DNA of 64,000 bases. Origin: Dyella lipolytica. GTDB taxonomy: Bacteria > Pseudomonadota > Gammaproteobacteria > Xanthomonadales > Rhodanobacteraceae. Below the pieces are notes generated by a model. That model did no database searches, had not been told where the DNA came from, and saw only the letters and a list, made by a program, of their open reading frames with translations. Position numbers and translations under genes: made by a program. Of the stretch, positions 1 through 64,000 are shown piece after piece (the stretch's first letter is position 1; each line of letters starts with the position of its first letter). The stretch spans positions 1,548,328-1,612,327 of the forward strand of contig NZ_BSNQ01000003.1 of NCBI RefSeq assembly GCF_030160075.1. The letters are read 5' to 3'.

Positions 1-812
1 AGCGGGCCGGAGATGCCAAAGGCCGCCATCGTCTTGGGCAAGGTGCTTTCGCCGTGATTGAGCTGCAACCGCTGCAACGCGGAAATCATGGCACCGCGAC
101 CGGCAAACTTCGCCCCTGCGGCATCGGCGCGAAATTCGCGCCAGCGGGAGAACGCCATCACGATCATCGATGCGAACATGCCGAACACCACCTGCAGCAC
201 CATCACCGACACGAAGTAGCCGATGCCTGAACCGCCGCGGCTGTCTCGACCGCCGGACAGCCAGCTGTCGACCAGCCGGCCGACGATGCGCGCGGCAAGA
301 ATCACCAGCGTGTTCAATACGCCTTGGATCAGGGTCAGCGTCACCATGTCACCGTTGGCAACGTGGCCGATCTCATGACCAAGCACGGCGGCAACCTGCT
401 CGCGATCCATTTGCTGCAACAAACCGCTACTGACGGCGACCAGCGAGCTGTTCTTGGTCATGCCGGTGGCGAACGCATTCATTTCCGGAGCGTCGTAGAT
501 CGCCACCTCCGGCATGCCGATACCGGCAGCCTGCGCGTGGCGGCGTACCGTGTCGACCAGCCAGCGCTCGGTCTCGTTCTGCGGCTGCTCGATCACCCGC
601 GCGTGGGTGGTCATTTTGGCCATCCACTTGGACATGGCCAGCGAGATAAACGCACCGCCCATGCCGAACACCGCGGCAAAGACCAAGAGCCCGGTCATGC
701 CGCCGTAGCCGTGCATGGCCGCCCACTGATCGACGCCGAACAGGCGGCAGACGATGCTCAGCAGAAGCAGAACGGCGATATTGGTAAGAAGAAAGAGTGC
801 GATGCGGCGCAT
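1..812 (-). CDS. htpX: Heat-shock membrane protease HtpX (3' end cut by window)
   Basis: M48 family zinc metalloprotease of the inner membrane that degrades misfolded membrane proteins. About 270 residues are visible; the usual length is near 290, so only the C-terminus is missing beyond the window edge. Two hydrophobic segments lie near the N-terminus (residues ~4-25 and ~35-55). The zinc motif HEIGH follows at residue ~145, encoded around 363-377, with hydrophobic segments after it. It starts at the ATG at 812 with MRRIALFLLTN. It is divergent from gluQ, with 140 bp between them that must hold both promoters. Confidence 0.93.
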   Translation of the reverse strand, partial: MRRIALFLLTNIAVLLLLSIVCRLFGVDQWAAMHGYGGMTGLLVFAAVFGMGGAFISLAMSKWMAKMTTHARVIEQPQNETERWLVDTVRRHAQAAGIGMPEVAIYDAPEMNAFATGMTKNSSLVAVSSGLLQQMDREQVAAVLGHEIGHVANGDMVTLTLIQGVLNTLVILAARIVGRLVDSWLSGGRDSRGGSGIGYFVSVMVLQVVFGMFASMIVMAFSRWREFRADAAGAKFAGRGAMISALQRLQLNHGESTLPKTMAAFGISGP

Positions 813-952
813 GGTTTTTCTCTGGTCGGTCACACAGGAAGGTAATGGTAATCCGATGCTAGAGATTCCGGCAAAAAACTGAATTTTCAAGAGTTAAGCG
901 GATGTATTCGCAGCCGTGTCGATGTGTCGGCCGCCCCACGTAGAATGATCCG

Positions 953-1819
953 ATGAGCTATCGCGGACGCTTTGCCCCCTCGCCCACCGGTCTTCTGCAT
1001 GCGGGTTCCCTGGTCGCTGCCGTGGGCAGCTGGCTTTGCGCACGCCAAGCTGGCGGACGGTGGCTGGTGCGAATGGAGGATATCGATCCGCCGCGGGAGA
1101 TCCCCGGCTCTGCAGCGGCGATTCTTGCCGCGTTGCCGATGTTCGGCCTGGTCGCCGATGAGCCTGTCATCTATCAGTCATCGCGCATCGCTGCTTACGA
1201 TGCCGCATTCGAACAATTACGGCAGGCTGATCTGCTATTTCCCTGCTGGTGCAGCCGCAGCGACCTTGCCTCCGCCGCTGGCTTGCATCGTGACGGCCGC
1301 TGCGTGGCCCCGGCCGATCCAAGCCGCACACCCGCGTGGCGCATCCGCGTACCGAATGAAGAGATCGCTTTCGTCGACGCCCTGCAGGGTCCGCAGCGGC
1401 AACGCCTACGCGATGAAGTGGGCGATTTTGTGATCCGTCGAGTCGAAGGCTTCTATTCCTACCAATTGGCCTGCGTCGTCGACGATGCGTGGCAAGGCGT
1501 TAGCGAGGTCGTCCGCGGCAGCGATCTGCTGGACTCCACGCCACGGCAGATTTGGCTGCAGCGCTGTTTGGGCTTGCCGACACCGCGCTATCTGCACTTG
1601 CCGCTAGTGCTCGACAGCCAAGGCCGAAAATTGTCGAAATCGGAGCGTTCGCTCGAGGTCGATCCTACCGAGCCATTGCCGAGCCTGCGCCGAACGTTGT
1701 CATTTCTCGGTGTGACGCCCGACGACAAGGCCGTGCATGCGTCCGACTTGCTGCATGCGGCGCTCGCGCAATTCGATCCTGGATATTTGCCGCAATGCAG
1801 CGATCATCGCGTGACGTAA
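953..1819 (+). CDS. gluQ: Glutamyl-Q tRNA(Asp) synthetase
   Basis: Paralog of the glutamyl-tRNA synthetase catalytic core that loads glutamate onto queuosine at the wobble position of tRNA(Asp). The N-terminal FAPSPTGLLHAGSL carries the class I HIGH-type signature (HAGS). KLSKS at residue ~226 is the KMSKS loop. The CWC cluster near residue 98 and a later Cys match the zinc site of this family. At 288 residues it has no anticodon-binding domain, as expected for GluQ-RS. In many proteobacteria gluQ sits next to dksA, but here its neighbour is htpX. Confidence 0.93.
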   Translation: MSYRGRFAPSPTGLLHAGSLVAAVGSWLCARQAGGRWLVRMEDIDPPREIPGSAAAILAALPMFGLVADEPVIYQSSRIAAYDAAFEQLRQADLLFPCWCSRSDLASAAGLHRDGRCVAPADPSRTPAWRIRVPNEEIAFVDALQGPQRQRLRDEVGDFVIRRVEGFYSYQLACVVDDAWQGVSEVVRGSDLLDSTPRQIWLQRCLGLPTPRYLHLPLVLDSQGRKLSKSERSLEVDPTEPLPSLRRTLSFLGVTPDDKAVHASDLLHAALAQFDPGYLPQCSDHRVT

Positions 1820-1962
1820 CCCGGTATAAAGTTGGTACGCAGTCGCGCCATGTAACGTGATACCGAGAACCGATATTCCTTCATGATGTCTGCGTATAAC
1901 CCCAAGCGGTCCGCCCACCCGGCGCGACGCCTTCCCCCGTAGACATTCAAGGAGATCAGGTC

Positions 1963-2703
1963 ATGACACAGCGTACGGCATTGGTTACAGGTGGCACCGG
2001 CGGCATCGGCACGGCCATCGTGCGCTACCTGGCCAAGCAGGGACACCGTGTTGCCACCAATTATCGCGACGAAGCCAAAGCCCAGGCCTGGCAGAAGGCG
2101 ATGACGGACGAAGGCATCCATGTCTGCATGGTGCACGGCGATGTCGTCGATCCGGCCTCGTGCGAGGCGATGATCGAGGGCGTGCACCGCAAGTGCGGCG
2201 CCGTGGAGATTCTGGTCAACAACGCCGGCATCACCCGCGATACCACCTTCCACAAGATGACCTACCAACAGTGGATGGACGTGGTGAACACCAACCTCAA
2301 CGCCTGCTTCAACGTCACCCGCCCGGTGATCGAGGACATGCGCACCCGCAAGTGGGGCCGCATCGTTCAGATCAGCTCCATCAACGGTTTGAAGGGCCAG
2401 TACGGCCAGGCCAACTACGCAGCGGCCAAGGCCGGCATGCATGGTTTCACCATTTCACTGGCGCAGGAGAACGCCAGGTTCGGCATTACCGTGAATACGG
2501 TTTCGCCGGGCTATGTCGCCACGGACATGGTGATGGCGGTGCCGGAGGAGGTACGCGAGAAGATCATCGCGCAGATCCCGGTGGGTCGCCTCGGCACACC
2601 GGAAGAAATCGCCCACGCTGTGGTGTTCCTCACTACCGATGAAACCAGCTGGATCACCGGCACGAATCTGAAGATCAATGGTGGGCAATACATGGGTTGG
2701 TAA
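1963..2703 (+). CDS. phaB: Acetoacetyl-CoA reductase (SDR family)
   Basis: NADPH-dependent short-chain dehydrogenase that reduces acetoacetyl-CoA to (R)-3-hydroxybutyryl-CoA for polyhydroxyalkanoate synthesis. The cofactor motif TGGTGGIG is at residues ~9-16, NNAG follows at ~87, and the Ser-Tyr-Lys active site lies in ISSINGLKGQYGQANYAAAK. At 246 residues it has the normal length. A strong ribosome site (AAGGAGA) precedes the ATG. No PHA synthase is present in the window, so pathway membership rests on similarity alone. A FabG-type role is the alternative. Confidence 0.88.
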   Translation: MTQRTALVTGGTGGIGTAIVRYLAKQGHRVATNYRDEAKAQAWQKAMTDEGIHVCMVHGDVVDPASCEAMIEGVHRKCGAVEILVNNAGITRDTTFHKMTYQQWMDVVNTNLNACFNVTRPVIEDMRTRKWGRIVQISSINGLKGQYGQANYAAAKAGMHGFTISLAQENARFGITVNTVSPGYVATDMVMAVPEEVREKIIAQIPVGRLGTPEEIAHAVVFLTTDETSWITGTNLKINGGQYMGW

Positions 2704-2723
2704 TCCTGCGCTGGTGAACGGGG

Positions 2724-3509
2724 CTAACGCTCCAGCAACTTTTCCAGCACCTTGCCGACCGCTGCGAAAGCAAACGCACCGGTGACATGCGTGGCGGCCC
2801 CCAGGCCGCCACCGCACGCCAGATTCAGCGCATCGCCGCCCGGTGGACGCGTGCCGCACACCGTGCCATCCGGTTGCGGGTACTGCACGTTCTGCAGCGA
2901 ATACACCGCCGACACACCGAAATAGCGATCCGGGTTGCGCGGAAAGCCGAAATCCTGGCGAAGCTTCTTGCGGATCAGACTGAACATCGCATCGTGCTCG
3001 GTGCGCGAGAGATCGCGTACGCGGATCTGCGTGGGATCGGTGCGGCCACCGGCCGAGCCCACCGTCACCATCGGCAGCTTGCGACGACGGCACCAGGCAA
3101 TCGCTTCGAGCTTCACCCGGAACGCATCGCAAGCGTCGAGCACCACGTCGTAACCGCGGTCGAGCAATTCGTCCAGCGTCGCCGGCGTGAGGAAGCGTTC
3201 GATGGCTTCCAGCCGGATTGCTGGATTGATTGCATGCGCGCGCGCCGCGATCACGCCCACTTTCGGCTTGCCGTATTCGCCATCCAGCGCATGCAGCTGG
3301 CGGTTGGTATTGGATACGCAGACCTCGTCAGCGTCGATCAGGGTCAGGCGACCTACACCGGTGCGCGCCAGCGCCTCGGCCGCCCAGGAGCCTACCCCGC
3401 CGATACCAATGACGCAGACATGCGCTTGCGCCAGACGAGCAACGCTGCCCGCGCCGTATAGCCGCTCGACACCGTCGAAGCGCTCGGTCGGAAAGACCGT
3501 GCCGCTCAT
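2724..3509 (-). CDS. tcdA: tRNA threonylcarbamoyladenosine dehydratase
   Basis: E1-like ATP-dependent enzyme that cyclizes t6A37 of tRNA to ct6A. The nucleotide-binding loop GIGGVGSWAAEALARTG is at residues ~36-52. It is followed by the E1-type DxDxVxxSNxNRQ pattern (DADEVCVSNTNRQ), and DACDAFRVK is at residue ~127. The 261 residues match the CsdL/YgdL family. It converges with phaB, with only 20 bp between the two stop codons and no obvious terminator there. Confidence 0.92.
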   Translation of the reverse strand: MSGTVFPTERFDGVERLYGAGSVARLAQAHVCVIGIGGVGSWAAEALARTGVGRLTLIDADEVCVSNTNRQLHALDGEYGKPKVGVIAARAHAINPAIRLEAIERFLTPATLDELLDRGYDVVLDACDAFRVKLEAIAWCRRRKLPMVTVGSAGGRTDPTQIRVRDLSRTEHDAMFSLIRKKLRQDFGFPRNPDRYFGVSAVYSLQNVQYPQPDGTVCGTRPPGGDALNLACGGGLGAATHVTGAFAFAAVGKVLEKLLER

Positions 3510-3649
3510 GGTCGCGCACCCGCCGCCATGTCATGAACGCAAGGATTCATGCGTACACCTAGCCAAGAAAATCCGATGCATTTTAACCGAGCGCCCGGCT
3601 GCCATGTGGACACAGTGCTGCGGTATGCTCCGCGGCCATCGCTCCTCAC

Positions 3650-4051
3650 ATGGACAAGGTAATGCGTGCAGCTCTTTTGATCGTGCTCGGACTGGCCATC
3701 GGCATCATCGGCACCGTGTTCACCATGCAGGCGCTGAGCGAACGCGACGCGCTACCTCGTGCGGTGATGGTGACCATGGGTTCCCATCGCCATCAGCTGC
3801 AACAGGCCGTCAAGGGACAACGCTGCGAAGCGACTGCGAACCTCGATCAGTTGCAGCACATGCAGATGATCGCCGCCGATATTCCCGCCGCGTTCCCTGG
3901 TACAGACCAACCTTTCCAAAACCTGGCGGGCCGACTTCGCACAGCCTTGCAGACGGCATCACAGTCCGCGCCAGCGGATTGCCCTGCCCTGGCCGCTGCG
4001 CTTAAACCAGTCGATCAGGTGTGCAGCGAGTGCCACCAACAGTATCGCTGA
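3650..4051 (+). CDS. Small membrane-anchored c-type cytochrome-like protein
   Basis: A 133-residue protein with one N-terminal hydrophobic segment (residues ~6-27), then a mostly helical domain ending in CSECHQQYR, a CxxCH haem-attachment site nine residues from the C-terminus. A single haem site at the C-terminal end of a helical bundle resembles class II cytochrome c (cytochrome c' / c-556 type). No electron-transfer partner lies next to it. A second in-frame ATG at 3662 is an alternative start. Function is not recognised beyond periplasmic electron transfer or haem binding. Confidence 0.6.
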   Translation: MDKVMRAALLIVLGLAIGIIGTVFTMQALSERDALPRAVMVTMGSHRHQLQQAVKGQRCEATANLDQLQHMQMIAADIPAAFPGTDQPFQNLAGRLRTALQTASQSAPADCPALAAALKPVDQVCSECHQQYR

Positions 4052-4063
4052 GTCCTGCCCCCA

Positions 4064-5605
4064 TCAGTTGGGACTCGGGTTCTCTTGGGCAGGGAACATC
4101 AGGATGGTGATTTCTTTGCCCTGAGGAATTTCCACAGTCGGTGTGCCCAGGGCGGCAATACGCGTTTTGAATGCGTCCAAGTCCTCGCGCTCGCCCAACG
4201 CCGAGCGGCCATTCACCGCCCAGACTCGACCGCCTTGTTTCCAGCGCGCTAGTGCCTGATCTAGCTGTGAGGTGATCAGCGCGTTGGACTCTATGGGCAT
4301 GCCGCCTTTGGGCTGCAGCATCGTAAGCATGGTCGGCGCATTCGGATCCGCCGTGAATACCGTATCGCCCGGCCGAACGTTAGCGGCCAGCGTGGCGGCC
4401 GCCATATCCCAGCGCGGCTTGGTCTCCACTCGATAAACCGGCCCGAGATTGACCGCGCCAAGCAAAAAAAGCACCGTCGCTACCCATGGCAAAAAGCGCC
4501 GAGGCAACGCGGCAGCGCCGATACCTGCCAGCACAAAGAACGGCGCTGCGCTCCACAAAATGTAGCGCGGCAACAACATGGACTTGAACAACGAGATCGT
4601 CAGGATCAGCAGCGGCAATACCATGAATCCAAGCAGCAGCACCCGCCCCGCGAGTCGCCCACGCATGCGCAATAGCCCTGCGCAGCCCAACAGCGCTACG
4701 CATGCGCCCAGCAACGGCACCGCGGTATGCAACAGATCGAACCGCACCACGGCCGTCGTGCGCATGAGATAAACACTGCTAGCGGCCACCCACAGGTGTT
4801 GCCAGCTCAGCTGCGGAATCCAGTCGAATTTCTGCAGCATGTGACTGTCGCCGGCCGCCAGGATGGCACCATAAAAAGGCACGCAGCAGGCGAGAATGAG
4901 GGCAACACTCAGCAACCAATTGCGCCGAAAGCCGACGCGCAATTCCGACGAATACCCCAACCGTAACGCACGCCACAGCAAAAACAGCGAAAGATTGGAG
5001 GCAATGAGCCAGGGCGCGGCGTCGCCGAGTACATCCAACGCACCGATCGTGCCCAGCACATAAGCGGCCCAGCCCCATCGATCGGCATCGATGCGGCGAA
5101 CATCGAGCGCAGCCCGTTGTGGATGTTGCGCAAGACGCAGCAGGCCCCACAGCGCGATGGTGATCAACAACGTGACCAGTGCGTAAGACCGAGCCTCCTG
5201 CCCGTACTGCACCTGCAGCGGCGACAGCGCCATCAACAATCCCGCGACAATGGCTGCGCCTCGACCACTGATACGGTGCGCGATGGCAAACACCATTCCA
5301 GCCGACAGCGCACCAAACAGCGCCGAAGGGATTCTTAACAAGGCATCGCCTGAGCCGAACTGAGAAATCAGTTGCAGCAACAAAAAATAAGTCGGCATAT
5401 GCCGATTGGTAAAGCTATCGGCGATCAGGCCGTTCACGTCCAGATGTACGCGCTGGGACGTCAACGCCTCGTCCAGCCAGAACGGCTGATGATCGATGCG
5501 AAACAGCCGAACCACCAAACCGAGACATAACACCGCCACCATCCAGGCGATATCGCCCGTCGGCCACTGCTCGCTGCTCTGCACCTGTTTGCTATCGATC
5601 GTCAT
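4064..5605 (-). CDS. Polytopic glycosyltransferase of the GT39/ArnT-like superfamily
   Basis: Integral membrane protein of about 513 residues with a dozen or so hydrophobic segments. The first periplasmic loop carries FWLDEALTSQRV, the acidic D-E signature of GT-C enzymes that use polyprenyl-phosphate sugars. A further loop motif is QYGQEARSYAL. A soluble C-terminal domain of ~110 residues follows the last membrane segment. The ATG at 5605 is preferred over an in-frame TTG at 5617; neither has a clear ribosome site. Acceptor and donor are not predictable, and it stands alone rather than in a polysaccharide cluster. Confidence 0.75.
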   Translation of the reverse strand: MTIDSKQVQSSEQWPTGDIAWMVAVLCLGLVVRLFRIDHQPFWLDEALTSQRVHLDVNGLIADSFTNRHMPTYFLLLQLISQFGSGDALLRIPSALFGALSAGMVFAIAHRISGRGAAIVAGLLMALSPLQVQYGQEARSYALVTLLITIALWGLLRLAQHPQRAALDVRRIDADRWGWAAYVLGTIGALDVLGDAAPWLIASNLSLFLLWRALRLGYSSELRVGFRRNWLLSVALILACCVPFYGAILAAGDSHMLQKFDWIPQLSWQHLWVAASSVYLMRTTAVVRFDLLHTAVPLLGACVALLGCAGLLRMRGRLAGRVLLLGFMVLPLLILTISLFKSMLLPRYILWSAAPFFVLAGIGAAALPRRFLPWVATVLFLLGAVNLGPVYRVETKPRWDMAAATLAANVRPGDTVFTADPNAPTMLTMLQPKGGMPIESNALITSQLDQALARWKQGGRVWAVNGRSALGEREDLDAFKTRIAALGTPTVEIPQGKEITILMFPAQENPSPN

Positions 5606-5850
5606 GAAAGCGCTCAAGGAACGCCAACGGCGCTGAACACGGAAGCTATCGGAGGAAAGTGATTCACGGACATGACAGTCCAGCGATCGATCGCGACAAG
5701 GAATGTGAAATCTAACGCGAGCGAGATGGATCGGTTGTCAGATCTATATGACAGGTTGCTGCGCATTCAGCCACAAAAGCTATTACTTGCGAAAAGCGCG
5801 TAAAAAGTTTGTCCGGACGATGCGCCTTACCTTGTGCCGAACCTACACGA

Positions 5851-6153
5851 TCAAATCTTCACCTGGCCGCGCAACACCTGCCAGTACATCACCCAATCAC
5901 CCATCAGGCTGTAAAGCGGATGACGAAAAGTGGCGGGGCGATTTTTCTCGAAAACATAGTGTCCCATCCAAGCAAAGCCATAGCCGACAACGGGTGCCAG
6001 CCATAACCACACCGGCCTTCCCGAAAACAGGGCCAACAATACGATCAGCAAGACCAGCGAACTGCCGATGAAGTGGAGGCGACGGCAGCGGCGATCGCGG
6101 TGTTCGTTGAGGTAATAGGGATAGAAATCACGGAAGCTGGCGAAAGCGGACAT
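5851..6153 (-). CDS. Mpo1-like (DUF962) membrane protein
   Basis: About 100 residues starting MSAFASFRDFYPYYLNEH. It has two hydrophobic segments and the conserved pattern HxxxRRLHFIGSS...GHYVFEKNRPATFRHPLYS. This matches the DUF962/YGL010w family, whose yeast member Mpo1 is an Fe(II)-dependent dioxygenase of phytosphingosine alpha-oxidation. The His residues in those motifs are the family's conserved positions. The bacterial role is unknown. The reading frame is open further upstream, but the family N-terminus and the position after pirin favour the ATG at 6153. Confidence 0.82.
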   Translation of the reverse strand: MSAFASFRDFYPYYLNEHRDRRCRRLHFIGSSLVLLIVLLALFSGRPVWLWLAPVVGYGFAWMGHYVFEKNRPATFRHPLYSLMGDWVMYWQVLRGQVKI

Positions 6154-6212
6154 GGCACGTCCCCGGTAACCTGATTGCCCCAGCGTAGCCCGAACGCAAG
6201 CACGGCGCACGA

Positions 6213-7088
6213 TCAAGCCGGCAACGGGATGAACTCATGCTCGTCACCCGCCACTTTGCCGAAGCGTTGATCGGCCCAGTCTGCCTTGGCCTGCTCGATA
6301 CGCTCGCGCGAGCTGGACACGAAGTTCCACCACAGATGGCGCTCGCCATCCAACGGTGCGCCGCCGAACAGCATCAGGCGGCTGGTTTTTTTCGCTCGCA
6401 CAGGCGGTGCAGCTGCGCCTGCCTGCACGGCCATCTGCGAGTCGGTCAATGTGACATCACCCCAGCTCACCTCGCCTTCCACCACATGCACACCGCGCTC
6501 GGCATGCTCCTGCGGCAACGGGACTTCGGCGCCCGCCTCCAGTCGTGCCTCGACGAAAAACATCGGTGCAAATACTTTCACCGGCGACGCCTTGCCGTAT
6601 CCGGTGCCGGCGATCAATACCAGTTCCGCACCGACCTGACGGATGTGCGGCAAGCTTTCGGCATCGTGATGATGAAACTCCGGCGCGACTTCTTCGTCGA
6701 CGCGCGGTAACGCTACCCACACCTGGATACCGTGCATGCGTTGCCCATCGCGACGCGCATCCGGCGGCGTGCGTTCGGAATGTACGATGCCACGCCCGGC
6801 CGTCATCCAGTTCACGGCGCCAGGCGTGATATCGGCCAGGCTTCCGATGCTATCGCGATGACGAATGGTGCCTTCGAACAGCCACGTCACTGTAGCCAGG
6901 CCGATATGCGGATGCGGGCGCACATCCAGGCCTTTGCCAGGCGCAAAGTCGACCGGACCCATGTGATCGTAGAACACGAATGGACCGACATGACGCGCCG
7001 CCAACACCGGCAACATACGCCGCACGACGAAGCCGTCGCCCAGATCGTGCAGGCGAGTGTTCTCGATCAATGTCGGGTGTTGCTCCAT
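6213..7088 (-). CDS. Pirin family protein (cupin)
   Basis: A bicupin of 291 residues. The N-terminal cupin holds the metal-binding pattern RPHPHIGLATVTW followed by the second His and Glu region (GTIRHRDSIG ... GRGIVHSE). Bacterial pirins include quercetin 2,3-dioxygenases and regulators of central metabolism; which applies here cannot be told. It lies 12 bp downstream of the Old Yellow Enzyme gene in the same direction, so co-transcription is likely. Confidence 0.88.
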   Translation of the reverse strand: MEQHPTLIENTRLHDLGDGFVVRRMLPVLAARHVGPFVFYDHMGPVDFAPGKGLDVRPHPHIGLATVTWLFEGTIRHRDSIGSLADITPGAVNWMTAGRGIVHSERTPPDARRDGQRMHGIQVWVALPRVDEEVAPEFHHHDAESLPHIRQVGAELVLIAGTGYGKASPVKVFAPMFFVEARLEAGAEVPLPQEHAERGVHVVEGEVSWGDVTLTDSQMAVQAGAAAPPVRAKKTSRLMLFGGAPLDGERHLWWNFVSSSRERIEQAKADWADQRFGKVAGDEHEFIPLPA

Positions 7089-7100
7089 ATCCGATTCTCC

Positions 7101-8159
7101 TCACCAGGCTCGCTGATATTGCACCGGGGCAGCGATCGTTGCACCCAATTCCTGCGCAGCTCGTCGCGGAAAATACGGGTCGCGCAAGCTGGCGCGCGCA
7201 ATCAACACCACATCCGCCGCGCCGCCGGCAATGATGCCGTCGGCCTGCGCGGGTTCGGTAATCAAGCCGACCGCACCCGTAGCGATACCGGTTTCCTGCC
7301 TGATCCGCGCAGCGAACGGCACCTGATAACCGGGACCAATCGGAATTTTCACGTGCGGTACCAGGCCACCGCTGGATACGTCGACCAGATCCACGCCGAG
7401 CGCATCGAGCTCGCCAGCGAGGCGCACGCTTTCGTCGATGGTCCAGCCGCCCTCGGCCCAATCGGTGGCCGAAATACGCAGCCAGAGAGGCAACTCGGCC
7501 GGCCAAACTTCGCGTACAGCGGTAATGACTTCGCGTACCAGCCGGGTGCGGTTTTCGAAACTGCCGCCGTATTCGTCGGTGCGATGGTTGCTCAGCGGCG
7601 ACAGGAACTGATGCAGCAGATAACCATGCGCGCCATGCAATTCGATCAACTTGAATCCGGCATCTCGTGCGCGCACCGCGGCGGCGCGGAAATCGCTCAC
7701 CACTTTGTGGATGCCGTCGGTATCCAGCGCCTGCGGTACGTGCCAGTCCTTATCGAACGGAATCGCCGACGGCGCCACGGTTTGCCATGCACCCTGCTCC
7801 GCACCCAGTGAACCGCCGCCCTCCCACGGTCGCCACACGCTGGCCTTGCGGCCCGCATGCGCCAGCTGCACGCCAGGGATAGCGCCTTCCGCGGCGATGA
7901 ACGCGACAATCGGTCGCCACGCCTCGGCCTGCGTGTCGTTCCAGATGCCGGTGTCGTGGGCCGAAATGCGTCCTTCCGCAGAAACAGCCGTGGCCTCAGT
8001 GACAATTGCGCCCGCACCACCCACTGCGCGGCTGCCCAAGTGCACGAGATGCCAATGGTCCGGCACACCATCTGTGGCCGAGTACTCGCACATCGGCGAT
8101 ACCACGATGCGATTGCGCAAGGTCAGGCTGCGTTGCTTATACGGTTCGAACAGCTTCAT
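7101..8159 (-). CDS. Old Yellow Enzyme-family NADH:flavin oxidoreductase (YqjM class)
   Basis: FMN-dependent ene-reductase with a TIM-barrel fold, 352 residues from MKLFEPYKQRSL. VVSPMCEYSATDG contains the Cys that marks the thermophilic-like YqjM branch. HGAHGYLLHQFLSP and NHRTDEYGGSFENR are the family's substrate and FMN motifs. The reading frame extends upstream to 8405, but that part overlaps the hydrolase gene and has no family similarity. An ATG at 8165 is equally possible. It forms a leftward run with the hydrolase upstream and pirin downstream. Confidence 0.9.
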   Translation of the reverse strand: MKLFEPYKQRSLTLRNRIVVSPMCEYSATDGVPDHWHLVHLGSRAVGGAGAIVTEATAVSAEGRISAHDTGIWNDTQAEAWRPIVAFIAAEGAIPGVQLAHAGRKASVWRPWEGGGSLGAEQGAWQTVAPSAIPFDKDWHVPQALDTDGIHKVVSDFRAAAVRARDAGFKLIELHGAHGYLLHQFLSPLSNHRTDEYGGSFENRTRLVREVITAVREVWPAELPLWLRISATDWAEGGWTIDESVRLAGELDALGVDLVDVSSGGLVPHVKIPIGPGYQVPFAARIRQETGIATGAVGLITEPAQADGIIAGGAADVVLIARASLRDPYFPRRAAQELGATIAAPVQYQRAW

Positions 8160-8212
8160 GGGCATACCGGTTGAGGGTGAAACCAAGCAGATGGCGCCGA
8201 GACCGGCCGCGA

Positions 8213-9109
8213 TCAAGTGATGACGGCATGACGGTGCTCGATCCAGTCCGCAAGCCGCGCAGCTAGCGCATCGGGCACTTTCATCCAGGTGAAATGATCG
8301 GCGCCCTGCCCCGCCAATTGCTCCGGCGTGACGATACCTGTCTGTTGGGAGGCCTTCGGCATCTTGTCGAGCAGCCAATCCAGGGAAGACTGCGGCACCA
8401 GCCAATCGTCGCGCAGGCGCAATGCCAGCACAGGCAGTTCGAGCGCGGCCAGCTGCCGCTCGAAATCCACTTTCATGCCATCCGCGGCATAGCGCCCTGT
8501 GCGCCCGCTGCGCGACCAGTCGGCGATAACTCCCCGTGCCTCATTGCCGCCGAAGCCGATCCTGCGTCCGGGCAGATATCCCACGAGTTGCGCGAGGGGC
8601 GATGCGAGCGCGTAAGCACCCAGAATCGGTATGCCGAAGCGAAAACGCCGCCAATACGGCGCGCCGCTGGCAATCAGCGCGATGCCTGCCATATCGCGCG
8701 GATGAAGGCTTACATAAAGACACGACAACTGGCCGCCAAGGCTATGACCGCCCATCCAGAACTTTGCCTTAGGCCAACGTGTTTTGGCCTCCGCCATACC
8801 GGCTGGCAGGTCTGCTTCCAATAGATCGCGATAGCCCCAGTCGCAGTGTCGTCCGGCGCGACGATCGCTGGAGCCGATACCGCGCCATTCATGCAATGCC
8901 ATGGCTATACCGTGCGCAGCCAATGCCTCGGCCAACGGTAGGTAGTGTTTGGCGGGTACGCCCAAGGCGGGCAGCCAATAGATCACGTCCCGCGGATAAT
9001 CGTTTGGCTGCGTGAAAATCAATTCACTGCTCGCACCGTCGACCGAAGTAATTGGCACAACGATGGATGGTGCGGAATTCACCGCGGACGACATAAGGGA
9101 TGCTGACAT
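8213..9109 (-). CDS. Alpha/beta hydrolase (serine aminopeptidase S33-like)
   Basis: 298 residues with an alpha/beta hydrolase core. The nucleophile elbow is GGHSLGGQLS (Ser at residue ~118), the acid is probably in LRDDWLVPQ, and a C-terminal His is in GADHFTWMKV. No signal peptide is evident, so it is likely cytoplasmic. Substrate unknown. It starts the leftward run with the OYE and pirin genes (53 bp gap to the OYE start). An ATG at residue 6 is an alternative start. Confidence 0.75.
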   Translation of the reverse strand: MSASLMSSAVNSAPSIVVPITSVDGASSELIFTQPNDYPRDVIYWLPALGVPAKHYLPLAEALAAHGIAMALHEWRGIGSSDRRAGRHCDWGYRDLLEADLPAGMAEAKTRWPKAKFWMGGHSLGGQLSCLYVSLHPRDMAGIALIASGAPYWRRFRFGIPILGAYALASPLAQLVGYLPGRRIGFGGNEARGVIADWSRSGRTGRYAADGMKVDFERQLAALELPVLALRLRDDWLVPQSSLDWLLDKMPKASQQTGIVTPEQLAGQGADHFTWMKVPDALAARLADWIEHRHAVIT

Positions 9110-9142
9110 CGCCGCAGATTAACCAATGGCTATGACAGAGAC

Positions 9143-9170
9143 AAAAAGGCCGGCAATATGCCGGCCTTTT
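9143..9170 (-). terminator. Intrinsic terminator of the first cold-shock gene
   Basis: A GGCCGGC / GCCGGCC hairpin flanked by A5 on the left and T4 on the right. Read on the minus strand it ends in a U-run and lies about 20 nt after the csp stop codon. It could also work on the plus strand. Confidence 0.8.
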
Positions 9171-9191
9171 AAGGATTCATGCAACGAACGT

Positions 9192-9401
9192 TCAAGCCGG
9201 GTTGACTTCGTCGGCCTGCAAGCCTTTCTGTCCCTGCACCACTTTGAAACTTACCTTCTGCCCCTCTTTCAGGCTTTTGAAGCCATTACCCTGGATTGCG
9301 CGGAAATGTACGAACACATCGGGGCCATTCTCGCGGCTGATAAAGCCAAAACCCTTCGCGTCGTTGAACCATTTGACTGTGCCAGTTTCACGATCCGACA
9401 T
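9192..9401 (-). CDS. Cold-shock domain protein (CspA family), copy 1
   Basis: A 69-residue single cold-shock domain that binds single-stranded RNA and DNA. RNP1 (KGFGFIS) and RNP2 (DVFVHF) are both intact, as is the leading [14 protein letters not shown]. It differs from the neighbouring copy at only a handful of residues. GGAG sits 6 nt before the ATG. It has its own terminator and a long untranslated leader, so each copy is probably a separate transcript. Confidence 0.95.
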
Positions 9402-9460
9402 GACTCACTCCATCCGTTCAAGCGTTTGACTCTGAGACCAGTCGGCCCGCCCGGGCCGAC

Positions 9461-9480
9461 GGCTTACTGGGTATGCTGAG
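9461..9480 (-). promoter_or_regulatory. Conserved 5'-UTR element of csp copy 1
   Basis: The plus-strand stretch GGCTTACTGG followed by GTATGCTGAG lies 60 nt upstream of the copy 1 start codon. A near-identical stretch lies 59 nt upstream of copy 2, while the surrounding DNA differs. This suggests an RNA element in the cold-shock leader. Confidence 0.5.
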
Positions 9481-9647
9481 ATCGAGTGGAGCGACACGGA
9501 CGGACCGGGCCGGGACACGCACGTTACCAAGCAGACGCAGTGGCCAGATCCTAATAAGTTCCGTGAAATCATGTGTGATGAAAAATTCACATTTGAAATC
9601 ACATTTGATAACGCTTTGAAAATCGGCGCCCGTAAATAATCGAAAAC

Positions 9648-9678
9648 AAAAAAAGCCGGGCATTGAGCCCGGCTTTTT
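9648..9678 (-). terminator. Intrinsic terminator of the second cold-shock gene
   Basis: AAGCCGGGC / GCCCGGCTT hairpin with A-rich left and T-rich right flanks, about 20 nt after the copy 2 stop codon on the minus strand. Confidence 0.82.
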
Positions 9679-9698
9679 AAATCGATCTATTCAGGCTA

Positions 9699-9908
9699 TT
9701 AGGCAGCCATCACTTCGTCGGCCTGCAGACCCTTCTGGCCCTGCACTACCTTGAAGCTGACTTTCTGGCCTTCCTGAAGGCTCTTGAAGCCATTGCCCTG
9801 GATCGCGCGGAAATGCACGAAGACATCCGGGCCATTGTCGCGGCTGATAAAGCCGAAACCCTTGGCATCGTTGAACCACTTGACGGTACCGATCTGACGA
9901 TCAGACAT
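9699..9908 (-). CDS. Cold-shock domain protein (CspA family), copy 2
   Basis: A 69-residue cold-shock domain, nearly the same as copy 1, with intact RNP1 (KGFGFIS) and RNP2 (DVFVHF). The ATG at 9908 is chosen because GGAG lies 8 nt upstream; the in-frame ATG at 9917 would sit inside that site. The tandem arrangement and close identity imply a local duplication. The DNA between 9909 and 10184 holds its leader, including a GGGTCAC/GTGACCC hairpin at about 10035-10058. Confidence 0.95.
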
Positions 9909-9966
9909 GTTACACACTCCAAAACTAGGTTTTTCATAAAGAGACTCGACCGCCGCAAACGGGGCC

Positions 9967-9985
9967 GGCTTACTGGTGTGCTAAG
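9967..9985 (-). promoter_or_regulatory. Conserved 5'-UTR element of csp copy 2
   Basis: GGCTTACTGG then TGTGCTAAG (plus strand), 59 nt before the copy 2 start. It matches the copy 1 element with one single-base gap and one or two substitutions. Confidence 0.5.
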
Positions 9986-10184
9986 GAAAACCCTAGGGGT
10001 GAGCGATGAGGCAGATCGTAATCGGCTGCATCGGGTCACGTGACTCTGGTGACCCCGGCAAACACAGTGCGACCATCATAACCGCAAATGCATAGGCAAA
10101 GCGAATGGATCGTTCAGGAAGAACGTCTTGCTCGCCTCAAAAGCTATGCGTAATGTCGCTTATTCGTGCAATAGGAAAGTATCC

Positions 10185-10586
10185 ATGGAACTGGGAAACA
10201 AGGCGATTTTCTGTCGATTAACTGACGTTTGCCGGTTGATCTGCCTCGTAGCATGCCTACTGGCAAGCGGGTGCAACCACGCAGCGCGCAAAGAGGCTCC
10301 ACCTACTCCGGCGCCGCCTCGACAGACTGCCGTAACCGGCATTCCTTCCTGCGATACCTATCTCGACAGCTATCTGGCTTGTCATCGCATCGCAGGGGTC
10401 TATGAATCCGACGCGCTGCAAACGCATTACCAGGCTATGCGTGCGAGCCTGCTCCAGGACGCCAATGATCCGCACATACGTCCTTATCTCGCTCATCGCT
10501 GCATGGGTCTCGCGCAAGAGCTGAATGCCGTGTTGAAAGGTCGTTCCTGCACGGCGCCAGCCACCCCGCCTTTGGCGTCACACTGA
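10185..10586 (+). CDS. Small lipoprotein with paired cysteines, unknown function
   Basis: 133 residues from the ATG at 10185, which has AGGAAAG upstream. A signal peptide ends in the lipobox LLASGC (Cys at residue ~30), followed by a Pro-rich spacer. The remaining domain has four Cys arranged as CX9C (CDTYLDSYLAC) and CX15C at the C-terminus. This pattern suggests a disulphide-stapled helical hairpin in the periplasm. I do not recognise the family. An upstream ATG at 10128 is possible but has no ribosome site. Confidence 0.6.
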   Translation: MELGNKAIFCRLTDVCRLICLVACLLASGCNHAARKEAPPTPAPPRQTAVTGIPSCDTYLDSYLACHRIAGVYESDALQTHYQAMRASLLQDANDPHIRPYLAHRCMGLAQELNAVLKGRSCTAPATPPLASH

Positions 10587-10599
10587 AATCCAGCGTGAG

Positions 10600-11859
10600 T
10601 TAGCGGCGCCAGTGCGTGCGTAATGTCGATGCGATCTGCGCAGGCCGGCAGCGTCCAAGACGAACCTTGGGCGCGCCATGCCATGCCGCGGTGGCGGCGA
10701 TCGCCTGTGCTAGCTCATCAAGCATGCGCTGCGATGGCTTCACTTCTTCCTCAAAGAACAGCGCCTTCACTTCGAAAACGCCTTCGGCGCGATGCGCCTT
10801 GGCATCGAGTCGCCCGATCAAACGCCCGCGATGCAGGATGGGCAGTACGTAGTAACCGTACTGACGCTTCGCCGCAGGCAGATAGCATTCGATGCTGTAG
10901 TCGAAATGGAACAGCTCGCGCAGACGCGCCCGGTCCCATACCACCGGATCGAAGGGCGACAGCAATGCGGTATGCGTGGCGCGCAGTCGTCCCTCGAACG
11001 CTTTCTCAAGCAGTGCCGCGTGATCGACGTGCACGTAACCTGGATCATCCCAACCTGCCACTTGCACGCTCAGCAGTTCGCCGCTAGCGAGCATGGGCAC
11101 AAGCTCGTCTGCACTCACTGCCGGTTTCAAACGGAAGTAGTCGGCGATCCATCGCGCCTGCGCGATGCCTAGGGCACGCACGCTGTCGAGAATGAAACGT
11201 TTGCGCAATGCCTCCTGCGACAACGCCATCGCAGCAGTGTCTAAAGGTGGATCGAGCTTGGCTAGTACGCGCTCTGCCAGATCGTAGACGCGCTGGAAAC
11301 GTTCGCGGCGAGTCACCATGAGGTCGCCGGACGCAAACCACGCCTCCAGCCAGCGCTTTTCCGGTTTCCATTCCCACCAGCCTGAAACGCCGCGGTCGGC
11401 ACGTTCGAAATCGGCGGCGCGCACCGGCCCTGATGTCCGAATATGAGCGAGCAGATCGTGCATTTCTTTTAGATGACTGTCCCTGACGCGCGCTGCATGC
11501 CGGTCCGCCCAGTGATTGCTTTCGGTTTGTGCGCGCCAGGCGCGATGCAAACCGATATCGCCCGCGGTGACGAAACAGGCCTCGTGCGCCCAGCATTCCG
11601 CGATACGTCCGTTGTCGAGAGCTTCTTCCAGCCATGTCGGCGGGTAATCGCCCAGACGTGCATGCAACACCAGATACGGGCTACGCGCAACAACATGGAT
11701 GCTGTCGATCTGCAACAGACGCATGCGCTGAACGGTTGCCAGCAAATCGTCGTGTTGCGCGCGCCGTCGCGGTGCTTGCAACAATCCTTGCGCAGCAAGA
11801 TGTAGAGCGCGCGCCTGCGTCAGTGTGATCGTCTTCGTGCTAGATGAAGATTCGCTCAA
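10600..11859 (-). CDS. ycaQ: Crosslink-repair DNA glycosylase, YcaQ/AlkX-like winged-helix protein
   Basis: 419-residue HTH_42 family protein. Family members unhook DNA interstrand crosslinks and remove alkylated purines. The N-terminal helical region contains LLQIDSIHVVARSPYLVL; QID corresponds to the catalytic QxD motif of the family. HEACFV and a C-terminal winged-helix part rich in basic residues follow. It is convergent with the lipoprotein gene (13 bp apart) and divergent from the small exported protein at 12021. Confidence 0.85.
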   Translation of the reverse strand: MSESSSSTKTITLTQARALHLAAQGLLQAPRRRAQHDDLLATVQRMRLLQIDSIHVVARSPYLVLHARLGDYPPTWLEEALDNGRIAECWAHEACFVTAGDIGLHRAWRAQTESNHWADRHAARVRDSHLKEMHDLLAHIRTSGPVRAADFERADRGVSGWWEWKPEKRWLEAWFASGDLMVTRRERFQRVYDLAERVLAKLDPPLDTAAMALSQEALRKRFILDSVRALGIAQARWIADYFRLKPAVSADELVPMLASGELLSVQVAGWDDPGYVHVDHAALLEKAFEGRLRATHTALLSPFDPVVWDRARLRELFHFDYSIECYLPAAKRQYGYYVLPILHRGRLIGRLDAKAHRAEGVFEVKALFFEEEVKPSQRMLDELAQAIAATAAWHGAPKVRLGRCRPAQIASTLRTHWRR

Positions 11860-12020
11860 CGGATGCCGCCTTCACATAATCATTACCTACCTATTGTGCT
11901 GGCATTTACGGCGGCATTGCTAATGTAGGTACGAGCTTGATAGGCCAGGACTGTCTTCGGTCATGCTCTTTCGCACGGATACGCCCTGGCATCTCAAGCG
12001 TTCTTGCAGGAGCTATCACA

Positions 12021-12395
12021 ATGAAATATCGCACCCCACTCTTCGTTTCTCTGATCGGCGTCGGCCTGCTTTTCACAGGCACCACCTTTGCGCAAAATCA
12101 GCCGATGCAACCTACCAATCCGTCGCAAAGCAACCCAACGACGCCCGCGACCGGCACCAGCAACGCCACTGTCAATGCGCCGCAAGGCCAGGTCACCATC
12201 CAGTCCACGATGGGTCAGGCGCCATCGACTGCTTCACCGCCCTCATTTGAGCAGCTCTCCGGCGGTTCCAAATTCATCACCAGCGAGCAAGCCGACGCGT
12301 ATCCGCCACTTGCCAATGATTTCCTCTATGTCGCAGGACACAGCAAGCGCATCACCAAGTCGCAATACGAGCGCTGGTTGAAGAATCTGAACTAG
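12021..12395 (+). CDS. Small exported protein, unknown function
   Basis: 124 residues. The signal peptide (KYRTPLFVSLIGVGLLF...TFA) is cleaved near residue 24-25. A low-complexity Pro/Thr/Ser/Asn/Gln stretch follows, and a C-terminal 50 residues look ordered (FEQLSGGSKFITSEQADAYP ... SQYERWLKNLN). AGGAG precedes the ATG at 12021. It has its own terminator. No family recognised. Confidence 0.7.
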   Translation: MKYRTPLFVSLIGVGLLFTGTTFAQNQPMQPTNPSQSNPTTPATGTSNATVNAPQGQVTIQSTMGQAPSTASPPSFEQLSGGSKFITSEQADAYPPLANDFLYVAGHSKRITKSQYERWLKNLN

Positions 12396-12417
12396 GCGAC
12401 GCATCGAGGTGCACATC

Positions 12418-12453
12418 AAGCCGGCCATCGCTCTGTCGATGGCCGGCTTTTTT
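12418..12453 (+). terminator. Intrinsic terminator
   Basis: AAGCCGGCCATCG / CGATGGCCGGCTT stem with a 5-nt loop and T6, 22 nt after the exported-protein stop codon. Confidence 0.88.
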
Positions 12454-12521
12454 CCTTCCCGCGTACGAGATAGTTAGACTTGGCCCGAACATGCCGGAGG
12501 TGGCATGTCGGGGAGTCGCTC

Positions 12522-13610
12522 ATGAAACAAAGCTTCGGCTATCTCGTTGCACTTGCATGCGCCTACCTGCCTGCGTTTTCAGCGCAGGCACAAAACGTCA
12601 GCCCCACGGACATAAGAGCCTGCACCGGCATCGAGAGCGATGCGCAGCGACTCGCCTGCTATGACCGAGCGACCGGGCGAAGCCAGATGCCAGCCGCACA
12701 GAAACGTACCGAGCCGACGGCACCATCATCGCCCAATGTGTTTGCACGGGAACAAGCCGCAGCAGCGGCCGCAAACGGCAACCCGGCTCCCGTGCCGCTT
12801 TCGCTACTCGACAGCCGTTGGGAGCTCTCGCCGGAAAGCAAACTGGGAACCTTCAATCTGCGCGGCTACAAACCGATCTACGTGTTACCCGTGTTCGCCA
12901 CCAGCAACCAGAACAACCTGCCGTATAGCCCCAACCCGGTCAATGCGGTGCAGACCCCGTTGGGTATGCAAAATATCGAAGGCAAATTCCAGCTCAGCTT
13001 GAAAACCAAGGTCTGGCAAGGCGTGTTCGGCGATGCCGGCGACTTGTGGGTGGGTTATACCCAGGCCTCGTATTGGCAGGTTTACAACTCGAAAGAGTCG
13101 CGCCCGTTCCGCGAAACCGATTACGAGCCCGAGGCCATGCTGGTGTTCAACACCAACTACCAACTACTCGGCTGGGACGGGCGACTGATTAGCGTCGGCG
13201 TCAACCACCAGTCCAATGGCCAGTCCGATCCGCTCTCGCGCAGCTGGAATCGAGTGATGGCACAAATCGGCTTTGAACGCGATAACTGGACCATCGTGTT
13301 CCGCCCCTGGTGGCGCGTACCGGAACCGCGCGCAGACGATAACAATCCAGATATCAGCAACTACATCGGTCGCGCCGACGTGCAGATCATTCACGAATGG
13401 CACGGCCAGGAATTCGGCCTGATGCTGCGCGACTCACTACGTGGTGGCAGCCAACAACACGGCGCAGGCAGGTTCACCTGGAGCTTCCCGCTGGTCGGCA
13501 ACCTGCGCGGCTATATGGAACTGTTCAAGGGATATGGCGAGAGCGTTATCGACTACAACCACAACGCCACCTATCTCGGCGCTGGCATCTCGCTGCTGGA
13601 TTGGTACTGA
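12522..13610 (+). CDS. pldA: Outer-membrane phospholipase A1
   Basis: OMPLA: a calcium-dependent phospholipase in the outer membrane that removes mislocalised phospholipids. 362 residues from the ATG at 12522 (GGGGAG upstream), with a signal peptide cut near AQA. The catalytic block VNHQSNGQSDPLSRSWNR (residues ~228-245) keeps the His, Ser and Asn known from E. coli PldA. Alternating beta-strands end in an aromatic C-terminus (LLDWY), as in outer-membrane barrels. The N-terminal extension of ~80 residues with a Cys pair (CTGIESDAQRLACYD) is common in Xanthomonadales-like homologs. Confidence 0.93.
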   Translation: MKQSFGYLVALACAYLPAFSAQAQNVSPTDIRACTGIESDAQRLACYDRATGRSQMPAAQKRTEPTAPSSPNVFAREQAAAAAANGNPAPVPLSLLDSRWELSPESKLGTFNLRGYKPIYVLPVFATSNQNNLPYSPNPVNAVQTPLGMQNIEGKFQLSLKTKVWQGVFGDAGDLWVGYTQASYWQVYNSKESRPFRETDYEPEAMLVFNTNYQLLGWDGRLISVGVNHQSNGQSDPLSRSWNRVMAQIGFERDNWTIVFRPWWRVPEPRADDNNPDISNYIGRADVQIIHEWHGQEFGLMLRDSLRGGSQQHGAGRFTWSFPLVGNLRGYMELFKGYGESVIDYNHNATYLGAGISLLDWY

Positions 13611-13637
13611 GCGTCGAGGCATATCGTTTGCGCCAGC

Positions 13638-14822
13638 TCACCGCAACCATGCCCGCTTGGTTCCAGTGAGTATCTTCAGCATCTGACCGCGCGCCAGCGG
13701 GAGTTTAGCTAGCGGCCCGAAACCCAGATCCCTCACCCACGCCAAGGCATCTCGCTCTGATTGGAAGAGTGGCGTCAGCCACCGGCTCAAGCGCTGATAT
13801 ACAGCCAGATGCGCGCGCCTGCGGCTCGGGTAGCTTCGTAGCGCTTCGTCAACGTTCGCACTGTCAGTCAGTACATCGGCCAACGCCTGTGCGTCGAGCA
13901 GAGCCATGTTTACGCCCTGCCCCAATTGTGGACTCATGGCATGCGCCGCATCGCCCAGAAACAGGATCCGACCCTGCACGGGTGTACGCATTACTACGTC
14001 ACGATAACGTGCCCGATTTATCTGCTGCGGCGATTCGATTCGCGACAGCAGCGCAGATGCTTCGGGCCACAGCGACTGGATGCGTTTGCGCATGTTTTCG
14101 AAAGCATCCGCATTGAACTGGTCAACCTGATCTCCCGGCAAACTGAAATAAAACGTCAGCCAGCGCCCCGGATGACCGACACGTTGCCCAACCGGAAGCA
14201 GCCCGATCATCTCGCGGGTTCCCGCGTAACGCTGTCGCAATTCGTCAGCATGAGGCCAATCGTCGGCAGGTAACAGGCACCATAGCGCGCCCCATGGATA
14301 CATGGCTTCGTTTCGGATGAGACTTGGCGCGGCTCGACGTAGGCGCGAGTGTGCTCCGTCCGCGGCAACGATCAGATCGAAAGGGCCATGCTTGCACCCT
14401 TCACTATCGATCAGATGCCGCCCGTCGCCGCTCACCTGATCGATGCGAGTGCCCGTCACGATATCTAACGCATCCGCGTAGGCATCGCGCAGTACCGTGA
14501 AGAGGCTGCCTCGCGTCAGGCCCAGCCCGAAGCAGCCGGGTGCATGATCGGTATAGCGCATATCCATCACGCTGCGCCCGCGGTGATTGCAACCGTAAAG
14601 CCGGTCGATGCGCTGGCCGCGTTGCAGCACCTGTTCGTGCAATCCCAAGCGGGCTAGCACGGCTAAGCCGGTCGGCTGCAGCAGAAATCCGGCGCCAACG
14701 GGTCCCGGCACAGGAGCCTGTTCGAAAACCGTCAATGCATGGCCTTGCGTCTGCAGGAAGATAGCCGCTGCCTGGCCCGCGGTGCCGTAACCGACGATCG
14801 CTATGCGCAAGCATCCCTGCAT
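13638..14822 (-). CDS. FAD-dependent aromatic-type monooxygenase
   Basis: 394 residues of the PHBH/UbiH class A flavoprotein monooxygenase fold. The dinucleotide motif is AIVGYGTAGQAAAIFLQ, the second FAD/NADPH motif is VAADGAHSRLRR, and the third is FLGDAAHAMSPQLGQGVNMA. The first motif reads GYGTAG rather than GAGxxG. The substrate is unknown. The enzyme stands alone, so it is not placed in a degradation or ubiquinone cluster here. Confidence 0.82.
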   Translation of the reverse strand: MQGCLRIAIVGYGTAGQAAAIFLQTQGHALTVFEQAPVPGPVGAGFLLQPTGLAVLARLGLHEQVLQRGQRIDRLYGCNHRGRSVMDMRYTDHAPGCFGLGLTRGSLFTVLRDAYADALDIVTGTRIDQVSGDGRHLIDSEGCKHGPFDLIVAADGAHSRLRRAAPSLIRNEAMYPWGALWCLLPADDWPHADELRQRYAGTREMIGLLPVGQRVGHPGRWLTFYFSLPGDQVDQFNADAFENMRKRIQSLWPEASALLSRIESPQQINRARYRDVVMRTPVQGRILFLGDAAHAMSPQLGQGVNMALLDAQALADVLTDSANVDEALRSYPSRRRAHLAVYQRLSRWLTPLFQSERDALAWVRDLGFGPLAKLPLARGQMLKILTGTKRAWLR

Positions 14823-14884
14823 GAAGGGCCCTATTCCTTTATCAGTGCCGTATTCGGGATGTGACCGTACTCGGTCACGAGGCG

Positions 14885-15367
14885 TCAGTGGTGATGACCG
14901 CCGGCGCCATGCACGTGACCATGTGCAAGCTCTTCCTCGCTGGCCGCGCGTACATCAGTCACTTCGATGTCGAAATGCAGTGTCTGACCGGCCAGCGGAT
15001 GGTTGCCGTCGATATGCACTTTGTCGCCATCGACCTTGGTCACCGTCACATTGATCACGCCCTGCGGGCCGTGACCCTGGAACTGCATGCCGGGCTGAAC
15101 ATCCTCGACACCCTGAAACGCTTCGCGCGGCAGTTCCTGCACGAGTTCCGGATGATGCACGCCATAACCCTCTTCCGGCGCAACATCGACCTTGAACTGG
15201 TCGCCCGCCACACGTCCGGCCATCACCTTCTCCAGGCCCGGCACGATCTGGCCGCTGCCATGCAGATACGTCAGCGGCTCGCGACCTTCTGAACTGTCGA
15301 GAACCTGGCCGTTATCGTCGGTCAGCGTGTAGTGGAAGGAGGCAACGGTCTGGTCGGCAATCTGCAT
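14885..15367 (-). CDS. slyD: FKBP-type peptidyl-prolyl isomerase SlyD
   Basis: 160 residues with an FKBP domain interrupted by an insert-in-flap chaperone domain, as in SlyD. Recognisable pieces are DSSEGREPLTYLHGSGQIVPG and APEEGYGVHHPELVQ. The tail is His-rich (HGHVHGAGGHHH) and likely binds nickel or zinc, though it is shorter than the E. coli tail and lacks its cysteines. It is divergent from dacB. Confidence 0.92.
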   Translation of the reverse strand: MQIADQTVASFHYTLTDDNGQVLDSSEGREPLTYLHGSGQIVPGLEKVMAGRVAGDQFKVDVAPEEGYGVHHPELVQELPREAFQGVEDVQPGMQFQGHGPQGVINVTVTKVDGDKVHIDGNHPLAGQTLHFDIEVTDVRAASEEELAHGHVHGAGGHHH

Positions 15368-15499
15368 GATGGTCTCGCGGGAACGTAAAGTACCGACCGG
15401 AGTCGGCGGGTGTGTAAGGGTAACATTTCATGCCTGGCCGAGGCGTGGGCCGCCTGAGAATCTATCGTGCCGCCGCGCGGCTTGGGCAATACTAGGCCC

Positions 15500-17059
15500 A
15501 TGAATGTTGACTCATGGCGAGCCCTGTTCCGAATCGGCATGGTGTGCATGGCGCTTGGCGCGGCGGGTACCAGCACGACGGCGATCACCGCCGACACGCC
15601 CGCTGTCGTAGCCACCAGCACCGCCCAGCAACTCGCTGCTGCCATTGACACCCAGATCGGACAACCGCGTTTCGCCTCCTCCAGCTGGGGTATCGCTGTG
15701 ACCTCGCTGGACACCGGGCGCACGCTCTATGCGCACAATGCCGATCGACTGCTGCAAACAGCCTCCACCGCCAAGCTTTACACCGCTGCCTTGGTGCTCG
15801 ATACGCTGGGCACGGATTACCGCATTCCCACACAATTGCTTATCACCCGTCGGATTCAATACGGCCGGCTTGACGGGCCGCTGATCCTGCGCGGCATGGG
15901 CGACCCCACGCTCGGCACACCCGGCACCAACAGCGACTGGGCGGATCAGCTGGCTACGCAACTAGCGTCCAACGGTATACAAGAAGTGCGTGGCGACCTG
16001 ATCGCCGATGACAGTTATTTCAGCGGCCCTACGATCGGTTCCGGATGGGAAGCTAGCGATCTGCAAGATTGGTTCGCCGTGCCGGCATCTGCCTTGAGTG
16101 TCCAGGAAAACGTGGTGAACCTTACCGTGGCACCGTCGAGCCATCCTGGCGGGCTTGCCTCGCTGATCTTCGATCCGCCGGGTGCGATTCCCCATGTCGT
16201 GAACAACATGGTTACCGGCGCAAGCAACACGCGCAACGACATCAATCTCTATCGAGCACCGGGCAATGCGACGTTGTATGCGTTCGGCAATGTCGCCGCA
16301 CGGGCAGAGCCCAGAAATTTCAAGCTTGCCGTCGCGGATCCCGCGTGGCTTGCCGGCACAGCGCTGCACAATGCCCTGGCGCGGCGCGGTATCCGCATCG
16401 ACGGTCAGCTACGTGTCATGCACTGGCCGGAGCAGAGCGACATCGCGTTGGACAAGGCCACCGTGGTGGCTCAGGTTCTATCGCCGCCAGTGATGGAAGT
16501 GCTCACACGCGGATTGAAACGCTCGCAGAATCTTTATCTGCAGAACTTGCTGCAGATTGCCGGCGTCAAGGCGCAAACCAACGCCGAGCAAGCCGGTGAT
16601 CCCGCCAATGGTTTTCTCAGCACGGAATCGTGGGCGATACGCGCCTTGCGCCAATTGCTCGATCGCATCGGTATGCCGCCCGATGCCAGTCAGATCCAGG
16701 AAGGTACCGGGCTATCGCGACAGGATCTGGCTACACCCAATGCCATGGTGGACCTGCTCACCTACCTCGTTCGCCAACCCTATGGTGCGCAACTTCGCGA
16801 TGCGCTGCCGACCGCTGGCGTGGACGGCACGCTCGAATGGCGAATGCGCGACAGTCCAGCGGTAGCTAACGTGCATGCCAAGACGGGCAGCATGACTTAC
16901 GTGCGTTGCATCGTCGGCTACGTGACGACGGCATCGGGCGAACGACTTGCGTTCGCCATCATGCTCAACAATGTTGTGCAAGAGGCCGGCGAAGCCAGCC
17001 CCAGTCGCAATCTGGACGCGATCGTCGAGTTGTTGGCGGCTTTCGACGGACACAGCTAG
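15500..17059 (+). CDS. dacB: D-alanyl-D-alanine carboxypeptidase/endopeptidase (PBP4)
   Basis: Class C penicillin-binding protein acting in the periplasm on peptidoglycan cross-links. 519 residues from the ATG at 15500, with an N-terminal signal segment. The active-site serine is in TASTAKLYTAAL (SxxK), SQN is in LKRSQNLYLQNLL, and KTG is in HAKTGSMTYVR near the C-terminus. The long insertion between SxxK and SxN is typical of PBP4. Confidence 0.93.
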   Translation: MNVDSWRALFRIGMVCMALGAAGTSTTAITADTPAVVATSTAQQLAAAIDTQIGQPRFASSSWGIAVTSLDTGRTLYAHNADRLLQTASTAKLYTAALVLDTLGTDYRIPTQLLITRRIQYGRLDGPLILRGMGDPTLGTPGTNSDWADQLATQLASNGIQEVRGDLIADDSYFSGPTIGSGWEASDLQDWFAVPASALSVQENVVNLTVAPSSHPGGLASLIFDPPGAIPHVVNNMVTGASNTRNDINLYRAPGNATLYAFGNVAARAEPRNFKLAVADPAWLAGTALHNALARRGIRIDGQLRVMHWPEQSDIALDKATVVAQVLSPPVMEVLTRGLKRSQNLYLQNLLQIAGVKAQTNAEQAGDPANGFLSTESWAIRALRQLLDRIGMPPDASQIQEGTGLSRQDLATPNAMVDLLTYLVRQPYGAQLRDALPTAGVDGTLEWRMRDSPAVANVHAKTGSMTYVRCIVGYVTTASGERLAFAIMLNNVVQEAGEASPSRNLDAIVELLAAFDGHS

Positions 17060-17077
17060 ACCATCACGCCGTGCTGC

Positions 17078-17554
17078 TCAGCGCTTTTGCAGATCCTTCT
17101 CGATCTTTTCGGGCGTGTCCGTGGGTGCATAGCGCTTTACTACGTTCCCCTCGGGATCGATCAGGAACTTGGTGAAGTTCCACTTGATCGCCTCGCTGCC
17201 GAGCAAACCCTTGGCCTGCTTCTTCATCCATCGATAGAGGGGATGCGTGTTGTCGCCGTTTACCTCGATCTTGGCGAACAGCGGAAACGTCACGTCGTAG
17301 CTGGTGGAGCAGAAGTTCTTGATCTCGGCTTCGTTGCCGGGCTCCTGATGGCCGAACTGGTCGCAGGGAAAGCCCAGCACCATCAGGCCGTTGTCGCGAT
17401 GGCTGCGCCAAAGGTCTTCCAGCCCCTTGTATTGCGGGGTGAATCCGCACTTGGAGGCCACATTGACGATCAGCATGGTCTTTCCGCGCCAGGCGTCGAG
17501 CGAGCGCTCGTTGCCGTCGATGTCGCGCGCACTGAAATCGTAGACGGTAGTCAT
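17078..17554 (-). CDS. Glutathione peroxidase-family thiol peroxidase
   Basis: 158 residues. NVASKCGFTPQY contains the peroxidatic Cys, GFPCDQFGHQEPG the second conserved block with a Cys, and WNFTKFLIDPEG the Trp-Asn site. The selenocysteine position is Cys, as in bacterial BtuE/Gpx enzymes, which often use thioredoxin. GGAG lies 8 nt before the ATG at 17554, so the upstream ATGs at 17560 and 17578 are disfavoured. It is convergent with dacB. Confidence 0.92.
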   Translation of the reverse strand: MTTVYDFSARDIDGNERSLDAWRGKTMLIVNVASKCGFTPQYKGLEDLWRSHRDNGLMVLGFPCDQFGHQEPGNEAEIKNFCSTSYDVTFPLFAKIEVNGDNTHPLYRWMKKQAKGLLGSEAIKWNFTKFLIDPEGNVVKRYAPTDTPEKIEKDLQKR

Positions 17555-17652
17555 GGTCATCGCTCCGGTTCTATCCATAGGTCAGTTTACTCCAGCGCGT
17601 CTTGCCCCGGCTGGCATAGAATGCCAGCTTCGACCACTGTCCTGGGTCCGTC

Positions 17653-18663
17653 GTGATTCGTTTCGTCGATGTCCACAAGTCCTACCGTGTCGACGGCAAG
17701 GACATTCCCGCGCTCGAACCCTTTAGCCTCGACATGGCCGATGGCGAGGTGTTCGGCATCATTGGTCATTCCGGCGCCGGAAAGTCGACGCTCATCCGTC
17801 TGATCAACCTGTTGGAACGCCCGAGCGGCGGACGCATTCTGATCGGCGACACCGACATCACGGCGTTGCCGGAGCCCGCCCTTCGCGCAGCGCGGCAGCG
17901 CATCGGCATGATCTTCCAGCATTTCAATTTGCTTTCCTCGCAAACGGTGGTGGAGAACATCGCCTTTCCGCTGCGCCTGGCCGGGGAGAAAAATACGGCG
18001 GCGATACGCGCCAGGGTGGACGAATTGCTGCAACGGGTCGGCCTAAGCGCGCACGCGAATAAATACCCCTCGCAACTTTCCGGTGGACAGAAGCAGCGCG
18101 TTGGTATCGCCCGCGCACTGGCAAATCACCCTTCCATCCTGCTGTGCGATGAAGCCACCAGCGCGCTGGATCCGCAAACAACAGCTTCCGTGCTCGACTT
18201 GCTTGCCGAGATCAATCGCGAGCTGAAACTCACCATCGTATTGATCACTCACGAAATGGATGTCGTGCGCCGGGTGTGCGATCGCGTTGCCGTGCTCGAT
18301 GCCGGTCGCATCGTGGAACACGGCGCCGTGGCCGACGTGTTCCTGCATCCGCAACACGCGACCACGCGGCGTTTCGTCAACGAGGCGCTGCCCGAAGAAG
18401 CGGCCGGCGAACAAGCGCTCTATCAGCGGGTGCCCGGCCGGATCATGCGCCTGTCCTTCCGCGGCGAAGCCACGTGGTCTCCCACCCTTGGGCGTGTGAC
18501 GCGCGAGACCGGCGTCGATTTCAATATTCTCGCCGGCCGCGTCGACCGCATTAAGGATTTGCCCTATGGCCAACTGACATTGGCCATGCAAGGCGCCGGC
18601 GTAGACGCTGCGCTGTCGGCATTGCGCCATGCCGGCATCGACGTCGAGGAGCTTGCACGATGA
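17653..18663 (+). CDS. metN: Methionine importer ATP-binding subunit MetN
   Basis: ATPase of the D/L-methionine ABC importer. Walker A GHSGAGKS (residue ~38), signature [15 protein letters not shown], Walker [12 protein letters not shown] and switch His (LITHEMD) are intact. A C-terminal NIL domain, which binds methionine and inhibits transport, occupies the last ~85 residues. It starts at GTG 17653. It overlaps metI by an ATGA junction, so the two are translationally coupled. Confidence 0.94.
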
Positions 18664-19352
18664 TCATGACGCGCGTTCCCGTGCTGCAGGCGCTGTTCCC
18701 GAACATCGACGACTGGGGCGAGATGGGACGCGCCTGCATCGATACGTTGCTGATGTTGGGTGGCTCCCTATTCCTGACCGTGTTGATCGGGTTGCCTTTG
18801 GGCGTACTGCTGTTCCTCACCGGCAGAGGGCAATTGCATGCCATGCCGAAACTCTATGGCACGCTCTCGCTGGTTGTTAACGTGCTTCGCTCCATTCCGT
18901 TCATCATCCTGATGATCGTGCTGATGCCTCTGACATATGCCCTGGTCGGCACCAAGCTCGGTATCCGCGGCGCCATTCCTCCGCTCGTGATCGGCGCCGC
19001 GCCGTTCTTCGCACGCCTGGTGGAGACCGCCCTGCGCGAAGTGGAGTACGGCGTGATCGAAGCGTCCCAAGCGATGGGTGCCACGACGTGGCAAATCGTG
19101 CGTCACGTACTGCTGCCCGAAGCACGTGGCAGCCTGTGGGCGGGCGTCACCGTCACGGCCATCGCGCTGGTGGGCTACACCGCGATGGGCGGTGCGATCG
19201 GTGCCGGCGGTTTGGGCGATCTGGCCTATCGTTATGGCTATTTGAGTTACAAGTCCGATTACATGGTCGTAACGGTGCTATTGCTGATCGTGCTGGTGCA
19301 GCTGCTACAGATGCTGGGAGACCGGATCGTGGCGCACTACAGCCGACGCTGA
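18660..19352 (+). CDS. metI: Methionine importer permease MetI
   Basis: 230-residue inner-membrane permease with about five hydrophobic segments. The EAA loop that contacts MetN reads [19 protein letters not shown]. It overlaps metN by 4 nt; an ATG at 18666 is a possible alternative start. Second gene of metNIQ. Confidence 0.93.
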
Positions 19353-19430
19353 ACCATTCCCTTCGCTGTCTTTGCATTCGGCCGTCTGGACGGCTATTCT
19401 TGTGCATCGCACAAAGGCCGGACCCCTTCT

Positions 19431-20228
19431 ATGAAAAAGCTGTTTGCCCTCGTAGCCGCCGCAGTCCTTCTGGCCAGTTGCTCATCCTCCGGCTCCGGCG
19501 GCGCGAACAGCCAGACGCTTACGGTTGCCGCTACGGCCGTTCCGCATGCGGAGATACTCAAGCAGGTCAAACCCATCCTCGCGAAGGAAGGCATCGACCT
19601 TGAGATCAGGGTGTTCGCCGACTATGTGCAGCCCAATACACAGGTCGTCGAGAAAAGCATCGACCTGAACTACTTTCAGACCAAGCCTTATCTGGACACC
19701 TTCAACCGCGAGAACAAAACCGATCTAGTCATCGTTACCGGCGTGCACATCGAGCCGTTCGGCGCTTACTCACGCAAGTACACGTCGATCGATCAACTGC
19801 CCAATGGCGCCACCGTGACCTTGCCGAACGATCCCAGCAACCAGGCTCGCGGGCTGCTGCTGCTCGCCAGACACGGACTGATTACCCTGAAAGATCCGAG
19901 CAACGAGCTGTCCACGCCGAAGGACATCATCGCCAATCCGAAGAACCTTGTGTTCAAGCCGCTGGAAGCGGCGATGCTGCCGCGCACGCTGGACGAGGTA
20001 GACCTGTCATTGATCAATACCAACTACGCGCTTGCCGCCGGCCTCAATCCGACCAAGGATGCTCTGTTGATCGAGGACAAGAATTCGCCCTACGTGAATT
20101 ATCTGGTTGGCCGTCCGGACAACAAGGACGACCCACGCGTGCAAAAGCTGGCCCAGGCCCTCACCAGCCCGGAGATCAAGGCTTTCATCGAACAGAAGTA
20201 CCACGGCGCGGTGTTGCCCGCATTCTGA
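19431..20228 (+). CDS. metQ: Methionine-binding lipoprotein MetQ
   Basis: 265-residue NlpA-family substrate-binding lipoprotein. The lipobox is LLASCS (Cys at residue ~17). The ordered part begins near TLTVAATAVPHAEILKQV and includes the family stretch DLNYFQTKPYLDTFN. It lies 78 bp after metI in the same direction, and a strong terminator closes the operon. No S-box or other methionine riboswitch is visible upstream of metN. Confidence 0.94.
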   Translation: MKKLFALVAAAVLLASCSSSGSGGANSQTLTVAATAVPHAEILKQVKPILAKEGIDLEIRVFADYVQPNTQVVEKSIDLNYFQTKPYLDTFNRENKTDLVIVTGVHIEPFGAYSRKYTSIDQLPNGATVTLPNDPSNQARGLLLLARHGLITLKDPSNELSTPKDIIANPKNLVFKPLEAAMLPRTLDEVDLSLINTNYALAAGLNPTKDALLIEDKNSPYVNYLVGRPDNKDDPRVQKLAQALTSPEIKAFIEQKYHGAVLPAF

Positions 20229-20250
20229 GCGGCGCTTCGTATTGCACATA

Positions 20251-20279
20251 AAAAGCCCGCGCACTGCGCGGGCTTTTTT
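20251..20279 (+). terminator. Terminator of metNIQ
   Basis: AAAAGCCCGCGCA / TGCGCGGGCTTTTTT hairpin with T6, 22 nt after the metQ stop. The A-rich left arm lets it serve pncB on the other strand too. Confidence 0.9.
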
Positions 20280-20285
20280 ATGACG

Positions 20286-21473
20286 CTAGGCTTCGGCCAG
20301 CACGGGAATGTCGAACACCTGGCGCAGGTAGGCGATGTAGGCCTGGTCGTCGCACATGTTCTTGCCCGGCGAATCGCTGAGTTTGGCCACCGGTTGTCCG
20401 TTGCAGCGAACCATCTTGATCACAATGTTGAGCGGCGTCGGACCGACGTCATTGGTGAGATTGGTGCCGACACCAAACGCAAGCTGACAGCGTCCGTGGA
20501 AGTGCTTGAAGAGTTCCATCACCTTCGGAATATCGAGCCCGTCGCTGAACACCAGTATCTTGCTGCGCGGATCGACACGATTGTCCTTGTAATGCGCGAG
20601 CACGCGCTCGCCCCACGCGAACGGATCGCCCGAGTCGTGTCGCGTACCGTCGAACAGTTTGCAGAAGTACATATCGAAATCGCGCAGGAATGCCGTGAGG
20701 CCATAGACATCCGACAATGCGATGCCGAGATCGCCACGGTATTCCTTTGCCCACGCTTCGAGCGCCGCCACCTGCGAATCGCGTAACCGAGGCCCCAGCG
20801 CCTGATGCGCCTGCAGGTACTCGTGCGCCAATGTACCCAACGGGCGCAGCCCCAGTTTCCACGCCAGCCACACATTGCTGGTGCCAGCTAGTTGCTCGCC
20901 TAGCCCTTCGTGTAGCGTGGTCGCCACTTCCTGGTGCCACTCGCGCGAGAAGCGGCGGCGCGTACCGTAATCGGCGATGCGGCATTCGGCGTATCCGGGC
21001 GTATCGCGCATCAGCGCGATTTTCTCGCGCAAGCGACGCCGCCCTTCGGTGAGATCGAGACTCGGGTAGTTATTGCGGAAATAGACTTCGTTGACGATCG
21101 CCAACAGCGGTACTTCAAACAAAATGGTATGCAGCCAAGGGCCGCGAATGCGGATCTCGATTTCTCCGTTGTCCAGCGCCGACGGCGCTATCTCAACGTA
21201 TTTCGTGTTGAGCTGGAACAGTGCGAGAAAGTCGATGAAATCGCTCTTGAGAAAACGCCAACCGCGAAGGTAGTGCAGTTCCTGCTCGGTAAACCGAAGG
21301 CTGCACAACGCGCGTAGTTCGTCGCGAATCTCTTCGATGTAAGGCACCAGATCGATGCCCGGATTGCGACACTTGAAGCGATATTCCGCATGAGCTGCGG
21401 GGTATTGATGCAAAACCACCTGCATCATGGAGAATTTGTAGAGGTCGGTATCGAGCAGCGAACTGACGATCAT
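20286..21473 (-). CDS. pncB: Nicotinate phosphoribosyltransferase
   Basis: First enzyme of the NAD salvage (Preiss-Handler) pathway: nicotinate + PRPP + ATP to nicotinate mononucleotide. 395 residues starting [18 protein letters not shown]. The conserved [18 protein letters not shown] block and the nearby [15 protein letters not shown] stretch (with the phosphorylated-His-type motif) are present. GGAAGTGA precedes the ATG. The 364 bp upstream contain a terminator-ended transcript that may attenuate this gene. Confidence 0.94.
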
Positions 21474-21559
21474 GGATCACTTCCATGTCGGGGATGGGGA
21501 CGCGCGCGAACGTCGCGGCGCTTGCCGATTATCTCGCCGAAGCCGTCGCCATGAACAGC

Positions 21560-21694
21560 AAAAAGTAAAACCCCGGCAGCCAGGGGAATAACTGCCGGGG
21601 TTTGTTAGGTCGCGTTCCGGGGGGAGGGTAGATAGGAACCGACCCCTCGATGGCACGATGCACTGTGCCACCTAGGTTGTCGCCTCACGGCGAT
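21560..21694 (-). ncRNA. Candidate C-rich small RNA or pncB leader attenuator
   Basis: Read leftward, a possible promoter (TTGAAC about 20 nt before TAACTA at 21701-21706) is followed by three hairpins. They are TCGCC/GGCGA (21680-21693), GGCAC/GTGCC (21652-21669), and a strong terminator CCCCGGCAG/CTGCCGGGG (21571-21600) ending in UUUUACUUUUU. Between them lies a C-rich single-stranded run (CCCUCCCCCC, 21619-21628), and the terminator loop contains CCCC. C-rich loops are the hallmark of Xanthomonas sX13-type small RNAs that pair with G-rich ribosome sites. Alternatively it is the attenuated leader of pncB, 90 nt downstream. No family match was made. Confidence 0.5.
21571..21600 (-). terminator. 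Intrinsic terminator upstream of pncB
   Basis: 9-bp perfect stem CCCCGGCAG/CTGCCGGGG with a 12-nt loop. On the minus strand it runs into TTTTACTTTTT. It lies in the intergenic region 98 nt before the pncB start, so it ends a transcript that is not pncB itself or attenuates it. Confidence 0.85.
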
Positions 21695-21837
21695 GTCGTG
21701 TAGTTAGTGCGGTCTGAGCAGATGAAGTTCAAGGGCACGGCACGTTTTGTTCAGGTTACCGATAGCTATTCGACCAGCACGCCCATACGGTTACAGTTGC
21801 GTCGTTTCCAAGTACTTGTCTTCACAAGGAGGTTGCC

Positions 21838-22650
21838 ATGTTGATGCGTTGCTTGTGTCTGATCGCTCTATGCCTCGCCTTGCCCCTGCATGCCGCCGAC
21901 TTGAGCATCGACGCCGGCCGAGGCGCGCACATCTGGACGACATCCGAGCTGCTGGCGAGGCCGGATGCACGCGTCGTGACGATTCCGATCGACGTAGCGT
22001 TTCACCGCACCATGCAATATCGCGCCGTGCCGCTTCGCGCGCTGCTGCCTGGCTTGGAACCTGGCGATCACCTGCAATTCGTCGCCGCCGATGGCTTCTC
22101 CGTCGATATTGCGGGTGATGCGATTCTCAACCAGGCAGGTGCCATCGCGTGGCTTGCCGTAGAAGATCCACAGCAACCATGGCCCGCCCTGCCCGGCAAC
22201 AAGGGTGGTGCCGGCCCGTTCTACGTGGTGTGGACGCACCCCGCCGCTGCGCACATCAGCAGCGAGCAATGGCCCTACCAGCTCGTACTCATCCGACGAA
22301 CGCAACATGCCGCCACGCGTTTTCCTGCCACCGCGCCGACGGCTTCCGTGCCGGCTGACAGCCCGATTCGCCAAGGTTATGCGGTGTTCCAACGCACCTG
22401 TTTCGCCTGCCACACGCTCAACGGCGAGGGTGACGCGCGTATGGGGCCGGACCTCAATATTCCCTATAGCCCCACCGAATACCTGCGCGCCGATCTGTTG
22501 CGTGCATTTATCCGCGATCCGCAGTCGTTACGGCGCTGGCCGGAAGCGAAAATGTCCGGATTTCCCACGCAGGAGTCGCTCTCCGATGCTGACCTGAACG
22601 CATTGCTCGCCTACCTGCGTTACATGGCTCAACATAAAGTCGCGCATTGA
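21838..22650 (+). CDS. Exported cytochrome c with N-terminal molybdopterin-oxidoreductase-like domain
   Basis: 270 residues. A signal peptide ends near LHAAD. Residues ~20-160 resemble the fold of sulfite-oxidase-type domains (RAVPLRALLPGLEPGD ... VAADGFSVDI) but lack an obvious molybdenum-ligand Cys. Residues ~175-265 form a class I cytochrome c with CFACH as haem site and a distal Met candidate (KMSGFP). AAGGAGG precedes the ATG. It is probably a periplasmic electron carrier; its partner is not in the window. Confidence 0.7.
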   Translation: MLMRCLCLIALCLALPLHAADLSIDAGRGAHIWTTSELLARPDARVVTIPIDVAFHRTMQYRAVPLRALLPGLEPGDHLQFVAADGFSVDIAGDAILNQAGAIAWLAVEDPQQPWPALPGNKGGAGPFYVVWTHPAAAHISSEQWPYQLVLIRRTQHAATRFPATAPTASVPADSPIRQGYAVFQRTCFACHTLNGEGDARMGPDLNIPYSPTEYLRADLLRAFIRDPQSLRRWPEAKMSGFPTQESLSDADLNALLAYLRYMAQHKVAH

Positions 22651-22655
22651 GCGCC

Positions 22656-23765
22656 TCAGTGTGAAGTCGCCTCGGACGAAAGCGGCAATCGGGAAGCGTC
22701 CAACAGGTCGCGCAGCGCGCTTTCGCGCTCCGTCGTCGGTTTTCGCGCCAATGCACGTACACGGGCATAAAAATCTGGCCATCGCCCATCGGCTCGCTGG
22801 AACAGCACAGCGAACGCATGCACCCATTGGTCATACAAGCCGAAGGGCAACAACTTTGCGTTGTTGATCGGTTGCGAGACCCAGGCATCGTAGCGATGAT
22901 CGTTCGGCCAATTCTTGTCGCGCCATGCGGCATAGCGCACGCGAAAATCGGCGATTTCGCGCTCCTTGCCGGCCGCCATCGCGGCGTTGTCCACGCCGCT
23001 GGCATAAAGCTTTTTCAGACGCTCGCGCAGATCCAGCGCCAGCTTCGTGAATCCATCGTCCATGGCCTGATCATGATCATCTTCGACCGGTTCGCCGCGC
23101 GAACGATGCCATTCGCGCAGGCCCTCGTTTTCGACAAACATCGCATAGCTTTCGTTGAAAGCGGTGTCGCCCTTTACATAAAGCAGCTGATGCGCGAGTT
23201 CATGGAAAATCGTGCCGACCAGTTCGTCATCGTCCCAGCGCATCATGCTGCTGAGAATGGGATCGGCAAACCACCCTAGCGTGGAATACGCCGGAACACC
23301 GCCGACGTAGACGTCATTGCCCTGCGCATGCAGCCGCTCGGCACTTTGCTTGGCTTTCTTGTCGTCGAACCATCCGCGATAGGCCACGCAACCGGCGATC
23401 GGGAAACATTGCCGCACCGCATCGACCGAGAAGCGAGGTGTCGCGAAGACGTTCCACACGACATATGGGCGATGCAGCTCGACGTAGTAGGTATAGCTTC
23501 GGTTATTCGGCAGATCCAGTTGCTTCGAGGCGAATTGCCGCGCCTGCTGGGCAAGCTGTAAACGCGTCGCAAGCTTCGGATCGGTGCTGGGATCGGCGAT
23601 GACTTTATCGACAGAACGACGTTGCAACAGCAAGGCGCTTTCGCCGTGCGTCACGTGTGCGTAGTAGCGAAGGTTGGCGCAAGCACCGATCACGGCAGCC
23701 ACTGCGATGCAGGAAATTAGCCTGGCGCCTGAAATGAGAATGCGGGGTCGGATCATCCCCCGCAT
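22656..23765 (-). CDS. Putative zinc aminopeptidase lipoprotein (COG4324 type)
   Basis: 369 residues. The lipobox is VIGACANL near residue 29. The metallopeptidase motif is TIFHELAHQLLY with the downstream Glu in NESYAMFVENEG, a gluzincin arrangement. The stretch CVAYRGWFDDKKAKQ is typical of the predicted aminopeptidase family COG4324. It probably sits in the periplasm on a lipid anchor. The in-frame ATG four residues in is an alternative start. It is convergent with the cytochrome gene. Confidence 0.78.
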   Translation of the reverse strand: MRGMIRPRILISGARLISCIAVAAVIGACANLRYYAHVTHGESALLLQRRSVDKVIADPSTDPKLATRLQLAQQARQFASKQLDLPNNRSYTYYVELHRPYVVWNVFATPRFSVDAVRQCFPIAGCVAYRGWFDDKKAKQSAERLHAQGNDVYVGGVPAYSTLGWFADPILSSMMRWDDDELVGTIFHELAHQLLYVKGDTAFNESYAMFVENEGLREWHRSRGEPVEDDHDQAMDDGFTKLALDLRERLKKLYASGVDNAAMAAGKEREIADFRVRYAAWRDKNWPNDHRYDAWVSQPINNAKLLPFGLYDQWVHAFAVLFQRADGRWPDFYARVRALARKPTTERESALRDLLDASRLPLSSEATSH

Positions 23766-23784
23766 TCTGACTTAAGAATCGTTA

Positions 23785-24165
23785 TTAGTGACCGCTGAAA
23801 TGGCCGCCAGATCCATGCGATGCGCCATGACCGCCGGACCAACCGCCATGCCCGTGCCACCCTGAACCGCCGCGCCATCCCGGATTGCCACGCCAGTATC
23901 GGCCGCCATACCACCCGCCACCGACGAAGACTCCCGGGGCATAGCAGCAGCCGTAGTAACCGTAATAGCCGTAGGGGTAATAGCCATAGCCGTACGGGTA
24001 GTACCCGTTATAGACGACAGCGGGACCGCTGCCGTAATAGACGTCGCCGGCAGAACCGTTGCCCTGTACGTAGCTATAGCCTGGAGCAACATAGCAACCG
24101 GATAACGCGCCCATAAGAACGGCCAGTACCAGACCGGTCAGTAAGCGTTTGATGGTGTATTTCAT
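23785..24165 (-). CDS. Gly/Tyr-rich lipoprotein, unknown function
   Basis: 126 residues. The lipobox is ALSGCYVAPG near residue 24. The mature part is dominated by Tyr-Gly repeats (YYPYGYGYYPYGYYGYYG) and then a Gly/His/Trp-rich tail (GWHGHGGWSGGHG). The composition suggests a disordered, possibly metal-binding or surface-adhesive protein. The ATG at 24165 (MKYTIKRLL) is chosen because the signal peptide begins there. Confidence 0.65.
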   Translation of the reverse strand: MKYTIKRLLTGLVLAVLMGALSGCYVAPGYSYVQGNGSAGDVYYGSGPAVVYNGYYPYGYGYYPYGYYGYYGCCYAPGVFVGGGWYGGRYWRGNPGWRGGSGWHGHGGWSGGHGASHGSGGHFSGH

Positions 24166-24303
24166 GGCGAGGACTCCATGCCTTCTACGCAAACACGGTA
24201 CTCCTATTCGTTGAATAGGTCCTGAGCAAAAACGAAAGAACCGGCTGGCGCCCAAGCGCTAACCGGTCTCCGTAGACATGGTGAACTGTAACGACGATTT
24301 CGA

Positions 24304-25011
24304 TCAGCTTTTGCCGTTCTTGCCCTGATCGCCGCGCGCGTGGGCGACATGGTTGTGTACCGTATCGCCGCCGTGGTTCGCCGCATGGTTATGCACATCG
24401 CCATTGTTGCCGTGCGGTGCCGACGTCGCACCCGGCCAGGTCGGCCCCTGCTTGATGCGTTCTTGCTTGGCCTGCAGCAGCGCCTGGATATGCGCAACGG
24501 CTTCCTCGGGACTGATATGAGCCGGTGCGGGAGGCGCCGCCACCGCAACAGATTCTTTCGGCGTCTGCGGTGCAACCGGTTTCTTTACTGCCACTGCCGG
24601 CACGCTCGACGGCGCTGCCTTGCGAGTCGCGACCGGGCCGGTCGGTGCTTTGCGGATTGCCTTTTTCGTCGCGGCGTCCTTAACCCCAGCCACCTTTTTG
24701 GCCGGCGACTTTTTGACCGCGCCTTTTACTGCCGGCGTGGAGAGGGCAGCCTTGCGGGCGGCGGTTTTCTTGGGCGTCTTTTTTGCGGTCTTCACGCCCA
24801 CGGCCTTTTTGCTTGCCGTCTTTTTAACCGCTTTTTTTACGACTTTGCGAGCAGTCTTCTTCGCCACCTTCTTGCCGGTCACAGCTTTTTTTACGGCTTT
24901 TTTGCGCGTTGCGGCTGGCTTCCGGACCGTCTTCTTCTTGGTCGAGCCAGCGCCTTTGCTTGCCTTGCGGGCCGCGGACTTCTTCGCGGCAGACTTGCGG
25001 GTCGTTGCCAT
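24304..25011 (-). CDS. Histone H1-like Lys/Ala-rich protein (AlgP/HctB type)
   Basis: 235 residues. The first ~150 are Lys/Ala/Thr-rich with many KKA, KKT and AAK repeats, resembling eukaryotic histone H1 tails and Pseudomonas AlgP. Such proteins bind DNA non-specifically. Residues ~165-185 (HISPEEAVAHIQALLQAKQ) look like an amphipathic helix. The tail is His/Asn/Gly-rich (NHGGDTVHNHVAHARG). Repeat-driven similarity makes exact family assignment unreliable. Confidence 0.7.
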   Translation of the reverse strand: MATTRKSAAKKSAARKASKGAGSTKKKTVRKPAATRKKAVKKAVTGKKVAKKTARKVVKKAVKKTASKKAVGVKTAKKTPKKTAARKAALSTPAVKGAVKKSPAKKVAGVKDAATKKAIRKAPTGPVATRKAAPSSVPAVAVKKPVAPQTPKESVAVAAPPAPAHISPEEAVAHIQALLQAKQERIKQGPTWPGATSAPHGNNGDVHNHAANHGGDTVHNHVAHARGDQGKNGKS

Positions 25012-25091
25012 GCGTGGGTACTCCGACGGTGATCAGTGACGTGACCTTGGCATCATCAGGATGTATGCGCAATGAGCACAAGTGCCGGAGA

Positions 25092-25700
25092 TCACATGCC
25101 GGGCTGCGACAAAGCTTCCATGAAATGCGGCAGTACCGCCGGATTCACCAGCACCGTGAAAACCACACCATAAGCCGCACCCCAAAGGTGTGCGCTGTGA
25201 TTGATATTACCCTGCCCGCGCTGATCCATATACACCGAATAAACCACGTACAGCACCGCATAGATGATCGCCGGCATCGGCACGACCAACACCAGAATCC
25301 GGCTCCAGGGATATAGCATGATGAAACCGAAGAGCACCGCGGATACCGCGCCAGATGCACCCAGGCTGCGGTAGTTGGAGTTGTGCCGATTCTTGAGATA
25401 CGTGGGCAGGATCGAGATCACCAATCCCCCCAGATAAAACAGTCCGAACCCGAACTCACCCAGGCTCTGGTTGTAGAACGGTTCCATCGCCCGGCCGAAG
25501 AAAAACAGCGTCATCATGTTGAACAACAGATGCATGCCATCGGCATGAATCAGCCCGTAGGTGACCAGGCGGTAATATTCGCGTTTGCGCTCGATCGCCG
25601 GAGGCCACAAGATCAGATCGTCGATCAGGCGGCGGTTGTTGAACGCCATGAACGAGACGATGCAGGTGGCGGCAAGGATGATCAACAGCGTAGTCGGCAT
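25092..25700 (-). CDS. Rhomboid family intramembrane serine protease
   Basis: 202 residues with about six membrane segments. The catalytic Ser is in SLGASGAVSAVLFG and the catalytic His in HSAHLWGAAYG. HADGMHLLFNMMTLFFFG is the typical HxxxHxxxN block of the second segment. It cleaves transmembrane helices of unknown substrates. It starts MPTTLLIILAATC at 25700. Confidence 0.9.
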   Translation of the reverse strand: MPTTLLIILAATCIVSFMAFNNRRLIDDLILWPPAIERKREYYRLVTYGLIHADGMHLLFNMMTLFFFGRAMEPFYNQSLGEFGFGLFYLGGLVISILPTYLKNRHNSNYRSLGASGAVSAVLFGFIMLYPWSRILVLVVPMPAIIYAVLYVVYSVYMDQRGQGNINHSAHLWGAAYGVVFTVLVNPAVLPHFMEALSQPGM

Positions 25701-25810
25701 ATGACGAATCTGACAAAGTTTGAGAATTTCGCCATCTTGACGTTCACGGGCCGAGTTGTCGACGGCTAGAATGCGCGATCAAGCCACGCGCTCGCTCTTT
25801 ACCGAACTGT

Positions 25811-26692
25811 ATGAAGCCGATCCGCTATATGCACCTGGATGTCTTCGCCGCCAGCCCCGGCGGCGGCAACCACCTCGGCGTCGTGACGGATGCGGCCGGT
25901 TGGAGCGATACGCAGATGCAGCGCTACGCACGCTGGACCGATCTGGTGGAAACCACCTTTTTGCTGCCTCCCAGCGATCCCAAAGCCAGTTACCGGGTGC
26001 GTATCTTTACGCCGCAAAAGGAAATCGCCTTCGCCGGTCATCCCAGCGTCGGTAGCGCCCACGCCGTGCTCGAATGTGGATTGGCGGCCCCTAAAGACGA
26101 CCTGCTTTGGCAGGAGTGTGGCGCAGGAGTTTTACCTATCCGCGTGGAAGGTAGCGGCCCGCAGCGCAGGCTGCTGCTGCAATCGCCCGAAGCACGCGTG
26201 GTGAAAACGGGGCTGCATGCGCATCCCCTGCTCGCCTCCACGCTCAATGGCATCGGCCTCGGGGTGCTGCCGCCGGCACTGGTCGACGGCGGCCGCCGCT
26301 GGTGGTTGGCCGAATGTTCGGATGAAGCGAGCCTGCGTGCCTGGCAACCGGACCACAGTGCGATCGGCGCTCTGGCCGTCGCTAGTGGCAGCATGGGTCT
26401 GTGTGCGTTCGCTCGCAGCACGCATCCCGAGTATCAACTGGTGGTCCGCGCGTTTCCTTCCGGCGTCGGTATCGTTGAAGATCCCGCCTCCGGCGCGGCC
26501 AACGGTCTGATTGCTGCCTACCTCCTGCACGCCGAGCCGAACGGTCCCCTGGCGCGCGGCTATTCAGTGAGCCAGGGGCGCGAGATGGGCCACGATGCCT
26601 TGCTGATTGCGCATATCGCCGAAGGCATCATCTGGATCGGCGGCCATACCAATACCGTGATCGACGGCACCCTGCACTGGAACGACGCGTGA
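25811..26692 (+). CDS. PhzF family isomerase/epimerase-like protein
   Basis: 293 residues of the diaminopimelate-epimerase-like PhzF fold. The N-terminus is [20 protein letters not shown], where most members read PFxGNPLAVV. Other blocks are [21 protein letters not shown] and the C-terminal [15 protein letters not shown]. Substrate unknown; phenazine genes are absent, so a phenazine role is not implied. It overlaps the next gene by GTGA, indicating an operon. Confidence 0.87.
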
Positions 26693-27159
26693 GCGAAGCG
26701 CCTCGCATCTGGGTGGATGCCGACGCCTGCCCGGTAGCGATCAAGGAGATCCTGTTTCGCGCGGCGCAACGCACGCAAGTGCATGTGACGCTAGTAGCGA
26801 ACCATGCGTTGCGCACACCACCGTCGCCCAATATCCGTAGCATCCAGGTGCCGCCCGGTTTCGACGTGGCCGATAACGAAATCGTGCGCCACGTGAATCC
26901 CGGCGACTTGGTGGTGACGCAAGACATCCCGCTGGCTGCCGCCGTTATCGGCAAAGGCGCATTAGCTATCCACCCGCGCGGCGAACTCTATACAGCCGAG
27001 ACGATTCAACAACGTCTCGGCATGCGCAATTTCATGGAAGAACTGCGCAGCTCCGGTGTGGATACCGGCGGACCCGCAGCATTGCATCCGCGCGACAAAC
27101 AGGCATTCGGCAACCAGCTCGATCGCTGGCTGGCGCAACGCTTGCCTGCACCTCGCTAA
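26689..27159 (+). CDS. YaiI/YqxD family protein (DUF188)
   Basis: 156 residues beginning [16 protein letters not shown], the conserved Asp-rich start of the UPF0178 family, related to PIN-like nuclease folds. [17 protein letters not shown] is the second conserved acidic block. Function unproven. It starts at GTG 26689, overlapping the PhzF stop. Its TAA shares three bases with the stop of the convergent dehydrogenase. Confidence 0.88.
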
Positions 27160-28046
27160 CCCTTGTTGCGCTGATCCAGATTCGCACGACGCTCGGAAAC
27201 CCGTGCAAGCGCGGACAAGTCCATCGACTCGGCCCCATCGGCCATCGCTTCCAGCAAACTGTCGCGCAATACGCTCGCCAACGGCATCGCCACTTGCGCC
27301 GCATGGCCTGCATCCTGCGCCAGCATGACATCCTTCAGGCCTAGCGGTAGTGCAAAACCGGGCGGCGTGAAGCGCTGTTCGGCGATCGATTTGCCGTAGA
27401 TCTGATAGACCGGCGAAGCGAACAGAGTGCTGGTCATCAATTCAAGGAAATCGCTTGCGCTCACGCCGTAAGCACGGGCCAGCACGGAGGCTTCGGCCAT
27501 GCTTTCGATCGCCGTGACGATCATGAAATTGCCAGCCAGCTTCACGACATTGGCGCGCTCCGGTGCGTCGCCCATGGGCCATAGCTTGGCAGCCATGACC
27601 TCGAGCAGCGGCTTGACCTTCTCCACCGCAGTGGCCTGGCCCGCTACGAGGATGTTGAGTTTTCCCGCCGCTGCTACGTCAGGACGGCCAAACACCGGCG
27701 CCGCCACATAGCCGAGGCCGCGCTTGCCGTGCTCTTCGGCCAATTGTTTGGCGAGTGCCACGGAAATTGTCGCGTGATTGACATGCACGGTGCCCGGATC
27801 CATCGCATCGAGCAGACCGCCGTCGAGGAAAACCTCGCGCATCGCCTGGTCGTTTGCCAGCATGCTGTGCAGCACGTCGCCCTGTGCAGCACGATCCGGT
27901 GTGTGCACCACTTTCGCGCCCAGCGATCCAAGCTTTTCCGCCGCCGCTTCCGACCGATTCCAGACGGTGACGGCATGTCCTGCAGCGATCAGATTGCTGG
28001 CCATGGCGCTGCCCATCGCGCCGAGCCCGATAAAACCGACTTTCAT
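27156..28046 (-). CDS. Beta-hydroxyacid dehydrogenase (3-hydroxyisobutyrate dehydrogenase family)
   Basis: 296 residues. The Rossmann motif is [27 protein letters not shown] matches the substrate-binding block, and the catalytic Lys lies in [14 protein letters not shown](P)-dependent oxidation of a short 3-hydroxy acid such as hydroxyisobutyrate, tartronate semialdehyde or succinic semialdehyde is expected; the substrate cannot be told apart by eye. It is convergent with the DUF188 gene with overlapping stops. Confidence 0.87.
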
Positions 28047-28109
28047 GAGAAATCTCCAAGCGAAGGATGCTTAGTTCACCATGATCGATGTTCAGTGGAT
28101 GCAAATGGT

Positions 28110-29288
28110 CTAGACCACTTCGCCCGCGGCATAGCCAGACGCCCAGGCCCACTGAAAGTTGTAGCCGCCCAACCAACCGGTGACGTCGACCACTTCGCCG
28201 ATGAAATACAAACCCGGCACGAGCTTCGATTGCATGGTGCTGGACGAAAGCCCGTCCGTATCCACGCCGCCCAGCGTTACTTCCGCCGTGCGATAGCCTT
28301 CCGTGCCGCTGGCGACGATGGGCCAGTCGTGCAGCTGCGCGCCCATATCGCGTAATTCCGCATCGCGGTATTGCCGCATCGGCCGGCTATGCAGCCATAG
28401 CTCGCTCAGGCGTTGCGCCAAGCGTTTCGGTAACAGGTCACCCAGCACGTTGCGCAATTCCGCAGCCGGTCGTGCTGCGCGCTGGGCAACCAGCCATTCG
28501 CCGATATCCTGCTCCGGCGACAAATCGATACGCAGATCGTCCCCGGGCTGCCAATACGAAGAAATCTGCAAAATCGACGGGCCACTGATCCCACGATGCG
28601 TAAACAGCAGCCCCGCGCGAAAACTGCGCTTGCCGACGCGTGCTTCCGCGATGGGCAAGGCGACGCCCGCAAGATCCTGATAATGCTCCTGGTGCTTGCT
28701 GCTCAAGGTCAGCGGTACCAGACCGGCGCGGGTCGCCAATAAGTTGTGGCCAAATTGACGCGCCAGCTCGTAACCCAATCCGCTAGCACCCATGCTGGGA
28801 ATCGACAGGCCGCCGCTGGCGACCACCAGCGAATCGGCATGTACTTCACCCTTTGCCGTCATCACTGCGAAACCTTCGCTCGTCTTGCGAACCTGTCGCA
28901 CAGCGCAACTGGTTTCGACACGAACATCTGCCGCAGCGCATTCGTCCAGCAGCATGCGCACAATCAGCTTGGAAGACTCGTCGCAAAACAGCTGTCCGAG
29001 TTCCTTCTCGTGATAGGCGATGCGGTGTTTTTCCACCAGCGCGATAAAGTCAGCTGGGGTGTAGCGTGCCAGAGCAGACTTCGCGAAATGCGGATTAGCG
29101 GAAAGATATTGCGCAGGCGTCACGCCGAGATTGGTGAAGTTGCAGCGTCCGCCACCGGACATCAGGATCTTCTTGCCGGCCTTGTTGGCATGATCGAGCA
29201 CCAGCACATGCCGGCCGCGCTGGCCCGCCGTGATCGCACACATCAAGCCTGCGGCGCCGGCGCCGATGACCAGGACATCCACTTTCAC
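28110..29288 (-). CDS. HI0933/YhiN-like flavoprotein
   Basis: 392 residues from GTG 29288. The FAD motif VLVIGAGAAGLMCAITAGQ is at the very N-terminus, followed by KAGKKILMSGGGRCNFTN, the family hallmark. The C-terminus has GLYFIGEVVDVTGWLGGYN. The family contains BaiN-type reductases, but most members lack a function. An in-frame ATG at 29348 would add 20 residues unlike the family and run into the yajQ promoter region, so GTG is preferred. Confidence 0.85.
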   Translation of the reverse strand: MKVDVLVIGAGAAGLMCAITAGQRGRHVLVLDHANKAGKKILMSGGGRCNFTNLGVTPAQYLSANPHFAKSALARYTPADFIALVEKHRIAYHEKELGQLFCDESSKLIVRMLLDECAAADVRVETSCAVRQVRKTSEGFAVMTAKGEVHADSLVVASGGLSIPSMGASGLGYELARQFGHNLLATRAGLVPLTLSSKHQEHYQDLAGVALPIAEARVGKRSFRAGLLFTHRGISGPSILQISSYWQPGDDLRIDLSPEQDIGEWLVAQRAARPAAELRNVLGDLLPKRLAQRLSELWLHSRPMRQYRDAELRDMGAQLHDWPIVASGTEGYRTAEVTLGGVDTDGLSSSTMQSKLVPGLYFIGEVVDVTGWLGGYNFQWAWASGYAAGEVV

Positions 29289-29386
29289 GCCATCACCGCC
29301 ATCTTGTTCGCCGGACCGCCCATACCATGCATTATCCAACAGATGCATGGCTTACACTTATCGCCTACTCCATATGGACAACGCCC

Positions 29387-29869
29387 ATGCCCTCCTTCGA
29401 CGTGATCTCCGAGGTCGACAAGCACGAGCTGACCAATGCGGTCGACCAGGCCAACCGTGAACTGTCCACCCGCTTCGACTTCAAGGGCACCGATGCGAAG
29501 TTCGAACTGGACAAGTTCATCATTACTCAGAGCGCACCGAGCGAATTCCAGCTGCAGCAGATGCTGGACATTCTGCGAAGCCGCCTGGCTTCGCGAAAAA
29601 TCGACACCCGCGCGCTGGATGTGGCTGATCCCGAGGTGAACCTTGGTGGTGCGCGTCAGAAGATCACGGTGAAGCAAGGCATCGAGCAACCTATCGCCAA
29701 GAAACTGGTGGCGACATTGAAGGAAGCCAAGCTGAAAGTGGAAGCGCAGATCAACGGCGACAAGCTGCGCGTCACCGGCAAGAAGCGCGACGATTTGCAG
29801 CTCGCCATGGCGGTGCTGCGCAAGGCCGAGGTCGAACTGCCATTGCAGTTTGACAACTTCCGCGACTAA
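29387..29869 (+). CDS. yajQ: YajQ family cyclic-di-GMP-binding protein
   Basis: 160 residues, a tandem ferredoxin-like fold. It begins MPSFDVISEVDKHELTNAVD and contains STRFDFKGTDAKFEL, both diagnostic. In Xanthomonas the homolog binds cyclic di-GMP and works with a LysR regulator; in E. coli it is a nucleotide-binding protein of unclear role. It may respond to the c-di-GMP enzyme encoded at 56736. Its TAA overlaps the stop of the convergent DUF1345 gene. Confidence 0.95.
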   Translation: MPSFDVISEVDKHELTNAVDQANRELSTRFDFKGTDAKFELDKFIITQSAPSEFQLQQMLDILRSRLASRKIDTRALDVADPEVNLGGARQKITVKQGIEQPIAKKLVATLKEAKLKVEAQINGDKLRVTGKKRDDLQLAMAVLRKAEVELPLQFDNFRD

Positions 29870-30555
29870 GCAAGCCCTGCAGCGATATTCACGCTGATGG
29901 CGATGATGAACACATTGAAGAAGAACGCCACCACACTGTGCAGCAGCGCCGTGCGGCGCAAGATGTGGCTGGTGATTTGCACGTCGGACACCTGAAAGCA
30001 CATGCCGATGACGAAGGCGAAATAAACGAAGTCCCAGTAATCCGGTTGTTTGGTACCCGGGAATTCAAGCCCTTCATGCTGCTTGCCGAAATCGCCGTAA
30101 TAACCGTGCGCGTAGTGCAAGGCATACATCGTGTTCATGAACAGCCACGACAGCACGATGCTTATCGCCGCCATCCCCATGGCTTTCGCGCCGCCGCTCT
30201 TTGCCGCGTGCAGTTCGGTGGACAACGCCACTAGCACCACGGCGGAAAGCGCGACGGCGATCCAGAGCGTACTGCGGCGCCCGGAATCCTGAGCGTGCGC
30301 GTGCCGGCACATGTGCTCGGCGCTGGCGCGATTGAACATGCGCGTCAACATACCCAGATAAAGCAAAGCGCCGAGATCGAAACTGAGCAACAAAGCGGAC
30401 GCCGGCTTCACACCGGACATCGCCAGCACGACACCAGCCGCGACGAAAACGATGCTGGAAAGCATCAACCATGGACGTGCGCGTACAAAGCGTATCGGCG
30501 CCCAACGTCGGCGCATCGCCCGCGCTGTAGGTTTGCCTTCAGCCGGCGTGCTCAT
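29866..30555 (-). CDS. DUF1345 integral membrane protein
   Basis: 229 residues with about five hydrophobic segments. FDLGALLYLGML, LHYAHGYYGD and KQPDYWDFVYFAFVIGMCFQVSDV are the conserved blocks of DUF1345. No function is established for this family. Confidence 0.83.
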   Translation of the reverse strand: MSTPAEGKPTARAMRRRWAPIRFVRARPWLMLSSIVFVAAGVVLAMSGVKPASALLLSFDLGALLYLGMLTRMFNRASAEHMCRHAHAQDSGRRSTLWIAVALSAVVLVALSTELHAAKSGGAKAMGMAAISIVLSWLFMNTMYALHYAHGYYGDFGKQHEGLEFPGTKQPDYWDFVYFAFVIGMCFQVSDVQITSHILRRTALLHSVVAFFFNVFIIAISVNIAAGLA

Positions 30556-30588
30556 GGCGACCCCCGCGACTGAATCTCGTTGAATGAC

Positions 30589-30864
30589 TCATGCACGCAG
30601 CTCTGCGTATTCCGGGTGCCGCTCCAACCACACTTGCGCATAACTGCACGCCGGCACCACCTTCCAGCCTTCGCTGCGTGCGGTCTCGAATGCCGTCCGC
30701 ACCAAATCGCCAGCGATGCCGCGGCCGCTCACCTGATCGGGCACGCCGGTGTGCATGATGATCATTACTCGATCCTGCAAGGTGTAAACGAGTTCGCAGG
30801 TCACGCCATCCACCGTGGTTTCAAATCGATGCGCCGCAGCCAGATGCCGGATATCGGATGTCAT
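30589..30864 (-). CDS. Minimal GNAT-like acetyltransferase (YidJ/YjdJ type)
   Basis: 91 residues from MTSDIRHLAAAHRFE. The short GNAT core has MHTGVPDQVSGRGIAGDLVRTAF (acetyl-CoA pyrophosphate loop GRGIAG) and WKVVPACSYAQVWLERHPEYA. This matches the tiny N-acetyltransferases with a Cys at the active site (PxCxYxxxWL). The open frame reaches 31071, but the extra residues are a shadow of the aroG end. Confidence 0.85.
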   Translation of the reverse strand: MTSDIRHLAAAHRFETTVDGVTCELVYTLQDRVMIIMHTGVPDQVSGRGIAGDLVRTAFETARSEGWKVVPACSYAQVWLERHPEYAELRA

Positions 30865-30940
30865 GATGCGTTCCTGCGATGGATTGAAGGCATAAGCATA
30901 GAACGACCGATGCCCGATCGCGGAATCTCTCCCTCTGCGA

Positions 30941-32017
30941 TCAGGCCGCCGCTTGCGCAGCTTGCCGTTGGCGACGCTGGCGCACCGCTTCGGCGAGCTG
31001 CTCCAGCACCTGTACCGAGGTATCCCAGCCGATGCAGCCGTCAGTAATGCTCTGCCCGTAGATGAGATCACGGCCCGGCACCAGATCCTGTCGCCCAGCC
31101 ACCAGGTGGCTCTCCACCATCACGCCGTGAATGCGCTTTTCCCCGGCTTTTAGCTGTGTGGCGATATCGGCGATCACATGCGGTTGATTGTCGGGCTGCT
31201 TGCCGCTGTTGGCGTGACTGGCGTCGATCATCAAACGTTCGGTCAAGCCGGCCTTGGCCAAGGCACTGCAAGCGTCTGCGACGTGGGCTGCGTCGTAGTT
31301 AGGCAATTTGCCGCCGCGCAGAATCACGTGACAATCCTCATTGCCGCGGGTGCTGGCAATCGCAGTGTGCCCGCGCTTGGTTACCGCCATGAAATGGTGC
31401 GGCTGGGCTGCGGCCAGCACCGCGTCCACCGCGATCTTGATATTGCCATCGGTGCCGTTCTTGAATCCGACCGGGCAGGACAAACCGGAAGCGAGTTCGC
31501 GATGCGATTGGCTTTCGGTGGTACGCGCACCGATCGCTCCCCATGCCACCAGGTCGGCGATGTATTGCGGCGTGATCAGATCAAGGAATTCGCAACCGGC
31601 AGGCAGGCCAAGCGCGTTGATATCGCACAGCAAGCGACGCGCGAGATGCAGTCCTTTGTCGATGTGGTAACTCTCGTCGAGATCCGGATCGTTGATCAAC
31701 CCCTTCCAGCCCACCGTGGTGCGCGGCTTTTCAAAATACACGCGCATGACGATCTCCAGCGCATCGACATGCCGTTCGCGCTCGACCGCAAGGCGCTGGG
31801 CATAGTCGAGCGCGGCGGTCGGATCATGGATCGAACACGGGCCGATCACCACCGCGAGACGATCGTCCTGGCCGTGCAGAATGCGGTGCAAGGCGCGACG
31901 TGACATGGCGACGGTGGCGATGGCCTCCGCGCTGGGCTCGCAATCCCGCATCACGTCGGCGGGGGTGGCGAGTTCCTTGATCTCGCGAATGCGCAGATCG
32001 TCGGTAATGCTGGTCAT
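30941..32017 (-). CDS. aroG: 3-deoxy-7-phosphoheptulonate (DAHP) synthase, class I
   Basis: First enzyme of the shikimate pathway: phosphoenolpyruvate + erythrose-4-phosphate to DAHP. 358 residues. VIGPCSIHDPTAALDYA, RVYFEKPRTTVGWKGLINDP, GARTTESQSHRELASG, CPVGFKNGTDGN and DASHANSGKQP are intact active-site blocks. Type I-alpha enzymes are AroF/AroG/AroH; which feedback specificity applies is not decidable by eye, and the symbol is used generically. GGAG precedes the ATG. Expression is probably governed by the attenuator at 32056-32193. Confidence 0.93.
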   Translation of the reverse strand: MTSITDDLRIREIKELATPADVMRDCEPSAEAIATVAMSRRALHRILHGQDDRLAVVIGPCSIHDPTAALDYAQRLAVERERHVDALEIVMRVYFEKPRTTVGWKGLINDPDLDESYHIDKGLHLARRLLCDINALGLPAGCEFLDLITPQYIADLVAWGAIGARTTESQSHRELASGLSCPVGFKNGTDGNIKIAVDAVLAAAQPHHFMAVTKRGHTAIASTRGNEDCHVILRGGKLPNYDAAHVADACSALAKAGLTERLMIDASHANSGKQPDNQPHVIADIATQLKAGEKRIHGVMVESHLVAGRQDLVPGRDLIYGQSITDGCIGWDTSVQVLEQLAEAVRQRRQRQAAQAAA

Positions 32018-32055
32018 GGGGAGAACTCCTTTGGGTGTCGATACCCGGCGACCAA

Positions 32056-32087
32056 CAAAAAAGCCGCCAGGGTGGCTGGCGGCTTTT
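32056..32087 (-). terminator. Attenuator terminator before the DAHP synthase gene
   Basis: On the minus strand, GCCGCCAG/CTGGCGGC forms an 8-bp stem (32063-32083) with a 5-nt loop, followed by U6 (32062 down to 32057). It lies between the aromatic leader peptide and the synthase start, 39 nt before the ATG. An upstream GGCGGC in the leader can pair with the 5' arm GCCGCC, giving an antiterminator. Confidence 0.85.
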
Positions 32088-32112
32088 GAGGAAAGTGGGT
32101 GATCTTGCTTAG

Positions 32113-32193
32113 TTACGATCGCGCACCACGCTCCGCCGCCGGCTTCGGATAGCCATAAAACCAGAAGTAATAGCGGTGGGAGGCGAGGATCAT
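32113..32193 (-). CDS. Aromatic leader peptide of the DAHP synthase attenuator
   Basis: A 26-codon reading frame from ATG 32193 to TAA 32113. Its centre reads RYYFWFYGY: four Tyr, two Phe and one Trp within nine residues, a composition very unlikely by chance. The stop codon falls 30 nt before the terminator hairpin. This is the geometry of ribosome-mediated attenuation: charged aromatic tRNAs let the ribosome finish and the terminator form; starvation stalls it at the Tyr/Phe/Trp codons and frees the antiterminator. The ribosome site before the ATG is weak. Confidence 0.85.
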   Translation of the reverse strand: MILASHRYYFWFYGYPKPAAERGARS

Positions 32194-32201
32194 GACGACA
32201 A

Positions 32202-32229
32202 GTGATACCACATCACAGTCTCGATGCAA
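32202..32229 (-). promoter_or_regulatory. Possible promoter of the leader-DAHP synthase transcript
   Basis: TTGCAT (32229-32224) and TATCAC (32207-32202) on the minus strand with a 16-bp spacer. Transcription would start almost at the leader ATG. The -10 is poor, so this is tentative. Confidence 0.3.
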
Positions 32230-32293
32230 ACTGCTGCGTCCGTTCCTTCGATGCGTTAACGTCGCGCCGGCCATCAGACTTCCGGAGCTTTCC

Positions 32294-32722
32294 ATGATTC
32301 GCCCGTTCGCCATCCTTGCTACCGCCCTGCTCGCCCTGGGTGCCCTCGGCCCGCTTCCGGCCCATGCCGACGACGTCACCAAATTGGTGATAACGGACCA
32401 GAAGGTCGGCACCGGCGCCACGGCGCGCGACGATTCGGAAGTACGGATCAACTACACCGGCTGGCTATACGACGCCAAGGCGCCCGACCATCACGGCGCG
32501 AAGTTCGACAGCTCCTACGACAGCGGCCGTCCGCTCAACTTCACCCTGGGAGCCAATGAGGTGGTGTCCGGTATGGACAGCGGCGTCAAGGGTATGCGCG
32601 TGGGCGGCAAGCGCACGCTCATCATTCCCTCCAGTCTGGGCTATGGCCACCGCGGAGCGGGTAGCGATATTCCGCCCAATAGCGCGCTGGTGTTCGATGT
32701 GGAATTGCTCGAGGTGCACTGA
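32294..32722 (+). CDS. Exported FKBP-type peptidyl-prolyl isomerase
   Basis: 142 residues. The signal peptide is cut near AHADD. A single FKBP domain follows, with INYTGWLYD, FDSSYDSGRPLNFTLGA, GMDSGVKGMRVGGKRTLIIPS, LGYGHRGAG and IPPNSALVFDVELLEV, the typical active-site set. It catalyses proline isomerisation in the periplasm. GGAG precedes the ATG at 32294. It is divergent from the DAHP synthase leader. Confidence 0.92.
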   Translation: MIRPFAILATALLALGALGPLPAHADDVTKLVITDQKVGTGATARDDSEVRINYTGWLYDAKAPDHHGAKFDSSYDSGRPLNFTLGANEVVSGMDSGVKGMRVGGKRTLIIPSSLGYGHRGAGSDIPPNSALVFDVELLEVH

Positions 32723-32829
32723 ACCCGTTTTGGCAGGAGATTGTTATGCAATCTCCTGCCAATTGAGCCATGATGACCGGGCATTGCCGTCGTACGTCCA
32801 CCACAGCAACCATGCTGGAGGATTGCCCG

Positions 32830-33615
32830 ATGAAACGAATGCTTTGGTCCATCGTGACCGCCTTGATGATGATGGTTCCCACCATGGCGTTTGCCGCCGA
32901 TGGTTACACCATCGCCAACGTCAATATGCGTGCGGGTCCCGACGCCGAATATCCACTTATCCTCACCCTGGCAACAGGCACACCGGTATCCATCCAGGGT
33001 TGCACTACGGGATGGGAATGGTGCGATGTCGTCGCCGTCGGCAACCGCGGTTGGGTAGCTGGCACCTATCTTCAATACACCTACAACAACCAGCCGGTGG
33101 TGGTTGTCGACTATGGTGCCCAGATCGGCATTCCGATCGTCTCGTTCGTGATCGGCACCTACTGGGGCCGTTATTACGCGGGCCGGCCGTTCTATCGCGA
33201 TCGCGCCCGCTGGTACTCGCGGCCTATTCCGATCCGGCCGCCGTCACGGCCACGGCCGCGGCCGCCTATCCGGCCGCCGGGTGGCGGCCATAATCGACCC
33301 CAACCTCCGGGTGGCGGCAATCGCCCGCAACCGCCAGGTGGCAATCGGCCCCAACCGCCAGGTGGTGGTAATCGGCCGCAACCTCCGGGCGGAGGTAATC
33401 GACCGCAGCCTCCGGGTGGTGGCAACCGCCCACAGCCGCCAGGCGGAGGCAATCGACCGCAACCACCCGGTGGCGGTAACCGCCCGCAACCGCCAGGTGG
33501 CGGCAATCGACCTCAGCCGCCCGGCGGTAATCGGCCCGCTCAGAACACTCGGCCGGCACCGCGCCCGAATCCTCAGCAGGGGGATAAAGCCAACAACGGC
33601 AATAACGGGAACTGA
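32830..33615 (+). CDS. Exported SH3b-domain protein with Pro/Gly/Asn-rich repeats
   Basis: 261 residues. The signal peptide ends near AFAAD. Residues ~25-80 form a bacterial SH3 domain (IANVNMRAGPDAEYPLILTL ... GWVAGTYLQY). A hydrophobic stretch (VDYGAQIGIPIVSFVIGTYWG) follows, and the rest is Arg/Pro-rich, with about nine copies of a PPGGGNRPQ-type unit. It probably binds peptidoglycan or extends through it. ATG at 32830 after GGAGG. Confidence 0.75.
   Translation: MKRMLWSIVTALMMMVPTMAFAADGYTIANVNMRAGPDAEYPLILTLATGTPVSIQGCTTGWEWCDVVAVGNRGWVAGTYLQYTYNNQPVVVVDYGAQIGIPIVSFVIGTYWGRYYAGRPFYRDRARWYSRPIPIRPPSRPRPRPPIRPPGGGHNRPQPPGGGNRPQPPGGNRPQPPGGGNRPQPPGGGNRPQPPGGGNRPQPPGGGNRPQPPGGGNRPQPPGGGNRPQPPGGNRPAQNTRPAPRPNPQQGDKANNGNNGN
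33293..33531 (+). repeat. In-frame 24/27-bp repeat array
   Basis: Tandem units encoding PPGGGNRPQ (27 bp) or a shorter PPGGNRPQ (24 bp) in the SH3b protein. Units vary at third positions, so the array is old rather than recently expanded. Lengths are multiples of three and would not shift frame. Confidence 0.8.
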
Positions 33616-33647
33616 GATTTCGCTTTCATCTATCTAACTAACGCGCA

Positions 33648-33685
33648 CGTTGCGGCCCCGCATCCTTCGGATCAGGGCCGCAACG
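33648..33685. terminator. Convergent hairpin between SH3b and selO genes
   Basis: An 11-bp perfect stem CGTTGCGGCCC/GGGCCGCAACG, with an inner ATCC/GGAT mini-stem. There is no long T-run on either side, so it may block both transcripts by structure alone. Confidence 0.5.
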
Positions 33686-33698
33686 GTTTGTACGCACG

Positions 33699-35270
33699 CT
33701 AAGAGCTGCAGGAAAGCATCGAACAGCCTGCTCGGGACTTCGCCCACTCGGGCCGCTTCTGTGCGAAATGCTCGCGCCCTGGTTGCTCGTCGTAGGGACG
33801 GCGCAATACGTCGAGCAAAGTGTGAATGCCTTCGTAGTCGCCTTGGGTCGCGCGGTCGATAGCTTCCTGCGCCAGGTAATTGCGCAGCACATAGCGGGGA
33901 TTGGCCGCCAACATGCGCTGCCGACGCTGTTCGGCTGTTAACGGATCTTCTCGCAGGCGAGAGGCGTAATCGTCCAGCCAGCCAAGGAAATCGGCCTCCG
34001 CGGCATCCCGTTTGGCCTCGTCGTAAAACGCGTGCCGTAGCGGAGCCAGTTGGGGTCGGTGTGGATCGATATCGCTCAAGGCGCGGAAGAACAAAGTCAT
34101 GTCGACTTCCGCTCGCTGCATCAACTGCTGCAGCGTATCCATGCGCGCCAGGTCATCGTCGCGACATTCCGCTAGCCCGAGCTTGCTCGCCACGTTCTGC
34201 CGATCCTGCGCTGCATATTCGGCAGCGTAGCGGTCTACCCCTGCCTGCAGCGGTGCGACATCCTCAAACAGCGGCGCCAGTGCGGCGGCGAGACAGCTCA
34301 GATTCCACCACGCCACATTCGGTTGCTGACCGAAGCGATAGCGACGGCGTGCCGCGTCGGTGGTATTAGGTGTCCAGTCCGGATCGAAATCGTCGATCCA
34401 GCCATACGGACCGTAATCGATGGTGAGACCGAGAATCGACATGTTGTCGGTATTCATCACACCGTGCACAAAACCCACCCGCATCCAGTGCGCGATCATC
34501 TTCGCCGTGCGCGCGCAAATCTCGGCGAACCAGTCGCCATAGCGCGTCTCTCCGCTCCCACCGAGATCGGGAAAATCGCGACGTATCGTGAAATCGACCA
34601 GTTGGCGCAACAACGGGATATCTCCGCGGGACGTCGGAAGCTCAAAATGACCGAAGCGGATAAACGACGGCGCCACGCGACAGACGACCGCGCCGGGCTC
34701 GTCCTGCGGGTGACCGTCGTAGAACATGTCGCGCTCGACTGTCTCGCCAGTCACCACCAGGCTCAGCGCGCGCGTGGTGGGAACGCCAAGGTGATGCATG
34801 GCTTCGCTGCAAAGGAATTCGCGAATCGACGAGCGCAGCACGGCACGGCCATCGGCGCCCCGCGAATAGGGAGTCGCGCCCGCGCCTTTCAGCTGAAGCT
34901 CCAACCGCGCGCCCTGTGCCGTCAGTACCTCGCCCAGCGAAATGGCGCGACCGTCGCCAAGTTGCCCGGCCCAGGCCCCGAACTGATGCCCACCATAATT
35001 GGACGCCCAGGGCTGCATACCTTCCATCACCCCGTTTCCGCCAAACACTTGGGCAAAAAGTGGGCTGGCGACGTCGGCCTCGGTGAGTCCGAGGGTCGCC
35101 GCCACCTCCCGCGACCAAGCGACCGTGCGCGGTGCGGCCACCGGGCTGGGATCCACGCGCGAATACAGCGCGCCCTGCACCTGGCGCGCCCCCTGGCCGC
35201 GGTCCGGATCACCCGGCAAATCGCGGATAAAGGCGTTATCGAACTGAAGGGACGTCAGGGGCATAGGCAT
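33699..35270 (-). CDS. selO: Protein adenylyltransferase SelO (YdiU/UPF0061)
   Basis: Pseudokinase-fold enzyme that AMPylates proteins on Ser, Thr or Tyr and is linked to redox stress. 523 residues. [40 protein letters not shown], and [19 protein letters not shown] (metal-binding region) are diagnostic. The C-terminus ends CSMLSCSS; the penultimate-region Cys occupies the position of selenocysteine in animal SelO. The start may be this ATG or the one at 35264. Confidence 0.94.
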
Positions 35271-35411
35271 CGATATCCGGGCAACTTATGGCTGCCGCAA
35301 GGTAGGTAATGGGGGGCGCCGAGCGGGCCTTCACGCTCCCTATACATTCAGGATAAAACCTTGTTACAGTTTGCTTGCGGTTGCACAGGGGCAACCGATG
35401 GAGTGAACAAT

Positions 35412-35609
35412 ATGCACATGCTTCTCGCTCGTTCCGCCATTACGCGCGGAATGCAGCTGGTAGCAGGGATGCTTTCAGTCATAGTCATACATGACACCAA
35501 ACCCGAACGAGACAAAGACTCGGCGTTCGAGCTCGTTTCCTGGATGTCCAATGCGCACTCCCGTCGCGAAGACGAGATTGCGCGAAGTCGTCAGCCGAGA
35601 ACCGAATGA
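35412..35609 (+). CDS. Possible small protein, unknown
   Basis: A 65-codon frame beginning MHMLLARSAITRG with GGAG exactly 8 nt before the ATG. It has a hydrophobic stretch (MQLVAGMLSVIVIHD) and then a charged tail (KPERDKDSAFELVSWM). It lies alone in the 358-bp gap between two leftward genes. No family is recognised; apart from this frame and a promoter-like AT-richer patch near 35340-35370, I see nothing else in the gap. Confidence 0.3.
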   Translation: MHMLLARSAITRGMQLVAGMLSVIVIHDTKPERDKDSAFELVSWMSNAHSRREDEIARSRQPRTE

Positions 35610-35616
35610 GGATGAC

Positions 35617-35645
35617 ACCGGCAAGCCACTACGTGCTTGCCGGTT
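35617..35645. other. 10-bp hairpin at the rsuA stop codon
   Basis: ACCGGCAAGC / GCTTGCCGGT perfect stem overlapping the end of rsuA. It has no T-run. It may end both the small plus-strand frame and the rsmC-rsuA transcript, or be a transcript-stabilising structure. Confidence 0.4.
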
Positions 35646-36339
35646 CGAAGAGTTGCGTCACATCGTTCGCATCGAGTTGACGCCACGCACCCGACGGCAG
35701 TCCATCCAACTGCAAGCGACCGATCGCCGTGCGTTGTAGCGCTTCGACATGATTGCCGGTCGCAGCGAACATCCGACGCACCTGATGGTAGCGACCCTCG
35801 GTGATCAACAGCCGTGCCTGGCGAGATGCAAGCACTTCCAGCGTGGCGGGCAGCAACGGGGTGGTTTCCGATTCCAGCATCAGGGTTCCGCTAGCGAATA
35901 GCGCCTGCTCATCGCCGCGCAAATCCTGCGCAAGCGTAGCCTCATACATCTTGCCGATCTGCGCGCGCGGCGAAATGATCCGATGCAACAACGCACCATC
36001 GTCGGTGAACAGTAACAAGCCGGATGTCTCGCGATCGAGTCGTCCGACCGTAGATAGCGCAGGCGTACGCTGGCGATAGCGCGGCGGCAAAAGGTCGTAA
36101 ACGACACGTCCTTGATCCTTGCGCGAACAGGTAACACCCAACGGTTTGTGCATCATCAGCACCAGACCCGTCGGCGGATCGAGCGGCTCGCCGTCGATGC
36201 GGATCTGTGCATGCTCGACCTTGTCGTCGGCGTACAGCACTTCGCCGTCGGGGTCGGTAATGCGTCCGTCGCGGAACATCCACGCGACATCCTTGCGGCT
36301 GCCATAGCCGAGATTCGCGATCAACCTAACCAACCTCAT
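35629..36339 (-). CDS. rsuA: 16S rRNA pseudouridine(516) synthase RsuA
   Basis: 236 residues. An S4-like N-terminus (MRLVRLIANLGYGSRKDVAW) leads to the catalytic block VGRLDRETSGLLLFT, whose Asp attacks uridine. LITEGRYHQVRRMFAATGNHV is the family's RNA-contact motif. It overlaps rsmC by 4 nt (ATGA), so two small-subunit rRNA modification enzymes are translated together. Confidence 0.93.
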   Translation of the reverse strand: MRLVRLIANLGYGSRKDVAWMFRDGRITDPDGEVLYADDKVEHAQIRIDGEPLDPPTGLVLMMHKPLGVTCSRKDQGRVVYDLLPPRYRQRTPALSTVGRLDRETSGLLLFTDDGALLHRIISPRAQIGKMYEATLAQDLRGDEQALFASGTLMLESETTPLLPATLEVLASRQARLLITEGRYHQVRRMFAATGNHVEALQRTAIGRLQLDGLPSGAWRQLDANDVTQLFEPAST

Positions 36340-37400
36340 CCGCGCACACCTCTTGCTTCGATCACTTTAAAACCATCCTGCATCGCTACTATTCGCACCT
36401 GTTCGAAATGTGCGGAAAGCGTCGCCTCGTACGGCAGATGGCGATTGGCCACCAGCCAGAAGCGCCCCGCTGGAACTAGGGCATTCGCCGCCCGCGCAAT
36501 AAAAGCGCGACCGAGATCCGGCAGGTCCGCCCTGCCCTGGTGGAAAGGCGGATTACTGACGATAGCGTCGTAACGCTTATCGATACCGGTGGTGACGTCG
36601 TGCCAATGCAGATCAAACGCTGCGGCACGTCCGCTTTCACGTATCGCCTGCTCCATATTGAGTCGTGCCGGCTCCAGTGCGCGTGCCTCGGCTTCGTAAA
36701 GGTCGATCGTCGTGACATGCGGACAGCGAGCAACGACTTGCGCGGCAAGATAACCGTATCCCGCACCGAAGTCGGCGATGCGACCATGTAAATCCCCGGG
36801 CAAATGGACCGCAAGCAGCGCAGAAGCGGTGTCTGCGCGATCCCACGCAAACAGACCCGGACGGCTCAGATAACCCGCCGCGTTGGATTGCGGCTCGTCA
36901 AGCGCGAGCCACGACTCCAGCAACGATCGATTGATGGACGAGGCCTGCGACGCACCCCAAAACACGCGGCACTTATGTTTGGAAAGATGGCTCACCGACC
37001 CAAGCAATGCAGTCAGATCGGCCTGCGCCGACTTCGCGCCCTCGGCGTTCGGTACGCAGGCCAGCACGATGCCACCGCCTTCAGCGTGACGTACGGCGCG
37101 CGCAAACGAGGCACGGGCTTCCTCGCGCTGCCGCGGCGGCAAGGCCAGCACCAACGCAAAGCGTGCTTCGGATGTCGCCTCCCCCACGGTGAACCCATCG
37201 CGCATCAGCGCATCGGCAAATGGCTTGAAGCTCTGTTCGCACAGCCAGCCAGGCTGCGCGAGTTCACGCAAGCGATAACCATCACGCGCACGCAAAAAGA
37301 GCACGCTACCGTCGCCTGGCAGGCGGAGCGAGCCATCCGAAAAAGGCAGAAACAGAGCGTCCAGCACCGCATCGGGCGTGGACGCATGGATACCGACCAT
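36336..37400 (-). CDS. rsmC: 16S rRNA (guanine1207-N2)-methyltransferase RsmC-like
   Basis: 354 residues from MVGIHASTPDAVLDAL. A degenerate N-terminal methyltransferase half precedes the C-terminal SAM domain with ADFGAGYGYLAAQV (motif I) and IVSNPPFHQG (the NPPF catalytic motif for exocyclic amine methylation). This is the RsmC/RlmG two-domain plan. Upstream codons to 37553 are open but overlap the OPT gene's end and lack similarity. It forms an operon with rsuA. Confidence 0.88.
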   Translation of the reverse strand: MVGIHASTPDAVLDALFLPFSDGSLRLPGDGSVLFLRARDGYRLRELAQPGWLCEQSFKPFADALMRDGFTVGEATSEARFALVLALPPRQREEARASFARAVRHAEGGGIVLACVPNAEGAKSAQADLTALLGSVSHLSKHKCRVFWGASQASSINRSLLESWLALDEPQSNAAGYLSRPGLFAWDRADTASALLAVHLPGDLHGRIADFGAGYGYLAAQVVARCPHVTTIDLYEAEARALEPARLNMEQAIRESGRAAAFDLHWHDVTTGIDKRYDAIVSNPPFHQGRADLPDLGRAFIARAANALVPAGRFWLVANRHLPYEATLSAHFEQVRIVAMQDGFKVIEARGVRG

Positions 37401-37473
37401 CGTCAAGCGGATGCATCCGGTGAACTGACCGTGCGTATTGTACGCGGCCTTGCTCCGCTCTCGCGGGGAAAGC

Positions 37474-37500
37474 GAGCGGTGGCCGTTGCGGCCACCGCTG
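37474..37500 (-). terminator. Hairpin after the OPT transporter gene
   Basis: AGCGGTGGCC/GGCCACCGCT perfect 10-bp stem, 10 nt beyond the OPT stop codon on the minus strand, followed by CGCTTTCCCC rather than a clean U-run. Probably a weak terminator between OPT and rsmC. Confidence 0.5.
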
Positions 37501-37509
37501 CGACATCGA

Positions 37510-39504
37510 TCAGACTTTCTGCCCCATCCGGCTGATCCAGCGATACATCGCAAACGTCACGAGGACGAAAGCAATACCACCGATCCAGATCGACGCGTTC
37601 TCGAAGCTATCGCCCACCAGAGCCAGCGGTGACGGCTTGCCGGAGAACACGACAATCGCCGCCACGACCACACCGATGATGCTCTCGCCGACGATCAGGC
37701 CGGAGGCCAGCAATACACCCAACTGCTTGGTGGCTTCGGCCTTTGGTGTGCGATCGGCGCGTTTGTCGAAGTACCAGCCGACGATGGCGCCTACCACGAT
37801 CATCAAGGTGGTGGAGGTCGGCAGATAGATACCCAGACCCACGGCCAGCGGTGGCAGTCGCACCGACTTGGTGGTGCGGCCGAGAACCGCGTCCAGAATG
37901 ATGATGCCTACGCCGATCACACCACCCGTGATGATGAGGCTCCAGTCGATATTGTTCTGGATGACGCCCTGCGCCAGCGCCGAAATCAGACCGGCCTGCG
38001 GTGCCGGCAGCGCATGCGCCGGATCCACACCCGGTGCGCCGAGGAAGCCATACGCATGATTGAGCAAGTCCAGCACCGGCGGAATGACGATGGCACCAGC
38101 GATCACACCGATCACCAGCGCCACCTGCTGCCGCCACGGTGTGGCATCGACCAGCTGACCGGTCTTGAGATCCTGCAGGTTGTTGTTGGCGATGGCAGCC
38201 ACCGCGAATACGACCGAGGTAATGAATAGTGCAAAGGCCACCAAGGCTTTGCCCGAATCGACCGGCAGATCGGGCTTCACACCCACCACCAGCAGCAGCG
38301 CCGCGATGATCACCACCAGGATGCCGATGCCCGACAGCGGACTGTTGGACGAACCGATCAACCCGGCCATGTAGCCGCATACCGTCGATACCAGGAAGCT
38401 CAGGATCAGCACGAACACCACGCCACCGATCACCAACAGGGTCGTGTGCGAGGCGAGCCCGCTGACGATGCTGAAGTTGCCCAGCAACCAGGCGATCGGC
38501 AACATGCAGATCAACACGATCAAGCCGACGATGCCGATCGGCATGTCCTGTTCGGTACGTGGTAGCGTGTCAGCCTTGCCCGCTTTGCGCACGCGCGAGG
38601 CGGCCATCGCCGAGTTCAGGCCGCTGACCACCGGCTTGACCAGCTTGGCCAGCGTCCAGATCGCCGCGACGCCGATGGTGCCCGCGCCGACGAAGCGCAC
38701 GTAGTGGCTCCATGCGCCCTGCGCCACCTCTGCGACATCGCCTGCGGCCGGATGCAGCAAGGTGAAGTGCGGCACCGCCCAACCCCAGCCGATAAACGCG
38801 CCGAACAGCATCGCGATACCCACCCACAGGCCAACCAGGTGGCCGACCGCGAACAGCGCGAAGGACAGGCTGAAGTCGTAACCGCTGGCCGCACCGCGGT
38901 CGCCGATACGGAAATACTGCGCCACGTCGCTGGCGAAGAGCTTGGTCTGCACGACGAGGTAGAACACCGCCGAGACGATCGACCCGACCACCACCGCCAT
39001 CAAACCGCTGCTGCCCGCCTCGACCGCATCCGACGCCTCCGCGGCATCGCCTGAGCCGACCTTCAGCACTTCGGCACAAGCCACCCCTTCCGGATACGGC
39101 AGGTCAGAATCCGTCACCAGCGCGCGGCGCAGTGGAATGGTGTACATCACGCCGAGAATGCCGCCCGCGGCGCAGATACCGAACGAAACCCAGAACGGGA
39201 AGCCCGTCCACCACCCGACGATGATCAGTCCGGGCAACACGAAGATGATCGACGAGAGCGTACCGGCGGCCGAAGCGACCGTCTGCACGATGTTGTTTTC
39301 CTGGATCGTCGAATTCTTCAACGCGCGCAGGATGGCCATCGAGATCACCGCCGCCGGAATCGACGTGGCGAAAGTCAGGCCGGCCTTGAGGCCGAAGAAC
39401 ACGTTGGCCGCCGTGAACACGAGCGTGATCAAGACGCCGATGATCAGGCCGCGGATTGTGAGTTCGGCGCGCGGTGCGGCGCCGGGTCCAGATACTGCAT
39501 TCAC
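37510..39504 (-). CDS. OPT family oligopeptide/metal-chelate transporter
   Basis: 664-residue polytopic inner-membrane protein with about 14-16 hydrophobic segments. The start GTG 39504 follows GGGGAG by 7 nt, better placed than the TTG at 39519. N-terminal ANVFFGLKAGLTFATSIPAAV and the NNIVQTVASAAGTLSS block mark bacterial OPT proteins. Substrates in this family are peptides or metal-nicotianamine/siderophore complexes; the substrate here is unknown. Confidence 0.88.
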   Translation of the reverse strand: MNAVSGPGAAPRAELTIRGLIIGVLITLVFTAANVFFGLKAGLTFATSIPAAVISMAILRALKNSTIQENNIVQTVASAAGTLSSIIFVLPGLIIVGWWTGFPFWVSFGICAAGGILGVMYTIPLRRALVTDSDLPYPEGVACAEVLKVGSGDAAEASDAVEAGSSGLMAVVVGSIVSAVFYLVVQTKLFASDVAQYFRIGDRGAASGYDFSLSFALFAVGHLVGLWVGIAMLFGAFIGWGWAVPHFTLLHPAAGDVAEVAQGAWSHYVRFVGAGTIGVAAIWTLAKLVKPVVSGLNSAMAASRVRKAGKADTLPRTEQDMPIGIVGLIVLICMLPIAWLLGNFSIVSGLASHTTLLVIGGVVFVLILSFLVSTVCGYMAGLIGSSNSPLSGIGILVVIIAALLLVVGVKPDLPVDSGKALVAFALFITSVVFAVAAIANNNLQDLKTGQLVDATPWRQQVALVIGVIAGAIVIPPVLDLLNHAYGFLGAPGVDPAHALPAPQAGLISALAQGVIQNNIDWSLIITGGVIGVGIIILDAVLGRTTKSVRLPPLAVGLGIYLPTSTTLMIVVGAIVGWYFDKRADRTPKAEATKQLGVLLASGLIVGESIIGVVVAAIVVFSGKPSPLALVGDSFENASIWIGGIAFVLVTFAMYRWISRMGQKV

Positions 39505-39581
39505 GGGCGGGCTCCCCAAACTGTCCAGCTAACAAGATAGCGTGGATTGCGGGGTCGATGTTATCCAGCCTGCCCGGATCG

Positions 39582-39613
39582 GCGTAGGCGCCCGCTTCCG
39601 GGCACCTACGCGA
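39582..39613. other. Hairpin between OPT and lipoprotein genes
   Basis: GCGTAGG(C)GCCC / GGGC(A)CCTACGC stem with a 6-nt loop, 20 nt beyond the lipoprotein stop codon on the minus strand. No U-run; possible terminator or 3' stabiliser. Confidence 0.4.
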
Positions 39614-39632
39614 TTTGATTCAACACCCGGCC

Positions 39633-40166
39633 TCAGTGCGCCGAATGCGCAATCTTTTGCAGATCGCCGCGCAACTGGCTCGCAATATCGCCGGCGCCAT
39701 CGGCCAGCAACTTCGGCAGCGCCTGTGCATAGGCTTCATCGCCCGCCCCGCTCGCCACCGCCGCGGAAACCTGCGTCTTGTAATCGTGATTGGCGTCGAA
39801 GCCCCGCGCCCATACTGCGCAATGCAGGCCCAGATCCATCGCGACGTTGCCGGGAGCCTTGTCCTGGTCCACGCGCATCGCGGTGGTCAACGCAGTACAG
39901 GTCACCACCAGATCCGGGAAGTAGTCGGCCTGCAGCTGTGTACCTAGCTGGGATTGAATGGCCGCCGACAGACCCGGCGACGGCTCCAAGGTCAGCTTGT
40001 GATCGAGGCCGCGCACCTCAAGCGTGTCTGCACCACTTGCCACGGTCAGCCAGGGCGCCATGCCCGGTTTCACCAGATCGCCGATCGGAGCGGGCGCGTG
40101 CACGTTTTGCCCGCCACACGCGCAAAGCAGCGCTGCGGCGGCGCCGATCATCAGAAAGCGTTTCAT
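39633..40166 (-). CDS. Lipoprotein of unknown function
   Basis: 177 residues. The lipobox is ALLCACGG (Cys near residue 17). The mature domain carries MRVDQDKAPGNVAMDLGLHCAVWARGF, where two Cys (TCTALT and LHCAV) could pair. An amphipathic C-terminus follows. No family recognised. It is divergent from the serine carboxypeptidase gene. Confidence 0.7.
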   Translation of the reverse strand: MKRFLMIGAAAALLCACGGQNVHAPAPIGDLVKPGMAPWLTVASGADTLEVRGLDHKLTLEPSPGLSAAIQSQLGTQLQADYFPDLVVTCTALTTAMRVDQDKAPGNVAMDLGLHCAVWARGFDANHDYKTQVSAAVASGAGDEAYAQALPKLLADGAGDIASQLRGDLQKIAHSAH

Positions 40167-40334
40167 CGTTGGATTCCCCCTATCACACAGCGCTAAATCT
40201 AATGCACTGCAACAACACGTTCAACGCCCGGCTACGAGAGCCTCTCCTCATAAATGCACATCCATGCCTTTGGGCACGGTGCGCCGACGTCGTGCTTGGT
40301 TAGGCTTGTGATTGGTGTGCCCCGAGGAAACGTT

Positions 40335-41837
40335 GTGCGCAAGATCCTGCAATTCGCCCTGCTCGCTACCCTGATCATCGCCGCCGGCTCGCCGGCCCAT
40401 GCCGGCGACGACGCCAAGCCATCGGTCGCGGCGGACGGCGCGAATGCCGACGGTTTCCATCTACCGCCCTTTCCCGCCGATGCGCACGTCAGCCAGTCCG
40501 CCGTGGTCGACGGCCGCACGTTGAAGTACACCGTCACCGTCGGCACGCTGCCGGTACGCGACGACAAGGGCAACATCACCGGCCAGGTGGTGTTTACCGC
40601 ATACGCGATGCCCGGCAAGGATCGTCCGGTGACTTTCGCGCTCAACGGCGGACCGGGTGCGTCCTCGGTGTATCTCAACTTCGGCGCGATCGGTCCGAAG
40701 CGGGTGAACTTCGGCGTGGACGGCGACAACCCGTCCGATCCGGCGATGCTGCACGACAACCCAGGCACCTGGCTGGGCTTCACCGACTTGGTCTTTATCG
40801 ATCCGATCGGTACCGGCTACAGCCGTGCGCTGGTGCCGGACGACAAGGCCACCAAACTGTTCTACAGCACCGATAACGACATCAAGTATCTCTCGCGCAT
40901 CGTCTACGATTGGCTGGTGAAAAACGGTCGCATGGAGTCGCGCAAATACCTGGTCGGCGAAAGCTACGGCGGCTTCCGCGGTCCGCGTATTACCGAATAT
41001 CTGCAAACCCAGCTCGGCGTAGCGATGAACGGCGTGGTGTTGCTGTCGCCCTACCTCGACGCCGCCTCTTCCGACGACGGTGACGTCTCGCCGTTACCGT
41101 GGATGCTCACGCTGCCCTCGATCGCCGCCGCGCATCTTGAGCGCGAACACCAACTGACACCCGAAGCGATGGCGCCGATCATTGACTACACGCGCGGCGA
41201 CTACGCCATGGCCTTGATGAAGGGTCGCACCGACCCGGCCGCGACCGATGCGATGATCCAGAAAGTTACCGCGCTCACCGGTCTCGATCCGGTGTTCGTC
41301 AAACGCTCGGGCGGTCGCCTCGAAACGCAGGCTTATCTGCGCGAGATCTATCGCGCCGAGGGCAAGCTCGGCAGCCGCTACGATTCCAATGTCACCGCAT
41401 GGGATCCCTTTCCCTACGCGCCGCACCAGGTCGGCGGAGACCCGATCCTTAACGGCATCATCGCGCCGACCACCACGGCGATGGTCAACTTCGTTACGCA
41501 AACCGTGGGCTGGAAGTACGACGGCCGCTACAACGCGCTCAGCTATGACGTGAACAATCTGTGGCACGAGGACGACGATGCCAACAAGGGTTCAGTCAGC
41601 GAGTTGCGCCAGGCAGTCGCCAACGATCCCAACCTGCGCGTGCTGATCGCGCACGGCTGGGACGATCTGTCCTGCCCGTTCATGGCTTCGGTGCTGATCG
41701 TCGATCAGATTCCGGCGATGGGCGATCCCACCCGCGTGCAGGTGAAGGAATATCCGGGCGGCCATATGTTCTACGCACGACCGACCAGCCAGGCAGCGTT
41801 GTTGCAGGATGTAAAGACCGTCTACGGCGCGCGCTGA
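40335..41837 (+). CDS. Exported serine carboxypeptidase (peptidase S10 family)
   Basis: 500 residues from GTG 40335, which follows a GAGG site. The signal peptide ends PAHAGDD. GGPGASSVYLNFGAIGP is the oxyanion block, GESYGGFRGPR carries the catalytic Ser, DDLSCPF the Asp and GGHMFY the His. S10 enzymes remove C-terminal residues at acidic pH; bacterial members are secreted. It overlaps the convergent gene's end by 16 nt. Confidence 0.88.
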   Translation: MRKILQFALLATLIIAAGSPAHAGDDAKPSVAADGANADGFHLPPFPADAHVSQSAVVDGRTLKYTVTVGTLPVRDDKGNITGQVVFTAYAMPGKDRPVTFALNGGPGASSVYLNFGAIGPKRVNFGVDGDNPSDPAMLHDNPGTWLGFTDLVFIDPIGTGYSRALVPDDKATKLFYSTDNDIKYLSRIVYDWLVKNGRMESRKYLVGESYGGFRGPRITEYLQTQLGVAMNGVVLLSPYLDAASSDDGDVSPLPWMLTLPSIAAAHLEREHQLTPEAMAPIIDYTRGDYAMALMKGRTDPAATDAMIQKVTALTGLDPVFVKRSGGRLETQAYLREIYRAEGKLGSRYDSNVTAWDPFPYAPHQVGGDPILNGIIAPTTTAMVNFVTQTVGWKYDGRYNALSYDVNNLWHEDDDANKGSVSELRQAVANDPNLRVLIAHGWDDLSCPFMASVLIVDQIPAMGDPTRVQVKEYPGGHMFYARPTSQAALLQDVKTVYGAR

Positions 41838-42079
41838 GCTGCAGGGTCCGGCGGCGACGCCGGATCCATGCCCGGATGGCGGACACGCCAGGCTGCCAAC
41901 GCTTCGCGGTAATGCTGACGCGCTTCCTCATAGAGATCGAAGATGCAAGGGTCACAGCCGTTGCCGCAGCAATCGCCAGGATCGGGTTCGACCGGAGGCC
42001 GGGGCGGTGGATCGTCGCGCAGGACGGTATGGTTGGAAATCGGCGTGTCGTCGTTCATGAGCGTAAGCGAACTTGTCAT
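41822..42079 (-). CDS. Oxidoreductase-like domain protein, Cys-rich N-terminus
   Basis: 85 residues. A Pro-rich N-terminus (DDPPPRPPVEPDPGD) leads into CCGNGCDPCIFDLYEEARQHY, the conserved four-Cys motif of the oxidoreductase-like domain found at the ends of larger enzymes and in small bacterial proteins. The cysteines likely bind a metal. The start may be 42079 or 42058; both lack strong ribosome sites. Confidence 0.75.
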   Translation of the reverse strand: MTSSLTLMNDDTPISNHTVLRDDPPPRPPVEPDPGDCCGNGCDPCIFDLYEEARQHYREALAAWRVRHPGMDPASPPDPAAQRAP

Positions 42080-42199
42080 ACCCACGATGGCAGCGTGCTC
42101 TGCTAACTTCAAGCGCCGGTCGGCAGATGCGACGCAGCACTGTGCAGCGCCGGCGTGCCTTGCGAATATCGAATGATCCACCACCCTGAGGCGTATTTG

Positions 42200-43339
42200 A
42201 TGCGTAATGTTTCCTCCCGTCGCCCGCATTACTTCCTCACTGGCGTTTTGCTCACGCTGCTCGCAGCGAGCAGCGGCGCACTGGCGCAAGCGTCGTCCAC
42301 GCCTTATCGCATCGTCGGTTACGCCAACGGCTGGAATCCCGTGCAGACCAAGGATGTCGGCAAGATCGATACGCTGATCTTCGCATTTGCACAGTTGAAA
42401 AATGGCAATGTGGTTCTCGACGACAACGGCGCGAAGCACCTGCACGATCTGCTCGCGCTGAAATCGATCAACCCAAAGCTTAAGGTCGATATCTCCGTTG
42501 GCGGCTGGACCGTCGGGGGTTTTTCCGAGGCGGCCAGCACGGCGGCGGGACGGGAGCAATTCGCCGATAGCGCCGCACAGTTGATCGCCGCCCAGCATGC
42601 CGATGGACTGGACGTTGACTGGGAATATCCCGGTCACCACGAATCCGGCATTCATTCCAGCCCGCAGGACAAGACCAATTTCACGCTGCTGCTGAAAGCG
42701 ATTCGCACCAGCCTCGACCGTGCCAGCGCTGCAAACGGTCGCGCCGGAGCCAATCACTACACCCTCAGCGTGGCCATTGCCGACGGTCCTTACGTTAGCG
42801 ACATCGATATCGCGGCGATCAATCCGTCCCTGGACTGGTTCAATCTGATGACCTACGACTTCGTCAACAGCATGACGCCGACCACCGGGCATCACACTGG
42901 CCTGCATGCTTCAGCGCTGATAGCCGGCGACGGGCGCACGACGGACCGTGCCGTACAGCAGTTCCTCGCTGCAGGCGTGCCACCGCGCAAATTGCTGATC
43001 GGCGCCGCGCTCTACGGCCGCGAATTTGCCGACGTAACACCCGATCACGATGGCCTCTACCAGCGCTATGGCCACTACGAAGGCGGCCACAACTGGCCGG
43101 AACTGAAGCAGGATTACATCGACAAGCAGGGCTATGTGCGCCACTGGGACGCCGTCGCTCAGGCACCTTGGTTGTGGAACGCACAAACGCGCCGCTTCAT
43201 CACGTATGACGACCCGCAATCGATTGCCGCCAAGATGGCATACATCAAGGCGCAACACCTTGGCGGGATCATGTATTGGGAACAGACGGCCGATCCCAGC
43301 GATGAATTGCTCGATGACATGTGGCGCGGGCTGCGTTGA
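42200..43339 (+). CDS. Secreted GH18 chitinase
   Basis: 379 residues. The signal peptide is cut near ALAQAS. The GH18 barrel includes KVDISVGGWTVGGFS, the catalytic DGLDVDWEYP (residues ~134-143, Glu as proton donor), LMTYDF and the last-strand GGIMYWEQTAD. It hydrolyses chitin or chitooligosaccharides. It has no binding module, unlike the two chitinases at 49-52 kb, and is not closely related to them. Confidence 0.92.
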   Translation: MRNVSSRRPHYFLTGVLLTLLAASSGALAQASSTPYRIVGYANGWNPVQTKDVGKIDTLIFAFAQLKNGNVVLDDNGAKHLHDLLALKSINPKLKVDISVGGWTVGGFSEAASTAAGREQFADSAAQLIAAQHADGLDVDWEYPGHHESGIHSSPQDKTNFTLLLKAIRTSLDRASAANGRAGANHYTLSVAIADGPYVSDIDIAAINPSLDWFNLMTYDFVNSMTPTTGHHTGLHASALIAGDGRTTDRAVQQFLAAGVPPRKLLIGAALYGREFADVTPDHDGLYQRYGHYEGGHNWPELKQDYIDKQGYVRHWDAVAQAPWLWNAQTRRFITYDDPQSIAAKMAYIKAQHLGGIMYWEQTADPSDELLDDMWRGLR

Positions 43340-43363
43340 TCGCAGGCCCGCACCATTGCCTCA

Positions 43364-44146
43364 TCATTTCGGTTTGCGGAACCGATAGATGAATTGATCG
43401 GTATGGCCGCGTATCGACGCGTCGAACACCTTGATGGTGTGCGAGTCGTTCGGATTACGCAGCGCATTGCTCTCGCCGGCATACACGAAGCCCACCGACT
43501 CGACTTGCTTCTTCACGATCGCGGGATCGATGCGGTGCAAGGTGTCGGTGTCGGCCATGCCGGAGCCGGCCGGTGCGACGTGGTCGATCACGACAAACAG
43601 GCCACCGGGTTTCAGCGCGGCATAAACCTGCTTGTCGAACGCGATCGGATCGACCTTGCCCATAAAGGCATCCGGATAATCGTGATAATTCTGCGAGGTG
43701 AAGACCAGATCCACCGATTCCGGCACGCTTAGCTGCGCCGCCGCCTGCTTGAGCACCGACACGTTCGCGTAATGCGGATCGGCGGCAAGCTTATCGGAGC
43801 CTGCAACGTCATCCACGGCTTCTTTGCCGTACTCGTTCGGCCACAACGCGTAAACATGACCTTGCGAGCCGACGATGCCGCTGAACACGCGCGTGAAATA
43901 ACCGCTGCCCGGTATCAGCTCAAGCACTTTCTGCCCTGGCTTTACTTCGCTGAATACCATGATGTCGGTGATCTTGCGCCGTGCATCGTTGCTGACATCC
44001 TGGCCGCGGGCGGGATCGTTGACTGCCGCCTGGACGTACGGGGGAACGTAATACACCGCGTGCATGTGATTCATCTGCGACGCTTGCGCCAGGGTCACCC
44101 CTGGAATAACGAGTGCCGCAAGCAATACGACGGATATCGAACGCAT
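43364..44146 (-). CDS. SAM-dependent methyltransferase-fold protein with a signal peptide (COG4798 type)
   Basis: 260 residues. An N-terminal hydrophobic signal (SVVLLAALVIPGVTLAQAS) precedes a Rossmann-like domain with KVLELIPGSGYFTRVFSGIV (motif I, with IPGSG instead of DxGxG), SVDLVFTSQNYHD and LKPGGLFVVIDH. This is a predicted methyltransferase family found exported in many proteobacteria. SAM is not known to be supplied to the periplasm, so true activity is uncertain. Confidence 0.78.
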   Translation of the reverse strand: MRSISVVLLAALVIPGVTLAQASQMNHMHAVYYVPPYVQAAVNDPARGQDVSNDARRKITDIMVFSEVKPGQKVLELIPGSGYFTRVFSGIVGSQGHVYALWPNEYGKEAVDDVAGSDKLAADPHYANVSVLKQAAAQLSVPESVDLVFTSQNYHDYPDAFMGKVDPIAFDKQVYAALKPGGLFVVIDHVAPAGSGMADTDTLHRIDPAIVKKQVESVGFVYAGESNALRNPNDSHTIKVFDASIRGHTDQFIYRFRKPK

Positions 44147-44231
44147 GACGATCTCCTGATTGGAATGAGCCTCCGTCCAATTGTGCGCTCGCCGATCAGA
44201 GCCGCCTACCTGACCTTTGGCCCATATCCCT

Positions 44232-44855
44232 TCACTCGTGCACCCGCGCCGACAAACGCCAGTTGCCCAGCCATTGGTAGCGTCCCTTTCCCACCACGTT
44301 GTGAATCAGCACGATTCTCTCGACTCGCCATGTTATCGGCACAATCGGCATGGTGCCCGGCAATTCGCGGCGACCGTAGGCTAACGTAACGTGCGGCGTA
44401 AATTTACGCTCGATACGCCGATGCACACCCGCAGAGGTGAGGGCCGTGTTGAGATCGTCCCACAACGCGAGCAGCGAGTCCGGCACAACGGTGCTTCGCA
44501 ATATACAAGGCGGCTCGCGACCTCGAAAACTGGCCGCATAGTCGAGCGTCCAGATAAACGACGACGCGTGCAGATGGTCAGCGGCGGACTTCGCTTTCTC
44601 GACGACATCGTCAGGCATGGCAGGGTAATCGCCGAGAAAACTCAACGTGGCGTGATAACGCTCCGGGTTGACCCAACGCGCGCGCAGCTCGGGATACTGT
44701 TGCTCCACCAGCAATGCCGCACGATGAATGTTGTGCTGTGCGACTTCATCCGGTATCAGCGCAAAGAACAGGCGATGTGTTTTGGCCTGAGTCGCGGGCG
44801 GCTGTGCGAAGAGCTCGATCTGCGCGGTAGCGGGCTTGGTCGTGCGAAAGGACAT
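44232..44855 (-). CDS. thpR: RNA 2',3'-cyclic phosphodiesterase (2'-5' RNA ligase family)
   Basis: 207 residues of the 2H phosphoesterase superfamily. The two catalytic motifs are HATLSFLG and HVTLAYGRR, about 85 residues apart. RLFFALIPDE is the family N-terminal strand. It opens 2',3'-cyclic phosphates and can ligate tRNA halves in vitro. Confidence 0.9.
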   Translation of the reverse strand: MSFRTTKPATAQIELFAQPPATQAKTHRLFFALIPDEVAQHNIHRAALLVEQQYPELRARWVNPERYHATLSFLGDYPAMPDDVVEKAKSAADHLHASSFIWTLDYAASFRGREPPCILRSTVVPDSLLALWDDLNTALTSAGVHRRIERKFTPHVTLAYGRRELPGTMPIVPITWRVERIVLIHNVVGKGRYQWLGNWRLSARVHE

Positions 44856-44884
44856 GACCGAAAGCGTACTCCATCCAAAAACGA

Positions 44885-45385
44885 TCAGCCCGTCTCGCGG
44901 AGAAACACCGGCAAGTCCGTTGTCGGCGGATGTACGGACAGGCCGTACATCATCATCGCGATGTGCCCACGATGGTAGGTCGCATGGTTGACCACGTGCA
45001 GCAGAATCTCGCCGCGGCGCATCGCACCCTCGCCGCCGCCGATGAACGTGAAACGAATCGTTTCATCGCACGCGTCCTCGTCCAGCGTTTCCGCCAGACG
45101 GATGTACCAGGCGTCGATATCCGCCTGAGCCGCGCGAAGCACATCGAACGCCGGGCAATCGACAGGATTACGTGACGTAAACCCGTGAGGTACGCCCTCT
45201 AGGTGCGCTTTCCACACCTGATCCATGGCATAGACGTGGTGAAGCGTGCGCAGAATGCTCCCGAACACGATCGGTTGTTCGCGAATCAGGGCCGAATCCG
45301 GCAGCGCGGCCAATGACTGATAAAGCAATCGATCGGCCCACGCCCTGTAGCGCGTGAGTAACTGAAGATGATCAACCTGCGGCAT
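44885..45385 (-). CDS. DinB family metal-binding four-helix protein
   Basis: 166 residues from MPQVDHLQLLTRYRAWADR. The metal triad is the His in RTLHHVYAMDQVW together with HVVNHATYHRGHIAMMM near the C-terminus. DinB-like proteins include bacillithiol and mycothiol transferases; the partner thiol here is unknown. Upstream codons to 45472 look non-coding. Confidence 0.85.
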   Translation of the reverse strand: MPQVDHLQLLTRYRAWADRLLYQSLAALPDSALIREQPIVFGSILRTLHHVYAMDQVWKAHLEGVPHGFTSRNPVDCPAFDVLRAAQADIDAWYIRLAETLDEDACDETIRFTFIGGGEGAMRRGEILLHVVNHATYHRGHIAMMMYGLSVHPPTTDLPVFLRETG

Positions 45386-45608
45386 AGGTTCGATCCAGTG
45401 AGGAATAGGCACATGGTAGCGGCGAGCTCCATTCATCTGCCATTTTGCTGACATCAAAGCCAAGCAACACAAAGTCTTGCGGCCGATAAGTCACCATGCC
45501 GTGCAAGTTGCCTGCTGAACACCGGTGAACTTATCAAGATATTTCCTGTGCTCCGTCGAAAGTTTCCCGCGTTCTCTGCTGTACGGTGCACACCCAGGAG
45601 GCGACACC

Positions 45609-46757
45609 ATGAAAACAATCAGTGCGACGCACTATCTTTCGTCGAGGCGCACCTGGCTGGTGCGCGCGGCGGCTGCCTTGCTTGCCGCCCTCGCCGCGTT
45701 AACGGCGATTCCTCAAAAAGCACACGCTGACGTGTTCGTCGGCGTAGGCGTTTCAGTCGGCTTTCCGCCACCGATATTGCCGGTGTATGTGCAGCCGCCG
45801 ATTCCCGCGCCAGGCTACATCTGGACGCCTGGCTACTGGGCATGGAACGGCGACGGCTACTTCTGGGTACCTGGTACATGGGTGCTTGCACCGTACTATG
45901 GTGCGCTATGGACCCCGTGTTATTGGGGCTGGAGCGGTGGCGTTTACCTCTTCCACGCCGGCTATTGGGGCCGCCATGTCGGCTTCTACGGTGGTGTCAA
46001 TTATGGCTACGGTTATTCCGGCCATGGTTACGACGGCGGTCGCTGGGGCCGGGGTGGCTTTTACTACAACCGCTCGGTGAATCAGTTCGGCGGCACCCAC
46101 ATCACCAATGTCTATAACCAAACCGTCGTCCACAACACCTATGTAAACCGCACCAGCTACAACGGTGGCCAGGGTGGTTTGACGGCTCGGGCAACCCCGC
46201 AGGAAGCGAGCTTTGCGCGTGAGCAGCACATGGGACCGGTCGCCGCCCAACAGCAGCATACGGCCATGGCCAGCCATAATCAGGCACTGCTGGCGTCGGT
46301 CAATCATGGCAATCCGCCGATTGCGGCCACGGCACGTGCTGGTGCGTTCGCTGGAGCCGGCGTAGTGGCTGCGCGCGGAGCGACCGGCCGGTTCACGCCT
46401 GCCGCCGCCAACACCCAACGCGTGAATGCCAATACCATGCAGCCGCACACGAACAACAATATGGCGCTGCGTTCGGCGAACTTCGCGCCGCACGCGAATA
46501 CCGCAAATGTGGCGCGTCCAGGCGGTAACTCCAACGCGTACAACGCACACGCGCCACAGCCGAATGCCTACCGACCGCAGTCGGCCGGTTATCGCCCGGC
46601 AGCAGCGCCGCAATATCGTGCGGCTCCACAGCAATATCACGCCGCTCCGCAGCAGTATCACGCGCAGTCGTATCGTCCGGCGCCACGCCCGGCCGCTGCT
46701 CCTGCCCCTCGTGGCGGTGGTGGTGGTCGTCCGCAAGGTAATGCGCATCACGGCTGA
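45609..46757 (+). CDS. Exported WxPGYW-repeat protein with long disordered tail
   Basis: 382 residues. The Arg-rich signal peptide is cleaved near KAHAD. Residues ~60-115 carry WTPGYWAWNGDGYFWVPGTW-type repeats (YXWXPGXW family) found in envelope proteins. A Tyr/Gly-rich part follows, and the last ~180 residues are Ala/Asn/Gln/His-rich with AAPQQYHAAPQQYHA repeats. An AGGAGG site precedes the ATG. Probably surface or outer-membrane associated; function unknown. Confidence 0.78.
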   Translation: MKTISATHYLSSRRTWLVRAAAALLAALAALTAIPQKAHADVFVGVGVSVGFPPPILPVYVQPPIPAPGYIWTPGYWAWNGDGYFWVPGTWVLAPYYGALWTPCYWGWSGGVYLFHAGYWGRHVGFYGGVNYGYGYSGHGYDGGRWGRGGFYYNRSVNQFGGTHITNVYNQTVVHNTYVNRTSYNGGQGGLTARATPQEASFAREQHMGPVAAQQQHTAMASHNQALLASVNHGNPPIAATARAGAFAGAGVVAARGATGRFTPAAANTQRVNANTMQPHTNNNMALRSANFAPHANTANVARPGGNSNAYNAHAPQPNAYRPQSAGYRPAAAPQYRAAPQQYHAAPQQYHAQSYRPAPRPAAAPAPRGGGGGRPQGNAHHG

Positions 46758-46780
46758 TCTGCACCGCGCTTGCGACAACG

Positions 46781-46810
46781 AAAAGGCCCGCTTCATAGCG
46801 GGCCTTTTTT
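46781..46810 (+). terminator. Intrinsic terminator
   Basis: AAAAGGCCCGCT / AGCGGGCCTTTTTT stem with a short loop and T6, 23 nt after the repeat-protein stop. Confidence 0.88.
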
Positions 46811-46866
46811 ATAGAGTACTTTTTGCGATGCCCTTCTTCGCATTCACTCGCTGGCACCGCCTTCGC

Positions 46867-47709
46867 TTAATGCGCGACCTGACCACCCACCAGCAAAGTG
46901 CGAATCGTGCGCAGCTTCGCCTTGAACTGCGCCTCGTTGGCCGATCCAAGGCGAACCATCAGCTTCTGCCCGCTCGATAGCGACTGCAGCTGGGGGTCGA
47001 CAAAATCATAGTGGGAACCGACCTGAATCACGGCGACCGGATCATGCGGCTCTGGCGCGGCCAGCATGTCGTCGATCGCCCCGAGCAGGCGGTCATTGAA
47101 GTAACCGTGCGGATAACCCAGTTCCTGATAAGCCTGCTGGAACAGCGGGTAATTGCGCTTGTACCAGGCGACCAGTGCATGGGGGTCCGCACTCTCCAGC
47201 ACAGTCATATACGGCCCGTAGCGGTCGGCATTGCTCGCACTGATCACCGTGACGCCATTGGCTTGCTGTGTCTGCATGGCGCCCTTGGGCGTGCGTAGCG
47301 GCAGGATGCGGCTACTGCCGAAGCTCGGTCTGGGAAGCGCATCGACGGTCGCCACGACACGCGTAATGATCTGGCTGGACACCAACAACGAGCGAAGATC
47401 GCCGCCGCTCGCCAGCGTGGATAGTGCGTCGAGCACACTTGCGTCGCTGTCGGCGAGGGCCGGCAACGAGGCTGTGGATGCCGGGGCTGGCCCAGATGCG
47501 GCTTGCACGATGGGATGCTGGATCGTCGATGCCGCACTGGTCGGCGACGCTACGGATGAGCTCGCTGAAGGACTTGTCGCTGTGGCCGTATTCGGATGCA
47601 TGGCCAGACGCACCAGATAGACGCCTGCCGCCACGATGGCGATCAGGACAATAATCGCAACGATCCAGCTGCCGTACGACGCCTGCTTTTTATGTGTTCT
47701 ACGGTTCAC
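46867..47709 (-). CDS. DUF3014 membrane-anchored protein
   Basis: 280 residues. A transmembrane helix (YGSWIVAIIVLIAIVAAGVYL) near the N-terminus and a Ser/Ala/Thr-rich linker lead to the DUF3014 domain: TRVVATVDALPRPS, DADRYGPY-like block (NADRYGPYMTVLE), and YFNDRLLGAIDDMLAAPEP. The domain faces the periplasm. No function is assigned to the family. Confidence 0.85.
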   Translation of the reverse strand: MNRRTHKKQASYGSWIVAIIVLIAIVAAGVYLVRLAMHPNTATATSPSASSSVASPTSAASTIQHPIVQAASGPAPASTASLPALADSDASVLDALSTLASGGDLRSLLVSSQIITRVVATVDALPRPSFGSSRILPLRTPKGAMQTQQANGVTVISASNADRYGPYMTVLESADPHALVAWYKRNYPLFQQAYQELGYPHGYFNDRLLGAIDDMLAAPEPHDPVAVIQVGSHYDFVDPQLQSLSSGQKLMVRLGSANEAQFKAKLRTIRTLLVGGQVAH

Positions 47710-47823
47710 GATGTCGCCTGTCTAGCAATGAATTCTGCATTGTGACAGGCAAAAACAGGATTTGTTCGATCTACGTATCAGGTGTGGCGACACAGCACAC
47801 GGCGATAGCCGCGCGCGAATGCA

Positions 47824-48810
47824 TCAGGCAACTCGATAACGCCCGTCCCTCACCGTGTAAGCAACACCAAGATCAACCTTGATTTCAGCTTTCTCCGCAG
47901 GCCGCAGTTCCGGCATGAGCGCAGGCATCCTGAAACTGTCTTCGCGGTTGTAAGCCAAGCTGCTTGCGGCGTAGAGGCTTTCATACGACGTCAGGCGCTC
48001 GTGCAGCCATTCGCGCAGCTGCGGACCGAACAGATTTTCGACCTTGCTGTCCGCCTGCTGCGGCAAGCCGCTGAGCGCATCCTGCTTCCACGGTTCGACC
48101 TTGGGATCGGCGATGTTCTGATGACAGGTCTGATCGAGTTCGACATGGGTGGACAACCCAAGAAACCTGCACAGGCGCTGCCATTCTTCCGCCGGGTTAT
48201 GAACCAGATCTTCGAGGAAGACGAAATGGTGGTTGGGCGTACCGATGCGCGAACGATGGATATCCATCGCGCGATTCCAGCGCCGCACCCATTGCATCAA
48301 GCCGCCGCTGAAGGCCCGATTGTCGTAACGCAGATCGGCATCGGTGACCGATGCGAGTACATCCATGCCCGGGCGAATGACGTGGATGAATCGCGCATCG
48401 GGCAAGTAATGTCCGATTTCCGGCAAATAGAACAGGTGATACGGCGTCTTCTCGATCCATGCTAAACGACTAGCCTGCCCCGCCAAGTCGTCCAACAGCG
48501 CGACAAAGCGCTTCACGCATGTGTCCTGGAACCAGGGGGCCCTCGAAGACGACTGCTCCGCACCAAGGAGAGCTCGCTGCAAGGCAAGAAACTCGCGGCG
48601 TCCGTAGCGACGAGCTAGGCCAAGGCGACGCGCCAACGTACGTCGACGCGGCTTGGCGCCCTCATCGCCCAAGCGATGGTGAAGACCACCGAACAAACTC
48701 GGAAAGAAACCGGTCTCAGGCAGTGTAAAAACCTTGGGGTGCCTAGCCAGCATGGCCTGCACAAGAGTGGTGCCCGAGCGCGGGCATCCGACGACAAAAG
48801 TTCGTTGCAT
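47824..48810 (-). CDS. Sulfotransferase family protein
   Basis: 328 residues. The N-terminal VVGCPRSGTTLVQAMLARHP is the 5'-phosphosulfate loop that binds PAPS. LAWIEKTPYHLFYLP and FIHVIRPGMDVLAS correspond to the catalytic Lys and the 3'-phosphate-binding region. The acceptor is unknown; polysaccharide or lipid sulfation is possible. A 19-nt palindrome lies about 90 nt upstream. Confidence 0.85.
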   Translation of the reverse strand: MQRTFVVGCPRSGTTLVQAMLARHPKVFTLPETGFFPSLFGGLHHRLGDEGAKPRRRTLARRLGLARRYGRREFLALQRALLGAEQSSSRAPWFQDTCVKRFVALLDDLAGQASRLAWIEKTPYHLFYLPEIGHYLPDARFIHVIRPGMDVLASVTDADLRYDNRAFSGGLMQWVRRWNRAMDIHRSRIGTPNHHFVFLEDLVHNPAEEWQRLCRFLGLSTHVELDQTCHQNIADPKVEPWKQDALSGLPQQADSKVENLFGPQLREWLHERLTSYESLYAASSLAYNREDSFRMPALMPELRPAEKAEIKVDLGVAYTVRDGRYRVA

Positions 48811-48898
48811 GAGTAGCTTGCGCCCCCCGCTTTATTTAGCGTTTTGAACTTGCGTCGGATGGCTTCGGCGCAAAAATAAAGAAACGTGTCAGGCTGCC

Positions 48899-48917
48899 GT
48901 AAGTTGACGCAACTTAC
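48899..48917. promoter_or_regulatory. 19-nt palindrome, possible operator
   Basis: GTAAGTTG-ACG-CAACTTAC, a perfect 8-bp inverted repeat with 3-nt spacer, about 90 nt upstream of the sulfotransferase start. Size and symmetry suit a dimeric regulator. In the rest of 48811-49036 I see no gene. Confidence 0.45.
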
Positions 48918-49036
48918 ACAGACGCGCCGATCATGTCCACAGAAAGTTCTTTCGCCAATAGGACTTGCCTAAAATATTCCGACGCACTATTTGCTGCCCG
49001 GCAGCAATTCTGTTCAGGTTTCTCCTTACCGAGGCA

Positions 49037-49070
49037 AATAAAAAGCCACCGGCACTTACGTGCCGGTGGC
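49037..49070 (-). terminator. Terminator of the downstream chitinase gene
   Basis: GCCACCGGCA/TGCCGGTGGC perfect 10-bp stem (49045-49070). On the minus strand it is followed by TTTTTATTT, about 75 nt past the chitinase stop. Confidence 0.85.
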
Positions 49071-49143
49071 CTCCACATCACATCCTTACACCTGTGGCGG
49101 GCCGGGCATGCCTCCCGACTCGCCAAAGGTTCCCCCTGCTCCA

Positions 49144-50739
49144 TTACTTCCCGAGATCCTTCAGGATCTCATTTGTAAACGCCAGCACGCCGGCACTCGG
49201 ATACGAATTGCACGTTGACGAGGCCGAACCCGCCGCACACGGCGTATCGCGATCCAGCGACCAGAAGTGCACCCCTGCGAGACCATTGGCGGTCGCGTAG
49301 TTGGTGATGGTGTCGATGTCGGCGATCGTAGTGATCTCACCAGCTGCGTCGTTCTGCCCGATCATCGGCGTCAGCTCGATATGGCTCGCGGGGATGCCGT
49401 AGGTGTGCTCCAAATTCGTCACCGCCTGGACCGCGGACTGACCCATCTCGCACGCACCGCTCACCACCACACAGTTGGACGCGATAGCACTGCCGTAGTC
49501 CATGGTCATCAGATTGACGGTGTAGTTCTTCAGCGCCGGACTGGATGCCTGGATCGCCTGTACCACTTCCGCACCCAGCGAATTGACACCGCCGTAACTG
49601 CCATCCGATGCCGCCAGCGTGGCCAGCGTGAACGAGAAGCGCAGGTTCGGATACTGCGATTGCGCAGCAGCCACGTCAGCCACCAACTGCGTGATATCCG
49701 CCTGTGTCTGCCCGCCTTCAATATCGAAGTCCACGCCAATCATTTGCGCGGTGTTGTACTTGGCGATGAAACTTTCAAAGGCGGACGCCGACGAACATGT
49801 GAACACCCCATTTGCGCCGCCGGTGGACACGATGTAGTTCAAGCCTGCGCTAGAGAGTGAATTGGCGGCGCCTGCGGTGATGTTGGCGGAAATGAATTGC
49901 GCAGGCGTCACGCCGGCCCAACTTTCGCTACCGCATTCACCCGTGGCAAAAGCCAGCGAAATAGCTGGAAGATTGGGTACCTGCGTTTCAAAGAGACCGC
50001 CACTGCCGACTACTGGAATCATCGTGCCGGTAACAGCCGTGCCCATGGCGTCCGTGTTCCAGTTCATGTTGATGCTCATGTCCTTGTAAGGACTGAACAC
50101 GAATCCGCCCGGAGTTGGCGTTGGCGTCGGAGTGGGTGTAGGAGTTGGCGTCGGTGTTGGAGTTGGCGTCGGTGTTGGAGTCGGGGTTGGCGAGCCGCTG
50201 CACGTGCCGATCTCAGTCCACGGTTCGCCACTGCCGGAGCCACCATTGTTCGTGGCGGGGTTATTGCCCTGAGTCCACCAGTTCGCCTTGTAATTGATGC
50301 CGCTTTCGCTCACCAGGGCACCACCGTTGTAGGCCGTTGACGCGTTCCAGGCGGGATCGCAGTTACCTGAAGGTGTCGGAGTTGGAGTCGGCGTAGGTGT
50401 TGGCGTCGGAGTGGGAGTAGGCGTAGGTGTGGGCGTTGGCGAACCCGAACACGAGCCTTCGGAAGTCCAAGGCTCGCCAGTACCCGAGCCGCCATTGTTG
50501 GTCGCCGGGTCGTTGCCCTGCGTCCACCAGTTAGCTACGTAATTGACACCGTTTTCGCTTACGACGGCGCCACCGTTATAGGCCGTGGATGCGTTCCACG
50601 CAGCGGCGCAGCTGGACTGCGCATGCACGGTTTGCACAGGCACAACCGTCAACAAGGTCGTGGACAGCGCCGCGCATACTGCGGTGCTTAGTGAACTCAA
50701 CGTCAGGGTGGACCACTTCGTTGATCTCTTCATTTGCAT
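49144..50739 (-). CDS. Secreted GH18 chitinase with two chitin-binding modules
   Basis: 531 residues. The signal peptide is cut near TVHAQ. Two CBM5/12-type modules follow (AWNASTAYNGGAVVSENG ... [10 protein letters not shown] and a near repeat), each trailed by a Pro-Thr linker, then a GH18 catalytic domain from [11 protein letters not shown]. The active-site motif is [10 protein letters not shown] (residues ~334-343). Six or more Cys suggest disulphides. GGAG lies 8 nt before the ATG. It is the second, downstream copy of a tandem pair and has one more binding module than its sister. Confidence 0.92.
   Translation of the reverse strand: MQMKRSTKWSTLTLSSLSTAVCAALSTTLLTVVPVQTVHAQSSCAAAWNASTAYNGGAVVSENGVNYVANWWTQGNDPATNNGGSGTGEPWTSEGSCSGSPTPTPTPTPTPTPTPTPTPTPTPSGNCDPAWNASTAYNGGALVSESGINYKANWWTQGNNPATNNGGSGSGEPWTEIGTCSGSPTPTPTPTPTPTPTPTPTPTPTPTPTPGGFVFSPYKDMSINMNWNTDAMGTAVTGTMIPVVGSGGLFETQVPNLPAISLAFATGECGSESWAGVTPAQFISANITAGAANSLSSAGLNYIVSTGGANGVFTCSSASAFESFIAKYNTAQMIGVDFDIEGGQTQADITQLVADVAAAQSQYPNLRFSFTLATLAASDGSYGGVNSLGAEVVQAIQASSPALKNYTVNLMTMDYGSAIASNCVVVSGACEMGQSAVQAVTNLEHTYGIPASHIELTPMIGQNDAAGEITTIADIDTITNYATANGLAGVHFWSLDRDTPCAAGSASSTCNSYPSAGVLAFTNEILKDLGK
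50111..50191 (-). repeat. Pro-Thr linker repeat, second linker of the downstream chitinase
   Basis: Hexameric units coding for Pro-Thr between the second binding module and the catalytic domain. Third bases vary among units. Lengths stay in multiples of six. Confidence 0.8.
50372..50440 (-). repeat. Pro-Thr linker repeat, first linker of the downstream chitinase
   Basis: Hexameric Pro-Thr coding units between the two binding modules, with diversified third positions. Confidence 0.8.
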
Positions 50740-50994
50740 GGGACTGTCTCCAGAGTTGGATTGGACCGCAACAAGTGAGTTACATCGACGACTTCATGAC
50801 CACGCCCATGACTGCGGCGTGTGGGCGGTTGCCATCACACGTCCATGCACGCGGATCGCGTGCAGTGGTCTTATCGTGATTCAAAGCGCAGCATGAATCC
50901 GCCGGCCGACTCGCACATCACATCCCCCACATCCGTTGCAGGCCGGAATGCTTTCCGGCCCGCAACAAGATCCCCTGCTCCCTTTGTTTTGCAA

Positions 50995-52362
50995 TTACTT
51001 CCCTAGATCCTTCAGGAACTCGTTGGTGTACGCCAACACGCCTGCCGTCGGATACGAATTGCAGGTCGCCGATGCCGAACCTGCAGCACACGGCGTATCG
51101 CGATCCAGCGACCAGAAGTGCAGACCGGCAAGACCGTTGGCAGTGGCGTAGCTGGTGATAGTGTCGACGTCGGCGATCGTGGTGATTTCACCGGGCGAGT
51201 CATTCTGCCCGATCATCGGCGTCAGCTCGATGTGACTGGCAGGAATGCCGTACGTGTGCTCCAGGTTTTTCACGGCCTGAATTGCCGATTGACCCATCTC
51301 GCACGCACCGCTCACGACCACGCAGTTCGCTGCGCTCGTGCCGCCGAAGTCCATCACCATCAGGTTAACGGTGTAGTTCTTAAGCGCCGGGCTGGATGCC
51401 TGGATCGCTTGCACCACTTCCGCACCAAGCGAATTGACGCCACCGAAGCTGCCATCGGACGCGCCCAGTGTGGCCAGCGTGAACGAGAAGCGTAGATTCG
51501 GGTATACCGACTGCGCAGCCGCCACATCGGCGACCAATTGCGTAATGTCGGCCTGCGTCTGGCCACCCTCGATGTCGAAGTCCACGCCTACCATTTGCGC
51601 GGTGTTATAGCTGGCGATGAAACTCTCGAACGCGGAAGCCGACGAACAGGTGAACACGCCTGCCTGACCGCCGGTGGACACCACGTACTTCAAGCCTGCA
51701 CTCGACAACGCACTGATGTTGCCGGAGATGAACTGCGAAGACGTGACGCCGCCCCAGCTTTCGCTGCCACATGCTCCTGTGGCAAACGCCAGCGTGATCG
51801 CGCCGAGGTTGGGCTCTGCCGTGGAATAGAAGCTACCGCTGCCGACGAACGGAAGCGTCGTTCCCGTCACCGCCGTCTGCATCGTGTTCGTATTCCAGTT
51901 CAAGTTGATCGTGATGTCCTTATACGGACTGAACACGAATCCACTTGGTGCCGGTGTAGGCGTTGGCGTTGGCGTTGGCGTTGGCGTTGGCGTTGGCGTT
52001 GGCGTTGGCGTTGGCGTCGGAGTAGGCGTCGGGGTCGGAGTAGGCGTCGGGGTGGGTGTCGGTGAAGACGAGCAAGCGCCCTCCGACGTCCACGGTTGAC
52101 CACTACCAGGACCGCCATTGTTGGTCGCCGGATTGTTCCCCTGCGTCCACCAGTTCGCTTCGTAATTGACGCCATTTTCGCTGGCGACATTACCCGCCGT
52201 ATAAATCGCCGTTGAGCTCCATGCAGCGGCGCAGGTTGCCTCCGCGTGCACAACTTGCACCGGCGCAACCGTAAGTAAGGTCGTAGACAGCGCGACTCCC
52301 ACCGCGGTGCTCAACGAACTCAACGTCAGGGTGGACCACTTGGTCGTTTTCTTCACATGCAT
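50995..52362 (-). CDS. Secreted GH18 chitinase with one chitin-binding module
   Basis: 455 residues. The signal peptide is cut near VVHAEA. One CBM5/12 module ([20 protein letters not shown]), one long Pro-Thr linker and a GH18 domain with [10 protein letters not shown] (residues ~259-268) follow. The catalytic domain is closely related to the sister gene at 49144 along its whole length. GGAG lies 8 nt before the ATG. No clear terminator separates the pair (only a GCCGGAA/TTCCGGC hairpin near 50945-50965), so read-through is possible. Confidence 0.92.
51961..52014 (-). repeat. Perfect hexamer microsatellite in the chitinase linker
   Basis: Nine identical tandem copies of CGTTGG (plus strand), inside a longer degenerate array spanning about 51951-52064 that encodes Pro-Thr. 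Perfect identity implies recent slippage. Changes add or remove Pro-Thr pairs without a frameshift. Confidence 0.9.
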
Positions 52363-52966
52363 CGGACTGTCTCCAGGATTGAATTGAATTGCGACGGATG
52401 ATTTACATCGGCGATTTCACGGCCGCATTCCAAACAGCCCTGTGGGGGACAGTCGCCATGACGCATCCATGCCCGTTACCACATGTAATGGGATTGCAAT
52501 GACTCGAAGTGCGGCGAGTATCTGCCCGTGATGACAACGTTGTCCAGTCCGTTTGGCCGTTATGCCCACGCTAGAACGTGATTCACATCGCAAAGAATCA
52601 AACGGCATAACAAGACGGTGAAAATTCACATAACGTGCACAATTAAAGATGCTTAAAAACCCTGAAAAACACGGGTTTTTGTCGCTGCAACGCAGCATGG
52701 CATTTTCGCCTTCGTGTCGATGCGTCAGTGGATCGCGGCAGTCGTTTTACTGTGATATCGATCAATGAGTCGATTGCGCGTCACGGATGACAGACAACCA
52801 TAAGCCGCACGTTGTCGAAGACATGGTGTCAGACATGCGTGACAACGATAGCCAGCGCGTCATTCACCGCTTCCGTCAACAAAGAGTGCGACACGTGTCG
52901 AATCCACAGCGTTACGCTCGTCGTACTGATTAGGCGCCCATCGACAACGCAAAAAGGAGAGATACC
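52363..52966. other. 604-bp intergenic region upstream of the chitinase pair
   Basis: No convincing gene. It is more AT-rich than its neighbours. It holds a CRP-like half-match TGTGA-N6-TCAAT at 52751-52766, a direct repeat ATTCACAT at 52581 and 52625, and a hairpin AAAAACCC/GGGTTTTT at 52656-52681 that could terminate either strand. The first ~120 bp next to the chitinase resemble the region upstream of its sister gene. The final part ends in an AAGGAGAG ribosome site for the next gene. Confidence 0.5.
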
Positions 52967-53464
52967 GTGAGCACACGATTCCAGCGCATCACTCCATTCC
53001 TGTGGTTTAACGACGAGGCCGAAGAAGCAGCGAACTTCTATGTCTCGGTGTTCGAGAACTCCCGCATCCTCGACAGCACCCGCTATGGCAAAGAAGCGGC
53101 GAAGGCCGGCGGCAGGCCCGAAGGCTCAGTGATGACCATCGCCTTCGAACTCGACGGCCAGAAATTCTCCGCCATCAACGGCGGCCCGGTGTTTACGTTC
53201 AACCCGGCATTCTCACTGGTCGTGAATTGCCACGGACAGGACGAAGTCGACCATTACTGGAACCTTCTCTCCAAAGACGGCGACCCGGCCGCGCAACAGT
53301 GCGGCTGGCTTAAAGACCGCTATGGGCTCTCGTGGCAGGTCGTGCCAGTCCAATTGGTCGAACTGCTGACCGCTTCCGACCAAGGCAAGGCACAGAAAGC
53401 CATGCAGGCCCTGATGAAGATGAAGAAGATCGATCTGAATACGCTGCTGAAAGCCGCAGCCTGA
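52967..53464 (+). CDS. VOC superfamily protein (PhnB / 3-demethylubiquinone methyltransferase-like)
   Basis: 165 residues of the 3-dmu-9_3-mt domain. ITPFLWFNDEAEEAANFYVSVF and GQKFSAINGGPVFTFNPAFS are diagnostic, as are WLKDRYGLSWQVVP and a C-terminal KAMQALMKMKKIDL. The fold binds metals and small molecules. Despite the old name, no methyltransferase activity is expected. A good ribosome site precedes the GTG start. Confidence 0.9.
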   Translation: MSTRFQRITPFLWFNDEAEEAANFYVSVFENSRILDSTRYGKEAAKAGGRPEGSVMTIAFELDGQKFSAINGGPVFTFNPAFSLVVNCHGQDEVDHYWNLLSKDGDPAAQQCGWLKDRYGLSWQVVPVQLVELLTASDQGKAQKAMQALMKMKKIDLNTLLKAAA

Positions 53465-53517
53465 GCCTCGATTGTTCTGTCGTGTCGACGCGCAAAGCGC
53501 ATTGAACACCTAACGTT

Positions 53518-53557
53518 ACGGTATTCGCGCCGTCCTGTTCGGTAGCGCGAATGCCGT
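53518..53557. other. 13-bp hairpin, unclear role
   Basis: ACGGTATTCGCGC / GCGCGAATGCCGT stem with one G-T pair and a 14-nt loop, between the VOC gene and the MFS gene. No T-run. It could end the VOC transcript or be a repeated palindromic element; only one copy was noticed here. Confidence 0.4.
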
Positions 53558-53683
53558 GATGGATAACCTCTGAAAGCAGCAAAAAACTCGGCGGTTTGTG
53601 CAATGACGCAGCGCACCATGGAGGCGTACAATGGCATGGTGTCCGGTCGCCCCTCCGGACTAATTCGCCAAGTTCCCTACCCC

Positions 53684-54919
53684 ATGGCCGATCCCTCCCG
53701 CACCACTGCGACCTCCGCAGGTCGCGCGTCCGATGTGCTGCTGTCGATTCTCAGCACCGTCGCTTTCACCTTTATCGCCTACCTGACCATTGGCTTATCG
53801 CTGGCCGTGCTGCCCGGCTTTGTACACACCAACCTCGCCTTCGGCGCAATGTTGGCGGGCCTGGCAATCAGCATGCAGTACGTAGCGACGCTGATCAGTC
53901 GGCCGCACGCAGGGCGCATGGCCGATGCGAAAGGTCCCAAGCGAACGGTGATGACAGGACTGACGATGTGCGCTGCCAGCGGTGCGCTTCTGCTGCTGGG
54001 TGCACTGGCCAGCGGTCTGCCATGGATAAGTCTTGGCCTGATCTTCCTGGCGCGACTGGCGCTAGGTTGCGCCGAAAGCTGCGTCGGCACCGGCGCCATT
54101 GCCTGGGGCATGGGCCAGGTGGGACATCAACACACGGCGCGCGTCATTTCGTGGAATGGTGTGGCCACCTACGGCGCGATCGCGGCAGGCGCACCGCTGG
54201 GTGTGCTGATCGAACATCGCTTCGGTTTTGCCGCCATCGGCGCAGTCTCGTTGTTGCTGCCGCTTGCCGTACTTCCGTTGGCCCGGCTCAAACGCGCCAC
54301 GACCATAAAGACAGACGAACGCTCGCCGTTTCGCACCGTGGCGGCGCGCGTTGTGCCCTACGGCATTGGACTTGCGCTCGGCTCGATCGGTTTCGGTTGC
54401 ATCGCCACGTTCATCACGCTCTTCTACGCCGCACACGGTTGGGAAAATGCGGCGCTCGCACTCACGGTGTTCGGCGTGGTGTTCGTCGGCGTGCGCTTTG
54501 TGTTCGCTCGCACGATCAACTGGCTAGGCGGCTATCGCGTTGCCATGGCGTCGCTGACTATTGAAGCGATCGGGCTCATCACCTTGTGCCTGGCCAGCGA
54601 TGCACGCATGGCCGGCGTCGGCGCGGCCATCGCCGGTTTCGGTTTTTCGCTGGTGTTTCCGGCACTGGGCGTCGAGGCCGTGCATCGCGTGCCCGAACAC
54701 AGCCGCGGCTCGGCGCTTGGCGTGTACTCGGTATTCATGGACGTGGCGATGGCCCTCACCGGACCTCTCGGCGGCTGGATCGCCAGCGGCATGGGTTACA
54801 ACGCTATCTATGGATTTGCTGCGGTCGCAGCGGTGGCAGCAGTGATTCTCGCGCTGATGCTGCAAGCGCAGGCGGCGCGCGGCACACCTGATCTGGCACC
54901 CACGCCGGCGGATTCGTAA
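53684..54919 (+). CDS. Major facilitator superfamily transporter (YhhS/YfcJ-like)
   Basis: 411 residues with about 12 hydrophobic segments. After TM2-3 comes SRPHAGRMADAKGPKRTVMTG, the MFS loop 2-3 signature region. The family contains efflux proteins for arabinose-like sugars and drugs. The ATG at 53684 (MADPSRTT) is chosen; the frame is open back to 53603 without a good ribosome site. Substrate unknown. Confidence 0.82.
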   Translation: MADPSRTTATSAGRASDVLLSILSTVAFTFIAYLTIGLSLAVLPGFVHTNLAFGAMLAGLAISMQYVATLISRPHAGRMADAKGPKRTVMTGLTMCAASGALLLLGALASGLPWISLGLIFLARLALGCAESCVGTGAIAWGMGQVGHQHTARVISWNGVATYGAIAAGAPLGVLIEHRFGFAAIGAVSLLLPLAVLPLARLKRATTIKTDERSPFRTVAARVVPYGIGLALGSIGFGCIATFITLFYAAHGWENAALALTVFGVVFVGVRFVFARTINWLGGYRVAMASLTIEAIGLITLCLASDARMAGVGAAIAGFGFSLVFPALGVEAVHRVPEHSRGSALGVYSVFMDVAMALTGPLGGWIASGMGYNAIYGFAAVAAVAAVILALMLQAQAARGTPDLAPTPADS

Positions 54920-55009
54920 TTCACACAGGCGTTGCAAGACAGCTCATCGCGCAAACCGTCATGCACTGGTCAAATAGCTGAAATATAAGATTTTTCCGTG
55001 ACTTTCCGC

Positions 55010-55036
55010 TCAAGTTGAAGCGCCATTCGCCGACTA
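55010..55036 (+). promoter_or_regulatory. Sigma-28 (FliA)-type promoter
   Basis: TCAAGTTG, exactly 11 nt, then GCCGACTAA. The flagellar sigma-28 consensus is TAAAGTTT-N11-GCCGATAA. The match is 6/8 in the -35 and close in the -10. It lies 27 nt before the chemoreceptor start, the expected gene class. Confidence 0.55.
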
Positions 55037-55063
55037 AGAGGCATCCCTCTCCCAAGGTGTGTC

Positions 55064-56728
55064 ATGCCTCGACTGTCCCCCGGCTTGTTTCGTATCACCC
55101 TGCGCCGAGTCCTGCTGCTTCGCCTCGCCGGCATCGTTATCCTGTTGATCGTCATCGGTGCTCTGTGCGCCATGGCATTAATGCGAGCCGACCAGCGCAT
55201 CCAGTCTGTGGTCGGCGACACACTCGCGCCCATTTCCGATGTCGGCCGTATTCAGAGCGACTTCAACAACGATTTCCAAGCGTTGTCGCACGCGGTGCTG
55301 ATGCGCCTACCGTCTGCAGTCGATGATGCTGCCACCGCGATCAAGAGCAACCGGGTCGACATCGACCGCTACTGGACACCGTTGCTGCAAAGCGGCCTTG
55401 GCGCGCAGCAGAAGTCACTGCTCGACATCGCTGCGCAACATCGCAAGGACGCCGAGCAAGCTATGGGCGATACGCTTACGTTGCTGCAGGCCGGTCAATT
55501 CGACATCGCCCAATTGAAACTGGCGACCGATGTTCAGCCCGACTTGGTACCCCTGCAGAGCGACGTCACCAATTTGTTCGAAAACGCGCTGACGTCTGGC
55601 AAGACCGCTGCACTTAGCCAGCACGCTGCCAATCGGCAGGGATTGCTGTTGCTGCTTGCAGTGTTCGCAGGGGCCGTGCTGTTGGCGGCCTTGAGTGACG
55701 CCACCCTGATCCGCGCCCTAGGCGCGCGGCTGCGTCTCGCTTCGGGTGTGGCCCATCGCATCGCTCGCGGCGAGTTGGGTCTGCCCGTCGTCGTGGGTCG
55801 CGATGACGAAATCGGCAATCTGCTGCGTGCCCTGGCCGCGATGGATACACAACTTACCGAGGTTGTTTGCCAAGTCCGCAACGGCGCCGCCAATGTACGA
55901 GACGGCGCGCAAGCGCTGGCCGAAAGCACGCATGCGTTGAGTCAGCGCACACAATCCCAGGCCGCCAGCCTGGAACAGAGTTCGGCATCGATGGAACAGA
56001 TGGCAGCAAGCGTCGCCGAAGCAGCCACGATGGCCGAACAGGCTCATCGCGTCGCAACAGCCTCTCGTCAGCTTGCCGAACAAGGACAACAGGTCGTCGG
56101 CCAAACCGTCACGGCGATGGACGCCATCGACCGCTCCGGTCGACGCATTGCCGAATTCGTCGGTCTCATCAATGAAGTAGCGTTCCAGACCAATCTGCTC
56201 GCACTCAATGCCGCCGTGGAAGCCGCTCGCGCCGGCGAGCACGGGCGCGGTTTCGCCGTGGTCGCGGCGGAAGTGCGACAGCTCGCGCAGCGCTGTTCCG
56301 CGGCGGCACGCGAAGTTCGACAGTCGATCGAGGAAAGCGCAGTTGCCGTGCTCGATGGTCGTACTTTCGCACAGCGTTCGGGCGAAGCCCTGGTCGGTAT
56401 CGTCGCCAGCGCAGCGCAGGTCTCAGAAAAGGTGGCGGGTATAGCACTGTCCGGTCGTGAACAAAAAGCCGGCATCGATCAAGTAAACCTCGCTGTTGCG
56501 GGCATGGACACCATGACTCAGGAAAATGCGGCGCTGGTTGAACGCACGGCCATGATGAGTCATGCCATGCGCGGCAGTGCCGATGAACTTCTTCTGCAAA
56601 TGGACTTCTTCCGCATCGAGCAAACGACTGCGGACGCCGCCCAAGCGGACAACCACACCGCGGCCCGCGCAGTGTTCCGGCAGGTTATCGATCAAACTGC
56701 ATCGCAGGCTTTTGACCAAGCTGCCTGA
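55064..56728 (+). CDS. Methyl-accepting chemotaxis protein
   Basis: 554 residues. TM1 at ~20-40, a periplasmic helical ligand domain (~41-195), TM2 at ~196-217, a HAMP domain, then the signalling domain. The CheA/CheW-contact hairpin reads [20 protein letters not shown] then [20 protein letters not shown]. Where most receptors have RS after the hairpin, this has RC. No NWETF-type CheR-docking tail. It shares an operon with the EAL/GGDEF gene 7 bp downstream. Confidence 0.94.
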
Positions 56729-56735
56729 CACCGAC

Positions 56736-58547
56736 ATGTCATTTCCGCGCGACAGCACCCGTCAGACCAGCCTGCTTGATAGGGCGAAGGACGGGCTGCA
56801 TGCCCTCTTCCAGCCGGTAGTGCGGCTGGACACGATGGAAGTGGTTGCGCACGAAGGTCTAACGCGCGCGGCCGCCGATCTCGGCGGTATCAGCACACCG
56901 GAACTGCTGAATCTTGCGCGCGTCGAGGGACGTCTAGGTGAATTTGAATTGGCGGCTGCGCGGACTGTGTGCAGCGCGTTCATGGCGCAACAGGCGCGCG
57001 GCCGATTGCTGGTCAATCTGAGCGCGCAGGCTTTCATGCAAGAGTCGATCAAACCCGACGAACTGCTCGCTGCGCTCGGTGCTGGTGGTATGGACCTCAG
57101 CCGCATCACCATCGAACTCACCGAACGGGATATCGTCGAGGAGCCTGCTCATCTTGCCCATGCATTGGGTTATCTGCGTGCTCACGGCGTGCGCCTCGCG
57201 CTGGATGATTTTGGCAACGGCCACTCCAATTTTGAGATGTGGAACGAGATCCACCCGGAAGTGGTGAAGATCGACCGTTACCTGATTCATGGGTTAGCCA
57301 AGAGCGCGGGGCGCCTGGCCATCGTGCGGGCACTCTGCCAGGTTGCCGAAACGCTGGGGGCCGACCTGGTCGGCGAGGGCGTGGAAGACGCGGATGACCT
57401 ACGCATGCTGCGCGAACTCGGGATTTCCTATGCGCAAGGATTTTTGCTCGGCCATCCGGCGCCGCAAGTGAGCGACACGATCAGCGAGACGGTGCTTGCA
57501 ACGCTGAACCAGCCTGTCGTGTCGGTACCACCTCGCCTGCGCGGGCCCGTCACGCAACGGCCGATGCATTTGTGCCATCTGGTCATCGAGGCCCCGTCGC
57601 TGACTCCGCAGCAAACCAATCACGATGTGATAACCCTCTTCGCTCGCCTGCCCGAGTTGCATGCGCTTGCGGTAGTCGAAGACGATCACCCGATCGGCAT
57701 CATCAATCGACGCATTTTCAGCGAACGCATGGCCCAACCGTATACGCGCGAACTCTACGGCCGTAAAAGCTGCACTGCGTTCATGCACGAAGCGCCCTTG
57801 TTATGCGATGTTCTGCAGTCGCTGGAAAGCATGGCCGATATTCTTCGCGGAGAGGACCAACGTTATCTCAGCGATGGTTTCGTGATTACGCGCGAAGGAC
57901 ACTATCTCGGCTTGGGTACCGGCGAATCGTTGGTGCGGCGCGTGACCGAATTGCGCATCGAGGCGGCGCGTTACGCAAACCCGCTCACTTTCCTACCCGG
58001 CAATATTCCGGTGACCGAACACGTGGCACGGCTATTACGCGCCGAGCTGCCGTTCACGGTGGCCTATGTAGATCTCAATCACTTCAAGCCGTTCAACGAC
58101 CAATACGGTTATTTTCGCGGCGATGAGATGATCCGCTTGCTGGCCGGTATCCTCACCGCGCAGGTCAACCCGCGTTGCGATTTCGTAGGCCATATCGGCG
58201 GCGACGATTTTTTGCTGGTGTTCCAGAGCGACGACTGGGAAATCCGCTGCCGCCAAATGGTGGCATTGTTCAATCAGCGTGCGCCCAGCCTGTTCGCCGC
58301 CGAAGACATTGCTCGCCAAGGCACCGTCGGCGAGGATCGACACGGCAATACGCAGTTCTTTCCGCTGACTACCGTAGCGATTGGAGCAGTGCGCGTCTTG
58401 CCGCCGTTTCCCGGCCACCCCGAAACACTGGCAACACTGGCCGCACGCGCTAAACGCCATGCCAAACGCGCGCAGGTTGGGTTTTATCTACTATCCGGCG
58501 AAACGCCCTGGCCGGCACAGGCCGACGCTTTACCGTCGATGGCCTGA
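56736..58547 (+). CDS. EAL-CBS-GGDEF protein, c-di-GMP phosphodiesterase
   Basis: 603 residues in the order EAL, CBS pair, GGDEF. The EAL domain keeps its catalytic set: EGLTR (ExLxR), VNLSAQ, IELTER, LDDFGNG, VVKIDR, EGVED and AQGF, so cyclic di-GMP hydrolysis is likely. The C-terminal domain has GGDDF instead of GGDEF and no RxxD inhibitory site, so synthesis is doubtful; it may bind GTP to tune the EAL domain. The CBS pair (~250-390) may sense adenine nucleotides. It lies 7 bp after the chemoreceptor, probably translationally coupled. Confidence 0.9.
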   Translation: MSFPRDSTRQTSLLDRAKDGLHALFQPVVRLDTMEVVAHEGLTRAAADLGGISTPELLNLARVEGRLGEFELAAARTVCSAFMAQQARGRLLVNLSAQAFMQESIKPDELLAALGAGGMDLSRITIELTERDIVEEPAHLAHALGYLRAHGVRLALDDFGNGHSNFEMWNEIHPEVVKIDRYLIHGLAKSAGRLAIVRALCQVAETLGADLVGEGVEDADDLRMLRELGISYAQGFLLGHPAPQVSDTISETVLATLNQPVVSVPPRLRGPVTQRPMHLCHLVIEAPSLTPQQTNHDVITLFARLPELHALAVVEDDHPIGIINRRIFSERMAQPYTRELYGRKSCTAFMHEAPLLCDVLQSLESMADILRGEDQRYLSDGFVITREGHYLGLGTGESLVRRVTELRIEAARYANPLTFLPGNIPVTEHVARLLRAELPFTVAYVDLNHFKPFNDQYGYFRGDEMIRLLAGILTAQVNPRCDFVGHIGGDDFLLVFQSDDWEIRCRQMVALFNQRAPSLFAAEDIARQGTVGEDRHGNTQFFPLTTVAIGAVRVLPPFPGHPETLATLAARAKRHAKRAQVGFYLLSGETPWPAQADALPSMA

Positions 58548-58554
58548 AACAGGC

Positions 58555-58929
58555 TCAGCGCACGTGCAACCAATGCACATAAACACCGTTCTGCCGATCT
58601 TCCTCTCGAAACCCCGCGCGACCTTCCGCCGCTACGCCCCACACCGTGCGCACGCCATCGCCATAAAGCCTATCCACACGCACGTGCTCGCCTTGCGGAA
58701 TGGAAAAGCGGGTCTCCAGCACCATGACCTGATCGCTTTCCCATACCAGCACGGCTGAACGCCCTGCGTTGGCGCCCCATCCAATGTGGATATGCACTTC
58801 CTGTGGTGCGTGCGCACCGCGATTGTCGAGCTTCCAGGTGTCAGTCTTGCGCAGCAGCGACTCCAGATGCGGATCGTTCCAATTCACCTGGTTATTCGAC
58901 AGCTTCGAGTGGGGCTTGTAGTGGCTCAT
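58555..58929 (-). CDS. Conserved-looking small protein, unknown function
   Basis: 124 residues with no signal peptide. It starts MSHYKPHSKLSNNQVNWNDP and contains HIHIGWGANAGRSAVLVWESDQ and VRVDRLYGDGVRTVWG; the alternation suggests a small beta-barrel-like domain. No family recognised. It is convergent with the EAL/GGDEF gene (7 bp apart). Confidence 0.6.
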   Translation of the reverse strand: MSHYKPHSKLSNNQVNWNDPHLESLLRKTDTWKLDNRGAHAPQEVHIHIGWGANAGRSAVLVWESDQVMVLETRFSIPQGEHVRVDRLYGDGVRTVWGVAAEGRAGFREEDRQNGVYVHWLHVR

Positions 58930-58989
58930 CCGGCTTACATCCAGTCAGGTCGACGCAATTCGACGTCATCACTCGCACACAACGCCACC

Positions 58990-59093
58990 GTGCGATCCCT
59001 GTCACCCGGCACGGACTAGACCGTGCCGGCTCTTCGAGCCGCCTTGCCTCGTTCAGGTCGAGGGACTTGGGCGAGGCAAGGTCGAACTTTTTT
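58990..59093 (+). ncRNA. Candidate small RNA with three hairpins
   Basis: Consecutive hairpins on the plus strand: CCGGCACGG/CCGTGCCGG (59006-59029), a small GGCTC/GAGCC, and a long terminator TTCGA-bulge-CCTTGCCTCG / CGAGGCAAGG-TCGAA ending in T6 (59033-59093). No gene on this strand precedes the terminator within the gap. The 5' end and promoter are not defined. The rest of 58930-59412 shows only weak short frames. Confidence 0.4.
59033..59093 (+). terminator. Strong intrinsic terminator in an intergenic region
   Basis: A 10-bp stem extended by 5 bp across a 4-nt bulge, then T6 (59088-59093). It faces rightward, although the nearest upstream gene is on the other strand. Confidence 0.7.
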
Positions 59094-59412
59094 GTTGGAT
59101 GGTTAGCGCGCTTAAGCGTTCTATCGGCACGGAACGACCGTCCTTTAGTACGAATCTGCCGCCTGTGGCCGGATGGCACTATCGGACATGCAACCCATAC
59201 CCCTTGAACACTTTGATCGTTCAGCCAGTCGCTCTTTGTTACAAAGCTACGCCGCAGTGCACAAAATGCGCGTCTGTTTCCGCCGTTTTTTGTTCGCCTG
59301 GATGCCCAGAACGGCACTGCGGCTGAATGCCGCACTGCACGCTGCTCTCCTGAATCGTCCGCGCTAAGGTCGTTAAACGTCCAAAAGCAGCGTTCACAGC
59401 TCGGGGGAGTTG

Positions 59413-60087
59413 ATGGCGAAGCACGGAACTCATCGCATCGAACGATACGTATCGGTGCATTGGCCCGCCGGCCTCTTGCTCGGCGCGAGCGCCTACGTTG
59501 GCGTTCGGTACGGTATGGGTGCGCAAAGCGGCGTGCAGATGCTGCTGACGTGGCTAATACTCGGTGCCTGTTGGGGTGGCGCGTTAATCTCCTGCCTCGG
59601 TTACCGCCAACGTGCACGGCGGATGGTGATCCGCGACGAGCTGAACGGGTTGCGCGGTATGCATTGGCGCACTTTCGAAAACCAGGTGGTCCAGGCTTTT
59701 CGTTACCGCGGTTATGCGGTCGAACACGCCGGCCACGCCGATATCGATAACGGCCTGGACCTGATCGTTCACAAGCACGGTTTGACGACGCTCGTTCAAT
59801 GCCGGCACTGGCACAACCAGCATGTCGACGTGAAAGACGTGCGCGAGATGCATAGCCTGATGAAATATCACCGCGCTTCCGCTGTGAAAATCATCGCCTG
59901 CGGTGATTACACCGCTGAGGCGTGGAAGTTCGTCGCCGGCAAGCCCTTCGAACTGATCTACGGCGAAACGCTGTTGGCCATGTTGCGCGATGCGCAGTCG
60001 CCGCTCGATGCGTGCGTGGTTCCTTTCAGGGCGCCGGCTTCTCCGCCGCCCATGCATCACCGCCCGCGAACGGCGGCGCATCCCTAG
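59413..60087 (+). CDS. Membrane-tethered Mrr-like restriction endonuclease domain protein
   Basis: 224 residues. Two hydrophobic segments (~17-40 and ~43-63) precede a PD-(D/E)xK-type Mrr domain: GMHWRTFENQVVQAFRYRGY, DIDNGLDLIVHKHG and LVQCRHW. Active Mrr domains read QxK at the last motif; here the Lys is Arg (QCR), so cleavage may be lost. GGGGGAG precedes the ATG. No modification methyltransferase is nearby, so a classical restriction system is unlikely. Confidence 0.75.
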   Translation: MAKHGTHRIERYVSVHWPAGLLLGASAYVGVRYGMGAQSGVQMLLTWLILGACWGGALISCLGYRQRARRMVIRDELNGLRGMHWRTFENQVVQAFRYRGYAVEHAGHADIDNGLDLIVHKHGLTTLVQCRHWHNQHVDVKDVREMHSLMKYHRASAVKIIACGDYTAEAWKFVAGKPFELIYGETLLAMLRDAQSPLDACVVPFRAPASPPPMHHRPRTAAHP

Positions 60088-60088
60088 T

Positions 60089-60121
60089 AAAAAAAAGCCG
60101 CGCAAAAGCGCGGCTTTTTTT
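60089..60121. terminator. Bidirectional terminator
   Basis: AAAAAAAAGCCGCGC / GCGCGGCTTTTTTTT stem-loop between two convergent genes, with T-runs on both strands. Confidence 0.92.
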
Positions 60122-61386
60122 CAGTGCATCTCCGTCCGCGATCTGGGCAGCAGCGCCAGCAAACTCAGCACGGCGGCGGCCGACAGGTAATACCCCACGT
60201 AGGCCAACCCATAATTCTTCGCCAGCCACGTGGCTAGGTACGGCGCCAACGACGCACCGAAGATGCCGGCCATATTGAAGGCCAGTGAAGCACCGGTGTA
60301 GCGCACAGCCGTGGGAAACATTTGCGCCAATATCGTGCCAAGCGGCCCATAGGTAATACCTACGACGCACATGCCCAGCACCATGAACAACATGCCGCTG
60401 TGCGCCAACAGCGGCGCGTACGCGATACCGAACGCAAAGATCAGCAACGTGGCGAGAATCATCGCAAACCGATTGCCGCGGCGATCCGCCAGCCATGCGG
60501 AAAATGGAATGAACGCTGCGAAGAACAGCACGCCGACCATCTGCACGATCAAAAACGATTCGCGCGAATAACCCAGCTTGGACGTCGCCCAACTCAACGC
60601 GAATACCGTCATCAGGTAAAAGATCACGAACGTAGCTAGCGCCGCGAAGGTTCCTGCGATCAAGGCACGCGTATGGTGGGCAAGCACACTGAGCATCGGC
60701 ACCGCGACCCGCTCTTGCTGCGCCATGGCCCGCGCAAATGCAGGTGTTTCCGTCAGTCGCAAGCGCATCCACAAACCGACGACGACCAGCACCGAGCTGG
60801 CCAGGAATGGAATGCGCCATCCCCAGGCGAAAAACACGGCGTCGCCCATGCTTTGCGTCAGCCATAGAAACATGCCCGTCGCGAACAGAAAACCGATCGG
60901 CGCCCCCAGCTGAGGAAACATGCCGTACCAAGCTCGCTTGTTTGCCGGTGCATTTTCGGTCGCCAGCAACACCGCACCGCCCCATTCGCCACCGAGACCC
61001 AGGCCCTGTCCCAGTCGACACAGCGCCAACAACAGCGGCGCCAGCACACCGATATGCGCGTAGGTGGGAAGCAGGCCGATGGTGACCGTAGACAACCCCA
61101 TCGTAAGCAGCGCCGCTACGAGGGTTGCCTTGCGTCCGATTCGATCGCCGAAATGCCCAAACACGGCCGAACCGATCGGTCGCGCGATAAACGCCAGCGC
61201 GAAAGTCGCGAACGACTGCAGCGTCGCCGACGCCGGATCGCCGGCCGGAAAGAACAGCTTAGGAAAGACCAGTACCGCCGCGGTGGCGTAGATGTAGAAA
61301 TCGAAGAACTCGATCGTCGTACCGATCAGACTGGCAAATAGTACTCGTCCCGGCGAATTAGCCGGTGTGGTTACTTCATCCCGCAT
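60121..61386 (-). CDS. MFS transporter, metabolite:H+ symporter (MHS) family
   Basis: 421 residues with 12 hydrophobic segments. SLIGTTIEFFDFYIYATAA, RPIGSAVFGHFGDRIGRKATL and GLGLGGEWGGAVLLATENAP mark the MHS branch (ShiA, ProP, KgtP, CitA). It is a proton symporter for an organic acid or osmolyte; the substrate is not predictable. Its stop directly abuts the shared terminator. Confidence 0.9.
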   Translation of the reverse strand: MRDEVTTPANSPGRVLFASLIGTTIEFFDFYIYATAAVLVFPKLFFPAGDPASATLQSFATFALAFIARPIGSAVFGHFGDRIGRKATLVAALLTMGLSTVTIGLLPTYAHIGVLAPLLLALCRLGQGLGLGGEWGGAVLLATENAPANKRAWYGMFPQLGAPIGFLFATGMFLWLTQSMGDAVFFAWGWRIPFLASSVLVVVGLWMRLRLTETPAFARAMAQQERVAVPMLSVLAHHTRALIAGTFAALATFVIFYLMTVFALSWATSKLGYSRESFLIVQMVGVLFFAAFIPFSAWLADRRGNRFAMILATLLIFAFGIAYAPLLAHSGMLFMVLGMCVVGITYGPLGTILAQMFPTAVRYTGASLAFNMAGIFGASLAPYLATWLAKNYGLAYVGYYLSAAAVLSLLALLPRSRTEMH

Positions 61387-61458
61387 GTCAAAGCCTTACC
61401 GACGTAGGTGCACCGATTCTGCCAGATGCCATGACCGTACGTCGCAGTCTTTTATCGC

Positions 61459-62745
61459 TCATGCGTGCATGGCACCGCCGCCATTGAGCAGCGCTGCCTG
61501 TTGCGACTGCAGAAAGCGGCGCAATGCCGGATCGCCCGTAAGACCGACTGCAATCTCATAAGCGTGATGAGCCTCGCCAAGATTCCCGACACGTGCGAAC
61601 AATGCCGCACGTGCGGCCCAATACGGCTGATACTCCGCAAGCCGTTTGTCGATCGATAAAGCCTCGACGATATGGAGCGCAGCGCGAGGCCCATCCACCT
61701 CCGCAATAGCCAGCGCACGATTGAGCGCAACAACGGGCGAACCCGTTAAGGTCAATAGCGCATCGTAGAGCTGTACTTCTGGCGTCCAGTCGGTACGGCC
61801 GGAACGCCGACGTTCGACATGCGCCGATTGCAAGGCCGCTTCGAGCTGATAACGACCGATACGGCCAAACGTACTAGCGCGACGCAATAGCGCTTCGGCG
61901 TCATCGATCATGGACGCATCCCATAGGGAAATATCCTGCTCGGCCAACGGCACGTAATCGCCTTGAGCATCGCGGCGCGCCCGCCGCCGTGCCTCCGCAT
62001 ACAACATGCCGGCGAGCAGGCCGAGCGCTTCCGGCTCCTGCGGCAGCAGCTCCGCCAGCAATCGGGCGAGGAATAGCGCTTCGTCGGCGAGATCGCGACG
62101 GAGAAGGTCCGCATCGTTCGGATCGCTCCACCCTTGCGCGAAAGTGGTGTAAACGGCATCGAGCACACCGTCGAGCCGCTCCGTCAGTTCATCGAGATCA
62201 GGTATGACGAAGGGGATGCCAGCTTCGCGGATTTTCTGTTTCGCACGCCCCAGACGCTTGCTCATCGCATCGGGCGAGGCAAGAAACGCGGAGGCGATGG
62301 TCTTTGCATCGAGGCCAAGCACGGTCTGCAGCATCAGAGGTGCTCGAATATTCGTATCGATCGCCGGATGCGCGCAGGCAAAAAGCAGGGCGAGGCGCCG
62401 GTCGGGAATCGCCGCATCGTCGGCTGCATCCGCCCACGTGGCGTGTTGATCCAGCATCGCTCGCAACTGCTGCGCTGCCGCGTCTCCACTACGACGACGG
62501 CGCACTCCGTCAATGCCTTTCCGGCGCGCAACAGTCATCAGCCACGCCTCCGGATTGTCCGGGCATCCGTTCACGGGCCAATCCGAGAGTGCGGCAGCGA
62601 ATGCCTCCGACAACGCGTCCTCAGCCGCCGACACGTCATGCATGTCGGCGGCCAGATACGCGACCAGCTTGCCGTAGCTGCGGCGCGCGACCGCATCCGC
62701 AGCGAGGCACGCCTGGGTCTTGCCAGTCACCCTGCGTAACTCCAC
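61459..62745 (-). CDS. ECF42-type RNA polymerase sigma factor with C-terminal DUF6596/TPR-like domain
   Basis: 428 residues. Region 2 (DMHDVSAAEDALSEAFAAAL, NPEAWLMTVARRKGIDGVRR) and region 4 (TIASAFLASPDAMSKRLGRAKQKIR) are present. A long helical extension (~200-428) contains AVYTTFAQGWSD and ALNRALAIAEVDGPRAALHIVEAL, typical of the ECF42 group that lacks an anti-sigma factor. It overlaps the upstream YCII gene: ATG 62745 lies inside it, and a GTG at 62730 forms a GTGA junction with its stop. Confidence 0.88.
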   Translation of the reverse strand: MELRRVTGKTQACLAADAVARRSYGKLVAYLAADMHDVSAAEDALSEAFAAALSDWPVNGCPDNPEAWLMTVARRKGIDGVRRRRSGDAAAQQLRAMLDQHATWADAADDAAIPDRRLALLFACAHPAIDTNIRAPLMLQTVLGLDAKTIASAFLASPDAMSKRLGRAKQKIREAGIPFVIPDLDELTERLDGVLDAVYTTFAQGWSDPNDADLLRRDLADEALFLARLLAELLPQEPEALGLLAGMLYAEARRRARRDAQGDYVPLAEQDISLWDASMIDDAEALLRRASTFGRIGRYQLEAALQSAHVERRRSGRTDWTPEVQLYDALLTLTGSPVVALNRALAIAEVDGPRAALHIVEALSIDKRLAEYQPYWAARAALFARVGNLGEAHHAYEIAVGLTGDPALRRFLQSQQAALLNGGGAMHA

Positions 62746-63080
62746 ACCGGGCGCACTTCAATCGTGCCATGGCTACTACCGGGGCAGCGTGCAGCCCAGC
62801 CAAGCGCCGCATCCAGGTCGGGCGCCTCGATCAGGTAATAGCCGCCCAGTTGCTCCTTGGAATCCACATAAGGGCCGTCCAGCACCTGCGACTTGCCGTC
62901 GACCAGGCGTACCGTGGTGGCGGTATTCGTACCTTGGAGACGGTTGGAGCCTACCCACACGCCGGCCGCTTTCAAGGCCTCCGTGTAGGCGCCGTACGCG
63001 GCAACGCCGCGCTCCTGATCGGCCTTCGACATGCGGGCCCAGCCGCCTTCTTCCGCATAGAGCATGAGTAGGTATTGCAT
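62727..63080 (-). CDS. YCII-related (DGPF) protein
   Basis: 117 residues from MQYLLMLYAEEGGW. DGPYVDSKEQLGGYYLIEAP is the conserved DGPF block and GTIEVRPV the C-terminal strand. Family members fold like YciI with a His-Asp pair. They are almost always adjacent to ECF42 sigma genes, as here, and may be partners or sensors. GGAG lies 7 nt before the ATG. The frame extends upstream to 63953 only as a shadow of the SRPBCC gene. Confidence 0.9.
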   Translation of the reverse strand: MQYLLMLYAEEGGWARMSKADQERGVAAYGAYTEALKAAGVWVGSNRLQGTNTATTVRLVDGKSQVLDGPYVDSKEQLGGYYLIEAPDLDAALGWAARCPGSSHGTIEVRPVWSYAG

Positions 63081-63208
63081 CGAGATTCTCCGTTGGATCG
63101 TGACGGGCACTATGCGCCGCCATTCCGATGACGCGCGAGCTATCGCGATTTGGACATCTATCCTATCGGGCGCTATCTCGCCCTGCCCAATGTCCGACGC
63201 GCCCATTG

Positions 63209-63226
63209 TGCAACTAAAAGGTTGCA
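63209..63226. promoter_or_regulatory. Operator 1 of the SRPBCC-ArsR operon
   Basis: TGCAAC-N6-GTTGCA, a perfect 6-bp inverted repeat of the size used by ArsR-family dimers. It covers the -35 region of the operon promoter. Confidence 0.6.
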
Positions 63227-63251
63227 TTAACGACGATGACCGATCTAATAT
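63222..63251 (+). promoter_or_regulatory. Promoter of the SRPBCC-ArsR operon
   Basis: TTGCAT (63222-63227) and TAATAT (63246-63251) with an 18-bp spacer. Transcription would begin only about a dozen bases before the SRPBCC start codon. Confidence 0.5.
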
Positions 63252-63268
63252 GCAACCAGGAGGTTGCC
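63251..63268. promoter_or_regulatory. Operator 2 of the SRPBCC-ArsR operon
   Basis: TGCAAC-N6-GTTGCC, a 5-of-6 inverted repeat with the same half-sites as operator 1 and exactly 42 bp (four helical turns) from it. It spans the start region and the AGGAGG ribosome site. Confidence 0.55.
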
Positions 63269-63269
63269 C

Positions 63270-63731
63270 ATGAACACAGCTACAGATCGCATCGAACGAC
63301 AGATCCATATCAAGGCGCCGCGCTCGAAAGTGTGGTGCGCATTGGCCGACGCCGAATCCTTCGGCGACTGGTTCGGCGTCGCGCTGAAAGGAAAGCGCTT
63401 TGTCGCTGGTGAGCCCGTCGAGGGAAACATCACCTATCCGGGCTACGAACACATCGTGTGGCAGGTCGTGATCGAACGCATCGAACCGGAACGCCTGCTT
63501 TCCTTCCGATGGCATCCGTATGCCATCGATCCCAGCCACGACTACTCTCAGGAACCCACCACCCTGGTGGTTTTCGAACTGGAAGAAACCCATGACGGCA
63601 CCCTGCTCCGCCTGGTGGAATCCGGCTTCGACGGTATTCCGCCGGGTCGCCGCCTCGATGCCTTCCGCATGAACAGCAGCGGCTGGGACGAACAGATGAA
63701 AAACATCGACGCCTATGTCGCCTCGCACTAG
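63270..63731 (+). CDS. SRPBCC/AHSA1 domain protein
   Basis: 153 residues. The START-like hydrophobic-pocket fold of the AHSA1 family is recognisable by IERQIHIKAPRSKVWCALAD, FGDWFGV and a C-terminal NSSGWDEQMKNIDAYV. Paired with an ArsR regulator, these proteins are thought to bind small ligands. AGGAGG precedes the ATG. The next gene starts 17 bp before its stop. Confidence 0.9.
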   Translation: MNTATDRIERQIHIKAPRSKVWCALADAESFGDWFGVALKGKRFVAGEPVEGNITYPGYEHIVWQVVIERIEPERLLSFRWHPYAIDPSHDYSQEPTTLVVFELEETHDGTLLRLVESGFDGIPPGRRLDAFRMNSSGWDEQMKNIDAYVASH

Positions 63732-64000
63732 CTCATCCGCCAAAGGCATGTGGCCGAAGAGCGTTGCGCTGCGAAAATCCGCGCCAATTTTTGCCGCGCT
63801 CGGTGACGAAACGCGTCTGCGACTGATCGCCCTGCTCTGCGCCGGCGGCGCATTGTCCATCTCCCAGCTCACCGCCGGTTCCGACATCACAAGACAGGCA
63901 GTGACAAAACACCTGCAAGTGCTCGCCGATGCCGGACTGGTATGCGACATCAAGCAAGGGCGCGAACGACTATGGGAATTCGAACCAACTCAGCTCGATG
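63715..64000 (+). CDS. ArsR family transcriptional regulator (3' end cut by window)
   Basis: 95 codons are visible. The winged helix begins at APIFAALGDETRLRLIALL; SISQLTAGSDITRQAVTKHL is the recognition helix region and GLVCDIKQGRERLWEF the wing. No metal-binding Cys pair like that of classical ArsR is seen, so it is more likely of the SdpR / AHSA1-paired subgroup. It overlaps the SRPBCC gene by 17 nt and probably represses the operon through the two upstream operators. Confidence 0.9.
   Translation, partial: MSPRTSSSAKGMWPKSVALRKSAPIFAALGDETRLRLIALLCAGGALSISQLTAGSDITRQAVTKHLQVLADAGLVCDIKQGRERLWEFEPTQLD

Follow-up and report, generated by a model that had tools for sequence, protein, structure and literature searches.

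The Escherichia coli attenuators pheL/pheA and trpL combine a four-segment logic with control codons for the end product and a T-rich terminator, and attenuator leaders for several amino acids at once are known. The scheme proposed here shares these elements, but whereas pheL/pheA and trpL serve terminal-branch genes, the present leader would serve the entry enzyme, DAHP synthase. An aroR leader upstream of aroF in Corynebacterium glutamicum was reportedly described by Neshat et al. in 2014. In the accessible parts of two papers, this leader (Phe-Tyr-Phe), ahead of the aroF DAHP synthase gene, acts by ribosome-mediated attenuation (PMC11802643, PMC4046766). Like our locus it places an aromatic-codon leader peptide before a DAHP synthase gene; unlike it, and compared by that description only, aroR is actinobacterial and without Trp. 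The uORFC-13-1 motif before aroF, with 24 representatives in Acholeplasma and environmental sequences (PMC8632094), resembles our locus in that an ORF containing one or more Phe codons, and then an intrinsic terminator, lie ahead of the DAHP synthase gene; it differs in that its description, the only basis of comparison, mentions no tri-aromatic run in the portion available. Attenuation has been predicted at DAHP synthase operons of aroF type in Vibrio and Shewanella (PMC1173090, Table 7; PMC2659441, Table 3); these predictions concern the Tyr-type aroF(-tyrA) paralogue, and the accessible parts of both papers describe no such leader. In Sinorhizobium meliloti, according to the portions available, rnTrpL and peTrpL act in trans (PMC7298713, PMC10117765); rnTrpL is an attenuator RNA that is known to start at the leader ATG, as seems likely here, but it is specific for Trp and controls trpE(G). 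Attenuation of DAHP synthase and leaderless attenuators are known already, and our comparison of sequences supports a proteobacterial aroG leader family as the addition. A literature search returned no description of this leader in Proteobacteria; subscription journals lay mostly outside the search, so an earlier mention is possible.

The window, by which we mean the whole 64,000-nt stretch of Dyella lipolytica DNA that was analysed, carries the leader and the gene on its minus strand (Table 1). The seven aromatic residues of codons 8–15 are four Tyr, two Phe and one Trp. The terminator loop between GCCGCCAG and CTGGCGGC is CCACC, the stem grows to 12 pairs with flanking A:U pairs, and 39 nt separate the T-run from the DAHP synthase ATG. 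An earlier reading of the letters alone (hereafter the sequence-only reading) had pointed to a 26-codon frame with RYYFWFYGY, to a hairpin with U6 upstream of a synthase ATG, and to a GGCGGC stretch near the leader end (codons 18–20) complementary to GCCGCC of the terminator 5′ arm. All of these are present as described, except that the GC stem begins 29 nt after the leader stop, not 30; the minus strand, segment 1 and the promoter had gone unmentioned.

Table 1. Features of the leader region and of the gene behind it (positions in the window).
Feature	Position	Strand	Basis
Leader peptide ORF, 26 codons + TAA, peptide MILASHRYYFWFYGYPKPAAERGARS	32113..32193 (ATG 32193; TAA 32115-32113)	-	reading frame; kept in relatives
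Control codons 8-15, Y Y F W F Y G Y	32149..32172	-	reading frame
Segment 1 (protector arm), C-ending codons directly before the aromatic cluster	32172..32185	-	full fold pairs it with segment 2; synonymous-site bias
Segment 2, GGCGGCGGAG..., partner of segment 1 or segment 3	32127..32140	-	fold and conservation
Segment 3, GCCGCCAG, terminator 5′ arm and antiterminator partner	32076..32083	-	
Segment 4, CTGGCGGC, terminator 3′ arm	32063..32070	-	
T6 tract of the intrinsic terminator	32057..32062	-	
Putative -35 element TTTGCA, 17 nt 5′ of the -10	32225..32230	-	line-up of relatives
Putative extended -10 element (TGG)TATCAC, 8 nt 5′ of the leader ATG	32202..32207	-	line-up of relatives
Shine-Dalgarno AAAGGAG of the DAHP synthase gene	32026..32032	-	
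Type-I DAHP synthase (aroG-type), regulated gene in the proposed scheme	30941..32017 (ATG 32017)	-	TIGR00034

The encoded protein matches TIGR00034 (aroFGH) with 526.5 bits (cut-off 173.2), reaches 553.3 bits with the AroG model NF006723, slightly below the cut-off of 568, and has Phe-regulated DAHP synthases as its best solved structures (E about 1e-144). The upstream neighbour, an FKBP-like isomerase (below its family cut-offs), is divergent from the DAHP synthase gene, so no other gene ends at the leader hairpin. Searching the genome with this protein gives a single match; the genome also encodes one type-II DAHP synthase, before which no such aromatic leader was seen. An open frame at 32770–33615 on the plus strand encodes a protein whose tail is a long NRPQPPGGG repeat.

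Of 197 family genomes, 91 carry an orthologue at E 1e-60 or better. Their upstream regions were examined together with those of 80 named genome contigs, the best 80 of at least 590; some loci, L031 and L033 at least, come from genomes that belong to both sets. The scan looked for an ORF with at least four aromatics in nine codons, then a T-tailed hairpin, with at least 5 nt of leader complement to the hairpin 5′ arm. This full signature precedes the orthologue in 85 of the 91 family genomes and at 56 of the 80 named loci, and occurs in none of 1026 dinucleotide shuffles of the upstream regions (one of 1026 without the complementarity condition). Leader and terminator are visible by eye in five of the six family genomes that the scan missed, where the stem is irregular. 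The sequence-only reading had named lack of conservation of the aromatic codons or of both stems as one outcome that would overturn it; the comparison shows instead that the aromatic codons, segment 2 and the terminator are maintained across Alpha-, Beta- and Gammaproteobacteria. At one locus (L126, genome G136) the DAHP synthase gene is present and neither the scan nor inspection by eye found a leader. It is the sole such case among 13 sampled genomes from genus g18 with the gene and reflects loss, rearrangement or an assembly fault. A match to the window DAHP synthase at E 1e-60 or better is lacking in 106 of the 197 family genomes, which presumably use another type.

Covariation was assessed in two alignments from which near-copies (> 90% identical) had been removed, A1 (Xanthomonadales set, 51 sequences) and A2 (beta set, 27 sequences). 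A1 includes one betaproteobacterial locus (L032) and leaves out the long row L157; eight alpha loci, L084 and L101 are in neither alignment. Against shuffles that ignore the relatedness of the sequences, the terminator has 21 cells changed on both sides in the Xanthomonadales and eight in the betas, numbers reached by 0 of 500 shuffles in each case. Pairing of segments 2 and 3 has six such cells in the beta set (1 of 500 shuffles as high), and in the Xanthomonadales set its covariation is not beyond shuffles (288 of 500 as high). There the GGCGG:CCGCC core hardly varies (four of its five pairs form in 51 of 51 sequences, the fifth in 49); the pairs flanking the core are frequently unformed. 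When pairs rather than cells changed on both sides are counted, none of the stems exceeds its shuffles (144/500 and 128/500 as high for the Xanthomonadales and beta terminators, 200/500 for 2:3 in the betas), and RNAalifold on A1 recovered the terminator plus a stem of two pairs, without the alternative stems. The sequence-only reading had looked to relatives for covarying stems; by the count of cells this holds for the terminator in both sets, and for the antiterminator in the betas but not in the Xanthomonadales.

The codon before the GCG of segment 2 encodes A, L, Q, T or P, yet its third base is G in 28 of 28 anchored leaders (those among 85 leaders that are distinct and match a strict pattern), and GGCGG is read in other phases at 4 of 134 loci. 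Since the amino acid varies while the third base stays G, and the phase sometimes differs, segment 2 is kept as RNA, and the leaders show selection on it at that level. GGCGG starts 8–21 nt after the aromatic cluster, most commonly 12 nt. Counted from the last aromatic codon, the spacing is 12 nt in 52 of 82 gamma-family leaders, in all six from other Xanthomonadales and in 9 of 11 alphas; in beta leaders it ranges from 9 to 21 nt. Judged by the size of its footprint, a ribosome stopped on the last aromatic codon would have its leading edge at about that 12-nt distance.

Segment 1, overlooked in the sequence-only reading, completes a trp-like scheme of 1:2, 2:3 and 3:4 pairings. From the ATG to the aromatic run, C is the third base of 84% of leader codons in the gammas (47% in genes), 89% in the alphas (53%) and 58% in the betas (46%). 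Compared with synonymous recodings of the leader, the native 1:2 pairing exceeds their mean at 48 of 49 gamma loci (a random draw of about half of the gammas) and, among loci with the GGCGG core, at 11 of 11 in the alphas and 22 of 31 in the betas. A fold that had placed segment 1 inside the aromatic codons was dropped, since 96% of the gamma partner probability of segment 2 precedes the cluster; the corresponding value in the betas is 53%, segment 1 being weaker there. Conservation, synonymous-site bias and folding together support both the 1:2 and the 2:3 pairing.

Folding of transcripts ending after segment 3 (140 of the 141 positive loci) gives a mean probability of 0.99 that segment 3 is captured when a ribosome occupies the middle aromatic codon, and of 0.51 without it. 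Without a ribosome, antitermination is favoured at 67 of the 140 loci, including the window's own (1.0). Because naked RNA at these loci already favours 2:3, the off state must come from translation and from folding in time order, and here the scheme is at its least certain. Placed at the stop codon (134 loci), a ribosome covers at least half of the segment-2 core in only 24; where segment 2 is mostly exposed behind the ribosome, it pairs upstream in 109 of 110.

Promoter-like elements adjoin the leader ATG in two of the three classes. Among the gammas, TTGC[AG] followed after 15–20 nt by TA[TC] occupies this place in 61 of 90 loci (26 of 4500 shuffles), and most of the 25 misses printed carry variants such as TTTGAT or CTTGTC; among the alphas, TGAC followed after 17–22 nt by TA[TC] is found in 11 of 13 (3 of 650 shuffles). 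The pair in the window is TTTGCA-N17-TATCAC, and the first T and A of the -10 are nearly invariant in A1. A generic sigma-70 consensus scan of the window region returned no promoter. Many betas have, by eye, TATAAA- or TATAGT-like elements farther upstream. A Shine-Dalgarno match of at least 4 nt was found at none of 135 leader starts (90 gamma, 13 alpha, 32 beta), compared with 82 of 90, 13 of 13 and 30 of 32 gene starts, respectively. Since the promoter elements abut the ATG and the leader has no Shine-Dalgarno match, the alpha and gamma leader transcripts are probably leaderless; in the window the start is predicted 0–3 nt before the leader ATG.

The element is, very probably, a ribosome-mediated transcription attenuator of the trp/pheA type that controls the type-I DAHP synthase. 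The sequence-only reading had already proposed attenuation, and the recurrence of leader, segment 2 and terminator in three proteobacterial classes supports it. What is expected of trp-type attenuators can be recognized in the locus: a leader ORF with a run of pathway-product codons (seven aromatics in eight codons), a predicted intrinsic terminator, a mutually exclusive 2:3 antiterminator whose core complement is kept, and a protector pairing, 1:2, that a ribosome would cover. We infer stalling, termination and the amino acids sensed as follows. Transcription would begin at the leader ATG or within about 3 nt of it, and a ribosome would load on the RNA 5′ end and trail the polymerase. With Phe-, Tyr- and Trp-tRNA charged, the ribosome would pass the aromatic codons and segment 2, melting or masking the latter, which would afterwards re-pair with segment 1, leave segment 3 for segment 4 and allow transcription to end at T6. 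A ribosome on the first aromatic codons would, by its footprint, sit on segment 1. When an aromatic tRNA is short, the ribosome would stall on codons 8–13 with segment 1 under its body and its front edge right before segment 2; segment 2 would then take nascent segment 3, the terminator could not form and the DAHP synthase gene would be transcribed.

A covariance model built from the Xanthomonadales set finds one full-length site in the own genome, with 153.8 bits; 15 other matches at E up to 1 (among the 150 of 1669 first-look candidates that were scored) cover the 3′ part of the model only and score at most 26.1 bits. In a sample of 398 genomes from the phylum, DAHP synthase follows 46 of the 47 full-length matches among those listed (own genome excluded) and begins 176–298 nt after the match start; the exception, L224, has no aromatic leader. 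That the element serves other genes too was considered and dropped, given the single full-length site in the own genome and the lack of an aromatic leader at L224; this judgement covers the listed full-length matches. The Rfam model Phe_leader (RF01859) scores 20.8 bits on the window, essentially from the terminator, and does not reach its gathering score of 55; neither the window region nor any of the 18 loci scanned gave an Rfam match at gathering level. A lax Rfam scan of the window region gave four matches below threshold: those to Phe_leader, asX2 and RNAI fall on the hairpin, the one to snoPyro_CD elsewhere.

All 84 gamma-family leaders and all six from other Xanthomonadales combine Phe, Tyr and Trp in the cluster, as do 13 of 14 alphas and 13 of 32 betas (taxonomic groups were assigned by hand, and L031, L033, L034 and L036, which belong to the window's family, were left out of the named loci). 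Trp codons are constant in the Xanthomonadales and absent from 18 of 32 beta leaders. Phe is encoded by TTT in 23 of 26 leader positions of the own genus, against 10 of 64 in genes, and in 149 of 189 leader positions of the named set, against 44 of 350, TTC being the prevailing Phe codon of the genes; selection for slow codons or for low structure is a possible cause. The idea, present in the sequence-only reading, that one switch senses all three aromatics agrees with the codons of the alphas and gammas but with those of only 13 of the 32 betas. A further reading, at somewhat less than even odds, is a leaderless three-input OR gate, in which any uncharged tRNA-Phe, tRNA-Tyr or tRNA-Trp would relieve termination so that the scarcest aromatic would set the entry enzyme; the gate would have moved with the DAHP synthase between Rhizobiales and Xanthomonadales, and the Trp input would have been lost from many beta forms or absent from them all along.

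The presence of a codon alone is not proof that starvation for that amino acid acts. The attenuator might in practice answer to one or two amino acids, for example Phe only, with the other aromatic codons neutral, a reading that we consider unlikely but not far-fetched. The accessible text on C. glutamicum AroR provides a precedent, in that its leader has Phe-Tyr-Phe, yet its effect comes from Phe limitation and not from Tyr availability (PMC11802643), and 19 of the 32 beta clusters are without at least one of the three amino acids. Against such a restriction, Trp is in the cluster of each of the 84 gamma-family leaders, with TGG at one fixed place in all 28 anchored leaders, and a stall on any of the aromatic codons 8–13 of the window leader is predicted to free segment 2 to the same extent (1.0; 0.72 for Tyr15).

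An additional role in trans, like that of rnTrpL and peTrpL, is improbable for the leader peptide or its released RNA (about 140 nt). The leaderless start inferred here has been measured for rnTrpL, as the available parts of PMC7298713 and PMC10117765 state, and YGYP.P.AE is well kept after the control codons in many Xanthomonadales leaders; this conserved tail is, however, partly dictated by segment 2, and in some relatives it differs or is read in another phase. It is scarcely credible that the hairpin is a mere small-RNA terminator and the aromatic frame a chance occurrence or a small protein gene. The 15 partial matches elsewhere in the genome do concern the terminator end of the model, but three proteobacterial classes share the succession of leader, segment 2, terminator and DAHP synthase, none of the 1026 shuffles reproduces the signature and the gene on the other side is divergent.

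The attenuator is widespread but far from universal. A separate sample of 140 genomes of the phylum contains TIGR00034 proteins in 73 (93 copies in total), and 16 of the 93 copies have an aromatic leader, 12 of them known from the earlier scan or model sets. The scan added L253, L299 and L308, the last two with an unrelated terminator; the leader at L250, whose terminator the scan missed, was found by the model and the leader frame. No leader was found by the scan at the 30 copies of family f39 or in families f5, f9, f11 and f12 (2, 5, 6 and 6 copies). At L299 (genome G334) and L308 (G266) a WFGYGFYFSQ run and the unrelated terminator (AAGCCCCGACTGG...) precede a second DAHP synthase paralogue, perhaps as an independently evolved attenuator. 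Tyr-rich upstream frames (MRPTYFSYYRYYRYTYFM; MTTYYRTDRYYRYDWRF...) precede other DAHP synthase paralogues at L283 (G203) and L302 (G219); the simple scan found no terminator at these two loci, and the frames are possibly Tyr attenuators.

On a quick protein tree of 132 DAHP synthases (midpoint-rooted, a subset of the loci, 43 open forks) the leader label is clustered, with 7 changes against 31.1 in shuffles (0 of 500 as low); labels were set by eye for L021, L053, L063, L081 and the model-match loci. Most enzymes of Rhizobiales and Xanthomonadales form one group of 48 (SH-aLRT 98), apart from those of Burkholderiales, and L101, a MAG labelled Lysobacterales, falls elsewhere. Rhizobiales and Xanthomonadales share the layout with the promoter at the ATG. 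Joint transfer of gene and switch between them would be the simplest reading of these sequences.

The enzymes also differ at the position aligned with Ser211 of the Phe-regulated enzyme, which we take to be a residue with a role in the feedback specificity of DAHP synthase. Across L001–L110 it is Ala in 48 of 66 enzymes behind leaders with Trp codons, and Ser in 18 of 19 behind leaders without Trp and in 21 of 25 for which no leader was found, a comparison that is confounded with lineage.

These results propose transcriptional control of the aromatic entry enzyme in large bacterial groups, among them Bradyrhizobium, Mesorhizobium, Burkholderiales and Xanthomonadales, and they supply an RNA family that no Rfam model matches in the loci scanned. 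If the three-input reading is true, it would show how one committed enzyme is adjusted to three end products, and comparing leaders that have Trp codons with those that lack them would offer a natural test of what control codons mean.
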